DNA of 64,000 bases from Salegentibacter agarivorans (GTDB lineage: Bacteria; Bacteroidota; Bacteroidia; Flavobacteriales; Flavobacteriaceae): contig NZ_FOOH01000007.1 of the NCBI RefSeq assembly GCF_900113135.1, positions 62,001-126,000 of the forward strand, given 5' to 3'. Shown here piece by piece: positions 1 through 64,000 of this stretch. The position numbers and the translations under genes were made by a program. Every line of letters starts with the position of its first letter. Positions within the stretch are counted from its first letter, which is position 1. The notes under the pieces are model-generated. The model ran no database searches, was not told the DNA's origin, and saw only the letters and a program-made list of their open reading frames with translations.

Positions 1-388
1 CATATTTAACCGACTTAGGTTTCTTCGGAAAAAAGACCTGAAGAAGACATCCTATTAAACTAATATTGCCTGGACAGCGCAAATGGATATGATCTGCTTT
101 CTGCATTACTTTAAATACAGAAAAAAAAATATAAGGTAACTTTATTAATGAAGTAAGAACCTTTCCTATTCCTGTAAAACTTATAGCTGGAACCTTGAAA
201 AAATTAAGACTATTAGTTCTATAGGCTTCTTCATTATTTATTGGTTTTAAACTATTTTCAGGTGCAAGTATCAAGACCTCATCTACCTGCTGAAACCATA
301 TATTCATCTCTCTAATATATGGTGAATAGCTGTAGTATTTATTATTTTGTATTGAATGGGGAATATATGTAATTACAGCGAAACGCAT
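1..388 (-). CDS. Glycosyltransferase, GT4-like, N-terminal part (runs off left edge)
   Basis: The frame is open from an ATG at 388 to the left edge, about 129 codons. The ATG directly follows the TAA stop of the upstream gene (389-391), so the two are translationally coupled. The visible part starts with a beta-strand-like segment (MRFAVITYIPHS) and has a hydrophobic stretch near residues 85-100 followed by ADHIHLRCPGN. That pattern is usual in the acceptor-side half of GT-B family 4 glycosyltransferases. The donor-binding half lies outside the window. It is the last visible gene of the 8329-to-1 transcription block. The GT4 assignment is inference from a partial protein. Confidence 0.65.
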   Translation of the reverse strand, partial: MRFAVITYIPHSIQNNKYYSYSPYIREMNIWFQQVDEVLILAPENSLKPINNEEAYRTNSLNFFKVPAISFTGIGKVLTSLIKLPYIFFSVFKVMQKADHIHLRCPGNISLIGCLLQVFFPKKPKSVKY

Positions 389-1261
389 TTATTGAAAAAG
401 ATTATAAAGATCTACAAAATTAAATTTTAAAGTTCTTTTATATTGAAAAGCCTTTTCTCCACTTGTATTTCTATCCCCGTCGTATACCATATAATATCCT
501 TTTTCGTTTGACTGCACATCCAGGTGATGCATCCCCCGATTAAACCAGGGAATTTCTGGTTGAGGACCTAGATACATTTTGTGGGCTAAAGTTAACTCTA
601 ATTGCCCGGAATTGTTCTTCAGTTTATGTATTGAAATACCGGTTCCATATCCCAGTGTCCTGTTTTGAACAGGCAAATACCATTCTTCATCTAATTTAAA
701 AAATCGACCTCCGGGTCTACTCTCATTCCCCCATTTCGATTTATAATTTGGATGTTCTTTCCATTTTCCATCTAAAGAATCTGCCGTGAAAAAAAGTTGT
801 TCAAGATTATCATTTACCCCTACTATAAGGTTCAGTTCTTCACTTAATAAAATAGAAGGGTCTTTAATTCCAGTATTATGTAGTAAAGTATCTTCTACCT
901 CCCATTCCAATGGAAATTTTCTTGCTTTATATAATAAAACATTTCCGCTTCCCTTAGTTTCCGGGAGCATATAATATTCATGCTTATATTTAAAGACTTG
1001 CGGATAAGAAAGATGAAAATCTTCATCCAGAACGATTCCCTGGTATTGATAATTATTTCCATCCTCTGATGAGAACAAAACAATATTGGCATTGCCTCTT
1101 CCCTTTAACTCTGTAAACAAATAAAATTTTGAACTATCCTGAATAAAAAAGGGATCAGCTATATAATTAATATCTTCAGGAATTAAAGCATCGATTTCTT
1201 TGTAACTAAAAATGTTGTTTTTGTCCAATTTTGGTGCAGAAAAGAACTTTTGGGTTTGCAT
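389..1261 (-). CDS. Beta-propeller protein of the GINT1 N-terminal/GH43-like type, 5' end frameshifted
   Basis: The 290-residue frame has the repeating pattern of a five-bladed propeller: YIADPFFI near residue 32, FYLFTEL, YPQVFKYKHEYYMLPET, KDPSILL and GNESRPGGRFF. In plants this domain is the N-terminal part of glucosamine inositolphosphorylceramide transferase; in bacterial polysaccharide loci it occurs alone or fused to formyltransferases or glycosyltransferases, and its exact role is not settled. The ATG at 1261 falls inside the conserved first blade (NWSVGYM), so it is probably not the native start. The missing N-terminus lies in the same frame up to 1343 and joins an ATG at 1382 only if one T is removed from a T10 run. 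Confidence 0.7.
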   Translation of the reverse strand: MQTQKFFSAPKLDKNNIFSYKEIDALIPEDINYIADPFFIQDSSKFYLFTELKGRGNANIVLFSSEDGNNYQYQGIVLDEDFHLSYPQVFKYKHEYYMLPETKGSGNVLLYKARKFPLEWEVEDTLLHNTGIKDPSILLSEELNLIVGVNDNLEQLFFTADSLDGKWKEHPNYKSKWGNESRPGGRFFKLDEEWYLPVQNRTLGYGTGISIHKLKNNSGQLELTLAHKMYLGPQPEIPWFNRGMHHLDVQSNEKGYYMVYDGDRNTSGEKAFQYKRTLKFNFVDLYNLFQ

Positions 1262-1382
1262 ATAACCAACTGACCAATTTCCTACGGCCGGAGTTATAAA
1301 AGGATATCTATAATTAAAGATTAAAAGGATTATCAGAATGAATAAAAAAAAAACTAATAAACCATATTAAAATTTTTCTCAT
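1262..1382 (-). other. Detached 5' end of the propeller gene, with a T10 run
   Basis: From the ATG at 1380-1382, three bases after the TGA stop of the upstream gene, the frame reads MRKILIWFISFFF and then stops within 23 codons. If the T10 run (A10 at 1344-1353 on the plus strand) had nine bases, the protein would continue into FILIILLIFNYRYPFITP and then GNWSVGY, joining the 389-1261 frame. That gives an N-terminal membrane anchor plus the complete first propeller blade. It is either a sequencing error, a fixed frameshift or a slippage switch. Confidence 0.6.
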
Positions 1383-1384
1383 TT

Positions 1385-2152
1385 TCAATTTTCTATTTGA
1401 GGACCTGCATATGTTATAATTTCACCATCATTGAAGAATACAGTTTCAAAAGGATAATTCATCTCCTTAAAAAACTCTTCAACTGATTTATAAGTTAATT
1501 CCCCCTCAACTAGATGATAGGTTGCAATACTTAAATTGGGTTTGAAATTCGAAAGCATTTTTCTTGCTCCCTTTAGGATATTTAGCTCTGCGCCTTCAAC
1601 ATCCATTTTAATAAAATCTATTTTTTTAATATTATTTTCCTCAACAAAATTATCAAGACTTGTAACTGAAATTATATTTTCCTGAGAATCTTCAGCTTTA
1701 TAAAATGATGAAGAGGCGACACTGCCCGCTTCATAAAATTTAATTTCTCCCCTATAAGACCAAAGCCCTTCTTTAATAAGCTGAATATTTTTTGGGTTTC
1801 CATTTAAATTTAAGTTTTCGTCCAATCCTTGTAAATTCTTTCTATCGGGCTCAAATGAAAATACTTTACCAGATTTCGCTTTTTCAGCATATACCAAACT
1901 GAGGATTCCATTAAAAGCGCCAGCATCAATTACAGTATCATCTCTACCAATCTTATAATATTTTTCATAACGCTCAATTTCCTTTGTAATAAAATATAAG
2001 GGAGTGGAAGAAAAAATAGACCAAGAAGCTGTTTCTGTCTTGTAAGAATTGTTTTTAAGGCTAAACTTATATCCGGGTTGTTTTGAATTATAGTAAAAAA
2101 CTTTAATTCGTTCCGTCATAAATTTGGGTAAAAATTTTATAACTCCTCTCAT
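1385..2152 (-). CDS. FkbM-family methyltransferase
   Basis: A 255-residue class I SAM-dependent methyltransferase. TVIDAGAFNGILSLVYAE (residues 73-90) is the glycine-rich SAM loop, FSFEPDRKNLQGL the acidic post-beta-2 motif, and IDFIKMDVEGAELNILKGA the FkbM signature with the DVEGAE motif. Family members O-methylate sugars or polyketides; in a polysaccharide locus the likely substrate is a hydroxyl of a glycan residue. Its ATG shares one base with the TAA of the upstream glycosyltransferase. Substrate unknown. Confidence 0.85.
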   Translation of the reverse strand: MRGVIKFLPKFMTERIKVFYYNSKQPGYKFSLKNNSYKTETASWSIFSSTPLYFITKEIERYEKYYKIGRDDTVIDAGAFNGILSLVYAEKAKSGKVFSFEPDRKNLQGLDENLNLNGNPKNIQLIKEGLWSYRGEIKFYEAGSVASSSFYKAEDSQENIISVTSLDNFVEENNIKKIDFIKMDVEGAELNILKGARKMLSNFKPNLSIATYHLVEGELTYKSVEEFFKEMNYPFETVFFNDGEIITYAGPQIEN

Positions 2153-3138
2153 TAAACTGGTTTATTTATTAGCAAACTCCACCATCCTATAACTCGTCCC
2201 AGACTCTCGGTAAAAGCCTTTTTTCTTTGTGAAGTGTTAAGGACATTACTGAATCGAACTAAAGTTAATAAAAAAGCTGTAGCGTGCCATTTTATCTTCG
2301 ACTTTAAACCCGGTGAAGGATATTTTACCCGCCATACATACCAACCATTCCTTATTACCATTTTGCCGTATTTAAACTGATTGGGACGACCAGATTCATT
2401 GTGATAATGATAAAGTTGTGCTGCAGTATTAACGTATAGCTGACCTAATTTTGAAGCTCTCAGGCAAAAATCCATATCTTCATAAAGGCCATAGCCTTCA
2501 AAGTAAGATGAAAATTTAATTTTATTAAAAAGATCTTTTCGGTAGGACGCCACACCCCCCATAAAACTTTCTACTTTATAGTTTTTTCCGGTAGGCGGTA
2601 GAAATCCAATGGCATAGCCATTAGAAAATTTGGGCATATATCCCGGTGGAACATCTGGCTGTAAGCCTAGCTTCTTTCTAAGCAGGTGCCTACTTCCCAA
2701 TTTTCTTGTAAATCCGTCATATTCAAAATCATCAAATTTTATAACCTCCTTATCTTTTCTCCATTCTACTTCATTTTTAATATATCCCCCAACTGCCAGG
2801 GCATCAGGAAATTTTTGGTAAGTATCTAAAAGATTTTGGAAATATGTTGGAGTAATCACAATATCATCATCCAGAAAACAAACAATTTCCGAAGAAGTGA
2901 CTACTCTTTCTATACCGAAATTTCGCTGCTTTGTGAGTCCCCGATTATCTTCTTCCACCTTGAAGTATTCCAGGTTTTTAATAGAATACCCTTCAAGTTC
3001 CTTTCGGGTCTCATCATTCTTAGAACCATCTATAATTAGAATTTGATTCGGAAAAAGTGTTTGTTTGGATACTGATTTAAGTAATGTTAACAAAGGTCCC
3101 GGCCTCTGGTAGGTGCAAACGATTAAGGTGAATTTCAT
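2152..3138 (-). CDS. Family 2 glycosyltransferase
   Basis: 328 residues, GT-A fold. The N-terminus FTLIVCTYQRPGPLLTLLKSV is the nucleotide-binding start of GT2; LIIDGS takes the place of the usual DDGS; FLDDDIVITP is the metal-binding DxD region; and YEDMDFCLRASKLG matches the ED catalytic-base motif with acceptor helix. No N-terminal signal is seen, and the C-terminal hydrophobic stretch (ATAFLLTLVRF) may touch the membrane. It overlaps the next gene by one base and starts 9 bases after the preceding gene ends. Confidence 0.88.
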   Translation of the reverse strand: MKFTLIVCTYQRPGPLLTLLKSVSKQTLFPNQILIIDGSKNDETRKELEGYSIKNLEYFKVEEDNRGLTKQRNFGIERVVTSSEIVCFLDDDIVITPTYFQNLLDTYQKFPDALAVGGYIKNEVEWRKDKEVIKFDDFEYDGFTRKLGSRHLLRKKLGLQPDVPPGYMPKFSNGYAIGFLPPTGKNYKVESFMGGVASYRKDLFNKIKFSSYFEGYGLYEDMDFCLRASKLGQLYVNTAAQLYHYHNESGRPNQFKYGKMVIRNGWYVWRVKYPSPGLKSKIKWHATAFLLTLVRFSNVLNTSQRKKAFTESLGRVIGWWSLLINKPV

Positions 3139-3147
3139 TAAATGCTA

Positions 3148-4692
3148 TTAAAAGCGCTCCCCTCTTTTCAGAAGGTTTTGAGCATAAAACATGGCTTTAT
3201 TAAATTGCAGGATTTTAAAGGGTAGATTAAGAAAACGTAAAGGTGTTTTTTTAAAATCCTTCAAAAGGTACAAAAAGAGATAACGTTTTTTATATTCCTT
3301 CACTTGTTCAGGCTTAAAATGCTTTAAAATCCCATAAAGAATGGTAGGGCTTGGTACCGGTCTAATTTTACCTACTGGCTTATCTAACTCCCATGGCTGT
3401 CTTTTTCGTTTTTTCCCTAAAACTGAAGATTGCATTCCCCAAAATCTATATCCTCCTGAAGGTGGTTTAAGATGTAAGTTAACCGAATAAGGATTAAACA
3501 TTAATAGCATACCATTTTTTATAAGCCGGAAACCAAAGTCAGCATCTTCTCCGTAACCGCCATCAAAATTAATATCATTTCCTTTAATTTCTTCTACCCA
3601 TTCCCTCTTCACGCAAGAATTCGCATTATTAAAGGTTTGAGCAGCCCCTGCCTTATAGCGTTCTCTCCCCTTTCCTTTTAAAATTCTACGCAAATCATCT
3701 AAATCCTGACGATAATCTGAGGCTTGAATATCCAATCCAGTACAACCCTCAACCTTATAAGTTTGGAGAAACCTAAGATGATTCTCAACAAAATCCGAGA
3801 GGACTCGTGTATCATCATCTGCAAAAATTATATAATCTGATCTACACAGTTCAATCGCCTCATTCCTGGCTTTACAACTTCCTTTAGATTTTTGCCATTT
3901 GATTATCAATTCAAAAGGATAATCAGATTTTTTATACAAACTTATGTCCCTCTCTTCTTTTGGTGTAGCATCAACAACAATAACTCGTTTGGGTAAATAA
4001 GTTTGATGTTTATAATCTTCCAGCAATTGCAACGTATAATCCTGGCGAAACATTGTAGGAATAATTACATCTACAGTTGGCTTACCAATTAAGTTAGTAA
4101 GCGGTCTTGAATGAAAACTGACAGAATTATGCTTTTTGAATTCTTTCCCTCTTGATTTATTATAGGACCTAAATTCTCTTATTGGAGCAGTTACAGATTC
4201 TCTCAGATACATATACCAACTATGTCGTTTTTTAAAATTTTTTAGAAAAAATAAATAACGATCTTCTGCAGAAATAATCGGGTCATTATTTTCGCTTGAA
4301 AAAAGTCCATCAACAAAGAGCGGAACGGCACCGCCAAACCTTAACATCCTATAACCAAGGTCTAGGGCAGCGGTAGATACTGAAAAATATTCTTCACTAA
4401 ATCCATTAAAAAATTCCCAACTTTTTTTTCTAACCACAAAACTATGTGGGTTAATCCTCCAGTTCACAGAATAATTCAGGTTAGGCAAATCGTTTAAATA
4501 AAACCAAAACACAGCTGTTTGATAAACCAGTTCAGGAAAAATATCTTGATAACCTTGTGTCAGCGAACTGTGCCATAGATCACCAGGCCCGGAAACCAGA
4601 TCTTCCAGAAGATTAAAATCAGGTTCTCCTGTATAGAGTAAATACTCTCCATCTTTCGTTTGATATTGCTTTAGTTCCATTTTATCAAACAT
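3148..4692 (-). CDS. Family 2 glycosyltransferase with an extra N-terminal region
   Basis: 514 residues, longer than a plain GT2. The catalytic GT-A domain begins near residue 208 (TVDVIIPTMFRQDYTLQLL), with VVDATPKEE, the DxD motif IIFADDDTRVL and YGEDADFGFRLIKNG following. The first ~200 residues resemble the acceptor half of another GT2 (SFVVRKKSWEFFNGFSEEYF, LDLGYRMLRFGGAVPLFV) without a visible nucleotide-binding start, so this may be a degenerate or accessory GT domain fused in front. The start at 4692 abuts the stop of the preceding gene. A second in-frame Met at residue 5 is possible. Confidence 0.82.
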   Translation of the reverse strand: MFDKMELKQYQTKDGEYLLYTGEPDFNLLEDLVSGPGDLWHSSLTQGYQDIFPELVYQTAVFWFYLNDLPNLNYSVNWRINPHSFVVRKKSWEFFNGFSEEYFSVSTAALDLGYRMLRFGGAVPLFVDGLFSSENNDPIISAEDRYLFFLKNFKKRHSWYMYLRESVTAPIREFRSYNKSRGKEFKKHNSVSFHSRPLTNLIGKPTVDVIIPTMFRQDYTLQLLEDYKHQTYLPKRVIVVDATPKEERDISLYKKSDYPFELIIKWQKSKGSCKARNEAIELCRSDYIIFADDDTRVLSDFVENHLRFLQTYKVEGCTGLDIQASDYRQDLDDLRRILKGKGRERYKAGAAQTFNNANSCVKREWVEEIKGNDINFDGGYGEDADFGFRLIKNGMLLMFNPYSVNLHLKPPSGGYRFWGMQSSVLGKKRKRQPWELDKPVGKIRPVPSPTILYGILKHFKPEQVKEYKKRYLFLYLLKDFKKTPLRFLNLPFKILQFNKAMFYAQNLLKRGERF

Positions 4693-5841
4693 TTATATTT
4701 TTCCATTTTCAACGATCTTCTTATAAAAGGCTAAATTTCTTTTAACCACTACCTCAGTTGAAAATTTCTTTTTCACTCTATCTCTAGCTGCCTTACCCAT
4801 TTCAGCCGCCTCACAAGGATTATCTAACAAGTAAAGGATTTTTTCTGCATAAGCTTTATGATCTTTAGGATTTTCAGTAAATCCAGTTACCCCGTTAAGC
4901 ATTACTTCTTTTGCCCAACCAATGTTTGAGGTAACCAGTGGCTTTTCCATTGCCATGGCTTCCAGCCAGGTCATGGGTAAAGCCTCTGCAAAACTGGGCA
5001 GAGCGATTACAGCTGCCCTGGAGATATGTTCTTTTATCTCTGAATAACTTACTTCGGGAAAATATTTAACCTGGTTTGCAGCTTCAACACTTAATCTTTC
5101 TTGAAACAATTCCAGGGTAGATTTGTCTTCAAAAATATCTACCACATCTTTACCGATAAGAAATAATTCTGCTTCCGAATTTCCATAAATTACTTCATTA
5201 AAAATTTCGGCAAGTTCCAGCACCCCCTTTTTCCTTATAAGGGTCCCAAAATACAAAACCCTATTTTTAATCTCTACTTGTTCAGCTCCTGAGAACTTAT
5301 TTACCTCAATACTATTTGGAATAACTTCTATATCCTCTTTTAACTTAAATATTTCCCTGCTTTTCTCTGCAGTAAAACGACTTACCGAAACAAGAGCATT
5401 TGCCGATTTTAATGCTGAATTTTCAAAAAAGCGATTTTTAAATTTCTGTTTCCTACTTTCCAGGGCACAGAAATAAGCATCAGATCCATTCATTCGAATA
5501 ATCAACGAACATGGAAATTTCATAAAGGCAGTGATCCCTGTCCAGTCTGGCGCTTCTATAAGATCAATTTTATTTTTAATTATCGCAGTATTAAGATAGG
5601 CTTGCAAATATTTTCTATAAAGGTACCATCCAAAAAACTTATATTTTCGCTGTTCTATAAAATGAAATTCAATATCGTTCTCTTTAAACCTGCGTGGTGT
5701 TTTTTGCCCATAGACAAATACACTTACTCGTATATTTTCGGCTACAAGAGAAGATGCAAGATTTTTAATACTTGTTCCGAGTCCGCCCGATGATGTAGAT
5801 TTAGAGTGTGGGTATTCAGGGGTAAGAAATCCTATGTGCAT
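4693..5841 (-). CDS. Family 4 glycosyltransferase
   Basis: 382 residues, GT-B fold. HIGFLTPEYPHSKSTSSGGLGTS is the classic glycine-rich N-terminus; NRVLYFGTLIRKKGVLELAE starts the donor-binding half; and PSFAEALPMTWLEAMAMEKPLV carries the E-x7-E motif of retaining GT4 enzymes, followed by GWAKEVMLNGVTGF. It presumably adds a sugar from a nucleotide donor to the lipid-linked glycan at the cytoplasmic membrane. It overlaps the upstream gene by 10 bases. Confidence 0.9.
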   Translation of the reverse strand: MHIGFLTPEYPHSKSTSSGGLGTSIKNLASSLVAENIRVSVFVYGQKTPRRFKENDIEFHFIEQRKYKFFGWYLYRKYLQAYLNTAIIKNKIDLIEAPDWTGITAFMKFPCSLIIRMNGSDAYFCALESRKQKFKNRFFENSALKSANALVSVSRFTAEKSREIFKLKEDIEVIPNSIEVNKFSGAEQVEIKNRVLYFGTLIRKKGVLELAEIFNEVIYGNSEAELFLIGKDVVDIFEDKSTLELFQERLSVEAANQVKYFPEVSYSEIKEHISRAAVIALPSFAEALPMTWLEAMAMEKPLVTSNIGWAKEVMLNGVTGFTENPKDHKAYAEKILYLLDNPCEAAEMGKAARDRVKKKFSTEVVVKRNLAFYKKIVENGKI

Positions 5842-6908
5842 GGCAACAATTTTATATGTTCTTCTACCATTCTTTCCAGAGAAAATTGCTCTTTAACCAA
5901 CAAGTTTACTTTCTTATCAATTCTATATTGCTTTTGCAAAACCTTGTCTATAATAGAAGATAAGGTTTGTATATGGCCAGCTTTAAAAATAAATCCGTTT
6001 TTTCCTTCTTTGATTACCTCAGGATTCCCCCCTACTGGAGTGGTAATTACCGGTACATTTGCCGCGAGAGCTTCCAATATTGATAGGCTAAAACATTCCA
6101 TATAGGTAGGCTGCAATAAAAAAGAATATTCTTGCAACAGATTAGGCAATTCAGAAGAACTTCCTTTAAAAGTGATTTTATTTTCCAGATGATATAACTT
6201 CACTTTACGTTCTAACTCCATTTGCATTGGGCCTTCCCCGTATATATCAATATGGAGTAAGACTTTATTCTCTTCAGCCAGCAAATTCACAGCCTCAATG
6301 AGATCCTGAATCCCTTTTGATTCTCTCAAATGAGAAGCCACGACCATCTTCCCAAAATTTTCGTTCGCTTTTTCTTCATATAAAGAAGCTTTTATTCCGT
6401 TATAAACGAGTGCCGTCTTCCTTTTTATATGACTGCCATAATCTTCTAGAATGCAATTAATGGTATATTTTGATACTCCCACAAAACAATCAATATACTT
6501 AGCGTATAAAAGCCCCTTTAGCCTATTTCTCAGCTTCTTTTTAATAGGAAAACCATTAATGGGTCTTGGATTATGATCTACGGCGATTATATAAGCTTCC
6601 TGTTTATTTTTGAGCTTCTGAAAAAATGGTGTGCATAAGGCGACGAAATGAGTAACTACAATATCATATCGCTTTGAATTCTTTGAATGTTCAAGAAACT
6701 GATTTTCTGCAGAAATTCCTTCAGAAGCAAAAACCTTTAATTTTTTATAAAAAGAATGAACCTGGCTGTTACTAAAAAACCAATCTACTTCATAACCTTT
6801 TTCTTTACAAGCCTGGTTGTAGGCCATAAAGAAGCGATCCATTCCACCTATCCTTTCCGACTTTAGTTCGTAGTTACAAATTACTGCTATATGTTTTGAA
6901 ATTTTCAA
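5832..6908 (-). CDS. Family 4 glycosyltransferase
   Basis: 358 residues, GT-B fold. ERIGGMDRFFMAYNQA is the N-terminal acceptor-side motif; KMVVASHLRESKGIQDLIEAV starts the donor domain; and PTYMECFSLSILEALAANVPVITTPVGGNPE is the E-x7-E region plus the GG loop common in GT4. The ATG overlaps the stop of the upstream gene by four bases and its own 3' end overlaps the next GT4 by ten, so all three are probably translated together. Confidence 0.9.
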   Translation of the reverse strand: MKISKHIAVICNYELKSERIGGMDRFFMAYNQACKEKGYEVDWFFSNSQVHSFYKKLKVFASEGISAENQFLEHSKNSKRYDIVVTHFVALCTPFFQKLKNKQEAYIIAVDHNPRPINGFPIKKKLRNRLKGLLYAKYIDCFVGVSKYTINCILEDYGSHIKRKTALVYNGIKASLYEEKANENFGKMVVASHLRESKGIQDLIEAVNLLAEENKVLLHIDIYGEGPMQMELERKVKLYHLENKITFKGSSSELPNLLQEYSFLLQPTYMECFSLSILEALAANVPVITTPVGGNPEVIKEGKNGFIFKAGHIQTLSSIIDKVLQKQYRIDKKVNLLVKEQFSLERMVEEHIKLLPCT

Positions 6909-8329
6909 GCTGTGGAAAGTTGTTTTAGTGAAGCGGCAATCCCTGCACTAGTTCCCTTAAGAGGTTTACCAATTTGCAATCGCAACAAAGATTTACGTTC
7001 CGGGGAATGCAAGCCTGGTTTTTCTAAATATGTATTTATCCCTGCTATTAATTCCTTTTTATTTTCAGCTATTATAACCGCACCGCTTTCAACCACTTTT
7101 TTATAGTGGGCATATTTTAAAAAGCGCTGATCGTTATAAAGTCCGTTATTTTCACTACCAAAAACGGGATTTATCACCGGTTTATCAAAAACCATAAAAT
7201 CTAGGCTCATCGTAGAACACATATTAATACCGAGATCTGAAAATTCTAAAATCATCCTAAGGTCTTTAAGATCTTTGGTTGAGGGAATTCGTTGCGACCA
7301 GGTTTCAGAATGATTACTTCTGCTTTGGGTCCAGGCGGGATAATTCCACTTTATAAAAGGATATTTTTCTCTTAAATAAGTAAATCTTTCAGGTTCCTCT
7401 GCCGGGGAGGTTCTTACAAGAAAATTAAGATTTTCCTCAATTTCATTTTTTATTAAAGCCTCGGCTATGGTTTCAATATATAACGGATCGTTTGCACTGG
7501 TAGAGACATCTCCACAACTAAAGCAAATAGTCTTCAATTCAGAATCCAGGTCAAACCGATTATGGAATTCATTTTTAGTACTACTGTACTCTGGCATCAC
7601 ATAAGGTTCAAACTGTGGAGTTCCCACAACTTGAACCTGTTTATCTGAAATTCTACCGTAAAACTGAAGTAGTTCATCTTTCATCAACCCACTCCATACC
7701 AAATAATGATTAAAATTTCCCGCCATTCTTCCTTTAGAAGCAAGATTGTCCCAACTGAAAATAAAGCTGCAGGTTTTTATTTCTTCTTTTTCCGCCGCGT
7801 ATAAAAGTGGAGCGATATAAGGAGGTCTTTGATGAGTAAAAAAAAGAAGACCAGGTTTATACTTACTTAGAAGTTTTCTATAATTTTTAGTTGAAGGATG
7901 ATTTGCAAAACTTTTTTGTTGAAGCCTGTAGAACCTCTCTATTGATTCTTCAGAATTAAAACGCTCGCTAAGCTTATAGGCGAATCTAACAAGTTTACCC
8001 CTTCTTGAATTTGATTCAGTATAATTTGCCCTTAGATTATCCTGAAACCCAAAATTATTCCCAGCATTTTTCTTAAGATGCGCTAGCTCCTTGGTTTTTC
8101 TAAAAAACCAGTTAAAACCTGATTCACGATAATCTTCCAGATGCACCAACACACAACCGGAAAGATCAAATTCGTTGAAAACTGAGCTGGGAAGCGCAGA
8201 AAAAATAATTATTTGCTGAAAATTCGACTTTATTTCTTCTAAAAAACCGCTTAAAAAAAAGTTCCGAAAACCAACCCCGTCAGTAATCACCAAGCCTAAA
8301 GTGTTATCGGAATCCATTTTTTTAGTCAT
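6905..8329 (-). CDS. Putative GT-B-type surface carbohydrate biosynthesis protein
   Basis: 474 residues of a type often found in flavobacterial polysaccharide loci but without a secure function. The N-terminal half has TLGLVITDGVGFRNFFLSGFL and FFTHQRPPYIAPLLYAAEK; the second half has CSFIFSWDNLASKGRM, KTICFSCGDVSTSANDP and MCSTMSLDFMVFDKPVINPVFG. That layout recalls CDP-glycerol transferase or UDP-GlcNAc epimerase-like GT-B folds, so a glycosyl- or polyol-phosphate transferase is possible. It is the first gene after an 86-base gap containing a good -7 promoter box and probably starts the 8329-to-1 unit. Confidence 0.6.
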   Translation of the reverse strand: MTKKMDSDNTLGLVITDGVGFRNFFLSGFLEEIKSNFQQIIIFSALPSSVFNEFDLSGCVLVHLEDYRESGFNWFFRKTKELAHLKKNAGNNFGFQDNLRANYTESNSRRGKLVRFAYKLSERFNSEESIERFYRLQQKSFANHPSTKNYRKLLSKYKPGLLFFTHQRPPYIAPLLYAAEKEEIKTCSFIFSWDNLASKGRMAGNFNHYLVWSGLMKDELLQFYGRISDKQVQVVGTPQFEPYVMPEYSSTKNEFHNRFDLDSELKTICFSCGDVSTSANDPLYIETIAEALIKNEIEENLNFLVRTSPAEEPERFTYLREKYPFIKWNYPAWTQSRSNHSETWSQRIPSTKDLKDLRMILEFSDLGINMCSTMSLDFMVFDKPVINPVFGSENNGLYNDQRFLKYAHYKKVVESGAVIIAENKKELIAGINTYLEKPGLHSPERKSLLRLQIGKPLKGTSAGIAASLKQLSTA

Positions 8330-8415
8330 TTTCTTGAATAAGCATTTACACTAATATTAGGCTAAATTCGTGTTCAAATATAATTAGAAATTAACTACAA
8401 GCCTAAGCGATTAGT
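8330..8415 (-). promoter_or_regulatory. Probable internal promoter of the polysaccharide locus
   Basis: The minus strand holds TATATTTG at 8375-8382, a perfect match to the Bacteroidota -7 consensus TAnnTTTG. A TTG lies 15 bases upstream, closer than the usual spacing. A start of transcription near 8368 would give a leader of about 40 bases before the ATG at 8329. Supported by motif and gap only. Confidence 0.4.
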
Positions 8416-10131
8416 TTATTGATGAAGCAAAAAACTTGCATTCACCCATTGCCAGATGTGAAAACTACTATGCCGCTCTCCTTCTTTATATTTTAGCCAT
8501 TCCTTCTGCAATTCATCAAGATCAAACCAATCAGCATATTGGCTTTCCGCTATTCTGTTTAGTTGTGCTTCTACCCAAACACTTAATTCGTCACCAAGCC
8601 ATTCTCGTTGAGGTGTTTGCAAGGGACGTTTTGGTGCATAAGAAATCCCTAAAGGTACCAGTTCTTTTACGAGTTCACGTAACAGGTATTTATTTATACC
8701 CCCTTTAATCTTAAAATTTTCAGATTGAGCAAAGGCAAATTCTACTAATCGGTAATCAAGAAATGGCTCCCTGAGTTCGGTACTGGCAGCCATAGATATT
8801 CTATCATTGAATCTTAGGGCTCTTGGAATTTTTGTATAGAAGATGTCTCTATATTGTAGGTTTTGGAGTTGATTATCAAAAGGCTTAGGATAATTTGGTT
8901 TTTCGGCAAATTTCAATAATTCTTTACTAAAACAATTTATTTTAAAAGGAGAGAAATTCTTTTTTTGCCCCTGAATAGTATCAGAAGGACCTCCACCACG
9001 GTAATAATCGTATCCAGCCCATTGCTCATCCATCCCCTGACCATCCAGAAGTACCAACACATTATCCTGTCTTGACTGCCGGAATATTTTTGAATAAGCA
9101 ATCGTAGGAAATCCCCCAAATGGTTCATCCTGTATAGTGCTTATGGTTCTCGATAATTCTTTAACTTCATTAACATCAAGTCGAATTTTTGATAAAGGAT
9201 TTCCTGTTTTAGATATCATTTTTTTTACCCAGGGTAACTCATCATATCGTTCATCATCTGAATAGAATGTATACGCACTAATCTTTTCTTTCTCCTGATA
9301 TTGATTCACAAGAGCTAGTAAAAGGGAACTATCTAATCCTCCACTTATATTAAAACCAACTTCTACATCGGCTCTAAACCTTAACGAAATGCTGTCCTTT
9401 AAGAGGCTAAGATATTTCGCTTTGGCTTCTTCAATATTATTATAAACTTTAACTTTCTGAACATTCTCAACGAAGTCATACCATTGTTGAATTTTCAGCT
9501 CACCATTCTTAAAGCTTAGAAAATGCCCCGCCGGTAATTGGAAAATATGCTGATAAAAAGTTTCACTGGGAAGACCATATGATCCATACGCGAAGTAATT
9601 TGCCCATACTTTTAAGGATGGTTCATTGTTTCTGAGGATTCCGTTTATACTCTTGATCTCACTAGCGTAGAAAAATTCTTCCGCATTTTTGGAATAATAA
9701 AATGGCTTAACTCCAAACCTGTCACGGGCAGCAAATAAAGATTTTTCTTTTGTATCCCATATCGCAAAAGAAAACATCCCATTCAGTTTATTCAGAAAAT
9801 CTTGCCCAAATTTAATATAGGCAGCCATTAGAACTTCCGTATCAGACTCAGTTTTAAATTCGTAGAATGGTTTTAATTCTTCACGCAGTTCAAGGTAATT
9901 ATAAATTTCACCATTAAAACTTAATTGGTATCTACCTGAATTATCAGAAAATGGCTGATTTGAAGCATCGTTTAAGTCTATAATTGAAAGCCTGTTATGT
10001 CCAAGATAAGCAAAGCCAATATCATGAACTTTCCCCGTGTTATCCGGTCCACGATGCTTTTGTAATTCAAGCATTTGCTCCAGATCCCGTTGACGATCAA
10101 ATGGAGATATAATTCCAGCTATGCCGCACAT
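8416..10131 (-). CDS. asnB: AsnB-like glutamine-dependent amidotransferase
   Basis: 571 residues, a complete glutamine-hydrolysing asparagine synthetase type protein. Cys2 of MCGIAGI is the class II glutaminase nucleophile; KHRGPDNTG and GHNRLSIIDL are glutaminase motifs; SGGLDSS (residues 263-269) is the ATP-pyrophosphatase loop; DGQGMDEQWAGYDYY follows. Cellular asparagine synthesis is the textbook role. Inside a glycan locus such proteins are often thought to amidate a sugar carboxyl group, and the adjacent neuBCA genes supply an acidic sugar, so amidation of a nonulosonic or uronic acid is a fair inference. The ATG overlaps the neuA stop by one base. Confidence 0.88.
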   Translation of the reverse strand: MCGIAGIISPFDRQRDLEQMLELQKHRGPDNTGKVHDIGFAYLGHNRLSIIDLNDASNQPFSDNSGRYQLSFNGEIYNYLELREELKPFYEFKTESDTEVLMAAYIKFGQDFLNKLNGMFSFAIWDTKEKSLFAARDRFGVKPFYYSKNAEEFFYASEIKSINGILRNNEPSLKVWANYFAYGSYGLPSETFYQHIFQLPAGHFLSFKNGELKIQQWYDFVENVQKVKVYNNIEEAKAKYLSLLKDSISLRFRADVEVGFNISGGLDSSLLLALVNQYQEKEKISAYTFYSDDERYDELPWVKKMISKTGNPLSKIRLDVNEVKELSRTISTIQDEPFGGFPTIAYSKIFRQSRQDNVLVLLDGQGMDEQWAGYDYYRGGGPSDTIQGQKKNFSPFKINCFSKELLKFAEKPNYPKPFDNQLQNLQYRDIFYTKIPRALRFNDRISMAASTELREPFLDYRLVEFAFAQSENFKIKGGINKYLLRELVKELVPLGISYAPKRPLQTPQREWLGDELSVWVEAQLNRIAESQYADWFDLDELQKEWLKYKEGERHSSFHIWQWVNASFLLHQ

Positions 10132-10823
10132 TAAGACCTGCTTTTTAGTATACTTTCCGCTTTCATCCAGTCGGCTTCGGTATCAAGATTCACATAATCA
10201 GTATCTGAATTTTCAATAAATCCAATATTCTCTCCGTAAAGCGAATTTTCTTTGAGTATAATATCTGTTTTGACTAAATATATAGCCCCATCTCTATGAA
10301 ATGCCTTCGGCAATTCCTGCCGGCGTGAAATAATATTCTCCTCCCCCGTAGCGATTTGCAGTGCTCCATTCTGCTCTTCAAACACCCAATGCGGATTGAA
10401 TTCGTGAGGAACCTCCCGAACGCTTATAAGAGAATCATGATTTCCTGACTCAAATTCTTTGATAGCTTCATCTATTAAGCCTTTTTTTCTAAAAGGAGTT
10501 GTTGGCTGAAGGAGGCAAACAGCATCATAATCCTCATTGGCATTTTCAAAATATGACAAAGCGTGCTTTACAACATCAAGAGAGGGAGTATTATCTTCGG
10601 CAAGTTGAGAAGGCCTGGTAAAAGGCACCTCTATCCCATGCTGTTTTCCAGTATTTATAATCTTTTGAGAATCCGAACTTAAGATGCATCGAGTAAGCAG
10701 TTTTGAATCTAAAGCTGCCTCGATAGTATATCCTAAAAGTGGTTTTCCTGCCAGAACCTTTATATTCTTACCAGGAATTCCCTTGCTTCCGCCCCTGGCA
10801 GGTATAATTCCAAGAATCTTCAT
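10131..10823 (-). CDS. neuA: CMP-nonulosonate (acylneuraminate) cytidylyltransferase
   Basis: 230 residues, the usual length for bacterial single-domain CMP-sialate synthetases. LGIIPARGGSKGIPGKNIK is the CTP-binding N-terminal motif (RGGSKG), SSDSQKIINTG and VCLLQPTTPFR are further family motifs, and NLDTEADWMKAE closes the domain. It activates a nine-carbon acidic sugar as its CMP form. Whether the substrate is Neu5Ac, legionaminate or pseudaminate cannot be told here. It overlaps neuC and asnB by one base each. Confidence 0.92.
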   Translation of the reverse strand: MKILGIIPARGGSKGIPGKNIKVLAGKPLLGYTIEAALDSKLLTRCILSSDSQKIINTGKQHGIEVPFTRPSQLAEDNTPSLDVVKHALSYFENANEDYDAVCLLQPTTPFRKKGLIDEAIKEFESGNHDSLISVREVPHEFNPHWVFEEQNGALQIATGEENIISRRQELPKAFHRDGAIYLVKTDIILKENSLYGENIGFIENSDTDYVNLDTEADWMKAESILKSRS

Positions 10824-11980
10824 TAGTAATTTATTGTTTTACTAAAGCTGAGTTCTGAGCTTGCCAAAATCTCTGCTATTTTCTTTCCGGCTTCTCCGTT
10901 GCCATAAATCTGAGAGCCAGGGAATTTATTATAGTTAATAATCTCTTTCAGCGCATCATAAATTTCATCCCTTTGAGGCGAAACATCTCTTACGTTCTTC
11001 CCTCGTAACCTTCGGTTTTGTCTATTTCCAATATTTACTACCGGTAATCCCAGGTAGGAACATTCTCTTATCCCTGCACTTGAATTTCCAATTAAGGCAC
11101 TTGAATGCTTTAGGAGTCTCAGAAAATCCAATGGTTCCATATTTTTAAAAAAATGAATGCTTTTTGGCTTAACCATTTCCCTGAAAGTTCTAATTCCATT
11201 AGAGGTGCCATCGGAACCGGCATCAACATTTGGCCAAAACCAAAAAACAGGATAGTTTAATTTATTAATAGCTTCAAGGGTCTCAGTAATATGCTCTCGG
11301 GATTTTTGATACTCGGTAGTTACCGGATGCTGCATTACCACGGCGTAGCCATCTTTCCAATTGAGTTCTTCTCCTACACCGCCGTATTTTTCAATTGGAT
11401 CAAAATTCAGTGTCTGTTCAGCACAAATCTCTTTCACTAAATCTATGGAAGGACAACCAGTATTAATAACTTTTTCCGGGTTCTCACCCAATTTGATTAC
11501 CCTGGCCCTGGCATCATCACTTGAAACTAAATGCAGATCAGCTAGTTTGGTATTAGCATGTCTTACTTTCTCGTCTATACTGCCGGTAACTTCGCCGCCC
11601 TGGATATGAACCAGGGGAATATTCTGATAAGCGGCAGCAATGGAAGTAGCAATGGTCTCAAACCTATCGGCTATAGTCACCACCGCATCAGGCTGAAGAT
11701 TATAGAATACATTTGTTAGCTCCATCACACCTATCCCGGTAGTTTTCGCCATTGTTGTAGGATTTTCCCCCTCAAGGACCATAAAGACTTTGGCACTTGC
11801 TTTAAAACCGTCTTTTTCAATAAAATCTGCAGCATTCCCATATCTATCTAATAATGCAGAACCTGCTAAAACAAGCTGAAGTTCCAAAGATGGATGTGCG
11901 TTAATTGCAGTAAGTGCAGACTTTATTCGACTATAAGATGGACGGGCGGTAACTACTACACAAATTTTTCGTTTTGGCAT
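10823..11980 (-). CDS. neuC: Hydrolysing UDP-sugar 2-epimerase (NeuC type)
   Basis: 385 residues. The protein has VVTARPSYSRIKSAL, TIADRFETIATSIAAAY, LVHIQGGEVTGSIDEKVRH and SALIGNSSAGIRECSYLGLPVVNIG, the motif set of the hydrolysing epimerases that release ManNAc (or a diacetylated analogue) from UDP-GlcNAc (or UDP-bacillosamine). This feeds NeuB. It starts 217 bases downstream of neuB, on the far side of a palindromic repeat, and is tightly coupled to neuA. The GlcNAc-specific and legionaminate-pathway variants cannot be separated by eye. Confidence 0.9.
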   Translation of the reverse strand: MPKRKICVVVTARPSYSRIKSALTAINAHPSLELQLVLAGSALLDRYGNAADFIEKDGFKASAKVFMVLEGENPTTMAKTTGIGVMELTNVFYNLQPDAVVTIADRFETIATSIAAAYQNIPLVHIQGGEVTGSIDEKVRHANTKLADLHLVSSDDARARVIKLGENPEKVINTGCPSIDLVKEICAEQTLNFDPIEKYGGVGEELNWKDGYAVVMQHPVTTEYQKSREHITETLEAINKLNYPVFWFWPNVDAGSDGTSNGIRTFREMVKPKSIHFFKNMEPLDFLRLLKHSSALIGNSSAGIRECSYLGLPVVNIGNRQNRRLRGKNVRDVSPQRDEIYDALKEIINYNKFPGSQIYGNGEAGKKIAEILASSELSFSKTINY

Positions 11981-12069
11981 TTTAGTTCTCAGTTAGTTTT
12001 GCTAAAGTAGGAAATTTGTTTATGAACGTCATTGGAAGTGATGTATCTCAGAAACCCTCCATGCGAAGA

Positions 12070-12177
12070 CGTCATTGCGAGCGAAGCGAAGCAATCCGTT
12101 GCAGTTTAGTCACGATCGTGTTAGGAGAAAACTTACAGCAGATTGCCACGTCCACCAGCGGTGGACTCGCAATGACG
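12070..12177. repeat. Palindromic intergenic repeat (R3) between neuB and neuC
   Basis: A 108-bp element opens with CGTCATTGCGAGCGAAGCG and closes with ACTCGCAATGACG, giving imperfect terminal inverted repeats; inside, GAAGCAATC is answered by GATTGCCACG and CCACCAGCGGTGG is a smaller palindrome. A degenerate copy lies at 31483-31575. Elements of this kind are common between genes in Bacteroidota genomes. Placed inside an operon, its transcript could fold into a long hairpin and attenuate neuC-neuA-asnB relative to neuB. Confidence 0.75.
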
Positions 12178-12196
12178 GTTCGCATAATAAAATATT

Positions 12197-13192
12197 TTAT
12201 TTCAAATCCTCCTCTTGTAAAAAATCCCACTGCTTTAAGTCCTGTTTAATCTTCTTACCAATCACCTTCTCAAATTCGGAAGCAGGAATTCCAAAACCTT
12301 TAGGTTTTTTTGCTTCCAGATTATCAAATTGGATAACCTGGCCATCTTTTATATCTTTATTTACCGCCAAAGACTTTTCAAAAATATTTTTTAAAGCAGT
12401 GAATTTTGAATTATCAGTTTTATCCACAGGATTATTTCTTGCCTTTTCAATATTTCTTACAGCATTTACTAAAGTAGTGATTTCCTCTATTTCCAGAGAA
12501 GAAGTCGCATCGGGACCAAAACTCTTTCTGGAGAAAACAGCATGAAATTCTAAAATCTCTGCACCCAAAGCAGCAGCTGCAATACAGGTTTCTACTTTCG
12601 CAGAATGATCTGAATAGCCTATAGATACATTATACCTTTCCTTCAATTCCGCTATAACATTCAACCCGTATTCCTCAGGTTTTGTTGGATATGCAGTGGT
12701 GCATTGTAAAATAGAATAAGCGACTTTTTTTTCTTTTAAGAACTTTACAGTATCATCCAGCTCATTAAAGGAGCTCATTCCAGAAGATAGAATTACTGGT
12801 TTTCCCGTATCGGCAATTTTTTGAAGCAATAAAAAATTATTTACTTCCCCAGAACCTATTTTATATTGGTTTACACCTAATCTCTCTAAAAGATCCACCG
12901 CCTCATTACTGAAAGGTGATGCTAGAAATTCCACCTTATTTTTATCACATTCATTTTTTAAAAGTCTCCAGTCTTCTTCTGTGAAACTCATCCGCTTCCA
13001 GTAATCGAACCTTGTTTTATCCTGCTGAGAAAACTTAACCCGAAACGGTTCAAATTCACTACTTTCTGCTTCTGCTATATGAACCTGAAATTTAACGGCA
13101 TCTACCCCCGTTTCAGCGAGTGCTCTGATATAACTTAATGCTATACCCAGACTGCCTTCATGCGCCTGACCAATTTCTGCAATAATTTTCAT
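12197..13192 (-). CDS. neuB: Nonulosonic acid synthase (NeuB type)
   Basis: 331 residues with the two-domain plan of sialic acid synthases. The TIM-barrel part has IIAEIGQAHEGSLGIAL, VDAVKFQVHIAEAES, EFLASPFSNEAVDLL, QYKIGSGEVNN, ILSSGMSS, LQCTTAYPT and IGYSDHS; the C-terminal 60 residues (SLAVNKDIKDGQVIQFDNLEAKKP) form the antifreeze-like SAF domain. It condenses PEP with ManNAc or a related hexosamine. The gene follows a GT2 after 9 bases and precedes repeat R3 and neuC. Confidence 0.92.
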   Translation of the reverse strand: MKIIAEIGQAHEGSLGIALSYIRALAETGVDAVKFQVHIAEAESSEFEPFRVKFSQQDKTRFDYWKRMSFTEEDWRLLKNECDKNKVEFLASPFSNEAVDLLERLGVNQYKIGSGEVNNFLLLQKIADTGKPVILSSGMSSFNELDDTVKFLKEKKVAYSILQCTTAYPTKPEEYGLNVIAELKERYNVSIGYSDHSAKVETCIAAAALGAEILEFHAVFSRKSFGPDATSSLEIEEITTLVNAVRNIEKARNNPVDKTDNSKFTALKNIFEKSLAVNKDIKDGQVIQFDNLEAKKPKGFGIPASEFEKVIGKKIKQDLKQWDFLQEEDLK

Positions 13193-13201
13193 AATTAAAA
13201 T

Positions 13202-14125
13202 TTAATTTTTTCCATTTCCAATATAATTTCCTATTGGCTTCCAATAAATTTTAGCAGGTGGTAAATCTATCCATTTTTTTAACTGATTTTTTGAAAGGGA
13301 GTTTCTTGAGAACTTTATAAGTTTATAATTTTCAAATATAGACCATAAGGCCCTTAATGTTAAGTTGAAAATTTTCCACGATTTATATTGTACAGCTTTT
13401 TTTAGCTGCATTATAAGTGAATAAAATATTTTTTTAACCATAAATAATTTTGGAAAGAAAATTAAATAATTAAACCAATCTGCTCTCAGAGCCAACATTT
13501 GCCTAACGTAATAATCTTTATTATTTACTCGAGCTTTATTATCAACTCGATGATGTACTAAAACTGATGGTAAATAATGTACTTCCCAATCTTTTTGGAC
13601 TAACTGAAATGATGCAAATGCCTCCTCACCATAAAATTTATACCAACTGGGATAGTTGGGAATATCATTCCACGCTTTCATATTCCAAACATGGCCACAT
13701 CCGACGAAACTTTTAACAATGGATGAATTTTCATTTGATTGAATCGATGTAGGTACGGTCAAACCCCAAAAAATTCTAAAACTGATTACTGCACAACGAT
13801 TGTTATATTGAAAATGCTCCTTAATTTTACCTAAAGGATCAATACTTAAGAAATTCGAATCATCATCAAGTGAAATGGCAAAAGTTGAATTTACTTTGCT
13901 CAATAAAAAGTTTCGAGAATAAATTAATCCCCTGTTATTGTCATTTCTATATACCTCAATATTTTGATAATTAATTTTTAACCAGTCATAGGTCCCATCG
14001 GTGGAAGCATCATCACAAATCAAAATATTAGTTTCACTTAAAATAATATCGGATAGTGAACTCAGAGTAATTTTTAATTCTTGCAATCTATTATAAGTAG
14101 TAATTAAAATACTAAAATCTTTCAT
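13202..14125 (-). CDS. Family 2 glycosyltransferase
   Basis: 307 residues. FSILITTYNRLQELKITLSSL and LICDDASTDGTYDWL form the GT2 nucleotide-binding part, and STFAISLDDDSNFL is the metal-binding region. HVWNMKAWNDIPNYPSWYKFYGEEAFASFQL supplies the EE catalytic-base region. The C-terminal 70 residues are basic and hydrophobic and could associate with the membrane. Acceptor and donor unknown; a nonulosonic transferase would be plausible from position only. Confidence 0.85.
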   Translation of the reverse strand: MKDFSILITTYNRLQELKITLSSLSDIILSETNILICDDASTDGTYDWLKINYQNIEVYRNDNNRGLIYSRNFLLSKVNSTFAISLDDDSNFLSIDPLGKIKEHFQYNNRCAVISFRIFWGLTVPTSIQSNENSSIVKSFVGCGHVWNMKAWNDIPNYPSWYKFYGEEAFASFQLVQKDWEVHYLPSVLVHHRVDNKARVNNKDYYVRQMLALRADWFNYLIFFPKLFMVKKIFYSLIMQLKKAVQYKSWKIFNLTLRALWSIFENYKLIKFSRNSLSKNQLKKWIDLPPAKIYWKPIGNYIGNGKN

Positions 14126-15378
14126 TATAGTATTATTTTATTCAGCTTATCCCTTAAATAAGCTGAAGACATATAATAAGATAAGTGTTCATATTCTTTA
14201 TTTTGTACACTATAATTTTTCCAAATTGAGTAAAGGCTACTTATTAAACTCTCTATTTGTTGAACATCATCTATTTCTGCCCACCATTTATAATCTTGAC
14301 CTAACAATCTTCTTACTTCACTTTTTGCGGGACCTAATATCATTATAGGATTTCCTGATTTTATGCAATGAGGAAATTTTCCGGGCAAGAATGGGCTAAG
14401 TTTCGCTTTAGATTCTAAAATTATATTTACGCTAGCAGATTTCTGCATGGTAAGTACGGTTGAGTAGTTTACAACTCCATTACTAATGTATAATTCTAAT
14501 ATATTAGATGTTAATATATCTAATTCTTTTTTATGATAAGAAGAACTCCCAATCAACAACAAACGAGCATCTTTTTCAGCTTCAGGATTTTTTTTAAGAA
14601 ATTTTAAAAATCCATTGATCAAAGCAAAAGGTGGTCTTTGCTTCATCAAATTACCGGCATGCAATAAATTGAATTTTGAAGGATCGAAATAATCTGGTAA
14701 CATTGATAATTCATCAGTTTTCTTTAATTGATGTGGAATAATTACACCTTTATTTTTGAACATGCTATAATAACTTTCCATCCATTGTTGCAAATACAAA
14801 CTTGGATATGCAGCCCATCTACACTTTGCAGCTAAGTCTTTAAAAAAATCTATTTTTTTAAGATATCCAGGCTCATCCCAATTATAGGGTTCTGGATATA
14901 AATGAAACGGATAAGGATCGTGAATATAAGCCATCCATTTGGAATGGAATTTTGGCAATTTTAAGATGGCATAATGAGGTCTAAAACTAGCTCCTTTACT
15001 TAAAGTTAGAATCAGATTATAGTCCTGAACATTCTCCATTTTCAAAGCTTTACCAATACTTCTAGTATCGTTAAAGAAGGTAAAAGAAAACCCAAAAATA
15101 GGCTCCAAACGCTTGGCTAAATTAAGATTTGAGTTATGTTGGATCTTCCTTTGTAACCTACTCAAAAAATAATTAGATCCATATTTAATCTCTTTTATGT
15201 TTATACATTCTATAGCATTAAGTTGAATTTCTTTTCTACTGTAATGATATACTTTTAGTTCATACCCGGCTTCCTTTAAATTCTCAATAAGAGCTACATT
15301 AGCTTTAGATCCACTGCTATCTTCTACATTAATAGATTCTGCAATAATTAATATTTTCTTATTGGTTTGAGGGATCAA
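14125..15378 (-). CDS. GT4-like glycosyltransferase
   Basis: 417 residues with GT-B character: KKILIIAESINVEDSSGSKANVALI at the N-terminus, AYIHDPYPFHLYPEPYNWD in the middle, FNLLHAGNLMKQRPPFALINGF at the start of the donor domain, and LSPFLPGKFPHCIKSGNPIMILGP as the donor-site region. The E-x7-E motif is not clear, so the family is a fold-level guess. It is probably the first gene of the 15378-to-8416 block, since it follows a 121-base gap. Confidence 0.7.
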   Translation of the reverse strand: MIPQTNKKILIIAESINVEDSSGSKANVALIENLKEAGYELKVYHYSRKEIQLNAIECINIKEIKYGSNYFLSRLQRKIQHNSNLNLAKRLEPIFGFSFTFFNDTRSIGKALKMENVQDYNLILTLSKGASFRPHYAILKLPKFHSKWMAYIHDPYPFHLYPEPYNWDEPGYLKKIDFFKDLAAKCRWAAYPSLYLQQWMESYYSMFKNKGVIIPHQLKKTDELSMLPDYFDPSKFNLLHAGNLMKQRPPFALINGFLKFLKKNPEAEKDARLLLIGSSSYHKKELDILTSNILELYISNGVVNYSTVLTMQKSASVNIILESKAKLSPFLPGKFPHCIKSGNPIMILGPAKSEVRRLLGQDYKWWAEIDDVQQIESLISSLYSIWKNYSVQNKEYEHLSYYMSSAYLRDKLNKIIL

Positions 15379-15499
15379 GGATTCTACTTTTGGTTAAAGA
15401 TAGGTATTTGGATATATTTTTATTTGAGAATATAATAACTATCCCTTTTTAAATATTCAGTATAATAGGAGACTCAACTTGTCACAATCTAATGTATGA
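15379..15499. other. 121-base AT-rich gap between two polysaccharide gene blocks
   Basis: No gene or convincing terminator is visible. On the minus strand TATCTTTA near 15395-15402 matches seven of eight positions of the -7 consensus and could start transcription of the 14125-15378 gene. All neighbouring junctions in the locus overlap or nearly touch, so this gap probably marks a transcription-unit boundary. Confidence 0.3.
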
Positions 15500-16603
15500 T
15501 TATTCTAAATTTATTAAAAATTCTACAATGCGTGTTGCTGCTTTTCCATCACCATAAGGATTAGGAATTGATGATAACACTACAGGATCGTCTAAAATAC
15601 TCATTACTTTATCTATAATTTTATTCTTATTTGTTCCTGTTAAATAGCAAAACCCCGCCTCTACAGCTTCTATACGCTCTGTATACTCTCGGGTTACCAC
15701 AACCTTTTTTTTAAAACTCGGAGCTTCTTCTTGAATACCTCCAGAATCTGAGATTATCATATAACACTGTTCCATCAACCAAATCATAGCAGGATAAGAA
15801 ACCGGAGGAACCAAATGAATGTTGGAACTACCACCAAGCAAGTTCATTACCGGTTCTTTAATTTGAGGGTTTAGATGCAGAGGATAGATTATTTCCACAT
15901 CTTCTCTTTTAGATATCTCTAAAAGCGCTTTACATATGTTCAATATCCCATCTCCAAAACTTTCTCTTCTATGTCCGGTTATTAAAATAAGCTTCTTGGT
16001 TTGATCTAAATGAGATCTAAGTTCTTTAATTTCATTAAAATTTAAATCCCTTCCAAGTAGTTCTTGCGTCCAAAAAAGTGCATCTACTACGGTATTACCC
16101 GTGCAGATAATAGATTTATCATTGACTCCTTCCTGTTTTAAATTTTCAGTAGCATTTTGGGTTGGAGTAAAATGATAATCGGCAATCTTACTTATAATTT
16201 GTCGATTACCTTCTTCAGGAAATGGCGATCTCTTATTATAAGTTCTTAATCCCGCCTCTACATGTGCAACCGAGATCGATCTATGGAAAGCTGCAAGCGC
16301 AATTATAGAAGCACTGGTAGTGTCTCCTTGTACAAGTACAACATCTGGTAAATAATTATCGAATATTGGATCTATTGCATTTAAAACAGCAGCACTAAGG
16401 GTATTCAAACTTTGTTTTGGTGTCATTAGATCCAGATCAAAATCGGGAACAATTTGAAAGAAATCTAAAACCTGATCCAGCATTTCCCTATGTTGAGCGG
16501 TAACACATACCTTATAATCTAATCCTCGAAATTGGAGTTCCTTAATAATTGGAACCATTTTTATAGCTTCTGGACGAGTACCGAAACAAAGAAGTATTTT
16601 CAA
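15500..16603 (-). CDS. wecB: UDP-N-acetylglucosamine 2-epimerase, non-hydrolysing
   Basis: 367 residues, full length for WecB/MnaA. ILLCFGTRPEAIKMVPII, QGDTTSASIIALAAFH, VAHVEAGLRTYNKRSPFPEEGNRQII, GNTVVDALFW, ITGHRRESFGDG and SDSGGIQEEAP are the family motifs. It interconverts UDP-GlcNAc and UDP-ManNAc, making a donor for one of the neighbouring glycosyltransferases. Its start overlaps the upstream GT2 stop by four bases. It is distinct from the hydrolysing NeuC at 10823-11980. Confidence 0.95.
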   Translation of the reverse strand: MKILLCFGTRPEAIKMVPIIKELQFRGLDYKVCVTAQHREMLDQVLDFFQIVPDFDLDLMTPKQSLNTLSAAVLNAIDPIFDNYLPDVVLVQGDTTSASIIALAAFHRSISVAHVEAGLRTYNKRSPFPEEGNRQIISKIADYHFTPTQNATENLKQEGVNDKSIICTGNTVVDALFWTQELLGRDLNFNEIKELRSHLDQTKKLILITGHRRESFGDGILNICKALLEISKREDVEIIYPLHLNPQIKEPVMNLLGGSSNIHLVPPVSYPAMIWLMEQCYMIISDSGGIQEEAPSFKKKVVVTREYTERIEAVEAGFCYLTGTNKNKIIDKVMSILDDPVVLSSIPNPYGDGKAATRIVEFLINLE

Positions 16604-17532
16604 AATTTAAGTATTTTCCCCTTCATATAAAAAATTGGTCTTAGAATGGGATACATTTTAAAACCAAAAATATATTTTATTTTTTCCAATTCTCCAGTGT
16701 TGGTTGCATTTAATATATTTTTGATGATAATAATAGAATTTAATCGAAAACCTAGCCTAATAAAGAAATGTTTCAAAGTATGATTTAAAAGGTTTTTGCT
16801 TTTCAAATTAGTTATGGTTAGTAAAATTGCTTTTATATAGGAATCAATCCTAATTTTCTTCTTATTCCCAAATTCTCCTGTATTAGAGTGTAGATGCTTT
16901 CTTCCAAAAAACAATATTTTTTCAATATTAACCCCTATTTTACCTTCAGAAAGAATACGAGCGTAAAGTTCCCACTCTTCAGCATACATTAAATCTTCAT
17001 TGAAACGATGTGTTTGAAAACAGTCTTTTCTCCATAAAACTTGACACGAATTAAGAGGAACAGCACCTGTAACAATTTGATCAAGGTTTTTAATAGTCAA
17101 AATACTTAGTAAATAATCAATAGAGTAATTAAAATCATAAATAAATTCACCTTTAAAAACAGTTCGGAGATATCTGCAGTAATCCACAGAATTTTTCTCT
17201 AATTCATGAACGCTTAATTCTAATAGTAATGGATGGGTAATGTCATCGTCATCAAAAAAAATCACATAATCTCCTTTAGCAATTTCTAATCCCTGATTAC
17301 GACAGCCAGGCAACCCCTTCTTATGAGAAGTAGATCTTTTGTAATATTTTATTCGAGCATCCTTTCTAATGAAATCTTGAATTAGTTCAAAGGTGCCATC
17401 AGCACTTCCATCATCAATTATCAAAAGTTCCCAATTGGAAAATGACTGTTGTTGGATACTTTTTAAAGTCTCTTCTAAGAAATGCGCTCTATTATAAGTA
17501 GCCATAATTATGGATACTAAAGAATTTTTCAA
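16600..17532 (-). CDS. Family 2 glycosyltransferase (array member 1)
   Basis: 310 residues. SLVSIIMATYNRAHFLEETLKSI, LLIIDDGSADGTFEL and YVIFFDDDDITHPLL are the GT2 N-terminus, DDGS motif and DxD motif; CRNQGLEIAKGDY is the helix before the DxD; MYAEEWELYARIL gives the EW catalytic-base motif. The lysine-rich C-terminal ~80 residues are a probable membrane-proximal tail. It overlaps both neighbours by four bases and lies at the downstream end of a run of eight GT2 genes. Confidence 0.9.
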   Translation of the reverse strand: MKNSLVSIIMATYNRAHFLEETLKSIQQQSFSNWELLIIDDGSADGTFELIQDFIRKDARIKYYKRSTSHKKGLPGCRNQGLEIAKGDYVIFFDDDDITHPLLLELSVHELEKNSVDYCRYLRTVFKGEFIYDFNYSIDYLLSILTIKNLDQIVTGAVPLNSCQVLWRKDCFQTHRFNEDLMYAEEWELYARILSEGKIGVNIEKILFFGRKHLHSNTGEFGNKKKIRIDSYIKAILLTITNLKSKNLLNHTLKHFFIRLGFRLNSIIIIKNILNATNTGELEKIKYIFGFKMYPILRPIFYMKGKILKF

Positions 17533-18362
17533 TATCTGCCCAATTTATGTTTAAAATATCTTAAAGGTTTTAAAATTGCCATACCAATTTTGAATTCCAG
17601 CCTATTAATATTTTTTATTTTTCCCTTTTCTTCTGCTTTAATTTTATTTAATAAGAATTTAGCGAAAATTTCAAAATTCTCTATATACAAGGCAGAATGT
17701 TTTATATAAACATACTCCATCAATGAGTATTTATTTTTGTTAGCATAAGTAGTTCTTGATACATTTTTTTTTCTATAATGAAATAAAACTTCCGGAATTA
17801 CATACGCAATTCCACCATTCTTTAGAATTCGTATATAAAACTCCCAATCTTCGAAACCATTACGCATGTTTTCATCGTAACCTAGCACTTCTTTCCAATC
17901 TTGTTTCCTGAAAATTGTTCCTAAGGATGAATTTTTAAACAAAAAATTCTGTATTGTCCCCCCTTCAGGTTTAAATAATTGAAAATTATTATCATCCCAA
18001 AACCACCTTGCATAGCAGGTAATCATCTTAATATTTAAATTTTTTTCAAAACTTTTTATTGCTAATTCACAAAATTTTGAATCGAAATAGTCATCACTAT
18101 CCAATACCAAAATAAATTTTCCTGAAGAATTTTGAATACCAATGTTTCTTGCAGAACTAGGACCTTTGTTTTCCTGAGTAATTAGAAGATCAATCTTATG
18201 TTCGAGATTCTTTAAAACTCTTTTAGTTTCTAAATTTGAGCCATCATCTACAATAATTATTTCCTTATATGGATAATTTTGACCTATCGCCGAATTTACT
18301 GCTTGTTCAATAAACTCTGCATCATCGTAACAGGGAATTATTATTGATATTACAGCATTCAT
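17529..18362 (-). CDS. Family 2 glycosyltransferase (array member 2)
   Basis: 277 residues. ISIIIPCYDDAEFIEQAVNSA, IIIVDDGSNLETKRVL, ARNIGIQNSSGKF, LVLDSDDYFD and GFEDWEFYIRILKNGG are the GT2 motifs in order. HYRKKNVSRTTYANKNKYS near the end closely matches the same region of the 21124-21960 enzyme, so the two are probable paralogues. Four-base overlaps on both sides. Confidence 0.9.
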   Translation of the reverse strand: MNAVISIIIPCYDDAEFIEQAVNSAIGQNYPYKEIIIVDDGSNLETKRVLKNLEHKIDLLITQENKGPSSARNIGIQNSSGKFILVLDSDDYFDSKFCELAIKSFEKNLNIKMITCYARWFWDDNNFQLFKPEGGTIQNFLFKNSSLGTIFRKQDWKEVLGYDENMRNGFEDWEFYIRILKNGGIAYVIPEVLFHYRKKNVSRTTYANKNKYSLMEYVYIKHSALYIENFEIFAKFLLNKIKAEEKGKIKNINRLEFKIGMAILKPLRYFKHKLGRY

Positions 18363-19270
18363 CGTTTGTACATTTCAAGTTTATTTATAATCCTAAATAT
18401 TAATAGATTATTATCCTTTTTAATTGATTTTATGAAAAAGAAATAATGCTTTTTCAATAATTTTGGATATGAAGATTTTACGTTTTTATACAACTGTTCC
18501 TTGTTCCAATCAATAAACTCATCTACTCTTTCCTCGAATTTAATTTTTAACTGGGCCTCTATTAATTGCCAGCTTAAAATGGCTTTTTCTACATTATTCT
18601 TTGAACAAAAAGAACTTAAATTATTATCTGTAGCCCATCTATACCAAGCAATTCCCTTTACACTAAATTTTATATTATAAGAATTGGCTATTACCCTTAA
18701 AATAAATTCTCCATCATCATTCAACTTTAAACACTCATTCCAATGTCCAGTCAGTTCAATTATTTCTCTATGTATTAAATATGAATGAATTGGAAAATAA
18801 CCTTTAGAGCTTATCAGTGAAATTAGAAAATCTTCAGGTAATTTAAAATCTGAATATGAAGATAAGTTATCATAAAATTTTTTCTCATTTCCAAACCTTC
18901 CCCAACTGCATATAGCTATACTAAATGTGTTTTCATTTTGGAGTAATTTTATTTGGTCTTCAATTTTTTCTTCTGATATAATGTCATCTGCATCTAAAAA
19001 TTGAATATAAGTAGATTTGGCAAGTTGGATACCTATATTTCTACAAGAACTAGCTCCTTTTACTTTATGATCTGGTCGCCTTATTAAGATAAAGCGTGAA
19101 TCATTTTTAATAAAATTATTGGCTTTTTGAAATGAATCATCCGTAGATCCATCATCAATAATAATACACAACCAATTTTTAAATGTTTGATTGGAAACCG
19201 ACTGAAGAGTTTCTAAGATATAATTTTCTTTATTATAAAGTGGAATAATGATGGTTACTTCAGGTGTCAT
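18359..19270 (-). CDS. Family 2 glycosyltransferase (array member 3)
   Basis: 303 residues. VTIIIPLYNKENYILETLQSV, CIIIDDGSTDDSFQKA, GASSCRNIGIQLAKSTY and IQFLDADDIISEEKI are the GT2 core; LKLNDDGEFILRVIANSY is the acidic catalytic region. The KGASSCRN segment just before the DxD motif is shared with members 4, 7 and 8 of the array. Overlaps its upstream partner by one base. Confidence 0.9.
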   Translation of the reverse strand: MTPEVTIIIPLYNKENYILETLQSVSNQTFKNWLCIIIDDGSTDDSFQKANNFIKNDSRFILIRRPDHKVKGASSCRNIGIQLAKSTYIQFLDADDIISEEKIEDQIKLLQNENTFSIAICSWGRFGNEKKFYDNLSSYSDFKLPEDFLISLISSKGYFPIHSYLIHREIIELTGHWNECLKLNDDGEFILRVIANSYNIKFSVKGIAWYRWATDNNLSSFCSKNNVEKAILSWQLIEAQLKIKFEERVDEFIDWNKEQLYKNVKSSYPKLLKKHYFFFIKSIKKDNNLLIFRIINKLEMYKR

Positions 19271-20214
19271 TAGTTTCTCGCAAATTTTATGAAACTATAT
19301 CCTTTTCCTACAATATAAGCCAACGATATTCCCAAAACAAAAGAAAGCATTTTTGTAACAGATTTCATTCTGGTAAAATAAACTATACTTTTTAAAAAAT
19401 ATGGAATTTTCTCTTTTTCCAAAGCTAATTTGAAAGCATACTGCGCATAACCCGATAAATACCATTCCTTTAATAAAAAAGGAGAAGTTTTATTAATATC
19501 ATCAAGGGTTAAAATTTTCACTGACGCGGTTGATTTTACTCTTAGTAAAGGAGTGATAGAACTGATTGTACTTAAACTTACATCATGAATTCTTGCATAT
19601 GTTAAGATTTCATTCACAAATATCCCATTCTTATTTAAGAGCAAAAATCGAGTGAAAAAATTATATTCATCCCCATCTGTTATAATTGCTTCATTAAATT
19701 TCAGAAAACATAACACCTCTCTTTTGCCTAAAAAATCATCAGTTATCCATCCTATTACCTGTCTTCCAAAATTATTAGCATTAATCTTATCACTTTTTCT
19801 ATCAAAATTATATGGCTTGCCTAATTTTCCTTTTTCAGTTTGGAAATTTTGACTATCCCCCACAGCAAAGTCAACATTATTAATCTCTATAGCAGATACT
19901 AATTTTTCTATATGATCAATTGTCATTATATCATCGCTATCAAACCATTGAACATAATAACCATCACTTTTTTCAAACCCATAATTTCGACAGGCATTTG
20001 CTCCTTTCCTTCTACTTAGAGGTCGTTTTAATAGCGTGAATCGATCATCATTGTAAATAAAATCTTGAATCACTTGCAAGGAATTATCTGTAGACCCATC
20101 ATCCACGATTACACATTCCCAATTAGTATAGTTTTGATTAACAACACTTTGCAACGTTTCTAATATGAGATGCGCCCTATTAAAATTTGGTATAATGATA
20201 GAAACTTTTCTCAT
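19270..20214 (-). CDS. Family 2 glycosyltransferase (array member 4)
   Basis: 314 residues. VSIIIPNFNRAHLILETLQSV, NWECVIVDDGSTDNSL, KGANACRNYGFEKSDGYY and VQWFDSDDIMTIDH are the GT2 motifs. AIITDGDEYNFFTRFLLL takes the place of the usual EDW catalytic segment. The C-terminus (MLSFVLGISLAYIVGKGYSF) is hydrophobic and resembles the tail of the 22954-23925 protein, so a membrane contact is likely. Confidence 0.9.
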   Translation of the reverse strand: MRKVSIIIPNFNRAHLILETLQSVVNQNYTNWECVIVDDGSTDNSLQVIQDFIYNDDRFTLLKRPLSRRKGANACRNYGFEKSDGYYVQWFDSDDIMTIDHIEKLVSAIEINNVDFAVGDSQNFQTEKGKLGKPYNFDRKSDKINANNFGRQVIGWITDDFLGKREVLCFLKFNEAIITDGDEYNFFTRFLLLNKNGIFVNEILTYARIHDVSLSTISSITPLLRVKSTASVKILTLDDINKTSPFLLKEWYLSGYAQYAFKLALEKEKIPYFLKSIVYFTRMKSVTKMLSFVLGISLAYIVGKGYSFIKFARN

Positions 20215-21131
20215 TTAAGTTCTTTTCTATTTATACAAATACGACGGATAAATTTAAGGGCTTCATAAATTCCTTCATGCTTAAGTTTTAGGCGAAAAAA
20301 TTGAAATACAAAATTGAAATTAACCTTTTTAAACGAAAATGTTAACAATTCATATCTTTTCAATATTGCTGTAATCTGATATTGATTGAAATTTTCTAAA
20401 TACTCATAAATTACGTTATTAAAAAACAAGTAGGTAGTATCTCTCTTCTCCTCTAATAAAAAATCTGATCGGGAAAGATGTATTGCAGATGAACGAAAAT
20501 AAACACAAGCCTCGTTAATCGAATAAATTTTTCCAAATTCTGAAAATTCCAGCCAAGCCATATCATCTGCATGCCAAGCTAATGGGTAATCATGAAATCC
20601 ATATTTCTGAAATGAAGTCCGTCTAAATATATGTTCGGAAAGCGAGCTTCTGTTTGCATTAAAAAAACGATCATAAAAAACATCCCGATAATCTTGTAAT
20701 TTAGGATGACAATACTTTTCTGTCACTGGTTTGCCGTATTCATCAACTACCTGTGATGCAAATTTAACAACCTTAGATTTGGCATCCTCTATTTCATCTA
20801 GATTTTTATAAAATGAATTAACGACATTTTCAGATAGTACATCATCATCACAAAGCAACATAATCCACTCTTCACCATTTATCATTCCCAAGCAACGCTC
20901 CCATTGCTGTGTAAGAGAAATTGAACCTAAATTTTTATCAAACCTCTTATAAGTAATGTTTAGTTTCTTTTGTGATGAGTTAATTAAAATCCAGGGATCT
21001 TGTGGTGATGAATCATCACCTATATAAACATTAAATCTATTGTCGTTTTGTTTTTCCAAAGACTCTAAGCATTCTCTGAAATATTCGTTTTTAAAATAAG
21101 GAATGACTATGGCTAATTTTCGATTAATCAT
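20211..21131 (-). CDS. Family 2 glycosyltransferase (array member 5)
   Basis: 306 residues from the ATG at 21131. A longer reading from 21179 adds 16 residues but would overlap the upstream gene by 56 bases; the 21131 start begins right at the conserved NRKLAIVIPYFKN and overlaps by only 8, so it is preferred. YIGDDSSPQDPW and IMLLCDDDVLSE are the nucleotide- and metal-binding motifs; HADDMAWLEFSEFGK is the catalytic region. Its sequence is the most divergent of the array. Confidence 0.85.
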   Translation of the reverse strand: MINRKLAIVIPYFKNEYFRECLESLEKQNDNRFNVYIGDDSSPQDPWILINSSQKKLNITYKRFDKNLGSISLTQQWERCLGMINGEEWIMLLCDDDVLSENVVNSFYKNLDEIEDAKSKVVKFASQVVDEYGKPVTEKYCHPKLQDYRDVFYDRFFNANRSSLSEHIFRRTSFQKYGFHDYPLAWHADDMAWLEFSEFGKIYSINEACVYFRSSAIHLSRSDFLLEEKRDTTYLFFNNVIYEYLENFNQYQITAILKRYELLTFSFKKVNFNFVFQFFRLKLKHEGIYEALKFIRRICINRKELK

Positions 21132-21960
21132 ATTTTCCAAATAAACTTTTATTAAAAACCTTTTTACAAAAAACGTCAATTATAAATTTTTCACTCTTTA
21201 ATTTTTCCTCAAAATTTTTATTTTGCTTAAGAAGTAGATCGTTAAGGTGATGGAAGGAACCAAAATTCTTAACATAAAAATCAGCATGCTTCACACTTAA
21301 GTATTCATAAATTGACACAAAATCTTTACTGCTAACTCCTGTAGTTCTTGATTTTTTTTTAACCCTATAATAAAAACCATCGAACCCCAAACGTTTAACA
21401 CCTCCACCCTCCTTCAAAATAGCAATCCAGATTTCCCAATCTTCTAAACCCGAATGCATATTCTCATCGTATCCGCCAACACGCAACCAATCACATTTTT
21501 TAAAAATTGCAGAACTATATATCATATTTGATTTAGCAAGCTCAATTAATGAAAAATCATTTAAATCCCATCTTCCTTCTACTTCTCCAAATTTAACCGC
21601 TTCCGAATAGACAACTTTTAAATTAGAATCTCTTAGAAAAGCTCGAATAATTAATGAAATATAGTTGTTAGATATCTTATCGTCAGCATCCAATGGTAAA
21701 ATAAATTCACCTCTAGATTTTAGAATTCCATTATTCCTGCAATTACTAACTCCATTATTTTCTTGTTGCAAATATTTAAATCTTTCATCCTTTTTTAACC
21801 AAACAGATGCCACCTCCAAAGTATTATCTGAGCTACCGTCATTTACTATAATACACTCCCAGTTTTTATATTCCTGACACAAGACAGAATTTAATGCATC
21901 AGATAGAAATTCGGCTTGATTATAACATGGCACAATAATAGAAATGAGTGGTTCCATCAT
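21124..21960 (-). CDS. Family 2 glycosyltransferase (array member 6)
   Basis: 278 residues. ISIIVPCYNQAEFLSDALNSV, CIIVNDGSSDNTLEV, NCRNNGILKSRGEF, LPLDADDKISNNY and GLEDWEIWIAILKEGG are the GT2 motifs. It has the same length and tail pattern (YRVKKKSRTTGVSSKDF) as member 2, pointing to a duplication. It starts 10 bases after the preceding gene. Confidence 0.9.
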   Translation of the reverse strand: MMEPLISIIVPCYNQAEFLSDALNSVLCQEYKNWECIIVNDGSSDNTLEVASVWLKKDERFKYLQQENNGVSNCRNNGILKSRGEFILPLDADDKISNNYISLIIRAFLRDSNLKVVYSEAVKFGEVEGRWDLNDFSLIELAKSNMIYSSAIFKKCDWLRVGGYDENMHSGLEDWEIWIAILKEGGGVKRLGFDGFYYRVKKKSRTTGVSSKDFVSIYEYLSVKHADFYVKNFGSFHHLNDLLLKQNKNFEEKLKSEKFIIDVFCKKVFNKSLFGKYD

Positions 21961-21970
21961 AATTATATTC

Positions 21971-22939
21971 TTAAATAATTCTGTTGTTCCATTTTTTTTC
22001 GATTTTATAGCTACTTCTTTTACAATGTATTAGAAGATTACCTAAAACAAAGTGTTCTATAGCTAGAAAGAATTTCTTTCCAAGAAAAATTCTTGACATA
22101 TTATTAATTACATATTTAGAATTTGCATAATGAGAATTATGTATCCCTAAGAAAAATAGTTCAATCAATCTTTTATAAAGGTTATTTAGAAGGTCTAAAT
22201 CATTAAGGCACATAGCCCTGTTTAAATTCTCTATCAAAAATATCGCTTCAGATTCTTTATTTAATTTATTATAATTTAAATTCTCTGAAGTTTTTGTGCC
22301 ATTATGTTGTCTATACAAGAATAACTTCCTCGAAGATATAAAGTACTGCTCTTTAGAAATAGAAAAGAATATTCTTGAAAATAATTCAGCTTCTTGGCCT
22401 CGTGTAAGCCTTGTATCAAAAAGCTTTTTATCTTTTAAAAAAGAGTTTTTAAAAATAACTGAATTTGTAATAATTTGTTGGTTCCAAATAACATAATCCT
22501 TGAATAGCTCAATATTAAGATCTAAACTCATTGGAGTTCTATTATCTAATTGGGAATCTGTAAAATATCCAGAACAAATAAATAAATGTATGTCAGAGTT
22601 TGATAATGCAATCCTACCTTCTTCTAGATACCCCGGCAACATAACGTCGTCACTATCAAACCATAAGACAAAACTTCCCCTACATAAATCGTAGCCATAA
22701 TTCCTACAAGAATTTGCTCCTTTAATTAAATTTTCTGGTCTTTCAATGCACCGAATCCTCTCATCTTTTTCTACATAGAATGTCATTAACTCCTTAGTAA
22801 AATCTGACGAACCATCATCTATGACCAAGCACTCCCAATACTTATATTCCTGATTAATTATAGATTCAAGAGTAGCGCCTAATAGATCTGCTCTATTATA
22901 AGTAGGTATTATTACTGAAAATAAGGGTGATTCTTCCAA
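21971..22939 (-). CDS. Family 2 glycosyltransferase (array member 7)
   Basis: 322 residues. FSVIIPTYNRADLLGATLESI, CLVIDDGSSDFTKEL, KGANSCRNYGYDLCRGSF and VLWFDSDDVMLPGYL are the GT2 motifs, and LTRGQEAELFSRIFF is the acidic catalytic segment. The N-terminal 110 residues closely resemble members 4 and 8, while the C-terminal halves differ, as expected if acceptor regions diverged after duplication. Confidence 0.9.
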   Translation of the reverse strand: MEESPLFSVIIPTYNRADLLGATLESIINQEYKYWECLVIDDGSSDFTKELMTFYVEKDERIRCIERPENLIKGANSCRNYGYDLCRGSFVLWFDSDDVMLPGYLEEGRIALSNSDIHLFICSGYFTDSQLDNRTPMSLDLNIELFKDYVIWNQQIITNSVIFKNSFLKDKKLFDTRLTRGQEAELFSRIFFSISKEQYFISSRKLFLYRQHNGTKTSENLNYNKLNKESEAIFLIENLNRAMCLNDLDLLNNLYKRLIELFFLGIHNSHYANSKYVINNMSRIFLGKKFFLAIEHFVLGNLLIHCKRSSYKIEKKWNNRII

Positions 22940-22953
22940 AATATTAAATGTAA

Positions 22954-23925
22954 TTAGGTAATTCTGAAAAATCGCAGGCCCTTACCGGTTATAATTGTAA
23001 TAATAATTCCTGCATAAAACTTAAGCTTTTGTGCAGCTGGAATATTGGCATTCTTCAAAGTACACATCAAATCTCTCCAATATATATATGTTGTTTTTAG
23101 TCTATTTAAAATTGAGTCTTGATTTAGTAAAATTCGATGAAAAACCAGGGAGATGTTGTTAGCAACAAATCTTTCCATTCTTTTTTGATTAGTGGTGTTT
23201 TGACATTTAGCGGTATTTAATACATAGAGCCAATACTTAAAGATAGATCCCAAATTTCTATCAGAAGAATCTAAGGTAATTGCATCTGGAGTATTGAATC
23301 TATAGTTCACAACAGCTCTATCTAAAAATTCAAAATTTAATCCTTTTAAAATAATTCTGTAATGAAATTCTGTGTCTTGAAGTCTATAGAATTTTTCATT
23401 AAAAAAAAAATGATGCTCCTTCAAAAAGGAGCTTCTCCAGAGTGGTCCTGCAGTACTTAAAAAAAAATCCCCCATCACATAATCAAAAACTAAATCGTCT
23501 GAAAATAACTTTTTAGGCTTAGATTTCCAATTAGAATCTAAACTACCATTAAAATAATTTACATAAGCTATAGAAACATCAAGGTGAGGATTATTTTGTA
23601 GATGAGCCGCTTGAATAAGCAATGAATCTGTAATTAAAAGATCATCACTATCTAAAAATTTGATATAATCACCCTTACAATTTCTTAGAGCATAATTTCT
23701 ACAAGCATTTGCCCCTTTCTTGTAATTATCTGGGTGATGACAATATTTAATCCTCTTATCCTTAGAATAGAACTCCATTAGTTCTTTTGTATAATCATTA
23801 GAACCATCATCTATTACCAAACATTCCCAATTAGGATAATTTTGGTTTATAATAGAGTCTAGGGTTTCTCCAATTAAATGAGCCCGGTTATAAGTGGGAA
23901 TAATTATGGAAACTAGTGACTTCAA
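22954..23925 (-). CDS. Family 2 glycosyltransferase (array member 8)
   Basis: 323 residues. VSIIIPTYNRAHLIGETLDSI, CLVIDDGSNDYTKEL, KGANACRNYALRNCKGDY and IKFLDSDDLLITDSL are the GT2 motifs; FYRLQDTEFHYRIILKG is the catalytic-base region. It is the first GT2 to be transcribed in the array, 16 bases after the methyltransferase gene and 14 bases before member 7. Confidence 0.9.
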   Translation of the reverse strand: MKSLVSIIIPTYNRAHLIGETLDSIINQNYPNWECLVIDDGSNDYTKELMEFYSKDKRIKYCHHPDNYKKGANACRNYALRNCKGDYIKFLDSDDLLITDSLLIQAAHLQNNPHLDVSIAYVNYFNGSLDSNWKSKPKKLFSDDLVFDYVMGDFFLSTAGPLWRSSFLKEHHFFFNEKFYRLQDTEFHYRIILKGLNFEFLDRAVVNYRFNTPDAITLDSSDRNLGSIFKYWLYVLNTAKCQNTTNQKRMERFVANNISLVFHRILLNQDSILNRLKTTYIYWRDLMCTLKNANIPAAQKLKFYAGIIITIITGKGLRFFRIT

Positions 23926-23941
23926 AAAAGTTATTTAAAAA

Positions 23942-24691
23942 TTATAAAGCAGGTTTCGATAATTGAAAAGGCTTAACATCAAAGGATGTGTGATTTTTGA
24001 AAAAACCATATCTCTCTTGAATGTTAGCTTCTCTACCTAATAATTGCTCCCATTCCTTTAAAATAAATGCCTCATCGGTCCTTTGGACGTCATCCAGGAA
24101 AATACTGGCTTGGTCTAAAGTTAGTTTTCTTAGAAAAGGAATTGCTGAATACCTAGCATAAGGAGTACTTCCACCAAATGGGCCATCTACTAAAATAAGA
24201 TCAAATTTTTCCTCCCCAGTAAAAGTTTTTTCTAAAATTTGAATATCGTACCAGGTTTCCTGTTCTTCTAAGGAATAATTATCCGGAACTTTGGCTAGTG
24301 GAGCATATATTACCTTTACATAATCAGAAACACTATGTATTTGTAGCTGTCTTTTCAATTCATTTGCCCATTTTTCATCTGATTCCACGCTGTAAAAAAC
24401 AGCATCTGATTTTAAAACTTTTAATAATTTTGCAATATAAAACGTTGAAGCTCCTGAACCGAATTCAATAATGCATTTTCGCTTATTAATACTAATATCA
24501 TTTAGAACGTGAAGAATAGTACTTGGAGAAATTGCCCATCCCGAAAACGGTATAAAACAATCCTCGCTATATAGTTGCTTAAGCTGGCTATCATTAAATA
24601 AAACCTGCTGATTTTGATGTTGTTGGTCCCTAAGAAGTCTAACTCTAACATCAATAAATCTTTTTATTTTATTTTTTATATTGTTGATCAT
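23942..24691 (-). CDS. Class I SAM-dependent methyltransferase-like protein
   Basis: 249 residues. CIIEFGSGASTFYIAKLLK is the SAM-binding glycine loop, FYSVESDEKWANELKRQL carries the acidic residue after beta-2, and FDLILVDGPFGG is motif II. The basic N-terminal 25 residues could form a membrane-proximal helix. It shares one base with the sulfotransferase stop. A glycan-modifying methyl transfer is inferred from the neighbourhood; the substrate is unknown. Confidence 0.7.
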   Translation of the reverse strand: MINNIKNKIKRFIDVRVRLLRDQQHQNQQVLFNDSQLKQLYSEDCFIPFSGWAISPSTILHVLNDISINKRKCIIEFGSGASTFYIAKLLKVLKSDAVFYSVESDEKWANELKRQLQIHSVSDYVKVIYAPLAKVPDNYSLEEQETWYDIQILEKTFTGEEKFDLILVDGPFGGSTPYARYSAIPFLRKLTLDQASIFLDDVQRTDEAFILKEWEQLLGREANIQERYGFFKNHTSFDVKPFQLSKPAL

Positions 24692-25518
24692 TATTTATAA
24701 TATCTTAAATAAAATCCAGTTCCTACTTTTTGGAGTGCATTTTTCACTTGTTCATCTTCTACTGAGTTTTTAATATCATATTTACCTCTATTAGTAACAA
24801 TATTGGAAAATTTAAAGTCTGGCGAAATGCCGAATTTATTTTTTATTATTTCATTCATATCTTCTTGAATGTTTTCTAACTTTATCACCTCAACACGCTC
24901 CTTTTTTAAATCTTTGAGTTGATTTTCTATACGTGTATTTACGTAATCCCAATACCATGTACACTTTTCTAGACGTGAATAATTTTTCCATTCCGCAGAA
25001 GACATTGCACCAATTTTATCTCCTTTCAACCTAAATTGACCAAAATTATTTTCAATCCTATTATCTTTTTCTGTATACCAACCTCTTGGCAAAAAGGATT
25101 GAACAGAATCATAAGGGTTACGCATTAAATGTATAAATAAAGAGTTTGGAAAATAGTCTGATAAAAATTCAACCAAATTCCACATTCTGTGGTCTGAATG
25201 TATTAGTACCTGTTTTTTTTTCCCTTCCCACTTTCTTTTTCTAAATATCGATTTAAGTTCATTATAAACTTCGATTTTAGTATTAGGATTTTCTGCTAAC
25301 TTTGTACTTAATTTAATTAGCTCTGGTATAACTTCATGAAAAGCCGTAAACTTTTGATGCTGATTGAACATTCTTGTAATGCTGGTAGAACCACATCTAC
25401 CTGTACTTAATACAAAAACAATTTTTTCTCTTCTTTTTTTTCGATAAGAAGATTTAAAAAAAATAATGATTTTTTTCTTCAACCTAAATAGAAAAGATTT
25501 GATTCTTTTTATTGCCAT
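24691..25518 (-). CDS. PAPS-dependent sulfotransferase
   Basis: 275 residues. FVLSTGRCGSTSITRMF (residues 35-51) is the 5'-phosphosulfate loop and FIHLMRNPYDSVQSFLPRG the 3'-phosphate-binding motif (RNP) of carbohydrate sulfotransferases. An N-terminal basic-hydrophobic stretch (residues 1-30) may anchor it at the inner membrane. It probably sulfates the locus's glycan using PAPS. It overlaps the exporter ATPase gene by 10 bases, which suggests coupling of sulfation and export. Confidence 0.85.
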   Translation of the reverse strand: MAIKRIKSFLFRLKKKIIIFFKSSYRKKRREKIVFVLSTGRCGSTSITRMFNQHQKFTAFHEVIPELIKLSTKLAENPNTKIEVYNELKSIFRKRKWEGKKKQVLIHSDHRMWNLVEFLSDYFPNSLFIHLMRNPYDSVQSFLPRGWYTEKDNRIENNFGQFRLKGDKIGAMSSAEWKNYSRLEKCTWYWDYVNTRIENQLKDLKKERVEVIKLENIQEDMNEIIKNKFGISPDFKFSNIVTNRGKYDIKNSVEDEQVKNALQKVGTGFYLRYYK

Positions 25519-26756
25519 CTAAAATCTATATAAAATCCTCTTTTGTTAGGAGCAGGTAATTTGCCTGAACCATAAAAATCCCCATTTTCTACAGTAAGCT
25601 TTCCTAGCTCCTTTAAATTTTCAATCATTATGTTAGCTTCTAACATACCTGTATTATATGTATACACACCTGTGCTTAAAGGCCATTTATTAATTATCAA
25701 CACTCCTTCCCCAGTTTCATTAGAATATTTTTTATTTACAACGTCGCTTCTACAAGCGAATAGAAACTTTTCATAAACATCATAAAATGCTATCGAAAGA
25801 GATGTTTTATTTCCTGTAGGATTTTTATATTTTATTCTTATTCTTACTTCCTGTCCTATTTGGACAGTATTAATTAGTTTATTTTCCTTGTCCAAAAATT
25901 CTACTTTATAAATACCTTTTTGCTTATCTAGATCATAAAAATTCAGATCTTTTTTGTGTTGGTTTTTATTATTAAGATAAAAATCAATAGAGTCTCTAGT
26001 GCGACCTTTAAAAACAGATTTCCCATCCTCCAACACGATACCTCTTGTACACAAACTATTAACACTCGCCATATTATGACTTACAAAAAGCACTGTTCTC
26101 CCCTCACCAGTAGAAAGGTCCTGCATCTTGCCTATGGCCTTTTTTTGGAATTCAGCGTCACCCACCGCTAACACCTCATCTACCACTAAGATTTCCGGTT
26201 CAAGATGTGCGGCAACTGCAAAACCTAAACGTACCGTCATACCACTACTATACCTTTTTACCGGGGTATCTATATATTTTTCGCAACCGGAAAAAGCGAT
26301 GATCTCATCTAATTTAGTTTTAATTTCTGCTTTAGACATTCCTAATACAGCTCCATTCATAAAGATATTTTCCCGGCCGGTCAGCTCACCATGAAATCCA
26401 GTCCCCACTTCCAGTAAAGAAGCTATTCTACCTTTGGTTTTAATTGAGCCTGTAGTTGGAGCAGTAACCCTGGAAAGGAGTTTTAGCAAGGTAGACTTCC
26501 CAGCTCCGTTTTTACCAATGATCCCGAGTACCTCTCCTTGTTTAACTTCAAAATTTATATCGCGCAAAGCCCATACATAATCTTCAGTAGCTTTAGCACT
26601 CCTATCGTTTACACCACCAACTTTTAAGTATGGATCTTCTTTGCCTCGAATCTGGTGCCACCACCGGTTTACATCGTGCTGTAAACTGCCGGTACCAACA
26701 GTACCTAGACGGTATTGTTTAGAAATATTTTCAGCTTTTAAAATAATATTCATCAA
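25509..26756 (-). CDS. wzt: Polysaccharide ABC exporter ATPase with C-terminal Wzt-like domain
   Basis: 415 residues. The ABC domain has Walker A GIIGKNGAGKST (about residues 80-91), the degenerate signature YSSGMTVRLGFAVA and Walker B EILVVDEVLAVGDAEF, typical of the TagH/Wzt subfamily. Residues ~255-415 form a beta-rich extension (VEFLDKENKLINTVQIGQEV, NKTSLSIAFYDVYEKF) like the Wzt carbohydrate-binding domain, which reads a cap on the non-reducing end of the chain. The two SAM methyltransferases and the sulfotransferase beside it are candidate cap enzymes. Its permease partner is 3.5 kb upstream at 30258-31115. Confidence 0.92.
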   Translation of the reverse strand: MMNIILKAENISKQYRLGTVGTGSLQHDVNRWWHQIRGKEDPYLKVGGVNDRSAKATEDYVWALRDINFEVKQGEVLGIIGKNGAGKSTLLKLLSRVTAPTTGSIKTKGRIASLLEVGTGFHGELTGRENIFMNGAVLGMSKAEIKTKLDEIIAFSGCEKYIDTPVKRYSSGMTVRLGFAVAAHLEPEILVVDEVLAVGDAEFQKKAIGKMQDLSTGEGRTVLFVSHNMASVNSLCTRGIVLEDGKSVFKGRTRDSIDFYLNNKNQHKKDLNFYDLDKQKGIYKVEFLDKENKLINTVQIGQEVRIRIKYKNPTGNKTSLSIAFYDVYEKFLFACRSDVVNKKYSNETGEGVLIINKWPLSTGVYTYNTGMLEANIMIENLKELGKLTVENGDFYGSGKLPAPNKRGFYIDFRWQ

Positions 26757-26771
26757 ATTCCTACAAAATGG

Positions 26772-27653
26772 TTAATTCTTTACAGCAGATATTATTCCGG
26801 AAATGGAATCAAGATTTCTTGAAAAAACAGTAAAGTTATTTTCTCTTAAGACATCCTCTAATGGTTCAGCTTTGAAATCGTGCCATTCTAAAATAATAAT
26901 ATCTATATGATTTAATAGACTATTAGAACTTAATCTATTCATTATTTCATATTCTGCACCCTCACAATCCATCTTAATTACTATTTTGTAATCTCTATTG
27001 TCTTTTATAATGGGATTCAAAACTTTATCAACATCCTTTATTTGTACTTTTCTAATTTCAGGACTTTCACGATTAGTGTGGCTGGGACTTAATTTTCCTC
27101 TTATCCCACTATTCCCTTTGACGGATTTGTTGTACAAAAAATTTTCTTCCCTATCTTCTGCACCTAATCCATAATTATTAAATTCCGCTATTTTAGTTAT
27201 ATTATTTTCTTTAAAATTCTTCCTCGCTAGGTCGTAGGTATCTCTTACGGGTTCAAAAGCATAAATTCTTTGGATATAATCAAACTGCGAAAAATACATT
27301 GAAGCTATTCCTATATTAGCACCTATATCAATTAAAACACACTTTTCTTTTATTATAAACTTATACTCTTCATCGATAAAAATTTCCTTTAAAATCAAAA
27401 ATTCCTCCTGACTCTCAATATAAAAGGTAAGATCTTCAAAACAGACTTTAAGACTATTTTCGGCATCAGTTATACTTAAATCTGGAAATTTATTAGCTAA
27501 AAGATTTATATACTTATAGGAATAGAGCAGTAAATTTTTATGGATTTCAACCTCAAATTTTTCTAACTTTCCTCTAATTTCTTGCTCCCTATTTTTCTTG
27601 TTATAAAAAGTATAACCTAATCTATTTATTGCTTTATAAATAAGCTTTTTCAT
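26772..27653 (-). CDS. FkbM-family methyltransferase
   Basis: 293 residues. CVLIDIGANIGIASMYFSQ is the SAM loop, IYAFEPVRDTYDLARKN the acidic motif and VIKMDCEGAEYEIMNRL the FkbM signature. It differs clearly from the FkbM protein at 1385-2152. It lies 15 bases upstream of the exporter ATPase and is the first minus-strand gene after the divergent MBOAT cassette. Its product could methylate the terminal sugar recognised by the Wzt-like domain; that is inference. Confidence 0.87.
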   Translation of the reverse strand: MKKLIYKAINRLGYTFYNKKNREQEIRGKLEKFEVEIHKNLLLYSYKYINLLANKFPDLSITDAENSLKVCFEDLTFYIESQEEFLILKEIFIDEEYKFIIKEKCVLIDIGANIGIASMYFSQFDYIQRIYAFEPVRDTYDLARKNFKENNITKIAEFNNYGLGAEDREENFLYNKSVKGNSGIRGKLSPSHTNRESPEIRKVQIKDVDKVLNPIIKDNRDYKIVIKMDCEGAEYEIMNRLSSNSLLNHIDIIILEWHDFKAEPLEDVLRENNFTVFSRNLDSISGIISAVKN

Positions 27654-27871
27654 GGGAGACTTTGTTAGGTTGAGAATATAATTTCAACTGTATCTATATT
27701 TTTTTCTCGGTGCGGTTAATCCTAGTAGTAAAAGTATAACCAAAACCGTTTAAGTTATTATAAGCATAGGTATCAAGACAAAAATATTTGATTATTTTTA
27801 ATCCTGGTAATTTTCAGTAATAATTATAGATCCTATATCAATAAAACTTTCCTCAAGCTTCAAATGTAAGA
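27654..27871. promoter_or_regulatory. Divergent promoter region
   Basis: 218 bases between divergent genes. On the minus strand TATTTTTG at 27779-27786 is a perfect TAnnTTTG -7 box, with a ~120-base leader to the FkbM gene. On the plus strand TTG at 27788-27790, 17 bases, then TAATTTTC at 27808-27815 (one mismatch) could drive the acyltransferase pair. The two candidates almost abut. Confidence 0.3.
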
Positions 27872-29290
27872 ATGTTATTTAACTCTATCTCCTATCTTCT
27901 ATTTTCACCTCTGGTCTTTACCATCTATTGGCTTTTAAAGAAAAAACTTAATATTCAAAACCTATTTATTCTTATTGCCAGTTATTTCTTTTATGCCTGC
28001 TGGGATTATCGCTTTCTTGTACTAATTATATTTAGTACCCTGGTAGACTTTTTTGTAGGAATTCAACTAAACAAACAGAAAACCCCTGGCAAGCGGCGCT
28101 ACTTATTGGCAATAAGCATATTTACAAATCTCTCTCTTTTAGGCTTCTTTAAATATTATAATTTTTTTATAGATAGCTGGGTTGAATTCACATCTATCAT
28201 AGGCTTGAACATTAATTTTAATACGCTTAATATAATATTGCCGGTAGGTATCTCCTTCTATACTTTCCAGACACTAAGCTATACTATAGACATATATAAA
28301 CAGCGCATTAAACCTACCAAAGACCTGATCGCCTTTAGTGCATTCGTCTCTTTTTTTCCACAATTAGTAGCAGGCCCCATAGAGCGTGCGTCCAGCTTGC
28401 TTCCCCAGTTTAAAAAAATGAGAAATTTCAATTTTATTCAGGCAAGAAGCGGGATAGAACTTATAATTTGGGGACTTTTCCAAAAAATAGTGATCGCAGA
28501 TAATTGTGCCACATATGTAAATACAATTTTTACAAATTATGAAAATTTGAATTCTTTAAGTCTTATTCTGGGAGCTGTATATTTCGCTTTCCAGATCTAT
28601 GGAGATTTTGCAGGCTACTCCAATATTGCTATTGGTAGTGCCAGGTTACTGGGGTTCGACCTTATGCAAAACTTTAATTATCCCTATTTTTCTAAAAACC
28701 TGGGAGAATTCTGGCGAAGATGGCATATCTCGCTTTCTACCTGGTTTCGCGATTATGTTTTTATTCCTCTAGGGGGTTCCAGACTCAGTCGTAATAAAAC
28801 AATTCGTAATATTAGTATCGTTTTCCTGATTAGCGGTTTATGGCATGGAGCTAACTGGACTTTTATCTTTTGGGGTGCTATACACGCGCTTTTTTATATA
28901 CCGCTCCTTTTTGTGAAGAAAAACACTCATCACTCAAGGTCTTCTATTTCAGTTCATTTTAAAGACTTTTTGAAAATTTCAGGCACATTTATAACAATAT
29001 GTTTAGCCTGGATATTTTTCCGTTCTCCCACAATAAATACTAGCTTTGACTATCTAAAGCGTATGTTCACCAATATGAATTTCCAGTTGCAATACCTCAC
29101 TATAGAGCGCTATAATATAGAAATGATGATTCTTATAATTCTTTTTGTAGGTATAGAATGGTTTTCTCAACAAAAAGAACAGCCTATCTATGGCAAGTAC
29201 AGGTTGCTGAAAACAACCTCAATTCTATTTTTCATTCTTGTCTTTGGGGTTTATTCTGAACATTCCGATTTTATTTATTTCCAATTCTAA
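27872..29290 (+). CDS. MBOAT-family membrane O-acyltransferase
   Basis: 472 residues, polytopic, about ten or more membrane segments. MLFNSISYLLFSPLVFTIYW is the family N-terminus; PVGISFYTFQTLSYTIDIY, PQLVAGPIERAS and YPYFSKNLGEFWRRWHISLSTWFRDY are MBOAT motifs; His325 in GLWHGANWTF is the conserved catalytic histidine. Relatives such as AlgI and DltB pass an acyl group across the membrane for addition to a polysaccharide. It stops one base before the SGNH gene starts. Divergent from, and inserted within, the ABC export genes. Confidence 0.92.
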   Translation: MLFNSISYLLFSPLVFTIYWLLKKKLNIQNLFILIASYFFYACWDYRFLVLIIFSTLVDFFVGIQLNKQKTPGKRRYLLAISIFTNLSLLGFFKYYNFFIDSWVEFTSIIGLNINFNTLNIILPVGISFYTFQTLSYTIDIYKQRIKPTKDLIAFSAFVSFFPQLVAGPIERASSLLPQFKKMRNFNFIQARSGIELIIWGLFQKIVIADNCATYVNTIFTNYENLNSLSLILGAVYFAFQIYGDFAGYSNIAIGSARLLGFDLMQNFNYPYFSKNLGEFWRRWHISLSTWFRDYVFIPLGGSRLSRNKTIRNISIVFLISGLWHGANWTFIFWGAIHALFYIPLLFVKKNTHHSRSSISVHFKDFLKISGTFITICLAWIFFRSPTINTSFDYLKRMFTNMNFQLQYLTIERYNIEMMILIILFVGIEWFSQQKEQPIYGKYRLLKTTSILFFILVFGVYSEHSDFIYFQF

Positions 29291-30190
29291 ATGAAAAGAT
29301 TTATTGCCTACATACTCTCGATTTTAATTGCTTTAATGTTCTTACTTTTCACATTAGATCAGCTATATAGTTATGTCTATAAGAATGGGTTACCCAGGAA
29401 TAAAATATCATATCTAATGTCTTTAGAAGGGAAAGAGATTGATTATATTTTCCTCGGATCTTCCAGAGTAGACAATACAATTGATGCGGAAATAATTGAA
29501 GATATTACTGGAAAAAAGGCTTTAAATCTTGGGATTCAAGCGACTGAACCGAATGATTTTTATTTACTATTAAAATTAATTGATGAACTAAATATTAAAA
29601 CGGAAAAGATATTTATTCAGATAGACTATAGTTTTGATTTGGGCGGGAAATCTAAGATTCTCAACAGTTATCTAATGCCTTATACCCAAAATGCTCATAT
29701 AAGTAATCATCTGGAAGAAACCACTGACGACTATTGGTGGGTTATAAACTTTCCATTTTATAAATATCTTAAATATGACTATAAGATTGGTTTTAGAGAA
29801 GTTTTTAGTTCAGGCATTCAGAAACCTTCAAAAACAGACTTTGCAAATGGTTATTTTCCAAAGTATGGCTATAGTGGAGTTCCTCTAAAGGGGAAACTTT
29901 CAAAATCTATTGGAAATTTAAATACCTATGTAAATGCTATAAATAATTTTTCCAATAAGAAAAATATAAATGTAATTTACTTTACAGCGCCTTTTTGTCC
30001 TAAAACTAAAAATCTTGATTATATATCTAAACTTAAAAGAAAGCTACCTACACTTTGGAATTTTTCCAGACTATTTAGTACCGAAGATTACTTTTATGAT
30101 TGTAACCACCTAAACAACAAAGGAGCTCAACTCTTTTCTGCAAAAGTTGGCGCAAAAATAAAATCTATAGAATCAGCCAAAGTGGACTAA
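29291..30190 (+). CDS. SGNH-like acyl-transfer partner protein
   Basis: 299 residues. A signal anchor covers residues 4-22 (FIAYILSILIALMFLLF). FLGSSRVDN (residues 54-62) holds the likely nucleophilic serine in a GSSR setting, and D270-x-x-H273 in YDCNHLNNKGA is the SGNH block-V dyad. This layout matches DltD/AlgJ-type partners that accept acyl groups from an MBOAT and load them onto a glycan in the periplasm. It directly follows the MBOAT gene. The exact polymer is unknown. Confidence 0.75.
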   Translation: MKRFIAYILSILIALMFLLFTLDQLYSYVYKNGLPRNKISYLMSLEGKEIDYIFLGSSRVDNTIDAEIIEDITGKKALNLGIQATEPNDFYLLLKLIDELNIKTEKIFIQIDYSFDLGGKSKILNSYLMPYTQNAHISNHLEETTDDYWWVINFPFYKYLKYDYKIGFREVFSSGIQKPSKTDFANGYFPKYGYSGVPLKGKLSKSIGNLNTYVNAINNFSNKKNINVIYFTAPFCPKTKNLDYISKLKRKLPTLWNFSRLFSTEDYFYDCNHLNNKGAQLFSAKVGAKIKSIESAKVD

Positions 30191-30257
30191 AGTTTGAATT
30201 GACTAAAAAAATTCAACCCTTCACTCTTCACGTAGAACACTTCACTCCTCATCACTT

Positions 30258-31115
30258 TTAAACAGTATCAATAAAATTCTTTTCCGTTCGGTTAAAAATT
30301 ATTAACCCCAGCAGAAAAAGTACAATTGAAACCACTAAAGTATATAAAAAGCCAGGCCAGGTAAATGTGCCCGTATCCAATACCATATACCTAAAGCCTT
30401 CAATAATTTGCGTTAAGGGGTTGTATTTTACTAACCAGGCCCAGTCGGGCATTTTTTCGGAAACTTCACTTAAAGGATAAGGCACGGCAGAGATATACAT
30501 TAATAAAGTAGTGGCAAAACCTACCAACACCGTCAAATCCCGGTATTTTGTGGTTAATGCAGAAATCGTCATTCCCGCCCCAAGTCCCAGTAAAGCCATC
30601 ATTAACACATAAACCGGAAACAAGAGTAGATTAGAATTAGGACTTAACTCAACTCCATTAAATAGAAAATAGAAATAGAAAATAATTAAAATCAGTAACT
30701 GGATTCCGAATTTAAACAAATTGGAAATTACCGTTTTTAAAGGCATAATTACTCGTGGAAAATAGACCTTTCCAAAAATACCTGCATTGGCTGTAAAGGT
30801 ATTAGAGGTTCCGCTAAGACACTGATTAAAATAATTCCAGGCGGTTATTCCTGTAAGGTTAAAAAGAAAGGAAGGCACATTTCCTGTAGGAATACTTGCA
30901 ATATTATTAAAAACAAGAGTGAAGATTATCGAGGTAAATAGCGGCTGGATAAAATACCAAAGCGGCCCTAAAATGGTTTGCTTATAAACCGTGACTATAT
31001 CCCTTTTCACAAAAAGAATCAACAGGTCACGATACCGCCAGATCTCCTTAAAATTAAGATCGATCAGCTTTCGCTTTGGGGTGATTTCGTATAGCCAGTC
31101 GTTGTTTTCTGTCAA
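30258..31115 (-). CDS. wzm: Polysaccharide ABC exporter permease
   Basis: 285 residues with about six membrane segments, of the ABC-2 type. YRDLLILFVKRDIVTVYKQTILGPLWY is the conserved N-terminal cytoplasmic helix of the Wzm/TagG family, and AVPYPLSEVSEKMPDWAWLVKYNPLTQIIEGFRY the periplasmic-to-membrane motif. It forms the channel for the ATPase at 25509-26756. The two genes normally sit side by side; here 3.5 kb separates them, including the oppositely oriented acyltransferase pair. Confidence 0.93.
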   Translation of the reverse strand: MTENNDWLYEITPKRKLIDLNFKEIWRYRDLLILFVKRDIVTVYKQTILGPLWYFIQPLFTSIIFTLVFNNIASIPTGNVPSFLFNLTGITAWNYFNQCLSGTSNTFTANAGIFGKVYFPRVIMPLKTVISNLFKFGIQLLILIIFYFYFLFNGVELSPNSNLLLFPVYVLMMALLGLGAGMTISALTTKYRDLTVLVGFATTLLMYISAVPYPLSEVSEKMPDWAWLVKYNPLTQIIEGFRYMVLDTGTFTWPGFLYTLVVSIVLFLLGLIIFNRTEKNFIDTV

Positions 31116-31382
31116 GGTGTTTTGGGAAAATTTTTCAGCAACGAAATTAAGGATTTTTAATTAGTTATTAGTCGGTAGGTTTTTTCTAACATCTAATATA
31201 TAATATAGTGTGAGATTCTGATTAGCTTTAGCGGAACAAGAAGCATTCTAACTACGCAAAAACCCTTCCGTCACATCGAAGATGTGCCACCTTCCCTTGA
31301 AAAAGGGAAGGAGCTTTTATTCCTGATCTCGAAATAAGCAACAAAATATTAAAAAATCCATGGATTCGTGGCAAAACATCAG

Positions 31383-31480
31383 CAAACTACTTCGGAGCAA
31401 GCTCACGAAGCACTATTATTGAAAATATAATTTGATTTCGAGGCAAGCCTCGGAGTTTTCAATCTAGATTATCAAGTAAA
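31383..31480 (+). repeat. R2 repeat, copy A
   Basis: 98 bp starting CAAACTACTTCGGAGCAAGC and including TTGATTTCGAGGCAAGCC and ATCTAGATTATCAAGTAA. Same order of blocks as the copies at 41721-41819 and 62440-62538. Three small palindromes: CTTCG..GAGCAAGCTC..CGAAG, CGAGGC-AA-GCCTCG, and a decayed CTCGATTATCGAG. Confidence 0.8.
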
Positions 31481-31709
31481 AGCATCATTGCGATGGAGGG
31501 ACGACTGAAGCAATCTCTTTATTCGAAAACTTTCAATCATAAGATTACCACGCTCCTGCGTCGCTCGTAATGACGAGAAACAAGAACCAGGAATAAAGAA
31601 CAAAGACTAAATATTCGTGGATTCGTGGCGTAAAAAAAGTCGCTAGACTTTAGTCTTTAGACGGTAGTTCTTATGGTTCTAACGACTAATCATTACAGAC
31701 TAAAAACTC

Positions 31710-31778
31710 TTATTTCTTCAAATATTGCTTCAAACTACTAATCATTTTGGAAAGTTCGGCTAGTTTTATTCGCTTCGC
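31710..31778 (-). pseudogene. Possible 3' remnant of a second four-helix-bundle gene
   Basis: An open minus-strand stretch ends IKLAELSKMISSLKQYLKK followed by TAA. This resembles the C-terminal helix of four-helix-bundle (23S rRNA intervening-sequence) proteins, a complete member of which lies just upstream at 31843-32190. Only about 22 codons remain and there is no start. The match is by eye, so confidence is low. Confidence 0.3.
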
Positions 31779-31842
31779 TCATTATTGTATTATTAGTAAA
31801 GAGTGAGGAGTGAAGAGATGAAAATATAAAATAATATATTCA

Positions 31843-32190
31843 TTACTTTTTGTTTAAATAATTTCTGAAACCCAGCAATAACTTACGAACTTCTGTAGCT
31901 GACTCAAAGATGATATCTTCTTCATTTATATATTCTAACCTCACCGCAATAAGTAATTGAGTTTCTATTTCGGCAATTGAACCAATTGCAACATTGATAA
32001 AATAAAGTAGTTCTTTATTACCCTTTCTGGCTGCTCCTTCAGCAATATTCGAAGGAATTGAAACTGAAGCTCGTCTAAGCTGATTTGTCAAGCCATAAAT
32101 TTCTGAAGAAGGAAAATTAGAAGTCACCTTATAAATCTCTTCCACCAAATCCATACTCCTTTTCCAAACATCCAGATCTTTATGATTCAT
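31843..32190 (-). CDS. Four-helix-bundle protein (23S rRNA intervening-sequence family)
   Basis: 115 residues, the family's usual size. HKDLDVWKRSMDLVEEIYKVT is the conserved first helix, GLTNQLRRASVSIPSNIAEGAARKG the hallmark second helix, and FINVAIGSIAEIETQL the third. Function is not firmly known; members first drew notice inside 23S rRNA intervening sequences and are frequent as single genes in Bacteroidota. It sits 50 bases after the Wzc-like gene's start region among repeats and is probably mobile or accessory rather than part of export. Confidence 0.9.
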   Translation of the reverse strand: MNHKDLDVWKRSMDLVEEIYKVTSNFPSSEIYGLTNQLRRASVSIPSNIAEGAARKGNKELLYFINVAIGSIAEIETQLLIAVRLEYINEEDIIFESATEVRKLLLGFRNYLNKK

Positions 32191-32240
32191 CTTGTTATTT
32201 ATTTATTTCTCTTCACACTTCACCATTCACGCTTAACCAA

Positions 32241-34712
32241 CTATTCGAAATTTCGCATCGCTTTCTTCCACCAGCGTTTGAATTTCCGGGTGGGATCAGA
32301 TTTTTCTACGTAGCCTTTAGAATACCGGTTATATCCGTAGCCGTAACCATAGCCGTAGCCGTAACCATAGCCGTAGCCATAACCATATTTAGCACGGTGA
32401 ACAAAGTGGTTTAATACAAAACTGATGTTCTTAATTTCCCCTTTACCGTATTTCTCGTTTATAGACTCCAGCATGCCACGCTTGGTGTAATCCTGGCGCA
32501 CCAGATAAATTGTAGCATCGGCATGTTTCACCAGATTTAAAGCATCGGCAACCATCCCAATAGGTGGCGTATCCAGGATAATATAGTCGTATTTCTGCTT
32601 TAATTCTTCCATCAGCTTATCCATTTGCTCGTTGATAAGCAACTCTGATGGATTTGGCGGTACCGGCCCGGCGGTAATTACATCTAGATATGGAATCTTA
32701 CTTTGCTGAATAATCTCATCACTACTCGCCTGGTCTATCAAATAATTCACAACTCCTAAATCGTTATTCAATTGGAAATCATCGAAGATCTTCGGCTTTC
32801 TTAAATCGACCCCAACCAGCACCGTTTTTCGTTCACTAAGAGCAAAAACCGTTGCGAGGTTCATTGCGCAAAAAGTCTTTCCCTCTCCCGAAACTGAAGA
32901 AGTAATCAGCAAAGTTTTGGAACCTGTAACACCCTGTTTTTTATACATAAACTGAAGACTGGAACGCAAACCTCTGAAACCTTCCGAAATAGATGATTTT
33001 GGATTATTAAAAACGACCAGATTAGAATCGGTTTTACTTTTTCCTATCATACCAAGAATAGGAATTGGAGATAAACGCGTTACTTCCTGTGCATTATGAA
33101 TATTGGTATTCATAAAAACTAGCAGGAATACAAAAGTTAAGGGAATTACGCCCCCAACCAGCACAGCCATAACATAATTTAGCTGGGTATTCGGGCCAAT
33201 TTGCCCACCACCGGTATCTTTAGCCGAATCGATCACCATCACATCACTTACATTCGCAGCTTTTATTAGTCCGGCTTCGCTCCTCTTCTCAAGAAACATA
33301 TTATAAGATTTCTCGTTAAGGCTGTAACGGCGCTGAATTTTAAGTAGATCCTGTTCTTCCTGCGGAAGTTTACTTATCTCAGATTCCAGTTGGGCGATTT
33401 GTCGGTTAATATCCTGCTGCTCCTCCCTCAACAAACCTCTTGAAGAACTGATATTCTCCAGCAAAATTGATTTAACCGAATTGATTTGCCGATCTATATC
33501 GTCAAAAACCGGGGAATTCTCTTTAAGTGAATACTGATAATTACTTCTTTCTTCTGCCAGGCCAATAATTCTGGATACACCACTGGCAATACTTCCTTCT
33601 GAGATCCCCGCTACAGAAGGCGCTGGCACATTGGAGTAATCATTTCGGGTTTCCAGGTAATTTCTTAAGGTTTCGTAATAAGAAAGTTGCCGCCTGATGT
33701 CTTCTTTTCTAAGGTCTAAAGCTGAGAGCCTGTCGGAAAGCTGGGAACTTTCCGCAGAAATATCCATTATTGCATTTTCATTCCTGAATTGATTCAGCTC
33801 TGCTTCAACTAATTTTAATGCTTCAGATTGTACTGCTAAACTGGAATCTATAAATCGAATGGTTTTGGTTGCAAAAAGGTTTTTCCGCGCCAGCATATTT
33901 TCACTAAGTACACGAACGGTTCCATTGAGATAATCTACAATCCGGTCTTTATTTCCACCGGTTTGATTCATTTTTAGCACAGAGGACCCCTGAGATTCGG
34001 GACTTACATTTACATTTCGATATCTCCCTACTGCCGAGTCAAAATTCATAAAACTTACGTAAAAAGGGGTGCCGGCTTGTAAAGGTTGATCTACTCTAAG
34101 GATAGTTCCATTGAAAAAAGGAAGCCTTACCTGTTCCCCTGATTTATAATTCTTACTGAACTCTTTAGGATCTACCTCGCGGTAAGTTTTTTCTTTAGTC
34201 TTATAATTCTGAAGACTTACACTCGCCGGTACATTCGCTTTTAAATTATAGGTTACCGAATCTATAAAGGTAATTGTCATCGTCACATTTGTAGCCTGGG
34301 CCTTTGCCGTATCTGCCACCACTGTGAATGGGGTGCTGCCATAAGCATCTATACGTTGATATTCGCCTTCTTTTAAATATTGAGTATAAAACTGAAGTTC
34401 CTCTACCACCTCTTCGTTATGCGACCGCGATCGCAAGATGGTCATCGCCGTATTTACCTTATCTGAAGTTCCTCCCCAGTTAAAAGTTAAACTGGTATTA
34501 CTGGTAAAAAATGGATTCTGATCGTCTTTTATAGAAATGGAATTTCCAAGATTATAAACCGGTAATTTCCTTACATTATTGTAGTAAGCAACTGCCAAAC
34601 TAATCCCTACCGAAAGCAAAATAAGCTTCCAGTAACTTATAACTTTTAGTACAAAACCTTTAAAATCGAAGGTTGAGCCAACATCTGATATGTGATCGTC
34701 TTCGTGCGCCAT
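32241..34712 (-). CDS. wzc: Wzc-like polysaccharide co-polymerase with BY-kinase domain
   Basis: 823 residues. Wzz-type N-terminus with a first membrane segment (LILLSVGISLAVAYYN, about 35-50), a long periplasmic part with coiled coil (about 290-470), a second membrane segment near 515-535 (MAVLVGGVIPLTFVFLLVF), then a tyrosine-kinase domain: Walker A VSGEGKT (about 606-613), Walker A' LVGVDLRKP and Walker B YIILDTPPIG. The tail has a YG dipeptide repeated about eight times (about residues 774-791), a tyrosine cluster that is presumably autophosphorylated. It abuts wza and regulates chain length or export. Confidence 0.93.
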   Translation of the reverse strand: MAHEDDHISDVGSTFDFKGFVLKVISYWKLILLSVGISLAVAYYNNVRKLPVYNLGNSISIKDDQNPFFTSNTSLTFNWGGTSDKVNTAMTILRSRSHNEEVVEELQFYTQYLKEGEYQRIDAYGSTPFTVVADTAKAQATNVTMTITFIDSVTYNLKANVPASVSLQNYKTKEKTYREVDPKEFSKNYKSGEQVRLPFFNGTILRVDQPLQAGTPFYVSFMNFDSAVGRYRNVNVSPESQGSSVLKMNQTGGNKDRIVDYLNGTVRVLSENMLARKNLFATKTIRFIDSSLAVQSEALKLVEAELNQFRNENAIMDISAESSQLSDRLSALDLRKEDIRRQLSYYETLRNYLETRNDYSNVPAPSVAGISEGSIASGVSRIIGLAEERSNYQYSLKENSPVFDDIDRQINSVKSILLENISSSRGLLREEQQDINRQIAQLESEISKLPQEEQDLLKIQRRYSLNEKSYNMFLEKRSEAGLIKAANVSDVMVIDSAKDTGGGQIGPNTQLNYVMAVLVGGVIPLTFVFLLVFMNTNIHNAQEVTRLSPIPILGMIGKSKTDSNLVVFNNPKSSISEGFRGLRSSLQFMYKKQGVTGSKTLLITSSVSGEGKTFCAMNLATVFALSERKTVLVGVDLRKPKIFDDFQLNNDLGVVNYLIDQASSDEIIQQSKIPYLDVITAGPVPPNPSELLINEQMDKLMEELKQKYDYIILDTPPIGMVADALNLVKHADATIYLVRQDYTKRGMLESINEKYGKGEIKNISFVLNHFVHRAKYGYGYGYGYGYGYGYGYGYNRYSKGYVEKSDPTRKFKRWWKKAMRNFE
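32338..32392. repeat. Hexanucleotide tandem repeat encoding the Tyr-Gly tail of Wzc
   Basis: About nine 6-base units of the type CCGTAG or CCATAG/CCGTAA on the plus strand, encoding alternating Tyr and Gly. Each unit keeps the frame, so slippage would change the number of phosphorylatable tyrosines without breaking the protein. Confidence 0.8.
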
Positions 34713-35510
34713 TTAAATCCTGCTAAATAATAAGATGGTTGTGGTTACAAAAGATAATATGGTAACTGTTGTTCTAAATATTTCTAATCCGGTTGTCCCC
34801 AATCCCAGCGCCTTTTGTGGCAAAGCATTTACCAAAATAAGATCGTTAGGTTGTATATAATAATATTCACTTTGGGTCGCTTCAATATCGGTTAGATCTA
34901 TTTTATGAACTTCTTCGCCATATGGATATTGCCTTATAATCTTTACATTTTCCATATCCCCATATTCGGAAATTCCCCCGGCGTTTGCCACGGCCTCCAT
35001 GATGGTTACTTTTTCTTTATAAATTACCTGGCTGCCGGTACCAATTTCTCCAAGCGTAGTGTATCGTATCCCTGCCAGTTTTACCGTCACAAATAGATTT
35101 GCTTCCTCTTTAAAGTAATTTTCTAACAATAAGTTTTCTATTTTCTCTCTTATTTCCCTTTCGGTATAACCTAAAACGTTTACTTCTCCCAGAGTAGGCA
35201 CACGAATATTCCCGTGATCATCTACTGTAAACCCATCAAAATAAACGCGCTCTTCAGTCGTGGCATTATTATTAGCTTCCCCAACGGGATTAAACATACC
35301 CACAAGTTCCTGGTCCAGGGTTTTCACCCGAATACTTAAAAGGTCGCCGGTTTGGATGCGATATGGTTTTTTTAGTTGCTGAATCTGGATAATACTATCC
35401 ATTTCCCGGTCCTTACGCTGCAGGTAAGTTGTTTTTTTAGTAGAAATACAAGACGAGAAACTTAAAACTCCCGCCATTAAGATTAAAATGAGATAGTATC
35501 TTTTCAGCAT
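34713..35510 (-). CDS. wza: Wza-like outer-membrane polysaccharide export lipoprotein
   Basis: 265 residues. Lipoprotein signal with lipobox in LILMAGVLSFSSC (Cys at about residue 20). Poly_export domain: YRIQTGDLLSIRVKTL, VDDHGNIRVPTLGEVNVLGYTEREI; SLBB part: TLGEIGTGSQVIYKEKVTIMEAVANAGGISEYGD. A C-terminal membrane helix (LEIFRTTVTILSFVTTTILLF) is the segment that forms the outer-membrane pore in Wza. It abuts wzc. The mixture of ABC exporter and Wza/Wzc is usual in Bacteroidota capsule export. Confidence 0.92.
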   Translation of the reverse strand: MLKRYYLILILMAGVLSFSSCISTKKTTYLQRKDREMDSIIQIQQLKKPYRIQTGDLLSIRVKTLDQELVGMFNPVGEANNNATTEERVYFDGFTVDDHGNIRVPTLGEVNVLGYTEREIREKIENLLLENYFKEEANLFVTVKLAGIRYTTLGEIGTGSQVIYKEKVTIMEAVANAGGISEYGDMENVKIIRQYPYGEEVHKIDLTDIEATQSEYYYIQPNDLILVNALPQKALGLGTTGLEIFRTTVTILSFVTTTILLFSRI

Positions 35511-35601
35511 ATTTTGCTATTGATTCGGGATATCAAGATGATTTAAATCGACCAACGCACATTTCCACAGCGAGCCAGCATCTTAATTTAGATAGTTTTA
35601 A

Positions 35602-35609
35602 CAAATATA
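35602..35609 (-). promoter_or_regulatory. Candidate -7 box for wza-wzc
   Basis: The minus strand reads TATATTTG, a perfect TAnnTTTG match, about 92 bases upstream of the wza ATG. No clear TTG -33 element lies 17-21 bases further upstream, so strength is uncertain. Confidence 0.35.
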
Positions 35610-35675
35610 GTTTTTGTAGGCTAATAATAAAATTAAGTCGCAATTTTCCTTTTATTTTGCACAAAACTCAAGTCT

Positions 35676-37541
35676 GTGAATTATTTAAGTGTAGAGAATA
35701 TTGCTAAAGCCTACGGGGAACGCGTGTTATTTGAAGATATTTCCTTCGGAATCAATGAAGGACAAAAAGTAGGATTTATAGCTAAAAACGGAACCGGAAA
35801 AACTTCGCTTCTGGATATCCTGGCAGGTTTCGATGCGCCAGATGCGGGTAAAGTGGTGTATAGGAAGGATATCACTACTGCATTTCTTCCGCAGGAACCC
35901 AATTTAGATCCGAATTTAACGGTAGAGGAAACTATATTTTCTTCAGATAATGAAATTCTGAATATTATAAACCGCTACGAAAAAGCACTTAAAAATCCTG
36001 ATGATGCTGAAGCTTATCAAAAAGCTTTTGAAGAAATGGACGCTGCGCAAGCCTGGGATTTTGAAACCCAGTACAAACAAATTTTGTTTAAACTGAAACT
36101 GGATGATCTTTCTAAAGAGGTGAAATTTCTATCAGGCGGACAAAAAAAGCGACTTGCTCTTACCGTGATGTTACTCCAAAAACCAAACTTCATAATAATG
36201 GATGAGCCTACCAACCATCTGGATCTGGATATGATCGAGTGGCTGGAGGAATATTTCAAAAAAGAGAATTTCACCATTTTTATGGTAACTCACGACAGGT
36301 ATTTCCTGGAACGGGTTTGCAACGAGATCGTTGAGCTTGATCACGGTAATCTCTACACCTATAAAGGGAATTATGGCTATTACCTGGATAAAAAAGATGC
36401 AAGGATGGCCCAGGAAGCCACTAATACCGAAAAAGCCAAACAGCTTTACAAAAAAGAACTGGAATGGATGCGTCGCCAACCCAAAGCGCGTACCACGAAA
36501 TCCAAATCCAGGATAGACGATTTCCAGGATATTAAAGACCGGGCTCATAAACGCCGACAGGATCACGAAGTGCAGCTGGAGTTAAATATGGAACGCCTGG
36601 GCAGCAAAATTGTGGAACTTCATAATATCGGCAAGTCTTTTCAGGATAAACAACTGCTGGAAAACTTCAGTTATAATTTCAAACGGGGTGAACGCATTGG
36701 TATTATTGGAAAAAACGGTACTGGAAAATCAACTTTCCTAAATATTCTAACCGGAGGAATTAAACCCGATACTGGCAAAGTAGTTATTGGGGAAACCATA
36801 AAATTCGGTTACTACACTCAATCTGGAATTAATATTAAACCCGGTCAAAAAGTTATTGAGGTGATTCGGGAGTTTGGCGATTATATTCCTTTGAAAAAGG
36901 GTCGGCAAATTTCGGCACAACAACTTTTAGAGCGCTTTTTATTCGACCGAAAAAAACAATACGATTTTGTTGAAAAATTAAGTGGCGGTGAGCGAAAACG
37001 ACTTTATCTCTGCACAGTGCTTATTCAAAATCCCAACTTCCTGATTCTCGATGAACCTACAAACGATCTTGATATCGTTACGCTGAATGTATTGGAAAGC
37101 TTCCTGTTAGACTTCCCGGGATGCTTATTAGTGGTTTCCCACGACAGGTATTTTATGGATAAGATTGTTGATCACCTTTTCGTGTTTCAGGGAAATGCAG
37201 AAGTCCAGGATTTTCCAGGAAATTACACCGATTATCGTGCATATGAAGATAGCGCCATTATAGAAGCCAGGGAAGAAACTTCCGAAAACGATAATAATAA
37301 GAAAGATTGGAAAAAGACCAGTTCCGGTACTAAACTAAGTTATAACGAACAAAAAGAGTTTGGAAAACTGGAAAAAGAAATCGCAAAACTGGAGCAGAAA
37401 AAAGAGAAATTTCAGCAAAAATTCTTAGAAGATCTGGATCCAGATGAAATTAAAGAAAACTCAATAAAACTCCAGGAAATTGATGATGCCATAGAAACCA
37501 AAACCGAACGCTGGTTTGAGCTTGGGGCGAAGGCGGAGTAG
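35676..37541 (+). CDS. ABC-F family ATPase
   Basis: 621 residues from a GTG start that gives MNYLSVENIAKAYGERVLF, the normal family N-terminus. Two ABC domains without membrane segments: Walker A AKNGTGKTS (~36) and GKNGTGKST (~346), signatures LSGGQKKR (~153) and LSGGERKR (~436), with a linker rich in basic residues between them (RRQPKARTTKSKSRI). The C-terminal ~100 residues form a charged coiled coil, as in Uup. ABC-F proteins act on the ribosome, resolving stalled translation or conferring antibiotic protection. Monocistronic by position. Confidence 0.93.
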   Translation: MNYLSVENIAKAYGERVLFEDISFGINEGQKVGFIAKNGTGKTSLLDILAGFDAPDAGKVVYRKDITTAFLPQEPNLDPNLTVEETIFSSDNEILNIINRYEKALKNPDDAEAYQKAFEEMDAAQAWDFETQYKQILFKLKLDDLSKEVKFLSGGQKKRLALTVMLLQKPNFIIMDEPTNHLDLDMIEWLEEYFKKENFTIFMVTHDRYFLERVCNEIVELDHGNLYTYKGNYGYYLDKKDARMAQEATNTEKAKQLYKKELEWMRRQPKARTTKSKSRIDDFQDIKDRAHKRRQDHEVQLELNMERLGSKIVELHNIGKSFQDKQLLENFSYNFKRGERIGIIGKNGTGKSTFLNILTGGIKPDTGKVVIGETIKFGYYTQSGINIKPGQKVIEVIREFGDYIPLKKGRQISAQQLLERFLFDRKKQYDFVEKLSGGERKRLYLCTVLIQNPNFLILDEPTNDLDIVTLNVLESFLLDFPGCLLVVSHDRYFMDKIVDHLFVFQGNAEVQDFPGNYTDYRAYEDSAIIEAREETSENDNNKKDWKKTSSGTKLSYNEQKEFGKLEKEIAKLEQKKEKFQQKFLEDLDPDEIKENSIKLQEIDDAIETKTERWFELGAKAE

Positions 37542-37937
37542 TTTCAGTTGGCAGTTTTTAGTGGCAGTAAGCAGTATTACACTAAAAAATTTGGACAGTC
37601 TGAAATGAAATTTTGTTTGTATAAATTATCTAATAGTTTAAAAAATCGTCAAGCTGAATTTATTTCAGCTTCTAACTTGATAGAATTATCCTCATCTTAG
37701 ATCCTGAAATAAATTCAGGATGACGGAAATGTCGCTTTTCCAACTGTTCAAATTAAAATATAGTAACTTAAGCAAACTACCTCTGGTGAGGTCCAGGAGA
37801 TAGTTTTCACAAATAAATTGATTTCGAGATAAGCATTTGAGTTCTTAAATCTGAATTAATAAAAAAATAATATACCAGAAACTCTGCAATTAAAATCCTA
37901 CATAAAATTCCTTCTAAAATCCCAAAATCAGCACGGA
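37542..37937. repeat. 396-bp repeat-bearing gap
   Basis: Contains an R1 pair facing each other (37647-37672, CGTCAAGCTGAATTTATTTC; 37700-37725, ending AATTCAGGATGACG), so that 37647-37725 is one large inverted repeat. A degenerate R2 copy follows at about 37771-37857 (GCAAACTACCTC ... TTGATTTCGAGATAAGC ... CTTAAATCTGAATTAAT). The last ~75 bases are open in frame with the next gene and probably belong to it. Confidence 0.7.
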
Positions 37938-38723
37938 TTGCATTCGCCGTTTGTGTATGATTTGGTGACGAATTGTTTTTATGATAAAAAGAAATACAAC
38001 GAATATAAGCTGTTAAAGCAGTACCGAAAAGATCTTCTGAAAAATAACACCACTATTCAGGTAACCGATTTTGGTGCCGGGAGTCGAGTGTTTACCTCTA
38101 ATAAACGTACAATTTCAGCGATTGCTAAAAATGTGGGGATTCCGAAGAAAAGAGCCAGGTTTTTATTTCGTTTGGTTAATTATTTAAGCTGTAAAAATAA
38201 TCTTGAATTAGGTACTTCCCTGGGAATAGGTGCTGCTGCTCTGGCTGCAAATAAAAAAAGTAACTTATTAAGTATTGAAGGTTGCCCCCAAACCGCCGAA
38301 GTAGCACGGAAACAACTGAAAAAATTCAATATTAAAAATGTAAAACTAACTGTTGGGGAGTTTGAAGAAATTCTTTCTAAAATCGTGACCCAACCTGAGG
38401 AAAAAAGTAAAACTTCCAAAGATTCTCAAGGACATCAACAACAAACAAAAAACAATAAACACCAAACAACCTTCGATCTTATTTATTTCGATGGACATCA
38501 CACCAAAAAAGCTACCTTAAAATATTTTCAACAATTATTATCAAGCGCTCATAATAGTTCAGTTTTTGTTTTTGATGATATTCACTGGTCTGCAGAGATG
38601 GAAGAAGCCTGGGAAGAAATTAAAGCGCACCCTAAAGTAAGAGTAACTATTGACACATTTTTCCTCGGACTTGTATTTTTTAGAAAAGAACAGGCTAAAC
38701 AGCATTTTACAATAAGGTTGTAA
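37938..38723 (+). CDS. Class I SAM-dependent O-methyltransferase-like protein
   Basis: 261 residues from a TTG start. NNLELGTSLGIGAAALAANK is the SAM loop, LLSIEGCPQTAEVARKQL the acidic motif and FDLIYFDGHH motif II. Upstream the frame stays open to 37863 and reads KSYIKFLLKSQNQHG before HSPFVYDL, which looks like genuine conserved N-terminus, so the true start is probably near 37872-37884 using a rare codon (ATA or CTG), or the start codon has been lost. A 30-residue insert rich in K, S and Q (about 152-175) separates the two halves. Substrate unknown. Confidence 0.75.
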   Translation: MHSPFVYDLVTNCFYDKKKYNEYKLLKQYRKDLLKNNTTIQVTDFGAGSRVFTSNKRTISAIAKNVGIPKKRARFLFRLVNYLSCKNNLELGTSLGIGAAALAANKKSNLLSIEGCPQTAEVARKQLKKFNIKNVKLTVGEFEEILSKIVTQPEEKSKTSKDSQGHQQQTKNNKHQTTFDLIYFDGHHTKKATLKYFQQLLSSAHNSSVFVFDDIHWSAEMEEAWEEIKAHPKVRVTIDTFFLGLVFFRKEQAKQHFTIRL

Positions 38724-38768
38724 CAAAAAGGGCAAAGCAGCGTCCTATAAACACAAAATTATTTTGGC

Positions 38769-39467
38769 ATGAGTAAAGTCATTGAGATTAGGCAAATTAC
38801 CCGGGATTTTCCACTGGGAAATGAAGTGGTAAAAGTTTTAAAAGGGATTGACCTGGATATTGATAGAGGTGAATATGTAGCCATTATGGGCCCCTCAGGG
38901 TCGGGAAAATCTACCTTAATGAACTTATTGGGTTGCCTGGATACGCCAACTTCCGGAACCTATATCCTTAATGGAAAAGATGCGAGCCAAATGGGTGACG
39001 ATGAACTTGCCGAAATTAGAAACAAAGAGATCGGTTTTGTTTTTCAAACCTTCAACCTGCTTCCCAGGACTACCGCTCTAGAGAATGTTGCTTTACCAAT
39101 GATCTATGCCGGCTACAATAAAGCCGACCGAAAAAAACGTGCAGAAGAGGTTTTAACCAACGTAGGACTTGGAGATAGAATGGACCATAAACCCAATCAA
39201 CTTTCGGGTGGACAACGTCAAAGGGTAGCCGTAGGAAGGGCTTTGGTGAACAAACCATCTATAATTCTTGCCGATGAACCTACCGGAAACCTGGATTCAA
39301 AAACTTCATTAGAAATCATGAATCTTTTTGATGAAATTCACGCTGCGGGGAATACCGTAATTTTGGTTACTCACGAAGAGGAGGTTGCAGACCACGCCCA
39401 CCGGGTAATTCGTCTTCGTGACGGGATAGTAGAAAGTGATGAACGAAAAGAGGTTTTAAGCCAATAA
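38769..39467 (+). CDS. LolD/MacB-type ABC transporter ATPase
   Basis: 232 residues. Walker [21 protein letters not shown]-loop [17 protein letters not shown], signature [19 protein letters not shown], Walker [16 protein letters not shown] and H-loop [11 protein letters not shown]. This is the mechanotransmission subfamily (MacB, LolD, FtsE). No permease gene adjoins it; its partner must be encoded elsewhere, and exporter versus lipoprotein-release roles cannot be told apart. It begins 45 bases after the methyltransferase gene. Confidence 0.92.
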
Positions 39468-39515
39468 GTGATCAACAAGATAATTTTCTCCCCAGAAATT
39501 CCTTAAATCAGGTTT

Positions 39516-39683
39516 TTATTCTGACTCAAAAAAGGTTTCATAAAAGCCAGACTTCTGCATTTTTTGGAAATCACCAAGGTGTTTTTTGAAATTACAATGG
39601 CGGCTGATTTCCACATCTGGAAGCTTCGAAGAAAGAGGATTATTCTTAACTTTGGAATCTAAATAATCATCAAAATGAAGCAT
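39516..39683 (-). CDS. Possible 55-residue small protein, antisense to the DPP III leader
   Basis: The minus strand has a complete frame from ATG at 39683 to TAA at 39516: MLHFDDYLDSKVKNN, then PDVEISRHCNFKKHLGDF and QKMQKSGFYETFFESE. Composition looks protein-like and the frame fills most of the 207-base gap, but I do not recognise the family. It overlaps the first nine bases of the divergent DPP III gene and covers that gene's candidate promoter. Confidence 0.4.
   Translation of the reverse strand: MLHFDDYLDSKVKNNPLSSKLPDVEISRHCNFKKHLGDFQKMQKSGFYETFFESE
39647..39654 (+). promoter_or_regulatory. Candidate -7 box for the dipeptidyl peptidase III gene
   Basis: TAACTTTG is a perfect TAnnTTTG match, placing the transcription start near 39661 and a ~14-base leader before the ATG at 39675. 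The -33 region has TTC rather than TTG, 19 bases upstream. Confidence 0.45.
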
Positions 39684-41723
39684 AAATTTGGAATTTTATT
39701 GCTTGCACTTGCAAGCATTTTTATTTCCTGTAATGATCAGGAAAAAGAAGCGAATACTAACCAGGAACAAACTGAAACCACAAAGAATAGTTCTGTTAAG
39801 GTAGATGAATTCGCAGATATTAAGATTCTTAGGTACGAAATACCGGGATGGGAAAATCTGGACCTCAAGGAGCAAAAATTAGTTTATTATTTAACCCAGG
39901 CAGGCCTTTCCGGGCGAGATATTATTTGGGCTCAAAACTACAAACACAATCTAAAAATTAGAAAAGCTTTAGAGAATGTGTATGCTAATTACGAAGGCGA
40001 CAAAGATTCTGAAGATTGGAAAGCTTTTGAAACCTACCTGAAACGAATTTGGTTTTCTAACGGTATTCATCATCATTACTCTAATAATAAAATCAAGCCG
40101 GATTTTGATAAAGAATACCTGCAATCATTATTATCAGAAACTAATACAGAACTTAGTGGTGAGCCTTTAGAAGTTATTTTTAACGACAAGGACGCTAAAA
40201 AAGTAAACTTAGATGAAGCTGAAGGTTTACTTTCTGGATCTGCCACCAATTTTTACGGAGCGGATGTAACCGCTGATGAAGTTGAAGAATTTTATGCAAA
40301 TAAAAAATCCCCTAATCCTGAGAAACCGCTTTCTTTTGGTCTCAATTCTAAACTTGTCAAGGAAAACGGGCAATTAAAAGAACAGGTCTACAAGGTTGGT
40401 GGCCTTTATGGCGATGCAATTTCTGAAATTATCAAATGGTTAGAAAAAGCTGAAGCAGTTGCCGAAAACGAAAAACAAGCTAATGCTTTAGGACTTCTCA
40501 TAGAATATTATAAAACCGGAGATCTTGAAGTTTGGGACGATTATAATGTTGCCTGGGTTGAAGCCACAGAAGGAAATATCGATTATATTAATGGGTTTAT
40601 CGAAGTGTATAATGATCCCTTAGGTTACCGTGGTTCTTATGAGAATATTGTGCAGATAAAAGATTTCGATATGTCTCAAAAAATGAAAGTTTTGGAAGAT
40701 AACGTGCAATGGTTCGAAGACAACGCCCCTATCATGGATGAGCACAAAAAAGAAGAAGTAGTTGGCGTAACCTACAAAACCGTTATTGTTGCAGGGGAAG
40801 CTGGAGATGCTTCACCCAGCACGCCCATTGGTGTAAATCTTCCTAATGCAAACTGGATAAGACAGGAACACGGAAGTAAATCGGTTTCTCTAGGTAATAT
40901 TATTAACGCCTATAGCAAAGCTGGCGGAAGCGAAAAACTTAAAGAATTCTCTCACGATGAAGAAGAGATTGAGCTAAGTGAGCAATACGGCGAACAGGCC
41001 GATAAATTGCATACTGCACTCCACGAAGTAGTGGGCCATGCATCGGGTAAAATCAACCAGGGAGTTGGCCAGACCAAAGAAACCTTAAAAAGTTATGCCT
41101 CTACTATGGAAGAAGGTCGTGCTGATTTAGTAGGACTTTATTACCTGATGGGTCCAAAATTAGAAGAATTAGGATTAACAGATGATCATTCGAAGCTTAG
41201 TAAAGCGGCTTATAACGATTATATCAGGAATGGAATGCTGGGCCAATTAACCAGGATCGAGATGGGCGAAGACAATGAGGAAGCTCACATGAGAAACAGG
41301 ATGTGGGTAAGTTCCTGGGTTATTGAAAAAGGGAAAGAAGATGGAGTGATCGAAAAAGTTAAAAAAGAGGGAAAAACTTATTACGACATAAAAGATTACC
41401 AGAAACTTAGAGAACTTTTTGGAGAGTTATTACGTGAAACTCAAAGAATTAAATCTGAAGGTGATTACGAAGCTGCCAAAAACCTTGTAGAAAATTATGG
41501 TGTAAAAGTAGATCAGGAAATTCACAAAGAAGTTTTAGAACGAAATGCAGTCTTTAAGTCAGCGCCTTACAGCGGTTTTGTAAATCCTGAGCTAGTAACC
41601 GAAACGGACGAAAATGGTGAAATTACGACTATTAAGGTAACTCAGCCCGAAAGCTTTGAAAGTCAAATGCTGGAGTATTCAAAGAAATATAGCTTTTTAA
41701 AGGAAGACGCCGGAGCGGAATAA
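39675..41723 (+). CDS. Dipeptidyl peptidase III, lipoprotein (M49)
   Basis: 682 residues. Lipoprotein signal KFGILLLALASIFISC with Cys19 followed by ND. HEVVGH at residues 450-455 is the short HExxGH zinc motif typical of bacterial M49 enzymes (the eukaryotic form is HELLGH), and EEGRAD at 479-484 supplies the third zinc ligand. The protein removes dipeptides from the N-termini of oligopeptides, here probably tethered at the envelope. Its TAA stop is the first element of an R2 repeat, and a strong terminator follows at 41889-41922. Confidence 0.93.
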   Translation: MKHKFGILLLALASIFISCNDQEKEANTNQEQTETTKNSSVKVDEFADIKILRYEIPGWENLDLKEQKLVYYLTQAGLSGRDIIWAQNYKHNLKIRKALENVYANYEGDKDSEDWKAFETYLKRIWFSNGIHHHYSNNKIKPDFDKEYLQSLLSETNTELSGEPLEVIFNDKDAKKVNLDEAEGLLSGSATNFYGADVTADEVEEFYANKKSPNPEKPLSFGLNSKLVKENGQLKEQVYKVGGLYGDAISEIIKWLEKAEAVAENEKQANALGLLIEYYKTGDLEVWDDYNVAWVEATEGNIDYINGFIEVYNDPLGYRGSYENIVQIKDFDMSQKMKVLEDNVQWFEDNAPIMDEHKKEEVVGVTYKTVIVAGEAGDASPSTPIGVNLPNANWIRQEHGSKSVSLGNIINAYSKAGGSEKLKEFSHDEEEIELSEQYGEQADKLHTALHEVVGHASGKINQGVGQTKETLKSYASTMEEGRADLVGLYYLMGPKLEELGLTDDHSKLSKAAYNDYIRNGMLGQLTRIEMGEDNEEAHMRNRMWVSSWVIEKGKEDGVIEKVKKEGKTYYDIKDYQKLRELFGELLRETQRIKSEGDYEAAKNLVENYGVKVDQEIHKEVLERNAVFKSAPYSGFVNPELVTETDENGEITTIKVTQPESFESQMLEYSKKYSFLKEDAGAE

Positions 41724-41819
41724 ACAACTTCGGAACAAGCTCACGAATCATTATTATTGAAAAATATAATTTGATTTCGAGGCAAGCCTCGGAGCATTTA
41801 ATCTCGATTATCGAGTAAT
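41721..41819 (+). repeat. R2 repeat, copy B, starting at the DPP III stop codon
   Basis: Begins TAAACAACTTCGGAACAAGC, where TAA is the stop codon, and ends ATCTCGATTATCGAGTAAT. It contains the intact palindromes CGAGGC-AA-GCCTCG and CTCGATTATCGAG. The reverse-oriented copy at 62440-62538 also starts with the stop codon of its host gene and the same TAAACAACTTCGG. Confidence 0.85.
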
Positions 41820-41888
41820 TGAATTATCATAAAAATTATTAAGAAACGAAAATTTCAATTTCCTTCTTCAATTTTTCTGTAAAATCTA

Positions 41889-41922
41889 AAGCCACGAATA
41901 CAATATGTTTTCGTGGCTTTTT
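41889..41922 (+). terminator. Intrinsic terminator
   Basis: Stem AAGCCACGAA paired with TTCGTGGCTT around a ~10-base loop, followed by TTTTT. It should end transcripts of the DPP III gene and, being nearly symmetric, may also serve the convergent PhnA-like gene. Confidence 0.85.
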
Positions 41923-41977
41923 TATTAGAAAAATATTCAAGACGCTTATTTGAAATATCTGTTCTAAAAAATTCAAT

Positions 41978-42559
41978 TTATACTTTCTTAACGAATTTGG
42001 TCAAAATAACAATTTGTTGTCCTTCTACCTTTCCTTCAATTTGTTCTGCATTGTTGTGTACTAGAGAAACCCTACGCACAGCCGTTCCGCGTTTAGCGGT
42101 TAAACTACTGCCTTTCACATTTAAATCTTTAGTAAGCACCACGGTGTCACCGGCTTCGATTACTGCACCATTACTGTCTTTATGAATAAATTCCGGTGTA
42201 GTGTTTTCTTCGGAAATCAACTGGGATTTGGCAAAAGCTTTTAACTCGTCTTCCATATACATCATATCAAGCAAATCCTGAGGCCAGCCTTCGGCTTTTA
42301 ATTTTGTCAGCATTTGAAAAGCCGTTACCTGAACAGCAGGAACCGTGCTCCACATAGAATCGTTTAAACAACGCCAGTGGTTTACCTCAACTTTATCAAA
42401 ATCTTCCAGCTGTTCGGTGCAAACCTGGCACGCCATAAAACTTCCATCGGTAACTTCACCCGGGAAATTTTCAAGACTATAAACCTGTAAATTATCTGTA
42501 GCACTACAAAGTTCGCAGGTACTATCGCTGCGTTTCCTTAATTCTTGTTCTAAACTCAT
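41978..42559 (-). CDS. PhnA/YjdM-like zinc-ribbon protein
   Basis: 193 residues. The N-terminal zinc-ribbon region carries CELC and CQVC pairs (about residues 14-17 and 39-42); the C-terminal PhnA domain has DSNGAVIEAGDTVVLTKDLNVKGSS and KRGTAVRRVSL. The PhnA name derives from an old link with phosphonate use that is not established for this family. The ~70-residue middle part has no recognised motif. Convergent with the DPP III gene across the terminator. Confidence 0.88.
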   Translation of the reverse strand: MSLEQELRKRSDSTCELCSATDNLQVYSLENFPGEVTDGSFMACQVCTEQLEDFDKVEVNHWRCLNDSMWSTVPAVQVTAFQMLTKLKAEGWPQDLLDMMYMEDELKAFAKSQLISEENTTPEFIHKDSNGAVIEAGDTVVLTKDLNVKGSSLTAKRGTAVRRVSLVHNNAEQIEGKVEGQQIVILTKFVKKV

Positions 42560-42617
42560 GAGTGATTTTTGAAGTCGCGAAGATAGGATATTATAAACCT
42601 GAGCTGATATTTTTATT

Positions 42618-42639
42618 ACAAAAAGGCTGACAAACCTTT
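42618..42639 (-). terminator. Weak intrinsic terminator after the DUF885 gene
   Basis: On the minus strand AAAGG and CCTTT form a 5-bp stem with an 8-base loop, then TTTTTG. Located 15-36 bases past the DUF885 stop. Short stem, so tentative. Confidence 0.35.
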
Positions 42640-42653
42640 AAAAATCCCTTTCT

Positions 42654-44363
42654 TTATTCCTTTGCTTCTTCAATATATTGTTTCACCCGTTCTTCCAAAA
42701 TAGGCAACGTAACCACACCCTGCTCTAAAATCACTTCGTGAAAATCGCGAATATCAAAATCACTCCCAAGGGCTTCTTCTGCTTTTTTACGCAATTCCCT
42801 GATTTTAATTTCTCCTATTTTATAGGAAACTGCCTGTCCCGGCCAGGAAATATAACGATCTACCTCTGTATTAATATTATGCATAGAAAGTGCGGTATTC
42901 TTCTCGAAATATTCTACCGCTTCTTCCCTACTCCAACCCATTGCGTGAATTCCTGTATCGATAACTAATCGGCAAGCACGCCATTGTTCGTAAGTAAGCT
43001 TACCAAACATCTCGTATGGCGTAGTGTAAATCCCCATATCTTCAGCTAAAAATTCGGAATATAAGCCCCAGCCTTCTCCATAAGCCGATAAGTACATATT
43101 TCTTCGGAACTTTGGAATACTGTCGCCTAATTCGGCATTTAGAGCATTCTGTAAATGATGTCCCGGTACCGCTTCGTGGGCGGTTAAAGAAGGTAAAACA
43201 TATAGCGGACGATTGGATAAATTATAAGTATTCACCCAATAATAGCCCGGCTGGGTTTCATTTGAAGCGCCAATATAACGCCCCGTGGTATACTTTGGCG
43301 CTATAGCATCAGGTACTTTTGTCACTCCATAAGGTCTTCTGGGTAAGGTTTTAAAATAAGCTGGAAGTTTAGCATCAATGCGCTTAGCGATATCACGTGC
43401 TTCCATTAATAATTCGTCCCCGGTTTTAGCGTAAAATTGTACGTCGGTTCTTAAAAAATGAATGAATTCTTCGAAACTACCCTCAAACTCAACTTCAGCT
43501 ATTATTTTTTTCATTTCTGAATTAATTCGCGCTACTTCCTCTAAACCAATTTGATGAATTTCCTCTGCTGTCAGATCTAAAGTAGTATAATAATCCAGCC
43601 TGTTTTGATAATATTCCCTTCCATTTGGAATTTCAGAAACGCCTAAACTTTTTCGCGTATTTGGTAGATATTCAGTTTCAAAAAATGTTTTAATTCTTTT
43701 AAACTGGGGAATCACATTCTTACCAATTGCCTCTTCTGCGGCTTTTAAAACAGAATCTTTTTGCACTTCAGAAAGCGTTTTCGGAAGATTTTCAAAAGGT
43801 TCATAGAAGTAGCTTTCTTTTGGATCTTCCACGATTTGGTCGTTATAAGTAGATTCGTATCCTTCAAAAATTATTCTGGGCTGAGTATTTCCTTTTTGTA
43901 ATCCTTCACGCAATAAGACGAAATGCTGATCTACATAAGTGGGAATCGCATTTAATTTATTCAAATATGCTTTTACCTGATTATAATTATTTAAATCTCT
44001 AACCTGGTAAGCAAGGCTTAAATGAAATCCCGAATCTGAAAGCAACGGATTTAAATAAGCTTCGTATTTATAGCGATCTACGGTTTCCTGAAGCTTGAAT
44101 TTTAGCATTTCCAGAGAAATCTTTTCGGTTTCACTTAAAGAATCGGCCTTTATTTCCTGGAGTTGCTCCAACTGCTTCTCAGCAAATTCCGATTCTTCTT
44201 TGTAATATTTCTCGGTAAATAATCCCAAAGGAAATTCTTCCCGATCGTAGGCTTTATGATCATCCATTTCCTCAATAATAGTTTTTAAATTTTCTGAAGC
44301 TTCCTGCGCAGTTAAGGTAGGAATACATAAAAAAGCGAGGGTGAGAGTAAATATTTGTTTCAT
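42654..44363 (-). CDS. DUF885 family putative secreted metallopeptidase
   Basis: 569 residues. Signal peptide FTLTLAFLCIPTLTAQ, cleaved near residue 19. The long helical domain ends in the hallmark HEAVPGHHLQ (residues 396-405), an HExxxGHH zinc-type motif, followed by AYGEGWGLYSEFL with the probable third ligand. Members are annotated as X-Pro dipeptidyl or carboxypeptidase-like, but activity is rarely shown. Single gene, presumably periplasmic; TATCTTTA about 20 bases upstream of the start is a near -7 box. Confidence 0.9.
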   Translation of the reverse strand: MKQIFTLTLAFLCIPTLTAQEASENLKTIIEEMDDHKAYDREEFPLGLFTEKYYKEESEFAEKQLEQLQEIKADSLSETEKISLEMLKFKLQETVDRYKYEAYLNPLLSDSGFHLSLAYQVRDLNNYNQVKAYLNKLNAIPTYVDQHFVLLREGLQKGNTQPRIIFEGYESTYNDQIVEDPKESYFYEPFENLPKTLSEVQKDSVLKAAEEAIGKNVIPQFKRIKTFFETEYLPNTRKSLGVSEIPNGREYYQNRLDYYTTLDLTAEEIHQIGLEEVARINSEMKKIIAEVEFEGSFEEFIHFLRTDVQFYAKTGDELLMEARDIAKRIDAKLPAYFKTLPRRPYGVTKVPDAIAPKYTTGRYIGASNETQPGYYWVNTYNLSNRPLYVLPSLTAHEAVPGHHLQNALNAELGDSIPKFRRNMYLSAYGEGWGLYSEFLAEDMGIYTTPYEMFGKLTYEQWRACRLVIDTGIHAMGWSREEAVEYFEKNTALSMHNINTEVDRYISWPGQAVSYKIGEIKIRELRKKAEEALGSDFDIRDFHEVILEQGVVTLPILEERVKQYIEEAKE

Positions 44364-44606
44364 AGAAAAATTGAAGTTTTGATAAAGATAAGGTTTCTGA
44401 AGAAGTTTGTATGGAATTTGGTTTGCCAGGAATACACGGCTATTCTTAATCTCTAGCTGGTAGTCTTTAGTTTGTAGAATTTATATTACAAATATCGTCT
44501 AATAACTAAATGCTAATTTACAGAGCCTTTTGCCACGAATACACGAATGTTTTGTCTTATTCCTTATTCTTTTCTCTTGATTCTTGGTTCTTGGTTCTCA
44601 AAAAAT
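44364..44606. repeat. 243-bp gap with R4 repeat
   Basis: GCCACGAATACACGAATG near 44531, followed by TTATTCCTTATTC and GATTCTTGGTTCTTGG, is the reverse complement, in the same order, of the segment at 31577-31632. A partial GCCAGGAATACACGG lies at about 44427. No gene seen. Confidence 0.55.
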
Positions 44607-45614
44607 CTAATTCCCTAAAATTCGGGTACCTAACTGCGATAATAATTCCTTTGCGTCACCGCGTGTTTTTTCGGCTTCTATGGCTTTGATTTCGCCATTT
44701 TCCTCGATCAGTTTATAGCTAAATGCAAAGTCGGCATCTACTCTGGCTATCGGACTTAAAGTCCCAAAACGAAGATCATTAAAATAAATTTCTCCATCTC
44801 TTTTTGAAATGGTATACCAACCTTCCGAAATATTGATAAGCCGTTTTACATTTCGCTTTTCGATCCAGTCACCAAGCAATTGATGGTTTTTATGATGTTT
44901 CACAAACGCTATTGGTTGGGTATCAAAAATTGAATAGTTCCCAATTAAATATGCATCTTCCACCTCCACATTAGCCGACCATAACACGGCATTTAACGGG
45001 GAAGGTTTTGTTTCAATTTTATAATAGGCAATATCCTGGTTTTCCAAAGCTTCCGTAAACTTATAAAACGTGTAAAGTTTTAGGGCCGGGGTAATAACCA
45101 ACAAATAAATACTACTTATTAAGAGGCCAAGATTATTTAGTTTTCTTCTTTTTTTAGTTCCTTTTGCTTGTCGCATCGCCAGGATTAAGAACACTAAAAA
45201 TGGCAAAGTGTATAAAGGGTCTATTACAAAAATATTCTTATACGCCAAACGGACTTCCAGGGGCCAGAATAACTGTGTTCCCCAGGTTGTATGAGAATCC
45301 AGAAGCGGATGCGTAAAAAAGCCCCAAAACATCAACCAGGACCAATTTTGCCAGGTGGCAATAGATTTCTTTTCAATCTTTGAAATGAGCCAACCAAAAA
45401 TGGGCGCAAAAAGTATAGAAAATACGATGGAATGTGTAAAGCCACGGTGAATTTCAATAGCGGTAATAGTATCGGTAAAGGTGCTTGCAAAAGTATCCAG
45501 GTCGGGAATTGTGCCCGCAATGGCTCCATAAAGCATCGCTTTGTTCCCAACTTTTTTCCCGAGAACCGCTTCGCCAACGGCTGCGCCTAAGACTATTTGT
45601 GTTAGTGAATCCAT
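44607..45614 (-). CDS. YdjM-like membrane-bound metal-dependent hydrolase
   Basis: 335 residues. DSLTQIVLGAAVGEAVLGKKVG and GAIAGTIPDLDTF are the family N-terminus with PDxD, and HRGFTHSIVF and HPLLDSHTTWGTQ give the His/Asp metal ligands. About four membrane segments lie in residues 60-180; the C-terminal ~150 residues are soluble. Substrate unknown; the related Bacillus and E. coli proteins are LexA-regulated or uncharacterised. Confidence 0.88.
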   Translation of the reverse strand: MDSLTQIVLGAAVGEAVLGKKVGNKAMLYGAIAGTIPDLDTFASTFTDTITAIEIHRGFTHSIVFSILFAPIFGWLISKIEKKSIATWQNWSWLMFWGFFTHPLLDSHTTWGTQLFWPLEVRLAYKNIFVIDPLYTLPFLVFLILAMRQAKGTKKRRKLNNLGLLISSIYLLVITPALKLYTFYKFTEALENQDIAYYKIETKPSPLNAVLWSANVEVEDAYLIGNYSIFDTQPIAFVKHHKNHQLLGDWIEKRNVKRLINISEGWYTISKRDGEIYFNDLRFGTLSPIARVDADFAFSYKLIEENGEIKAIEAEKTRGDAKELLSQLGTRILGN

Positions 45615-45654
45615 TTATATTTTTTCCTTTAGCTTCATTCTCTTTGACAATTTA

Positions 45655-45680
45655 GACCCTGAAATAAATTCAGGGTGACG
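45655..45680. repeat. R1 repeat unit
   Basis: A 26-bp unit starting GACCCTGAAATAAATTCAGG and ending GTGACG. CCCTGAA/TTCAGGG form a perfect stem. Single copy in the 72-base gap before the MutS-like gene's stop. Confidence 0.7.
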
Positions 45681-45686
45681 ATGCTG

Positions 45687-47465
45687 TTAATCATCAACAA
45701 TCTCCATCTTCCTTAGAAGGAATGAGGCATTCATATTCTGGCAAATTCCATCTTTAAATTTATAATCAAAATGCAGCTCATCATTGATAATTTCAGCATC
45801 AAAATAATGGTTTTTCACCTGACTTAATTCTGAAGTGATTTCGCATAAACTCAAATCGTGCGTAGCGATAATTCCGGTTGAATTAGAGTTCACCAGTTTC
45901 CTGATAAACTTTTTAGAGCCAATAGCTTTATCGCTACTATTGGTTCCTTTTAAAATTTCATCAAGAATAATAAAATATCGATCGGTTTTAATTTCGTCTA
46001 CTATAAACTTTAAGCGCTTTAATTCTGAAAAGAAATAAGATTCGTCGTCACTTAACGAATCGCTGGTACGCATACTGGTAATGAGTTTAATCGGCGAATA
46101 CTTACAGGCTTCAGCACAAACCGGAAGTCCAATATTGCTCATTAAAATTTGAAGGGATACCGTTCTTAGAAACGTACTTTTCCCTGCCATATTCGCGCCG
46201 GTAATAATAAAGAATTCTTCGTCTCCAATCGTAAAATCGTTAGCAACCCTCTTTTTAGGATCTAAAAGTGGATGCGCCAATTTGATAGCTGAAATACCTC
46301 TTTTTTCGTTTACAATTTCAGGAAAAACATAGTTTGGATGATTAAACACGAAATTCCCCAGGGAATTATAAGCATCGGTAAATTCAATGACCTCAAACCA
46401 TTTTTCGACGTTTTGGCGGTATGCTGAAATCCATTTTTCTAATTTATAACTCTGGCGAAGATCCCAGAGTAAAAAACCGTTGCCAAAAATGCCGAAAATC
46501 ATATTGTTTCGCTGGTCTAATGCATCGATCGCTTTGGAAAATTCTTTGAAAATTGCGGATGCCTTTTTCTTTTCTGAATGAATAAGCGACTGGTTTTTCT
46601 TTAAAATTTCTGAAGAAAAATCTTCTTTTTCAAGAAGTTCCAGCAACAAATGATATTGATGAAAAGTATCCTGAACTTTACTTACGCTCCCCGAAAGTAA
46701 ATTGATTTTCTTCAGGTAAATTCCTGTAAAAAGTAAGCCGGCTAAGAACCACAGAAAAAGATGAATTCCCTTTAAATAATCAAAAGAATAACCCGCGATC
46801 ACTAGAATGGAAATCACCGAAAAGACAGTGGGCAACCATTTCATATAATTCGGAACAAAATTCTTATAATTTTTAAACCATTTAATGACGGTTTTTGATG
46901 GGGTCTCAGTTTTTACCAATCTGGCTAAGGCCGTAAATTCCTGTCTCCATTCAGCTTTAGTTGCAAGTTCTTTAACGGCTTCCTGTTTCTGAGAAATATC
47001 TTCTATGCTATTTTCAGTAAAAATACCAGCAAGCTTTTTAGTACCTTCATAAAGTGCGGTTCGGTTGGAATACTGGAAAAAGGAACCCCTTCCAAATAAG
47101 TCGATATCCTGGCTGTAAGGATGAACGGGATTTTCAAATTCACTGCCTTCGGGTAAATCCTGAAAATTCCGGGTTTTTAAAATATCAATTTCCAGTTCGT
47201 TTAGCTTGATGATTTCCTTTTGCTTATCACTCTTATCTTTAAGATTGCTGTGCCTGGAAACCAGGAATAAAAAAAGTGCAATCCCACCAATAACTACAGG
47301 AACGATCACATTCATATTTCCGAAAAAATAATAGATCGTAAAACATATTGCTAGAAAAATGAAAAGCCTGATTAAACTGGAGACCAGCAATTTTGTAGAG
47401 ATCTTGCTTAATTCCTGCTGGTGTATTTCTTTTTGCTTTGAATAAAATTCTAATGGGTTATTCAT
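45687..47465 (-). CDS. Membrane-anchored MutS-like ATPase
   Basis: 592 residues. Two membrane hairpins, at about 28-68 (FIFLAICFTIYYFFG, VIGGIALFLFLVSRH) and 212-252, precede a MutS core. ITGANMAGKSTFLRTVSL (near 420) is Walker A, YFIILDEILKGTNSSDK Walker B and IIATHDLSLCE the H-loop. The mismatch-recognition domain of MutS is missing. Common in Bacteroidota, function unknown; membrane anchoring argues against ordinary mismatch repair. It overlaps the upstream MmcQ/YjbR gene by eight bases. Confidence 0.85.
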   Translation of the reverse strand: MNNPLEFYSKQKEIHQQELSKISTKLLVSSLIRLFIFLAICFTIYYFFGNMNVIVPVVIGGIALFLFLVSRHSNLKDKSDKQKEIIKLNELEIDILKTRNFQDLPEGSEFENPVHPYSQDIDLFGRGSFFQYSNRTALYEGTKKLAGIFTENSIEDISQKQEAVKELATKAEWRQEFTALARLVKTETPSKTVIKWFKNYKNFVPNYMKWLPTVFSVISILVIAGYSFDYLKGIHLFLWFLAGLLFTGIYLKKINLLSGSVSKVQDTFHQYHLLLELLEKEDFSSEILKKNQSLIHSEKKKASAIFKEFSKAIDALDQRNNMIFGIFGNGFLLWDLRQSYKLEKWISAYRQNVEKWFEVIEFTDAYNSLGNFVFNHPNYVFPEIVNEKRGISAIKLAHPLLDPKKRVANDFTIGDEEFFIITGANMAGKSTFLRTVSLQILMSNIGLPVCAEACKYSPIKLITSMRTSDSLSDDESYFFSELKRLKFIVDEIKTDRYFIILDEILKGTNSSDKAIGSKKFIRKLVNSNSTGIIATHDLSLCEITSELSQVKNHYFDAEIINDELHFDYKFKDGICQNMNASFLLRKMEIVDD

Positions 47466-47841
47466 CTAAATCTTTAAGTTCTTGTTGTTGCTTTTTGGTT
47501 AATCCCGCTTCTACCAAATTGTAAGAATCGTCTACTAATTGAAAAATAAAATCGGGCTTTAAGTGACCATCCAGGATCACTGTGTTCCAATGCTGTTTGT
47601 TCATATGGTAACCGGGTAAAATATTATTCTCGTATTCTTCCCGCAATCTTATAGCTTCTTCTGGATCACATTTTAAATTTACACTAAGCGGAATCGCATC
47701 AAGACCGGCCAAGGCAAACATCTTGCCCATAACTTTAAAAACCAGCGTATCTGGACCAAAAGGTAAGCCTTCTGTCACGCCTTTTTTACTGATGCAGTAG
47801 TTTCTAAGGGTTTCGATGTCCATATATTTAAGAATTGTCAT
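47458..47841 (-). CDS. MmcQ/YjbR family protein
   Basis: 127 residues. Full-length CyaY-like fold with GVTEGLPFGPDTLVFKVMGKMFAL, PLSVNLKCDPEEAIRLREEY and GYHMNKQHWNTVILDG. Often called a DNA-binding protein from its fold, but without a proven role. Co-transcribed with the MutS-like ATPase by overlap. The R1 element at 47839-47907 begins at its start codon. Confidence 0.92.
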   Translation of the reverse strand: MTILKYMDIETLRNYCISKKGVTEGLPFGPDTLVFKVMGKMFALAGLDAIPLSVNLKCDPEEAIRLREEYENNILPGYHMNKQHWNTVILDGHLKPDFIFQLVDDSYNLVEAGLTKKQQQELKDLDE

Positions 47842-47907
47842 TTCCGTGAAGACGGAAATCTATCTAATAATCAATATGCTAGATCCTGAAACAAGTTCAG
47901 GATGACG
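47839..47907. repeat. R1-type composite repeat
   Basis: GTCATTTCCGTGAAGACGG at the left and GATCCTGAAACAAGTTCAGG then ATGACG at the right, giving GTCAT...ATGAC ends around two internal hairpins. The left half recurs at 57956-57981 (GTCATTTCCGCGCAGGCGG). It fills the whole leader of the MmcQ/YjbR gene. Confidence 0.7.
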
Positions 47908-47914
47908 TCACCGT

Positions 47915-48529
47915 CTAATTTTCAATCTTCGCCTGATTTCTATCTTCTAAAGTCAGCGCGGTATAATCTAGCTTCCAACCTATGGTTTCCACTATTTTTT
48001 CCATCAATAAAATAGTATCCAGCGCCTCTTTTCTCGCCTGGTCTAAAAGTCCGCTTTGGGGAATTTTATCAACTATATAGTTTTTGGCGTCGCGGTTAAT
48101 ATCAGTAAGATCTGAAGTAGTGAACGGATTTGCCCATCCCTCGCGCTTATCATAATATTTAAAATCTGTTTCTACAGTAAGTAATTCGGGCTGCGGAAAA
48201 TTGGTGAGCACAATGGTTTTCTTTTCATTCTCGCTATTCATTCGCACTTTACTAAGGTCAAAACCTACGTGCGCTTTGGCATTAACCAACACTATGGCCT
48301 TTTTCTTTCCTAAGAGCAAACTCAGGTATTTTTCTTTTAAATTCTCGTAATGATAGACTTCAGAAAAATCGCCTTCAACGGTTATAAATTTGCAAACACT
48401 CCTTATTTTATCCATAATCACCAAGGACTGCTCATTGGTTTTAAGCTTTGATTTCTCCTTATTAAACCTGGCAAAAATAAAATAAGCCACGACCGCTCCC
48501 ACGGCCAATCCGATAAATAAAAATTCCAT
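47915..48529 (-). CDS. DUF4230 family membrane-anchored protein
   Basis: 204 residues. An N-terminal membrane segment (FLFIGLAVGAVVAYFIFARF) precedes the DUF4230 domain: CKFITVEGDFSEVYHYE, KKAIVLVNAKAHVGFDLSKV and a second half ending in LDTILLMEKIVETIGW. The domain is probably extracytoplasmic and its role is unknown. It begins one base before the stop of the DUF4260 gene, suggesting one operon from 49624. Confidence 0.87.
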   Translation of the reverse strand: MEFLFIGLAVGAVVAYFIFARFNKEKSKLKTNEQSLVIMDKIRSVCKFITVEGDFSEVYHYENLKEKYLSLLLGKKKAIVLVNAKAHVGFDLSKVRMNSENEKKTIVLTNFPQPELLTVETDFKYYDKREGWANPFTTSDLTDINRDAKNYIVDKIPQSGLLDQARKEALDTILLMEKIVETIGWKLDYTALTLEDRNQAKIEN

Positions 48530-48530
48530 A

Positions 48531-48881
48531 TTAATTTCCTATTTCTCCCAAATGAGTGAACTTGAAGCCTTTTTCATACTTGAGCCCGTAGCCTAAAATA
48601 CGATCAAAAGCCGCGTGTGAAAACAAAATTACACCTATTAATTGAAATACTTCATTTTGCAGGTAAAATCCCAGGAACCAGATTGAAATCGCAAATCCTT
48701 TATGATGAAAAAGGTTATAAATTAAAGCACCAATTTTATTATTGAAGAGATATCCAAGCATTCCAAAATCTGGTGTAAAAAATAAAACTAAAAACCACCA
48801 CCAGGCAAAGTCTAATCGGCTAAAAGCGAAGATTCCCAATATTAACATTCCGAGTTCTTCAAGTGCGAGTGTTATTTTCAT
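48531..48881 (-). CDS. DUF4260 family membrane protein
   Basis: 116 residues with three to four membrane segments (ALEELGMLILGIFAFSRLDF, WWFLVLFFTPDFGMLGYL, YNLFHHKGFAISIWFL, LIGVILFSHAAFDRILGYGL). The FSHAAFDRILGYGLKY stretch with His and Asp is the family hallmark. No biochemical function is known. The start overlaps the cyclase stop by four bases. Confidence 0.87.
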   Translation of the reverse strand: MKITLALEELGMLILGIFAFSRLDFAWWWFLVLFFTPDFGMLGYLFNNKIGALIYNLFHHKGFAISIWFLGFYLQNEVFQLIGVILFSHAAFDRILGYGLKYEKGFKFTHLGEIGN

Positions 48882-49624
48882 AAGAATTTATATAAAACAG
48901 GTTTTGAGGGGCTGGCATCGTTTTCAAAAGAAGCTATTTGCAGGTTTAGCAAATAATCCCCATCCTCCATAGAATTAGGAACATACACAAGTTCGGTAAT
49001 AGTAGCATCAAACCGAGTGTTTTTCGGGTAATTCCAAAAAGCTTTATGCGCCAATAATTTCCCGTCATCCTTTTCCTTATCTACCGAAGGTAAATCTATA
49101 AGCAAATGTTTTACACCGGAATTTCTAAGATAAACCGCGGCCTCTTCACTAAGATAAGGCCAATTGGTATGTGAATATTTTTTAGTCTGCTTTTCCCTGA
49201 AATTGGGCAGCGTGCGTATAATTAAAGCTTCCGTTTCATTCGGCTGAATTTTCTCCCTCAAAATTGCCTCGGAAATCACCTTATCTTCTCCTCTTGTTTC
49301 AGGCTCTACTGAAATCAGTTTAGAAAGAAAGAAGAAAGTTTTTAAGGTTTGATTGACGCTGTAAAATTCCCTGGAAATATGCCCTACACATTCGGTATGC
49401 GTACCGTGAGCGTGCGGATTAAACTGAATATTATTAAAATTAACCGAGGCTCCTTCTGAAACTTTCCCAATAAAATCACCGTCTTTAACCGGATTTATTT
49501 TAGGAGCATCTAAATACCAGGCCACCGGGTTTTTAGCATCGCCCCGCAAACCAATGGAAATATCAATTGGTTTGGAAAGATCGGTTTCGTAAGTTTTCCT
49601 GTTGAGTTCTATACTTGCTTTCAC
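48878..49624 (-). CDS. Cyclase family protein (kynurenine formamidase-like)
   Basis: 248 residues. NPHAHGTHTECVGHIS carries the HxGTHxDxPxH-type metal-binding motif in a variant form (THTE). LIIRTLPN, HLLIDLPSVDKEKDDGKLLAHKAFW are further family blocks. Related enzymes hydrolyse N-formylkynurenine or other amides; the Asp-to-Glu change in the motif leaves the substrate open. First gene of a likely three-gene operon. Confidence 0.85.
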   Translation of the reverse strand: MKASIELNRKTYETDLSKPIDISIGLRGDAKNPVAWYLDAPKINPVKDGDFIGKVSEGASVNFNNIQFNPHAHGTHTECVGHISREFYSVNQTLKTFFFLSKLISVEPETRGEDKVISEAILREKIQPNETEALIIRTLPNFREKQTKKYSHTNWPYLSEEAAVYLRNSGVKHLLIDLPSVDKEKDDGKLLAHKAFWNYPKNTRFDATITELVYVPNSMEDGDYLLNLQIASFENDASPSKPVLYKFL

Positions 49625-49703
49625 AAGATAAATGTATTAAAAAGTTTCTGCTATTAAATATGAAAATGGAATAATAAGAATCTTTGGCAAATGTCATCTG
49701 ATT

Positions 49704-49804
49704 GTCATCCAGAACTTGTTTCAGAGCCTGCCCCGATTTTATTCGGGGATCTAAGTTTTTAGTAACTAGAACATGTTAGAAGCTGAAATAAATTCAGCTT
49801 GACG
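49704..49804. repeat. R1-type composite repeat
   Basis: Starts GTCATCCAGAACTTGTTTCAG-like and ends with AGCTGAAATAAATTCAGCTT then GACG, with a perfect inner hairpin CCCCGA-TTTTAT-TCGGGG (49731-49748). The outer halves are inverted relative to each other. It lies between the cyclase and HemW genes and could act as a hairpin after HemW. Confidence 0.7.
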
Positions 49805-49857
49805 AGGTTTGAGTTTGTTGTATAGTTTTTAAATTGAAAGTCAAAAACTAGCATTTC

Positions 49858-51036
49858 TTAATCCAGGAAAAACAAATCTGCAGCAATCCCGTCGCTTAAA
49901 AATTTCCCTTTGGAAGTAATATGATAGATCCCATTTTGTTCCCGAAGTAGATCTTCCTTTTGTAACGGTTTAGCAAGTTCCAAAAAATGGGCTTTATATT
50001 TTTCTCCAAACTTCCCGGAAACCTCAGCAAGCTCTACTCCAAATTTTGTGCGAAGCCGCGTCATTACATATTCGTTGTATTTATCTGAAAGCGATAAGGT
50101 CTCAGTTTCTTGGGGAATTTTATCATTTTCCAGGGCTTTTATATATAAAGGATTATTGGAGATGTTCCATTTCCTGGAATCCCCATCATAAGAATGCGCG
50201 GCAGGACCAATACCTAAATAAGGTTTCCCCAGCCAATATGCAGTGTTGTTTTCTGAAAAATAATCAGGCTTGCCGAAATTAGAAAACTCGTAATGTTCAA
50301 AACCATTTTTTGTAAGGGTTTCCACCAGGATTTCGAAATGAAGTTTAGCGGCTTCATCATCTACCGGTTTTATTTTTCCTCTTTCAATAAATTTTTGAAG
50401 CGCGGTATTCGGTTCTACGGTAAGTGCATAACTGGAAATATGAGGCACGCCAAGTTCAAGTGAAATTTCTATATTTCGTTGCCATCGTTCCGCACTCATT
50501 CCAGGGATTCCGTAAATAAGATCTATAGAAATATTATCGAAATATGATTTTGCGAGTTTTATACTTTTTAAAGCTTCCTCGGAATTATGCGCGCGGTTCA
50601 TCAGCTTTAAATCTTCTTCAAAAAAAGATTGAACTCCGATACTCAACCGGTTTATTTTTGAAGCTTTCAACATTTTCAACTTTTCTTCGGTTAGATCGTC
50701 GGGATTTGCTTCCAGGGTAATTTCAGGATTTTCAGCAATCTTATAATTCGCATAAATTGTCTCAAAAATTTGCTGAAGTTCCTCCGCTTCTAACAAACTG
50801 GGAGTTCCGCCACCAAAATAGATCGTCTGGATTTCAGGAGAGTTAAGCTCATTTTTCCGCAGCACTAATTCCCTACATAACATTTCCACAAGCTTTCCCT
50901 TCTTTTTTAAAGAGGTAGAGAAATGAAAATCACAATAGTGACAAGCCTGCTTACAGAAAGGAATGTGAATGTATAAGCCCCCTCCGCCCCCAAAGGGGGA
51001 ACCCGTAGATTCCTTCTCGCTACTATTGGTTTTCAT
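49858..51036 (-). CDS. hemW: HemW, radical SAM heme chaperone
   Basis: 392 residues. Cys28-x3-Cys32-x2-Cys35 in IPFCKQACHYCDF binds the 4Fe-4S cluster; IYFGGGTPSLLEAEEL is the SAM-binding GGGTPS motif; LEANPDD, NRLSIGVQSFFEEDL and YGIPGMSAERW follow. Once called oxygen-independent coproporphyrinogen oxidase; the family is now seen as inserting heme. Residues 6-20 (EKESTGSPFGGGGG region) are encoded by a hairpin CCCCC-AAA-GGGGG repeat, so the N-terminus differs from the usual short form that starts just before YIHIPFC. It begins 14 bases before the RuvC stop. Confidence 0.93.
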   Translation of the reverse strand: MKTNSSEKESTGSPFGGGGGLYIHIPFCKQACHYCDFHFSTSLKKKGKLVEMLCRELVLRKNELNSPEIQTIYFGGGTPSLLEAEELQQIFETIYANYKIAENPEITLEANPDDLTEEKLKMLKASKINRLSIGVQSFFEEDLKLMNRAHNSEEALKSIKLAKSYFDNISIDLIYGIPGMSAERWQRNIEISLELGVPHISSYALTVEPNTALQKFIERGKIKPVDDEAAKLHFEILVETLTKNGFEHYEFSNFGKPDYFSENNTAYWLGKPYLGIGPAAHSYDGDSRKWNISNNPLYIKALENDKIPQETETLSLSDKYNEYVMTRLRTKFGVELAEVSGKFGEKYKAHFLELAKPLQKEDLLREQNGIYHITSKGKFLSDGIAADLFFLD

Positions 51037-51050
51037 AGAATATAATCTCT

Positions 51051-51650
51051 TTATTTTTTGGAATTTTTTCCCCTTAGATTTACCGAACTAACTCCCCCTT
51101 TAGAATCTGGAGAGCTATTTTGCTTTACAAAAGCAGCCCAACCCGAATAGCTTTTCCCCACTTCGGTTATACCTGAATTGTAAAAATGACAAACCGCAGC
51201 TGCAAGTCCGTCGGTTGAGTCGAGATTCTTTGGTAATGATTTCAAACCTAATAAACTTTGCAGCATTTTTGCCACCTGCTCTTTACTGGCATTCCCATTC
51301 CCGGTAATTGCCATTTTAATTTTCTTGGGTAAATATTCAGTAATTGGTATTTCTCTTGAAAGTCCGGCGGCCATAGCCACGCCCTGTGCCCTTCCCAGCT
51401 TAAGCATAGATTGTACGTTTTTACCAAAAAACGGGGCTTCAATTGCAATTTCATCTGGATGATAAGTATCTATCAACTCTATGGTACGTTCAAAAATCAA
51501 TTTTAGTTTAACGTAATGATCGCTGTATTTACTTAGCTGCAACTCGTTTAGCTGCATAAATTTCATCTGCTTGTTTTCCACTTTTATGAGTCCGAAGCCC
51601 ATAATGGTGGTACCGGGATCAATTCCTAAAATGATTCTTTCGCTTTTCAA
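51051..51650 (-). CDS. ruvC: Holliday junction endonuclease RuvC
   Basis: 199 residues. ILGIDPGTTIMGFGLI gives the first catalytic Asp (residue 11), DEIAIEAPFFGKNVQSMLKLGRAQGVAM the catalytic Glu near 70, and NLDSTDGLAAAVCHF the distal Asp residues. The C-terminal ~35 residues are longer than the E. coli protein, as is usual in Bacteroidota. Cuts Holliday junctions after RuvAB migration. Likely co-transcribed with hemW. Confidence 0.95.
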   Translation of the reverse strand: MKSERIILGIDPGTTIMGFGLIKVENKQMKFMQLNELQLSKYSDHYVKLKLIFERTIELIDTYHPDEIAIEAPFFGKNVQSMLKLGRAQGVAMAAGLSREIPITEYLPKKIKMAITGNGNASKEQVAKMLQSLLGLKSLPKNLDSTDGLAAAVCHFYNSGITEVGKSYSGWAAFVKQNSSPDSKGGVSSVNLRGKNSKK

Positions 51651-51673
51651 AATACTTTTTTCAATTTAAAATT

Positions 51674-51738
51674 CACCAAATTATAGGTAGCTTAGCAAAG
51701 CTAAGCAATTTCATTTCCTTACTCGCTAAGCGAGATTT
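51674..51738. repeat. Two short hairpins upstream of ruvC
   Basis: GCTTAGC-AAA-GCTAAGC and CTCGC-TAA-GCGAG lie in the 187-bp divergent gap between ruvC and the membrane glycosyltransferase gene. They share the GCTAAGC core and could be remnants of a palindromic repeat; no promoter role is evident. Confidence 0.45.
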
Positions 51739-51837
51739 CAAATACGCCATAGTTAAGATATTTTCTCTTTCTACTGCTCTTCAATTTGCAGTGATTTGAT
51801 TTACTTTACAGGGAAATTAAGACTTTAAAAACCGAGT

Positions 51838-52986
51838 ATGTTCATCTTTGTTATAATCTGTATTTGTTATTCGGTTTTAATGCTAATGCTGCTTTACGGC
51901 TGGAAAAAAATTCCTGAATTCTCTTCGGAAAGTTCCCCTGCGGAAATCCGGTTTTCGATCATTGTTCCTTTTAGAAATGAAACTGAAAATTTACCGAATT
52001 TATTGAATTCCTTATCCCAGATAAATTATCCTGAATCTAAGTTTGAAATACTCCTGGTGAACGATGAATCTGAAGATAATTCGGTGGAAATCATCGAGGA
52101 ATTTCAGGAGAATCATTCAGAATTCGGTGTAAAACTTTTAGAAAACAAACGGGTTTCCAATTCTCCAAAAAAAAACGCCATTAACACTGCGATTAATTCT
52201 GCTAATTTTGAATATATAATTACCACAGATGCCGACTGTAAGATTCCTAAAAACTGGTTAAAAAGCTACAATGATTTTATCCTTAAAACCGGAAATAAAC
52301 TCATTGCCGGGCCGGTGGCTTTAAGTTCTCTTCCAACAGCAAACACAAATATAAAACGTAAAAATATCTTAAGGAACTTTGAAGAGTTAGATGTTTTAAG
52401 TCTGCAGGCATCTACTGCCGGAGCCTTCGGTATCGGGAAAGCATTTATGTGCAATGGCGCAAATTTATGTTATGAGAAAGATGCCTTTTTAGAAGTTTCA
52501 GGGTTTACCGGAAATGATAACATTGCAAGCGGTGATGATGTTTTTTTGCTTCAAAAATTTCAACAGGAGAATTATAAAATCGGGTTTTTAAAAAGTAAAG
52601 AAGTACTCGTTTATACCAAACCTCAACAAAGTTTTGGTAATCTGGTGTCACAGCGAATTCGTTGGGCTTCTAAAGCGCCGGCTTATAAAGGTTTATTTGC
52701 AAAATTCACAGGAGTAAGCGTACTTTTGATGAACCTAAGTCTTGTGATCGCTCTTTTTTTAGTCTTCTTTCAAATCCTGCTCTACCAGCCTATTTTGATT
52801 ATTTTTCTAGTAAAATTTAATCTTGATTTTATTCTGATCTACAGTTCAGCTAAATTTTTTCAGCGAGAAACAGTATTGCGAAGTTATTTTTGGAGCAGTA
52901 TCTTTTATCCTTTTTTTAGCACTTACGTCGCGGTTAAATCCCTATTTTCGGACTTTTCCTGGAAGGGAAGACAATTTAAAAACTAA
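51838..52986 (+). CDS. Membrane family 2 glycosyltransferase
   Basis: 382 residues. One N-terminal membrane segment (FIFVIICICYSVLMLMLLYG), then the GT2 domain: FSIIVPFRNETENLPNLLNSL, ILLVNDESEDNSVEII, IITTDADCKIPKNW (DxD), ASGDDVFLLQKFQ and QRIRW near residue 273 (QxxRW). Two or three C-terminal membrane segments follow. This processive-type architecture resembles cellulose/hyaluronan synthase relatives, but substrate and product are unknown. It is followed after two bases by the YciI-like gene. Confidence 0.88.
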   Translation: MFIFVIICICYSVLMLMLLYGWKKIPEFSSESSPAEIRFSIIVPFRNETENLPNLLNSLSQINYPESKFEILLVNDESEDNSVEIIEEFQENHSEFGVKLLENKRVSNSPKKNAINTAINSANFEYIITTDADCKIPKNWLKSYNDFILKTGNKLIAGPVALSSLPTANTNIKRKNILRNFEELDVLSLQASTAGAFGIGKAFMCNGANLCYEKDAFLEVSGFTGNDNIASGDDVFLLQKFQQENYKIGFLKSKEVLVYTKPQQSFGNLVSQRIRWASKAPAYKGLFAKFTGVSVLLMNLSLVIALFLVFFQILLYQPILIIFLVKFNLDFILIYSSAKFFQRETVLRSYFWSSIFYPFFSTYVAVKSLFSDFSWKGRQFKN

Positions 52987-52988
52987 AG

Positions 52989-53264
52989 ATGAATTATTAT
53001 ATTTTAGATTATATCACCTCTGATAATTACCTGGAGGAAAGGGTGAAATACCGAAAAGAACACTTAAATCACGCCACCGAATATTTTAATGAAGGCTATT
53101 TAATACTTGGAGGAGCCATCGACTCGGCAAACGAAGCGGTATTAGTTTTTAAAGCCGAAAGTGAGAAAATCGCGGAAGCTTTTGCTAAAAATGACCCATA
53201 TGTAAAAAACGGACTTATTAAAAGCTGGTCGGTAAAAAAATGGAATGTGGTGATTGGTAATTAA
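52989..53264 (+). CDS. YciI-like family protein
   Basis: 91 residues, the family's usual length. The ferredoxin-like fold is indicated by YYILDYITSDNYLEERVKYR, HLNHATEYFNEGYLILGGAI and AFAKNDPYVKNGLIKSWSVKKW, with the conserved His and Asp near residues 27 and 72. YciI-like proteins may have dehydrochlorinase-like activity, unproven in most. Its stop overlaps that of the convergent hicB by four bases. Confidence 0.9.
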   Translation: MNYYILDYITSDNYLEERVKYRKEHLNHATEYFNEGYLILGGAIDSANEAVLVFKAESEKIAEAFAKNDPYVKNGLIKSWSVKKWNVVIGN

Positions 53265-53665
53265 ATTGATACTGAAAGAAGATCTTCACCTAATTCGTGA
53301 ATCGCTTTTTCTATTCTTTTTGCTCTTTCTTCTGATGCATTTGCTTTTCCACTGGCATATTGCCTCATAAGTGAAGGATTTATACCGGATTTTTCGGCGA
53401 TAGCAGAAATTTTTATTGGAAGAAGCTTAAAAAATGAAGCTATATCCAGCCTATATTCAAATTCAGTTAAACCTTTAATTTCATCTAACCATTCTTCATT
53501 AAGATCTTCTGCTACTTCTATATAATCCTCAAACGCAACTTTGAGATTTTGTTTTAATTCATCTAATGAATTTCCAAAAGCACTTACTCCGCCTGGGATA
53601 TTTTGAGTACTTCCCCAGTAAGTCCCATCCTCGGCCTTTTCAACATATACATTAATCTTTTTCAT
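53261..53665 (-). CDS. hicB: HicB antitoxin
   Basis: 134 residues. The N-terminal partial RNase H-like domain has EDGTYWGSTQNIPGGVSAFGNSLDEL, and the C-terminal helix-turn-helix is in IKISAIAEKSGINPSLMRQYASGKANAS. HicB binds HicA and represses the operon at palindromic sites. It lies six bases after the HicA frame's stop, the usual order. Intact, although its HicA partner has no clear start. Confidence 0.92.
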   Translation of the reverse strand: MKKINVYVEKAEDGTYWGSTQNIPGGVSAFGNSLDELKQNLKVAFEDYIEVAEDLNEEWLDEIKGLTEFEYRLDIASFFKLLPIKISAIAEKSGINPSLMRQYASGKANASEERAKRIEKAIHELGEDLLSVSI

Positions 53666-53671
53666 TGTAAT

Positions 53672-53857
53672 TTACTTAATTCCGGCTTGTTTTAAAATTG
53701 AATTCACCGTTCCCTTAGGAAGATCTTTTTTAGGATGCGGAATGGTAACAATCCCTCTCTTTTTAGGATGTTTAAAATGATGGTGACTTCCTTTTGTTCT
53801 TACGAGGTACCAACCATCTTTTTTAATTGCTTTAATTAAGGAAACCGAATTTACTCT
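53672..53857 (-). CDS. hicA: HicA toxin frame without a canonical start codon
   Basis: Reading the minus strand gives SLIKAIKKDGWYLVRTKG, then SHHHFKHPKKRGIVTIPHP and KKDLPKGTVNSILKQAGIK before TAA at 53672. That is a full-length HicA: dsRBD-like fold, active-site His in GSHHHF. Where HicA normally begins MNS, the sequence has GTA AAT TCG (53854-53846); an in-frame TAA lies two codons further upstream and there is no ATG, GTG or TTG. Either an ATT codon is used or the toxin has been silenced by loss of its start. Confidence 0.75.
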   Translation of the reverse strand, partial: RVNSVSLIKAIKKDGWYLVRTKGSHHHFKHPKKRGIVTIPHPKKDLPKGTVNSILKQAGIK

Positions 53858-53865
53858 TTAAATTT

Positions 53866-53897
53866 ATAACAAAAATGTTATATAACAAAACTGTTAT
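53866..53897. promoter_or_regulatory. Two abutting 16-bp palindromes, probable HicB operator
   Basis: ATAACA-AAAA-TGTTAT (53866-53881) is followed without a gap by ATAACA-AAAC-TGTTAT (53882-53897). Both have perfect 6-bp arms. They lie 12 bases upstream of the HicA frame, where HicB or HicAB would bind. The arrangement also works as a 16-bp tandem repeat. Confidence 0.7.
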
Positions 53898-53907
53898 ATG
53901 TGAATTG

Positions 53908-54504
53908 TTACTCAGCCTTAATAACAATTGGCATTTTAAAAACAGTTGAAACCGGTACGCCACGTTTACTCGCCGGGTAAATTTTTGGAAGAGAATCTAT
54001 GCTTTGGTCTAACCACATTCGCAATTCTGGCAATTGATTATTTAAGGTAGAATCTATTTTAACCGAATCGATCTCTGGACGGCCCGCACTGTTTATTTCC
54101 AGGTAAAGATAAAGCGTATCGTATATAGATTCTGTAACTACCGGTTGTTGTTTAGAAAGATAAGCATAAATATTTTCGGCCACTTCCCGCTCAAAACATT
54201 CCCGGGCCGCAAGTAGTTCGGTTTCGTCCTGGCAGTCTTCAAAAGCAGGGTATTCGTCTACTTCTTTCCAATTAAGTGTTCGGGATTCCAGTTCCAGCAC
54301 CTCTTCAGAAGAAATTTTCTTGGTCTCAAAATTACAGGAGGAAATTAGTAAAAGTGCAATTACAAATAATCCACGCCGAAACAAAATCAAAATGGAATGG
54401 CAGAAGAAATAAGACTTAAATCTTGAGATAGGTTTCAGAGCATTTAAATCTCGATTATCGAGTAAAGCTTTTTTCATTGGCAAACGCACTTGGACTTTAA
54501 GCAA
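53908..54504 (-). CDS. TonB C-terminal-like lipoprotein
   Basis: 198 residues as drawn from 54504. A lipobox FVIALLLISSC lies unusually far from that start, and residues 12-25 (KALLDNRDLNAL) are encoded by an R2 repeat fragment. A TTG codon at the position of Leu in ILFRRGLFV would give a normal lipoprotein signal, so the true start is probably near 54390. The mature part has YPAFEDCQDETELLAARECF and GRPEIDSVKIDS ... VFKMPIVIKAE, a TonB-like C-terminal domain related to the end of the M56 protein upstream. Confidence 0.65.
   Translation of the reverse strand: MLKVQVRLPMKKALLDNRDLNALKPISRFKSYFFCHSILILFRRGLFVIALLLISSCNFETKKISSEEVLELESRTLNWKEVDEYPAFEDCQDETELLAARECFEREVAENIYAYLSKQQPVVTESIYDTLYLYLEINSAGRPEIDSVKIDSTLNNQLPELRMWLDQSIDSLPKIYPASKRGVPVSTVFKMPIVIKAE
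54424..54466 (+). repeat. R2 repeat fragment inside the 5' end of a coding frame
   Basis: TTTCAGAGCATTTAAATC then TCGATTATCGAGTAAA matches the last 40 bases of the full R2 copies. It overlaps the annotated N-terminus of the TonB-like lipoprotein. Confidence 0.65.
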
Positions 54505-54545
54505 AAGTAAGGAAAATTAGGAGAAAGCCTGGCGAAAATAAAAAG

Positions 54546-54944
54546 CTAATCTTCTATTGCATCCAGTTTTAAAGACTTTATTTCTAACTGCCAGGCAGAC
54601 TCATCAAGATCCAGGTTTTTATACTCTAAAAGATATTTATTCGTCTTTGATTTCAAACCATCCACGGCTCGTAAAAGTTGATGATTTAAATCCATAATAA
54701 AACCATGTTTCAAGTTTTTGTCTGCATAGATATTGTAAACAAGCCGGTTATATTTCACCGCTGGCTGCTTATAAACCAAAGCTTTTGTTTCTTCTAAAAG
54801 TTCGTTCATGCTCAGTTTTTGCTCTTCCAAATAGATATTTTTATCGGCGTCTACAAAAACATTGATTTCAAAAGCTTCCTGGGAATGCCCTGTATTGGCA
54901 ATGAGAAAAAGACTAAAAAAAAGTAAAGTGATTTTAAATTTCAT
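54546..54944 (-). CDS. Secreted ExbD-like protein
   Basis: 132 residues. Signal peptide ITLLFFSLFLIANTGHSQ. The rest (INVFVDADKNIYLEEQKLSMNELLEE, RLVYNIYADKNLKHGFIMDLNHQLLRA) follows the pattern of the periplasmic domain of ExbD/TolR, with INVxVDxxxxIYLxxxxLxxxEL, but without the N-terminal membrane helix that carries the proton-path Asp. A stand-alone periplasmic ExbD domain would act as a binding module and not a motor subunit. Assignment by pattern only. Confidence 0.5.
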   Translation of the reverse strand: MKFKITLLFFSLFLIANTGHSQEAFEINVFVDADKNIYLEEQKLSMNELLEETKALVYKQPAVKYNRLVYNIYADKNLKHGFIMDLNHQLLRAVDGLKSKTNKYLLEYKNLDLDESAWQLEIKSLKLDAIED

Positions 54945-54992
54945 AGGTGTTGATTCAAAGTTATTTTCAAATGCTCGATGGGGAAAATTAAA

Positions 54993-56141
54993 TTAATTCT
55001 CAGCTAAATGCATCTTTTTCTTCAGGTCGCTTGCCCGGGTTTTCGCCCTGTATAACATTCCATCGTTACCAATGGTTTCATATTTATTAAAATAAGCCAG
55101 GTAATATTTTATAACGGTTGAATCGTCAGCCATATAATTATCGGCAGCTACGGCCCGTTCGTATAAAGCTCTCTCTTTATCTGGGTTTTCTTCCAGGGCT
55201 TTATTAAAATAATCTAACGCGTCTTTATATTTTTCCTGCATCTTATAGGTTAGTCCCAAACTCAAATATTCGGCATCTACCGGTTGCTTCTTTATAAGAA
55301 TAGACATTAATAAATGGGTTTCAGATTTATCAAAATCCCCGGTTAGGGCATATAATTTCCCGAGAGTATAATGTGTATCTGAATTTCGGTCTTCGATCTC
55401 CAAAGCTTTATTATAGTTTTTAATTGCTTTTTCATACTCATTAAGTCGATAATACGCAAACCCAAGTTTACTATAGATAAATTCTGAATCCTGCCCAATT
55501 TCTATCAGCTTTTCATAAGGTTGAAGCGCTTCTTTATAAAGCTTCAGTGAAGAATAGGTTTGTGCCAGGATGGAAAGCAAGGAAGGATTGTTTGGATTCA
55601 CCTTCAATCCTATTTTACTAAAGTGCTCAGCCATCGTATACTGACGGTGCTTTAATTTATCCTTTGCCAGCTTATAAAGTGCACCCTGATGCGTGTTATC
55701 TAAGGCTATAGTGAACATAAAATAACTTATTGCCGTACTATCTTTTAACTTCTCCTTGATCAAACCTAGCTGATATTTAAAATTGGCATTATCGGGATAT
55801 TTCTCGGTTAGATCTTTAAAAAGACTATCGGCTAACTTTAGTTTCCCACTTTTCACCAGTAATTCGCCATAATCTATTGTGGTTAAAACACGGTTGGGGT
55901 TTTGACTTAAAACTTTTTTATAGTTCTCAAGTGCAATCTCCGGTTGCCGGTTGGCAGCATAATTTTTAGCCAGTTTTAAGTAGGTTTTCTCTGTTTGAGG
56001 AGCTATTTCCTGAAGTTTTTTTATGGCCTCAGCATATTCTCCCACGGCATACAAACTGTCTGAAACAGCCAAAGCCGAAGTTTGAGCTTCGGCTTTAAAG
56101 GCTACTAACATTAAAATAATTATTAGACTAACTCTATTCAC
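54993..56141 (-). CDS. Secreted tetratricopeptide-repeat protein
   Basis: 382 residues. Signal peptide VSLIIILMLVAFKAEAQ, then about nine TPR units from residue 27 on (for example EIALENYKKVLSQNPNRVLT, KYKDALDYFNKALEENPDKERAL). No enzymatic domain. A periplasmic scaffold is likely. Its start overlaps the M56 gene stop by eight bases, placing it in the BlaI-M56 operon. Confidence 0.88.
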   Translation of the reverse strand: MNRVSLIIILMLVAFKAEAQTSALAVSDSLYAVGEYAEAIKKLQEIAPQTEKTYLKLAKNYAANRQPEIALENYKKVLSQNPNRVLTTIDYGELLVKSGKLKLADSLFKDLTEKYPDNANFKYQLGLIKEKLKDSTAISYFMFTIALDNTHQGALYKLAKDKLKHRQYTMAEHFSKIGLKVNPNNPSLLSILAQTYSSLKLYKEALQPYEKLIEIGQDSEFIYSKLGFAYYRLNEYEKAIKNYNKALEIEDRNSDTHYTLGKLYALTGDFDKSETHLLMSILIKKQPVDAEYLSLGLTYKMQEKYKDALDYFNKALEENPDKERALYERAVAADNYMADDSTVIKYYLAYFNKYETIGNDGMLYRAKTRASDLKKKMHLAEN

Positions 56142-57582
56142 TGCTACCTACTTGAAAAACTATAGGAAGAGAATACATAACACTTATGTCTTTACCATCT
56201 TGTTTCCCCGGCTGCATCTTTGGAAGTTCAGAAATAACTCTTATGGCTTCTTCCTGTAAAGCTGGATGTGAAGCTCGTGCTTTTACATCTACTACTTCTC
56301 CGGTTCTATCTATTCTAAATTGAGCAATTACGCGATTAACACCTTTTAAGTTTAATTGTTTTCCTAAACCGGTATTAAAATTTTTATTTACAAATTGGGA
56401 AATCTGGCGACTCATACATTCTTTTCTCTCCTCATTAGTACTTAGGTTTTCACAACCAACAAATACCGGCACATCTTCTACTACTGCAAATGGCACCCCA
56501 ACTTCTTTTTCTGTAACGATAGGCGGCAATGGCGGTGGTGGTGGCGTTGATCCCTTTTCATTTTGACTCATCGCATCTAGAATTTCAAATAATTGCTGCT
56601 TTTCGGTGTCTGATAATTTCTTACCATCATCAATGGCCATTTTAATTTCTGCTAATTGTTCTGAAATGGACTGATTCTCTTCCAGACCTTCTCTATTTTC
56701 TGAACAGGAAACATAAGTCAGCATCATAAAGAGTAAAGGCAGCACAAATAAATACTTGAATTTCGCAATTGTTTTTGATCTTGATTTTTGTAACATAATA
56801 ATTCGTTTTTTGATTAATGAATGATTAAAAAATTGATTGATGAATGAAATATTCTGCGTGTTAAACGCGGTGTTAAGCAACTGTTCATAATAGCTGCGTT
56901 TGGTTGTGGTTTTCACCACGTTTGCATCGGCGATGAACTCGTGCAAAGTGGCAATCCTGCTTTGGTAGATATAAACCAGCGGATTAAACCAAAATATAAT
57001 CTTTAAAGCTTCAAAAAATACCAGGTCCAGGCTATGCCTTTGTTTTACGTGAACTAGCTCGTGAGACAAAATTTGCTGCTTTTCTGCTTCAGATAATTTA
57101 TCACCTAAAAAGATGGTTTTGAAAAAAGTACAGGCAATGTTTGAGTTTGGAACTTCAATAATTCGTAGCTCTTTATCTTCTGAAATTCTTCTAAAACGGA
57201 ATAGATGATTTAAGTTTTGATATTTTTTCAGCAATAAAATTAAGCTAAGTACCACTCCTGAAACATAGGTTACCAGCCACCAGTTTATTTGTAAACCCTG
57301 CTCCTGCACTAAGTTTACAGCAGGCAATTGCTGAATATTCTCTGGTTGTCCGCCAATATAAACTTCGGGAAGCAAAACCTGTGAAAGTGCAGAAATAGAG
57401 TCTGCCGGAACAAGCGCCGATAAACTTTCAAATTTCAATAATGGCAGTAAAAGTGAAACAAGCGGTGTTACTAATAAATACAGCCTGTTTATCGTAAAAA
57501 ATGTCTCTTTTTTTAGCAGCAGTTCATACATCAGCAAAAAACCGAGTTGAAACATAACTACCTGAAGTATATAATCTAACAT
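56134..57582 (-). CDS. BlaR1-like M56 metallopeptidase with TonB C-terminal domain
   Basis: 482 residues. Three N-terminal membrane segments precede the cytoplasmic zinc-protease domain with HELVH at residues 174-178 and ADANVV for the distal ligand; a fourth segment (FLFVLPLLFMMLTYVSC) is near 275. The extracytoplasmic part has a proline run (STPPPPPLPP), VPVFVGCENLSTNEERKEC and a TonB-type C-terminus (GEVVDVKARASHPALQEEAIRVI). BlaR1 relatives cleave a BlaI partner; here a TonB-like sensor replaces the penicillin-binding domain. It shares one base with blaI. Confidence 0.88.
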   Translation of the reverse strand: MLDYILQVVMFQLGFLLMYELLLKKETFFTINRLYLLVTPLVSLLLPLLKFESLSALVPADSISALSQVLLPEVYIGGQPENIQQLPAVNLVQEQGLQINWWLVTYVSGVVLSLILLLKKYQNLNHLFRFRRISEDKELRIIEVPNSNIACTFFKTIFLGDKLSEAEKQQILSHELVHVKQRHSLDLVFFEALKIIFWFNPLVYIYQSRIATLHEFIADANVVKTTTKRSYYEQLLNTAFNTQNISFINQFFNHSLIKKRIIMLQKSRSKTIAKFKYLFVLPLLFMMLTYVSCSENREGLEENQSISEQLAEIKMAIDDGKKLSDTEKQQLFEILDAMSQNEKGSTPPPPPLPPIVTEKEVGVPFAVVEDVPVFVGCENLSTNEERKECMSRQISQFVNKNFNTGLGKQLNLKGVNRVIAQFRIDRTGEVVDVKARASHPALQEEAIRVISELPKMQPGKQDGKDISVMYSLPIVFQVGSSE

Positions 57583-57944
57583 TACTTTTCTTTTTTATTG
57601 ATTTCTTTTAAAATGGCTTCCAGGTCTTTAGTGTCCATATCGTTTTTCTTCATAAAAAAAGAAACCATACTTTTAAAGGAGCCGTTAAAATAATTGTTCA
57701 TCAATTTATTGATGCTTTGATTGCTATAAGTTTCACGAGCCAAAAGCGGAAAATACAAATAGCCCTTCCCTTTCTTTTCGTGATCTACAAAACCTTTGTC
57801 TTCCAGGATTCTCACAATGGTAGAAACCGTATTATAAGCCGGTTTAGGCTCTGGCATTTCTTCTATTATTGAAGCGACATTGGCTTTCTCCAGTTTCCAG
57901 AGAATTTGCATAATCTCTTCTTCGGCTTTGGTTAGTTGTTTCAT
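57582..57944 (-). CDS. BlaI/MecI-type transcriptional repressor
   Basis: 120 residues. Winged-helix domain: KQLTKAEEEIMQILWKLEKANV, PKPAYNTVSTIVRILEDKGFVDHEKKGKGYLYFPL, the family's N-terminal 80 residues; the C-terminal helices (SINKLMNNYFNGSFKSMVSFF) dimerise. In BlaI the sensor protease cleaves this region, releasing DNA. The family is shared with beta-lactamase regulators, but no beta-lactamase gene is near, so the target is probably the cluster itself. Confidence 0.9.
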   Translation of the reverse strand: MKQLTKAEEEIMQILWKLEKANVASIIEEMPEPKPAYNTVSTIVRILEDKGFVDHEKKGKGYLYFPLLARETYSNQSINKLMNNYFNGSFKSMVSFFMKKNDMDTKDLEAILKEINKKEK

Positions 57945-58192
57945 AATTAATGTTTGTCATTTCCGCGCAGGCGGAAATCTCTTATTATATTCATTTGTCA
58001 TTCCCACGCAGGTCGAATCTATATCCAAACCTTTAATTCTTATTCCACGTCAAGCTGAATTTATTTCAGACTTTATCCCGAATTAACTCGGGATTCCAGG
58101 ATTAATTGAAACTAGATCTCCGAATCTATTCGGAGCAGGCTCTGAAACAAGTTCAGGATGTCGTAAAATTCAAGTTCAACACTGCTAATATA

Positions 58193-58226
58193 AACTAACA
58201 TTTTAGTTTAACCTAATAATTTAGTT
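58193..58226. promoter_or_regulatory. Candidate BlaI operator
   Basis: AACTAA-CATT-TTAGTT (58193-58208) is a perfect 6-4-6 dyad. AACCTAA-TAA-TTTAGTT (58210-58226) is an imperfect second one; the TTTAGTT half-sites are 18 bases apart. They lie between divergent blaI and DUF456 genes and just upstream of the DUF456 promoter. Assignment to BlaI is inference from position and dyad form. Confidence 0.45.
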
Positions 58227-58247
58227 AAAACTTCTTCGGAATTAAAT

Positions 58248-58255
58248 TATATTTG
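58248..58255 (+). promoter_or_regulatory. Candidate -7 box for the DUF456 gene
   Basis: TATATTTG, a perfect TAnnTTTG match, 23 bases before the ATG at 58279. The -33 region would overlap the second dyad of the candidate operator, consistent with repression by BlaI. Confidence 0.5.
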
Positions 58256-58278
58256 ATAATCAAAACATTTAAAAGACT

Positions 58279-58776
58279 ATGGATCTAATATTATTTGGAG
58301 TTGGAGCGGTTTTAATGATCCTTGGAATTCTGGGAAGTTTTTTACCGGTTTTGCCCGGTGTACCGTTTAGTTGGGTGGGATTATTGCTTCTTTATTTAGC
58401 ACCGTCTGTCCCTATAAATTATTGGGTTTTAGGCATCGCTTTTGTCCTCGCTGCCATAATTTATGCCCTTCAACTTATTATTCCGGCAATGGGAACAAAA
58501 AAATACGGCGGAAGTACAGCCGGAATGTGGGGCGCTACTATTGGATTGGTAATCGGGATTTTTGTTCCAATCCCGCTGGGAATAATAATAGGAGCTTTTG
58601 CAGGAGCCTTTATTGGGGAAATTATTAATAAATCTGATTCTAAATCGGCTTTACGGGCAGCCTACGGATCTTTTATTGGTCTTCTTGCTTCTACATTTAT
58701 GGAGTTGGTAGTAGCGGTAGGATTTTTAATTTTCTTCAGCTATAAAGCCTGGGAATTTAGGGAATTGATATTTTAA
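58279..58776 (+). CDS. DUF456 family membrane protein
   Basis: 165 residues with five or so glycine-rich membrane segments. GVGAVLMILGILGSFLPVLPGVPFSWVGLLLLY is the family N-terminus, and WGATIGLVIGIFVPIPLGIIIGAFAGAFIGE the internal repeat-like part. Inner-membrane protein of unknown function. The promoter overlaps palindromes shared with blaI, so it may be in the BlaI regulon. Confidence 0.88.
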   Translation: MDLILFGVGAVLMILGILGSFLPVLPGVPFSWVGLLLLYLAPSVPINYWVLGIAFVLAAIIYALQLIIPAMGTKKYGGSTAGMWGATIGLVIGIFVPIPLGIIIGAFAGAFIGEIINKSDSKSALRAAYGSFIGLLASTFMELVVAVGFLIFFSYKAWEFRELIF

Positions 58777-58779
58777 AAA

Positions 58780-58869
58780 AGAGGCTGTTTAAAAATGGTT
58801 TAACTAAAGTCTGGTAAATTTGGGCTAAACAAAATGAGATGTAAAACCTGTTATTTTTAAACAGCCTCT
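58780..58869. terminator. Bidirectional terminator or miniature inverted-repeat element
   Basis: AGAGGCTGTTTAAAAAT (58780-58796) and its exact reverse complement (58853-58869) form a 17-bp perfect inverted repeat around 56 bases. It starts four bases after the DUF456 stop and ends ten bases before the hpf stop, between convergent genes. GAGGCTGTTTAAAA resembles the terminal repeats of some insertion sequences; no target-site duplication is evident. Confidence 0.55.
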
Positions 58870-58878
58870 GCAAGCATC

Positions 58879-59178
58879 TTAATGTGCTACAAAAACAGCC
58901 TTTCTTTTCTTGAGCTGCTGGTCAAGTTCGAAGATGGTTTTTTTGATGGCTAATTCAAAACTTTCTTCTGTAGAGGAAGCAAAAATCCTGGGGCCGGGAG
59001 CACTAAGCTCGATCTCACAAATTTTTGATCTTCCCGTTGGGTCATTTTCTTCTTTAAAATAAACTTCGGCTCTAATAAGCCATTCATATTTTTCTGATAA
59101 TTTATCTAAGTGTTCTGATACAAATTGAGTTAAATTCTGACTTCCTTTTGTTTTTATAAATTGAATATTGATGAACAT
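58879..59178 (-). CDS. hpf: Ribosome hibernation promoting factor (HPF/RaiA, short form)
   Basis: 99 residues. NIQFIKTKGSQNLTQFVSEHLDKLSEKY is the beta-1/alpha-1 part and EVYFKEENDPTGRSKICEIELSAPGPRIFASSTEESFELAIKKTIFELDQQLKK the rest of the beta-alpha-beta-alpha fold. Short forms lack the dimerisation tail of long HPF. It binds the 30S decoding site during energy stress and preserves ribosomes. Its promoter carries a CRP/FNR-type site (59234-59245). Confidence 0.9.
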   Translation of the reverse strand: MFINIQFIKTKGSQNLTQFVSEHLDKLSEKYEWLIRAEVYFKEENDPTGRSKICEIELSAPGPRIFASSTEESFELAIKKTIFELDQQLKKRKAVFVAH

Positions 59179-59202
59179 AGTAGTAGGTTTTAATTGTTAG
59201 TT

Positions 59203-59245
59203 CAAAATTAAGTTTAAGGTTTCTTATTAAATATGATAAAGGTCA
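59203..59245 (-). promoter_or_regulatory. hpf promoter with CRP/FNR-type site
   Basis: Minus strand: TGACCTTTATCA (59234-59245), 23 bases, then TAATTTTG (59203-59210), a perfect TAnnTTTG -7 box. With transcription starting near 59196 the dyad is centred near -43, the position used by class II CRP/FNR activators. There is no TTG -33 element, as expected for activator-dependent promoters. Confidence 0.6.
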
Positions 59246-59281
59246 CTTTGGATTCAATTAGACCAAATCATAACGATCAAT

Positions 59282-59722
59282 TTATGAGTATTCAGGCCGC
59301 TTGTCGGTATCTTTTATATACTCTGTAATTTTAAAAAGTTCTAACCTGTTTAACCTGAAGGCTTTTACAAAACTTGCGATTTCATCTTCCAAATGTTCGT
59401 GTTCCATTCTAAAAACCCTGGAATCTTCCATTTTTTCAAGAATCATTTTTCCTATTTGCTGCCTATGCTTATCAGTTTTCTCCAATAGATCCTGGCAACG
59501 CTCTTTTAATTCAAGAAGCTCATTCTTCATTTTTGAGGCCACCTTATAATTTTCATCTTTATCTATCCATATAAAATAGCTATCTAAAAGTTTATGTAGA
59601 AAAGTGAGATCGTCCCTGAAAAAATGTAAATCTGAATTCCAGTGTTTAGTGAGCGTATAGAGCTGCTCCATATTGGCTTCGGCAATAAAATCACCTTTTG
59701 GCCTTTTCCTTATACTTTCCAT
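59282..59722 (-). CDS. Conserved-looking helical protein of unknown function
   Basis: 146 residues, not recognised. Highly charged and probably all alpha-helical, with heptad-like stretches (MKNELLELKERCQDLLEKTDKHRQQIGKMILEKM at about 65-98) that suggest a coiled coil. Cytoplasmic, with no signal or membrane segment. It lies between hpf and the P-type ATPase gene and has the same promoter architecture as hpf, so it is probably a stress-induced partner. An octad of acidic and basic residues around HEHLEDE is notable. Confidence 0.75.
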   Translation of the reverse strand: MESIRKRPKGDFIAEANMEQLYTLTKHWNSDLHFFRDDLTFLHKLLDSYFIWIDKDENYKVASKMKNELLELKERCQDLLEKTDKHRQQIGKMILEKMEDSRVFRMEHEHLEDEIASFVKAFRLNRLELFKITEYIKDTDKRPEYS

Positions 59723-59744
59723 AATTAATAGTTTTATAATACAT

Positions 59745-59787
59745 TGAAATTAATATAATACGATCTAAAAAAGTATGATTTTCGTCA
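59745..59787 (-). promoter_or_regulatory. Promoter of the 146-residue protein gene with CRP/FNR-type site
   Basis: Minus strand: TGACGAAAATCA (59776-59787), 23 bases, then TAATTTCA (59745-59752), six of eight -7 positions matched. Dyad arms and spacing are identical to those of the hpf promoter 540 bases away, while the spacer sequences differ. Confidence 0.6.
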
Positions 59788-59800
59788 GTCGCAGGTAAGT

Positions 59801-62428
59801 TTAATTCGCCAATTTCAGGAACTTTAAAATTTGGGATAACACTAATGAAGCAAACCCAAAAACCACGATAATTATAAAGTGATTCGCTGAAAGTGGTACC
59901 AGTGATAGAGCTTCTGACATTAAAGGAATATGATAAACCAGCACCATAGTTAAAACCGAAAAAACCAATGCTCCCCAAACCCACGGGTTGGTGGTAACTT
60001 CATTTTTCAGGAAAGATATTTTTCGTCCGGGTAGATTAAAGACATTCAGTAACTGACCTAAAATAAGGGTATAAAAAGCAATATTATTTACCATAATAGC
60101 ACTTAGACCCATTTTAAAATGTGTGTAGGCCACAACGCCAATTACCGCCGCTGTAATACTTAAACCATATAAAACTGTAGCGGTCCAGAGTTTTTTAGTA
60201 AGTATTGGCTCCTGCGGATCCCTGGGAGGATCTTTCATAATGTTTGGATCTCCTTTACCCACACCCAGCGCTAATGCCGGGAAAACATCGGTTACCAGGT
60301 TTAGAAAAAGTATTTGGAGCGGAAGTAAGGGCATGGGCAAGTTACTAAAGGATGCCAGGGCTACCGAGATTATCTCTGCCAGGTTACACGAAAGTAAAAA
60401 AATCACAAATTGCCTGATATTTTCAAAAATGGTACGTCCCTGTCTTATGGCAAGCTCGGTAGAGGTGAATTTATCGTCCATCAGGATCACATCGGCAACT
60501 TCCTTGGCAGCCTCGGTTCCTCTAATTCCCATGGCAATGCCGATATCTGCTTTTTTAAGGGCCGGGGCATCGTTTACCCCATCTCCCAGCATTCCCACAA
60601 TCGCTTTATTTTTTTGATAAAATTCTACTAAATCTAATTTTTGGCCGGGAACCATTCTTGCGAAAATTCCCGCCCGCATCAAGGTCATTTGTTTATCTTC
60701 AGGTAAACTGCCTATTTCTTCGAGATCGGCACCATGTACAACCATTTCTTCAGGGGCGTCTTCAGCTATTAACCCAATTTCCTCTCCTATTTTTCTAGCA
60801 GTATCAGGATGGTCGCCGGTTACCATTACCACCCGTATTCCCGCGTTTTTATAAGTTTCAATTGCTTGTTTAATATCCTTTCGCGGCGGATCTAAAAATC
60901 CTAAAATTCCCACGAAGGTGAGATTATTCATTAAATCTTCATAATCTGGCTTTGCATCAGTTTGTTTAAAAGCAAAAGCCAGAACACGCATACCTTCGGC
61001 TGCAATTAATTTTGACTGTTTTTGCCATTCCTCTTTATCCAGAAATTTCTTTGCCCCATCTTTGGTTAAAATGAAATCACAGGAATCAAGCAAAGCCTCC
61101 AAAGCTCCTTTCACACAAATTAAATATTTGCTTTCAAAATTATGTAAAGTGGCCATTTTTTTGATTTCAGCATCAAAAGGAACCTCCTGTATTTTCGGAT
61201 ATTTTTGCTGAAGTTTTTTATAATCAAATCCCATCTCGGCAACAAATTCAACTAACGCGATCTCCACGGCATCTCCAGTGAATTTATTATCTTTTAATTT
61301 TGAATTATTACAGAGGCTACCAATTTGTATCAGTTTTTCAAAAGCAGGATCTGTTTTGAAATTTGCAGCTTCGGTTGCCGGAAAATCTAAAGTGCCCAAC
61401 ATTAAATGGTGAACGCTCATTTTATTTTCGGTAAGTGTGCCAGTTTTATCGGTGCAAATTATCCCGGTTTCGCCTAAAGTTTGAACCGCCTCCAATTTTT
61501 TAATCACTACATTCTTTTTAGAAAGTCGAAGCATTCCCCTTGCAAGAGCTATGGTGGCCACAATGGGCAAACCTTCAGGAATTGCTGCTACCGCTAAGGC
61601 AATTCCGGTTTTTATCATCAACATTAAATCTTTGCCCTGGAAGTAGCCGGTTATTACAATTAGCATAGCTAGAATTAACGTGAGCCATATAAGCCATCTG
61701 CTTAATTTTTTCAACTTTTTTTCTAAAGGCGTACTTTGCTTTTTAGCACTACTGGTGAGTTCGCTAATACGGCCAATTTCGGTATTAATTCCTGTTGCTA
61801 TTACAATGCCCTTTGCTTTTCCCCTAACCGCAATCGTACCTTTATATAACATATTTTTACGATTGGCCAGAGGAACTTTTTCGGGAAGTGTTTCAATATT
61901 TTTTTCTATCTGATTACTTTCCCCGGTGAGAATAGCTTCTTTTACCGCAAAACTTTCGGTTTTCAGCATTCGGCAATCGGCAGGAATAACATCGCCACTC
62001 TCCAGAATTACAATATCACCGGGAACCAATCCTGCCGCCTTAATTTGCTCTTCCTTACCACTACGCAAAACATTGGCCTGAGTTTCTACCATTTTCTGCA
62101 GAGCTTCTACTGAGCGAAGCGCCTGCCATTCCATAAAAAATCCAATAAGCGCAGTAATAAGGATCACTATTAAAACCGCCGTGCCTTCCAGCCATTCGCC
62201 AAAGAAATAAGCCAATGCCATCGCGGCAGCCAGAATATAAATTATAGGATCAAGAAATTGCTCTAAAAATATGAGTCCGATATTTTTAGATTTCGATTCT
62301 TTTAATCGATTAGCTCCGTGTTTTTCTAATCTTGATTTAACTTCAGAACTATCTAATCCTTTATTGGGATCTACATTAAATTCCGACAAGATTTTTTCAA
62401 CAGCGAGCGTGTGCAGATCTTTAGACAT
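59801..62428 (-). CDS. Cation-translocating P-type ATPase (P2, Ca2+ pump-like)
   Basis: 875 residues. Cation_ATPase_N domain at residues 5-65, A-domain motif AILTGESNQIEK, phosphorylated Asp327 in CTDKTGTLTENK, N-domain KGALEAL, and hinge MLGDGVNDAPALKKADIGIAM near 614. Ten membrane segments are expected; AVAAIPEGLPIVATIALARG in M4 carries the PEGLP motif of P2A Ca2+ pumps. Probably exports Ca2+ or Mn2+. It follows ppsA across an R2 repeat and precedes two genes with CRP/FNR-type promoters. Confidence 0.92.
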   Translation of the reverse strand: MSKDLHTLAVEKILSEFNVDPNKGLDSSEVKSRLEKHGANRLKESKSKNIGLIFLEQFLDPIIYILAAAMALAYFFGEWLEGTAVLIVILITALIGFFMEWQALRSVEALQKMVETQANVLRSGKEEQIKAAGLVPGDIVILESGDVIPADCRMLKTESFAVKEAILTGESNQIEKNIETLPEKVPLANRKNMLYKGTIAVRGKAKGIVIATGINTEIGRISELTSSAKKQSTPLEKKLKKLSRWLIWLTLILAMLIVITGYFQGKDLMLMIKTGIALAVAAIPEGLPIVATIALARGMLRLSKKNVVIKKLEAVQTLGETGIICTDKTGTLTENKMSVHHLMLGTLDFPATEAANFKTDPAFEKLIQIGSLCNNSKLKDNKFTGDAVEIALVEFVAEMGFDYKKLQQKYPKIQEVPFDAEIKKMATLHNFESKYLICVKGALEALLDSCDFILTKDGAKKFLDKEEWQKQSKLIAAEGMRVLAFAFKQTDAKPDYEDLMNNLTFVGILGFLDPPRKDIKQAIETYKNAGIRVVMVTGDHPDTARKIGEEIGLIAEDAPEEMVVHGADLEEIGSLPEDKQMTLMRAGIFARMVPGQKLDLVEFYQKNKAIVGMLGDGVNDAPALKKADIGIAMGIRGTEAAKEVADVILMDDKFTSTELAIRQGRTIFENIRQFVIFLLSCNLAEIISVALASFSNLPMPLLPLQILFLNLVTDVFPALALGVGKGDPNIMKDPPRDPQEPILTKKLWTATVLYGLSITAAVIGVVAYTHFKMGLSAIMVNNIAFYTLILGQLLNVFNLPGRKISFLKNEVTTNPWVWGALVFSVLTMVLVYHIPLMSEALSLVPLSANHFIIIVVFGFASLVLSQILKFLKLAN

Positions 62429-62439
62429 TTCTTAGTATT

Positions 62440-62538
62440 TTACTCGATAATCGAAATTAAATATTCCGGGGATTGCCTCGAAATCAGATTATATTTTCCA
62501 ATATCAATGCTTCCTGAGCCTGCCCCCGAAGTTGTTTA
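62440..62538 (-). repeat. R2 repeat, copy C, starting at the ppsA stop codon
   Basis: On the minus strand it begins TAAACAACTTCGGGGGCAGG, with TAA the ppsA stop codon, and runs through TCTGATTTCGAGGCAATCC and TTTCGATTATCGAGTAA. It fills the intergenic space between ppsA and the ATPase gene. Same start point relative to the host stop codon as copy B. Confidence 0.85.
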
Positions 62539-64000
62539 CTGCCCGGCCTCGGCCTTATTAATATTCTCTATTCCTTTTAAAAGTGCATCAGGATTAAACG
62601 AAATACTATCTATTTGTTCTTTTACCAGAAATGAAGCGAATTCGGGGAAATCACTGGGCGCCTGCCCGCAAAGTCCTATTTTCTTCCCGACTTTCCTGGC
62701 TTTTTGTATCGCTTTGGAAACCATTTCTTTAGCAGCAGCATTATTTTCATCAAAAACACTTACCATTAATTCTGAATCGCGATCAACACCCAGCGTGAGT
62801 TGTGTGAGATCGTTAGATCCTATGGAAAATCCGTCAAAATGTTCTGCAAATTCTTCAAGGAGAATTACGTTAGAGGGAATTTCAACCATCATATAGATTT
62901 CAAGGGAATTCTTTCCGCGCTCCAAACCGAATTTTTTCATAAGCTTTATTACGGATTTTGCTTCTTCAATCGTTCTGCAAAAAGGAATCATCACTTTTAA
63001 ATTATCAAGACCCATTTCTTCCCTAACTCTTTTAATAGCTTTGCACTCAAGCTCAAAAGCTTCTTTATAGTTAGGATGAGGATAACGCGCAGCGCCTCTA
63101 AAACCAAGCATAGGATTTTCTTCTAAAGGTTCAAATTGACGGCCTCCAATTAGGTTTGCATATTCGTTACTTTTAAAATCGCTAAGCCTAACAATTATTT
63201 CTTTTGGGTGAAATGCGGCCGCCATTACGGCTATTCCGCGGGATAATTCTTCAACAAAAAAATCACTTTTATTTTTATATTGCCAGGTAAGTTCGTCTAT
63301 GGTTTTTTTTGCAGCTTTTTCTTTAACCTCATCATATTTTACCAAAGCCATTGGGTGAATTTTTATTTTATGGGTAATTATAAATTCCATTCGTAATAAT
63401 CCAATTCCTGTATTTGGATAAAAAGAAAGTTGAAAGGCCCGGTCTGGATCTGATAGAATGAATTTAGCTTCGGTTTTTGGAAGTGAAATTTTTCCAAAAT
63501 CAATTTCCCTGGTATCAAACTCCAGGGCACCTTTATAAATAAAACCGGTTTTGCCTTCACAGGAAACGGTAATCATTTCCCCGTCTTTAATTTTTGTAGT
63601 AGCATCGTTTGTACCCACTATGGCCGGCACACCAAGTTCGCGGGCTACAATTGCCGCATGACTGGTTCTTCCGCCTCTATCGGTTACAACTGCAGCTGCC
63701 AATTTTAATAGCGGATCCCAGTCTGGGCTGGTGTTATTGGTAATAAGAATCTCCCCGGGATTTAACTTATGTCCTTCTTCAGGTGACTTCAAAAATCGCG
63801 CTTTACCGGTGGCGATGCTGGAACCAATAGCGCTTCCGCTAGTTAAAATTTCGCCTTTTTGCTTTAGGTGATATTCAATATAAAGGCGTTTATCTTCATC
63901 CTTATGTACCGTTTCGGGGCGGGCCTGGGTAATAAAAAGTTCGTTGGTTAAACCGTCTTTTGCCCACTCCACATCCATTGGGCGGTTATAATGTTTTTCG
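62536..64000 (-). CDS. ppsA: Phosphoenolpyruvate synthase, C-terminal part (runs off right edge)
   Basis: 488 codons visible, continuing beyond the right edge: EKHYNRPMDVEWAKDG is the end of the ATP-binding domain. GGRTSHAAIVARELGVPAIVGT holds the phosphorylated His, and the C-terminal TIM barrel has LLRMEFII, MLGFRGAARYPHP, MVEIPSNVILLEEFAEHFDGFSIGSNDLTQLTLGVDRDS and GLCGQAPSD with the catalytic Cys. It makes PEP from pyruvate and ATP for gluconeogenesis. An internal ATG at 63978 is not the start. Confidence 0.95.
   Translation of the reverse strand, partial: EKHYNRPMDVEWAKDGLTNELFITQARPETVHKDEDKRLYIEYHLKQKGEILTSGSAIGSSIATGKARFLKSPEEGHKLNPGEILITNNTSPDWDPLLKLAAAVVTDRGGRTSHAAIVARELGVPAIVGTNDATTKIKDGEMITVSCEGKTGFIYKGALEFDTREIDFGKISLPKTEAKFILSDPDRAFQLSFYPNTGIGLLRMEFIITHKIKIHPMALVKYDEVKEKAAKKTIDELTWQYKNKSDFFVEELSRGIAVMAAAFHPKEIIVRLSDFKSNEYANLIGGRQFEPLEENPMLGFRGAARYPHPNYKEAFELECKAIKRVREEMGLDNLKVMIPFCRTIEEAKSVIKLMKKFGLERGKNSLEIYMMVEIPSNVILLEEFAEHFDGFSIGSNDLTQLTLGVDRDSELMVSVFDENNAAAKEMVSKAIQKARKVGKKIGLCGQAPSDFPEFASFLVKEQIDSISFNPDALLKGIENINKAEAGQ

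Follow-up and report, generated by a model that had tools for sequence, protein, structure and literature searches.

A candidate class II CRP/FNR-type regulon of low-oxygen and stress genes in Salegentibacter agarivorans and other Flavobacteriaceae

Promoters of hpf and a neighbouring gene

The window analysed here is a stretch of 64,000 nucleotides (C27:62001-126000) from the 4.30 Mb genome of Salegentibacter agarivorans. Towards its end, the minus strand carries hpf, a gene for a protein of 146 residues, and the genes of a P2-type cation ATPase and a PEP synthase (Table 1). An earlier note on this DNA had pointed out that the promoters of hpf and the 146-residue gene share TGAC-N4-ATCA, 23 bases and TAATTT, and we confirmed this arrangement and its coordinates on the minus strand. 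The -7 element of the 146-residue gene, TAATTTCA, deviates from TAnnTTTG. As the note had also stated, the two spacers are unrelated; its view that this is not a recent duplication agrees with the relatives, where boxes are kept while spacers diverge. In fact, the box with its 23-base spacer (hereafter N23) is kept before hpf in six of six Salegentibacter loci with diverged spacers. The nearest named relatives of the 146-residue gene are likewise from Salegentibacter species; six of seven named relatives have an exact box with N23, and the seventh (L013) has TGAG instead. The ATPase and PEP synthase genes, which the note had counted in the same block, form a row headed by a 128-residue gene, whose own N23 box lies outside the window at C27:127326-127368.

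Table 1. Promoter elements and genes of the block (positions in the window).
Feature	Position	Strand	Remarks
hpf promoter, whole	59203..59245	-	box TGACCTTTATCA, N23, -7 element TAATTTTG
hpf promoter, box TGACCTTTATCA	59245..59234	-	read directly from sequence
hpf promoter, spacer of 23 bases	59233..59211	-	
hpf promoter, -7 element TAATTTTG	59210..59203	-	
146-residue gene promoter, whole	59745..59787	-	box TGACGAAAATCA, N23, -7 element TAATTTCA
146-residue gene promoter, box TGACGAAAATCA	59787..59776	-	read directly from sequence
146-residue gene promoter, spacer of 23 bases	59775..59753	-	
146-residue gene promoter, -7 element TAATTTCA	59752..59745	-	
hpf, ribosome hibernation factor, Ribosomal_S30AE, 99 aa	58879..59178	-	Pfam PF02482, E 2.1e-14
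146-aa protein, undescribed family, three long helices predicted	59282..59722	-	family in 20/80 genomes
P2-type cation ATPase, last of the row led by the 128-aa gene	59801..62428	-	
PEP synthase, start cut off by the window, 788 aa in the full contig	62536..63978	-	

Sequence and geometry of the box

The literal motif that the note had put forward for a genome search, run as TGAC-N4-ATCA-N{22,24}-TAATTT, gave three copies against none with the reversed control; the third copy lies within a reading frame. This narrow form is only a subset of TGAY-N4-RTCA, and it was abandoned. The wider pattern TGAY-N4-RTCA-N{21,25}-TAnnTTT occurs at 19 places in the genome (reversed control, 7), at least two of them inside called reading frames (L019 and L028), and the spacer is exactly N23 in 17 of the 19. 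With TAnnTTTG and spacers of N{9,37} there are 16 places against 8 in the control, namely seven at N23, three at N30 and one at each of six other spacings. In 465 kb of fetched regions, which were picked for holding sites or regulators, the distance between a box and a following TAnnTTTG is N23 in 38 cases, and no other spacing from 5 to 44 was seen more than twice. In its general form, the element reads TGAY-N4-RTCA, a spacer of exactly 23 bases, then TAnnTTTG.

The class II box of FNR/ANR is TTGAT-N4-ATCAA. In Flavobacterium psychrophilum, TAnnTTTG is located at -12 to -5, according to section 15 of PMC9723704. Given this location and the 23-base spacer, the 12-base box would span -47 to -36 with its centre at -41.5. 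With the start position taken from F. psychrophilum, this two-fold TGA...TCA box is at the class II activator position; the class II assignment of the earlier note stands, and its estimate of near -43 gives way to -41.5. We infer that the candidate sites would be activated by a bound CRP/FNR-family protein.

Genes behind the box in S. agarivorans

We mapped 7 of 12 regions of the genome, chosen for holding sites, and found 14 N23 sites with TAnnTT, 12 of them with a gene start at most 450 bases away. Universal stress protein (Usp) genes lie behind N23 sites on C4, C26 and C35, and the Pfam scan added a fused ccoNO gene and genes for formate-THF ligase and MlaE. The other boxed genes are hpf, the 146-residue gene, the 128-residue gene ahead of PEP synthase and the P2 ATPase, and a 136-residue gene. 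The upstream region of this genome's own hemN was searched for the exact box, and none was found.

Several sites deserve separate mention. Two N23 sites on C20 have no called start in range; one intergenic N23 site there (L052, 10911-10953), which has no called start within 450 bases, might belong to a short gene or an RNA. Another box on C20 (L052, 15715-15726) lies upstream of MlaEFD-like genes and divergent from a large signalling gene that appears CheB/CheR-like by eye. On C22 (L056, 7104-7115), a single palindrome is flanked on either side by an N23 promoter, with two divergent 138-residue genes, one of which precedes an apparent efflux cluster (by eye). The box upstream of fixI (L054, C32, 15942) is followed after N23 by AAAATTTG, which falls just short of the -7 element.

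Low-oxygen, respiratory and stress genes make up most of the targets found here and family-wide, as the note had expected. Its description of a CRP/FNR regulon around ribosome hibernation was borne out as to the class II CRP/FNR type and proved too narrow as to the centre, hpf being one target among many.

Distribution in Flavobacteriaceae

Exact N23-TAnnTTTG sites number 624 in 80 genomes of the family, against 9 for the reversed pattern, and at least one site is present in 72 of the 80; the enrichment of motif plus spacing that the note had predicted is seen family-wide as well as in the 17 of 19 places above. We then used the CRP half of L004, a regulator described below, as the query for CRP relatives (E 1e-10). 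The 11 genomes without such a relative have zero or one site each, eight of them none (Mann-Whitney p 1.4e-7, a co-occurrence statistic that ignores kinship, the genomes not being independent draws by descent), and the remaining 69, all with a CRP-domain relative, have at least one site each. Seven of the 11 are small (1.6-1.9 Mb), while four (G020, G036, G064 and G074) are of 2.6-3.4 Mb, so small genome size alone does not explain the missing sites. The mean number of sites per genome is 11.5 in the 36 genomes with a full receiver-CRP fusion like L004 and 6.3 in the 33 with another CRP relative. Since these 33 fusion-less genomes also hold boxes, the box alone does not indicate the fusion.

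Among 30 sampled loci of the family, four sites fall within reading frames and the first downstream gene was called for 24, of which 22 were covered by the Pfam scan. Cytochrome c was found four times and radical SAM twice, and four genes had no family; by eye, the two radical SAM genes and two unscanned downstream genes are hemN-like. FixS, hpf, a heavy-metal-type P-ATPase, thioredoxin, DeoC, TauE, a 2-oxoacid oxidoreductase, a rhodanese/beta-lactamase fold, a porin, an efflux protein, a PLP decarboxylase and OMPP1 occurred once each. By this tally most, not all, boxed genes fit low oxygen. Oxygen limitation raises cbb3 oxidase and heme-synthesis genes in F. psychrophilum (PMC9723704). In other families the pattern is noisier, with 194 matches (N21-25) against 27 for the control in 30 genomes. 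As far as sequence comparison goes, the box, its N23 spacer, the gene content, the recurrence and the co-occurrence with FNR-like CRP-domain regulators are established.

Candidate regulators

Five proteins with the PF13545 Crp HTH are encoded in the genome; a further cNMP-binding-like protein, recognised by eye (L055, C35, 9260-9838), was missed by the PF13545 search. L004 consists of a receiver, a cNMP-binding domain (PF00027, 6e-19) and a Crp HTH (PF13545, 3.6e-13), and belongs to the CRP/FNR family. Its N-terminal part is the receiver; the N-terminal cysteine cluster of FNR proper was not found, there being no CxxC in the sequence. The L004 gene lies directly after a PAS kinase gene and directly before a boxed Usp gene. 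A paralogue, L005, lies in a cluster with four N23 sites. L005 (L052, C20, 10983-11990) has no Pfam receiver match, and its phospho-Asp motif appears to be missing by eye.

Full-length fusions occur in 36 of the 80 family genomes (by eye, E 1.7e-78 or better) and in 43 of 296 genomes of a phylum sample (E 1e-50). Each of the best 30 loci, out of a set of at least 36 genomes, has retained the Asp motif of the receiver and a recognition helix of the E...R kind (E209/R213 in E. coli FNR), and 29 of them have an N23 box that begins 9-76 bases past the fusion stop. The next gene is Usp-like in all 29 (27 by start motif, two by eye). In the CRP-domain tree, 33 fusions (support 0.98) group with nine short flavobacterial FNR-like proteins (0.89).

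Such short proteins raise the question of whether a plain, receiver-less FNR-like protein of the CRP type reads the boxes, the fusion having other targets or a minor role. The candidates are the short protein beside fixI-cco in relatives and, in this genome, L007 for example. In the nine maps where they were found among the loci listed, short FNR-like proteins with an N-terminal CxxC adjoin fixI-ccoNOP and its box; in eight of nine aligned ones, picked by the CxxC pattern, there is a later Cys, with spacing unlike E. coli FNR. These neighbourhoods, the sites in the 33 fusion-less genomes and the E...R helix of L007 favour the plain FNR. However, no CRP gene was found beside fixI in this genome's fixI map, and L007 matches the CRP domain of the fusion weakly (22% identity); the boxes downstream of the fusion gene in the best loci, and the larger number of sites in fusion genomes, also stand against it. 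We consider this explanation rather unlikely. Since the short FNR is missing beside fixI, L004 and its paralogue L005 are the likeliest readers here. Judging from these genes and their surroundings, the likelier box reader in this genome is the receiver-CRP fusion with its FixL-like kinase, not a plain CRP/FNR; for many relatives, the probable reader of these boxes is a short FNR-like protein encoded next to fixI-cco.

The PAS kinase as a candidate oxygen sensor

Among solved proteins, the PAS domain of the kinase matches FixL first (1d06, E 6e-19) and then DosP, both of which sense oxygen through heme. We aligned the kinases of the 30 loci, three of which had nothing matching within their first 160 residues; among the other 27, which include the different PAS of L117, the His aligned with the heme ligand of FixL is kept in 26 and the distal Arg in 23. 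We take the roles of this His (proximal heme ligand) and Arg (distal) to be as in FixL. To our knowledge, a FixL-type His is also present in PAS domains that were never demonstrated to bind heme. The PAS domain of the kinase would, on this alignment, bind heme and sense oxygen. At L117, the kinase upstream of the receiver-CRP gene is LOV-like (light) by eye, hinting at sensor swaps.

Alternatively, the boxes may belong to a cAMP-responsive CRP regulon or answer another stress signal, such as starvation or light, rather than oxygen. The cNMP-binding fold kept in the fusion and the LOV-like kinase in one of 30 loci are consistent with this, but the targets include genes for the cbb3 oxidase and for its assembly as well as hemN-like genes, and the kinase PAS is FixL-like; we regard such a signal as improbable. 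That chance or recent copying made the two promoters alike, for which the literal copy inside a reading frame might be cited, is ruled out for practical purposes by the conserved boxes with diverged spacers, the spike at N23 and the 624 sites against 9.

The 146-residue protein family

The note had proposed the 146-residue protein as an undescribed member of the regulon, and this holds: it has no known family, and its family recurs and is often boxed. Of the 20 genomes with the family, 19 are among the 36 with a fusion (Fisher p 1e-7), and 26 of 37 family genes lie at most 20 kb from a fusion gene. An exact N23 box was present for 17 of 34 distinct members (duplicates removed), with identities as low as about 20%, in the interval from 300 bases upstream of the called start to 60 bases inside it; near genomes are favoured in this sample, because the window's own protein was the query.

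AlphaFold2 predicts three long helices (18-50, 56-95 and 102-139) with a mean pLDDT of 86.6. Across 37 family sequences F41 and H108 never vary, and W28, F34, H86 and F130 hardly do. Judged by how long the helices are, W28, H86 and H108 may come together at one end of the model. No Pfam family was over the cut-off (two were far below it, the best at E 0.034), NCBIfam gave no match at E 0.001, and Foldseek of the model against PDB gave none at E 0.001 or better among 568 matches up to E 10, the best being ISG65 (E 0.05), with many PA28 chains as well. On these searches a known family or fold was rejected, and the protein belongs to an undescribed helical family. A relation to alpha-spectrin, suggested by a profile search of PDB sequences (E 7e-4), was read as generic three-helix likeness and rejected. 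As a guess that we hold only weakly, this small protein might partner with Usp proteins or with ribosomes.

Discussion

We propose a class II regulon of Flavobacteriaceae in which a FixL-like kinase acts through a receiver-CRP fusion on low-oxygen genes, with a probability of roughly two in three for the proposal as a whole. As oxygen falls, the kinase with the FixL-like PAS would phosphorylate the receiver of the fusion; the fusion dimer would bind TGAY-N4-RTCA centred at -41.5 and recruit RNA polymerase with the primary sigma factor to TAnnTTTG. The targets switched on would be the cbb3 oxidase, universal stress proteins, ribosome hibernation, PEP synthase, the P2 ATPase and the 146-residue protein.

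The FixL-FixJ-FixK cascade of Alphaproteobacteria shares with this proposal a FixL-like PAS kinase, a receiver, a CRP/FNR-type regulator, FNR-type boxes and a cbb3 oxidase target. However, receiver and CRP-type domain are here in one protein: L004 has the receiver of a FixJ with a Crp-type output in place of the LuxR-type HTH, and it is not a FixK, a stand-alone CRP-type protein, as its receiver is fused. The targets here also include hibernation and Usp genes. FNR/ANR has in common the TGA half sites, the E...R recognition helix, the centre at -41.5 and the cbb3 and hemN-like targets, whereas in the fusion a receiver takes the place of the N-terminal cysteines of FNR, and the flavobacterial -7 element and strict N23 spacer are particular to the present sites. 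A precedent for a change of reader is known from Caulobacterales, in which a FixK inherited FnrN boxes, according to PMC4999443.

The DosR regulon includes CtpF and a hibernation factor. DosR/DevR and OsdR of Actinobacteria resemble the present case in the kinase with a response regulator and in Usp genes clustered with the regulator. They differ in that the DNA-binding domain is here of CRP type, not NarL/LuxR type, in the box, and in the sensor, PAS here against the GAF heme sensor of DosR. The note's remark that the gene mix recalls DosR is apt, since the predicted targets of OsdR, a related regulator in Streptomyces, include Usp genes and that of pyruvate phosphate dikinase (PMC5069765). 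The output being Crp-type and fused to the receiver, the system belongs to neither FixL-FixJ-FixK nor DosR. No prior account of this regulon or of the receiver-CRP fusion was found in the literature, a weak indication from titles and abstract openings of partial coverage.

At even odds, we suggest that a two-protein, short-circuited FixL-FixJ-FixK took over FNR-type boxes in the genus, with a FixL-like heme kinase and the receiver-CRP fusion as its parts, and drives a DosR-like dormancy regulon (hibernation, Usp, cbb3 oxidase) that includes the three-helix family. This would be a possible case of three regulatory steps condensed to two proteins. The entry of flavobacteria into low-oxygen dormancy is little described, and a promoter signature this strict can be searched for, so that candidate targets can be listed directly for many genomes. 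It also links ribosome hibernation with what is probably an oxygen signal, and it places the uncharacterised 146-residue family in a defined regulatory setting.
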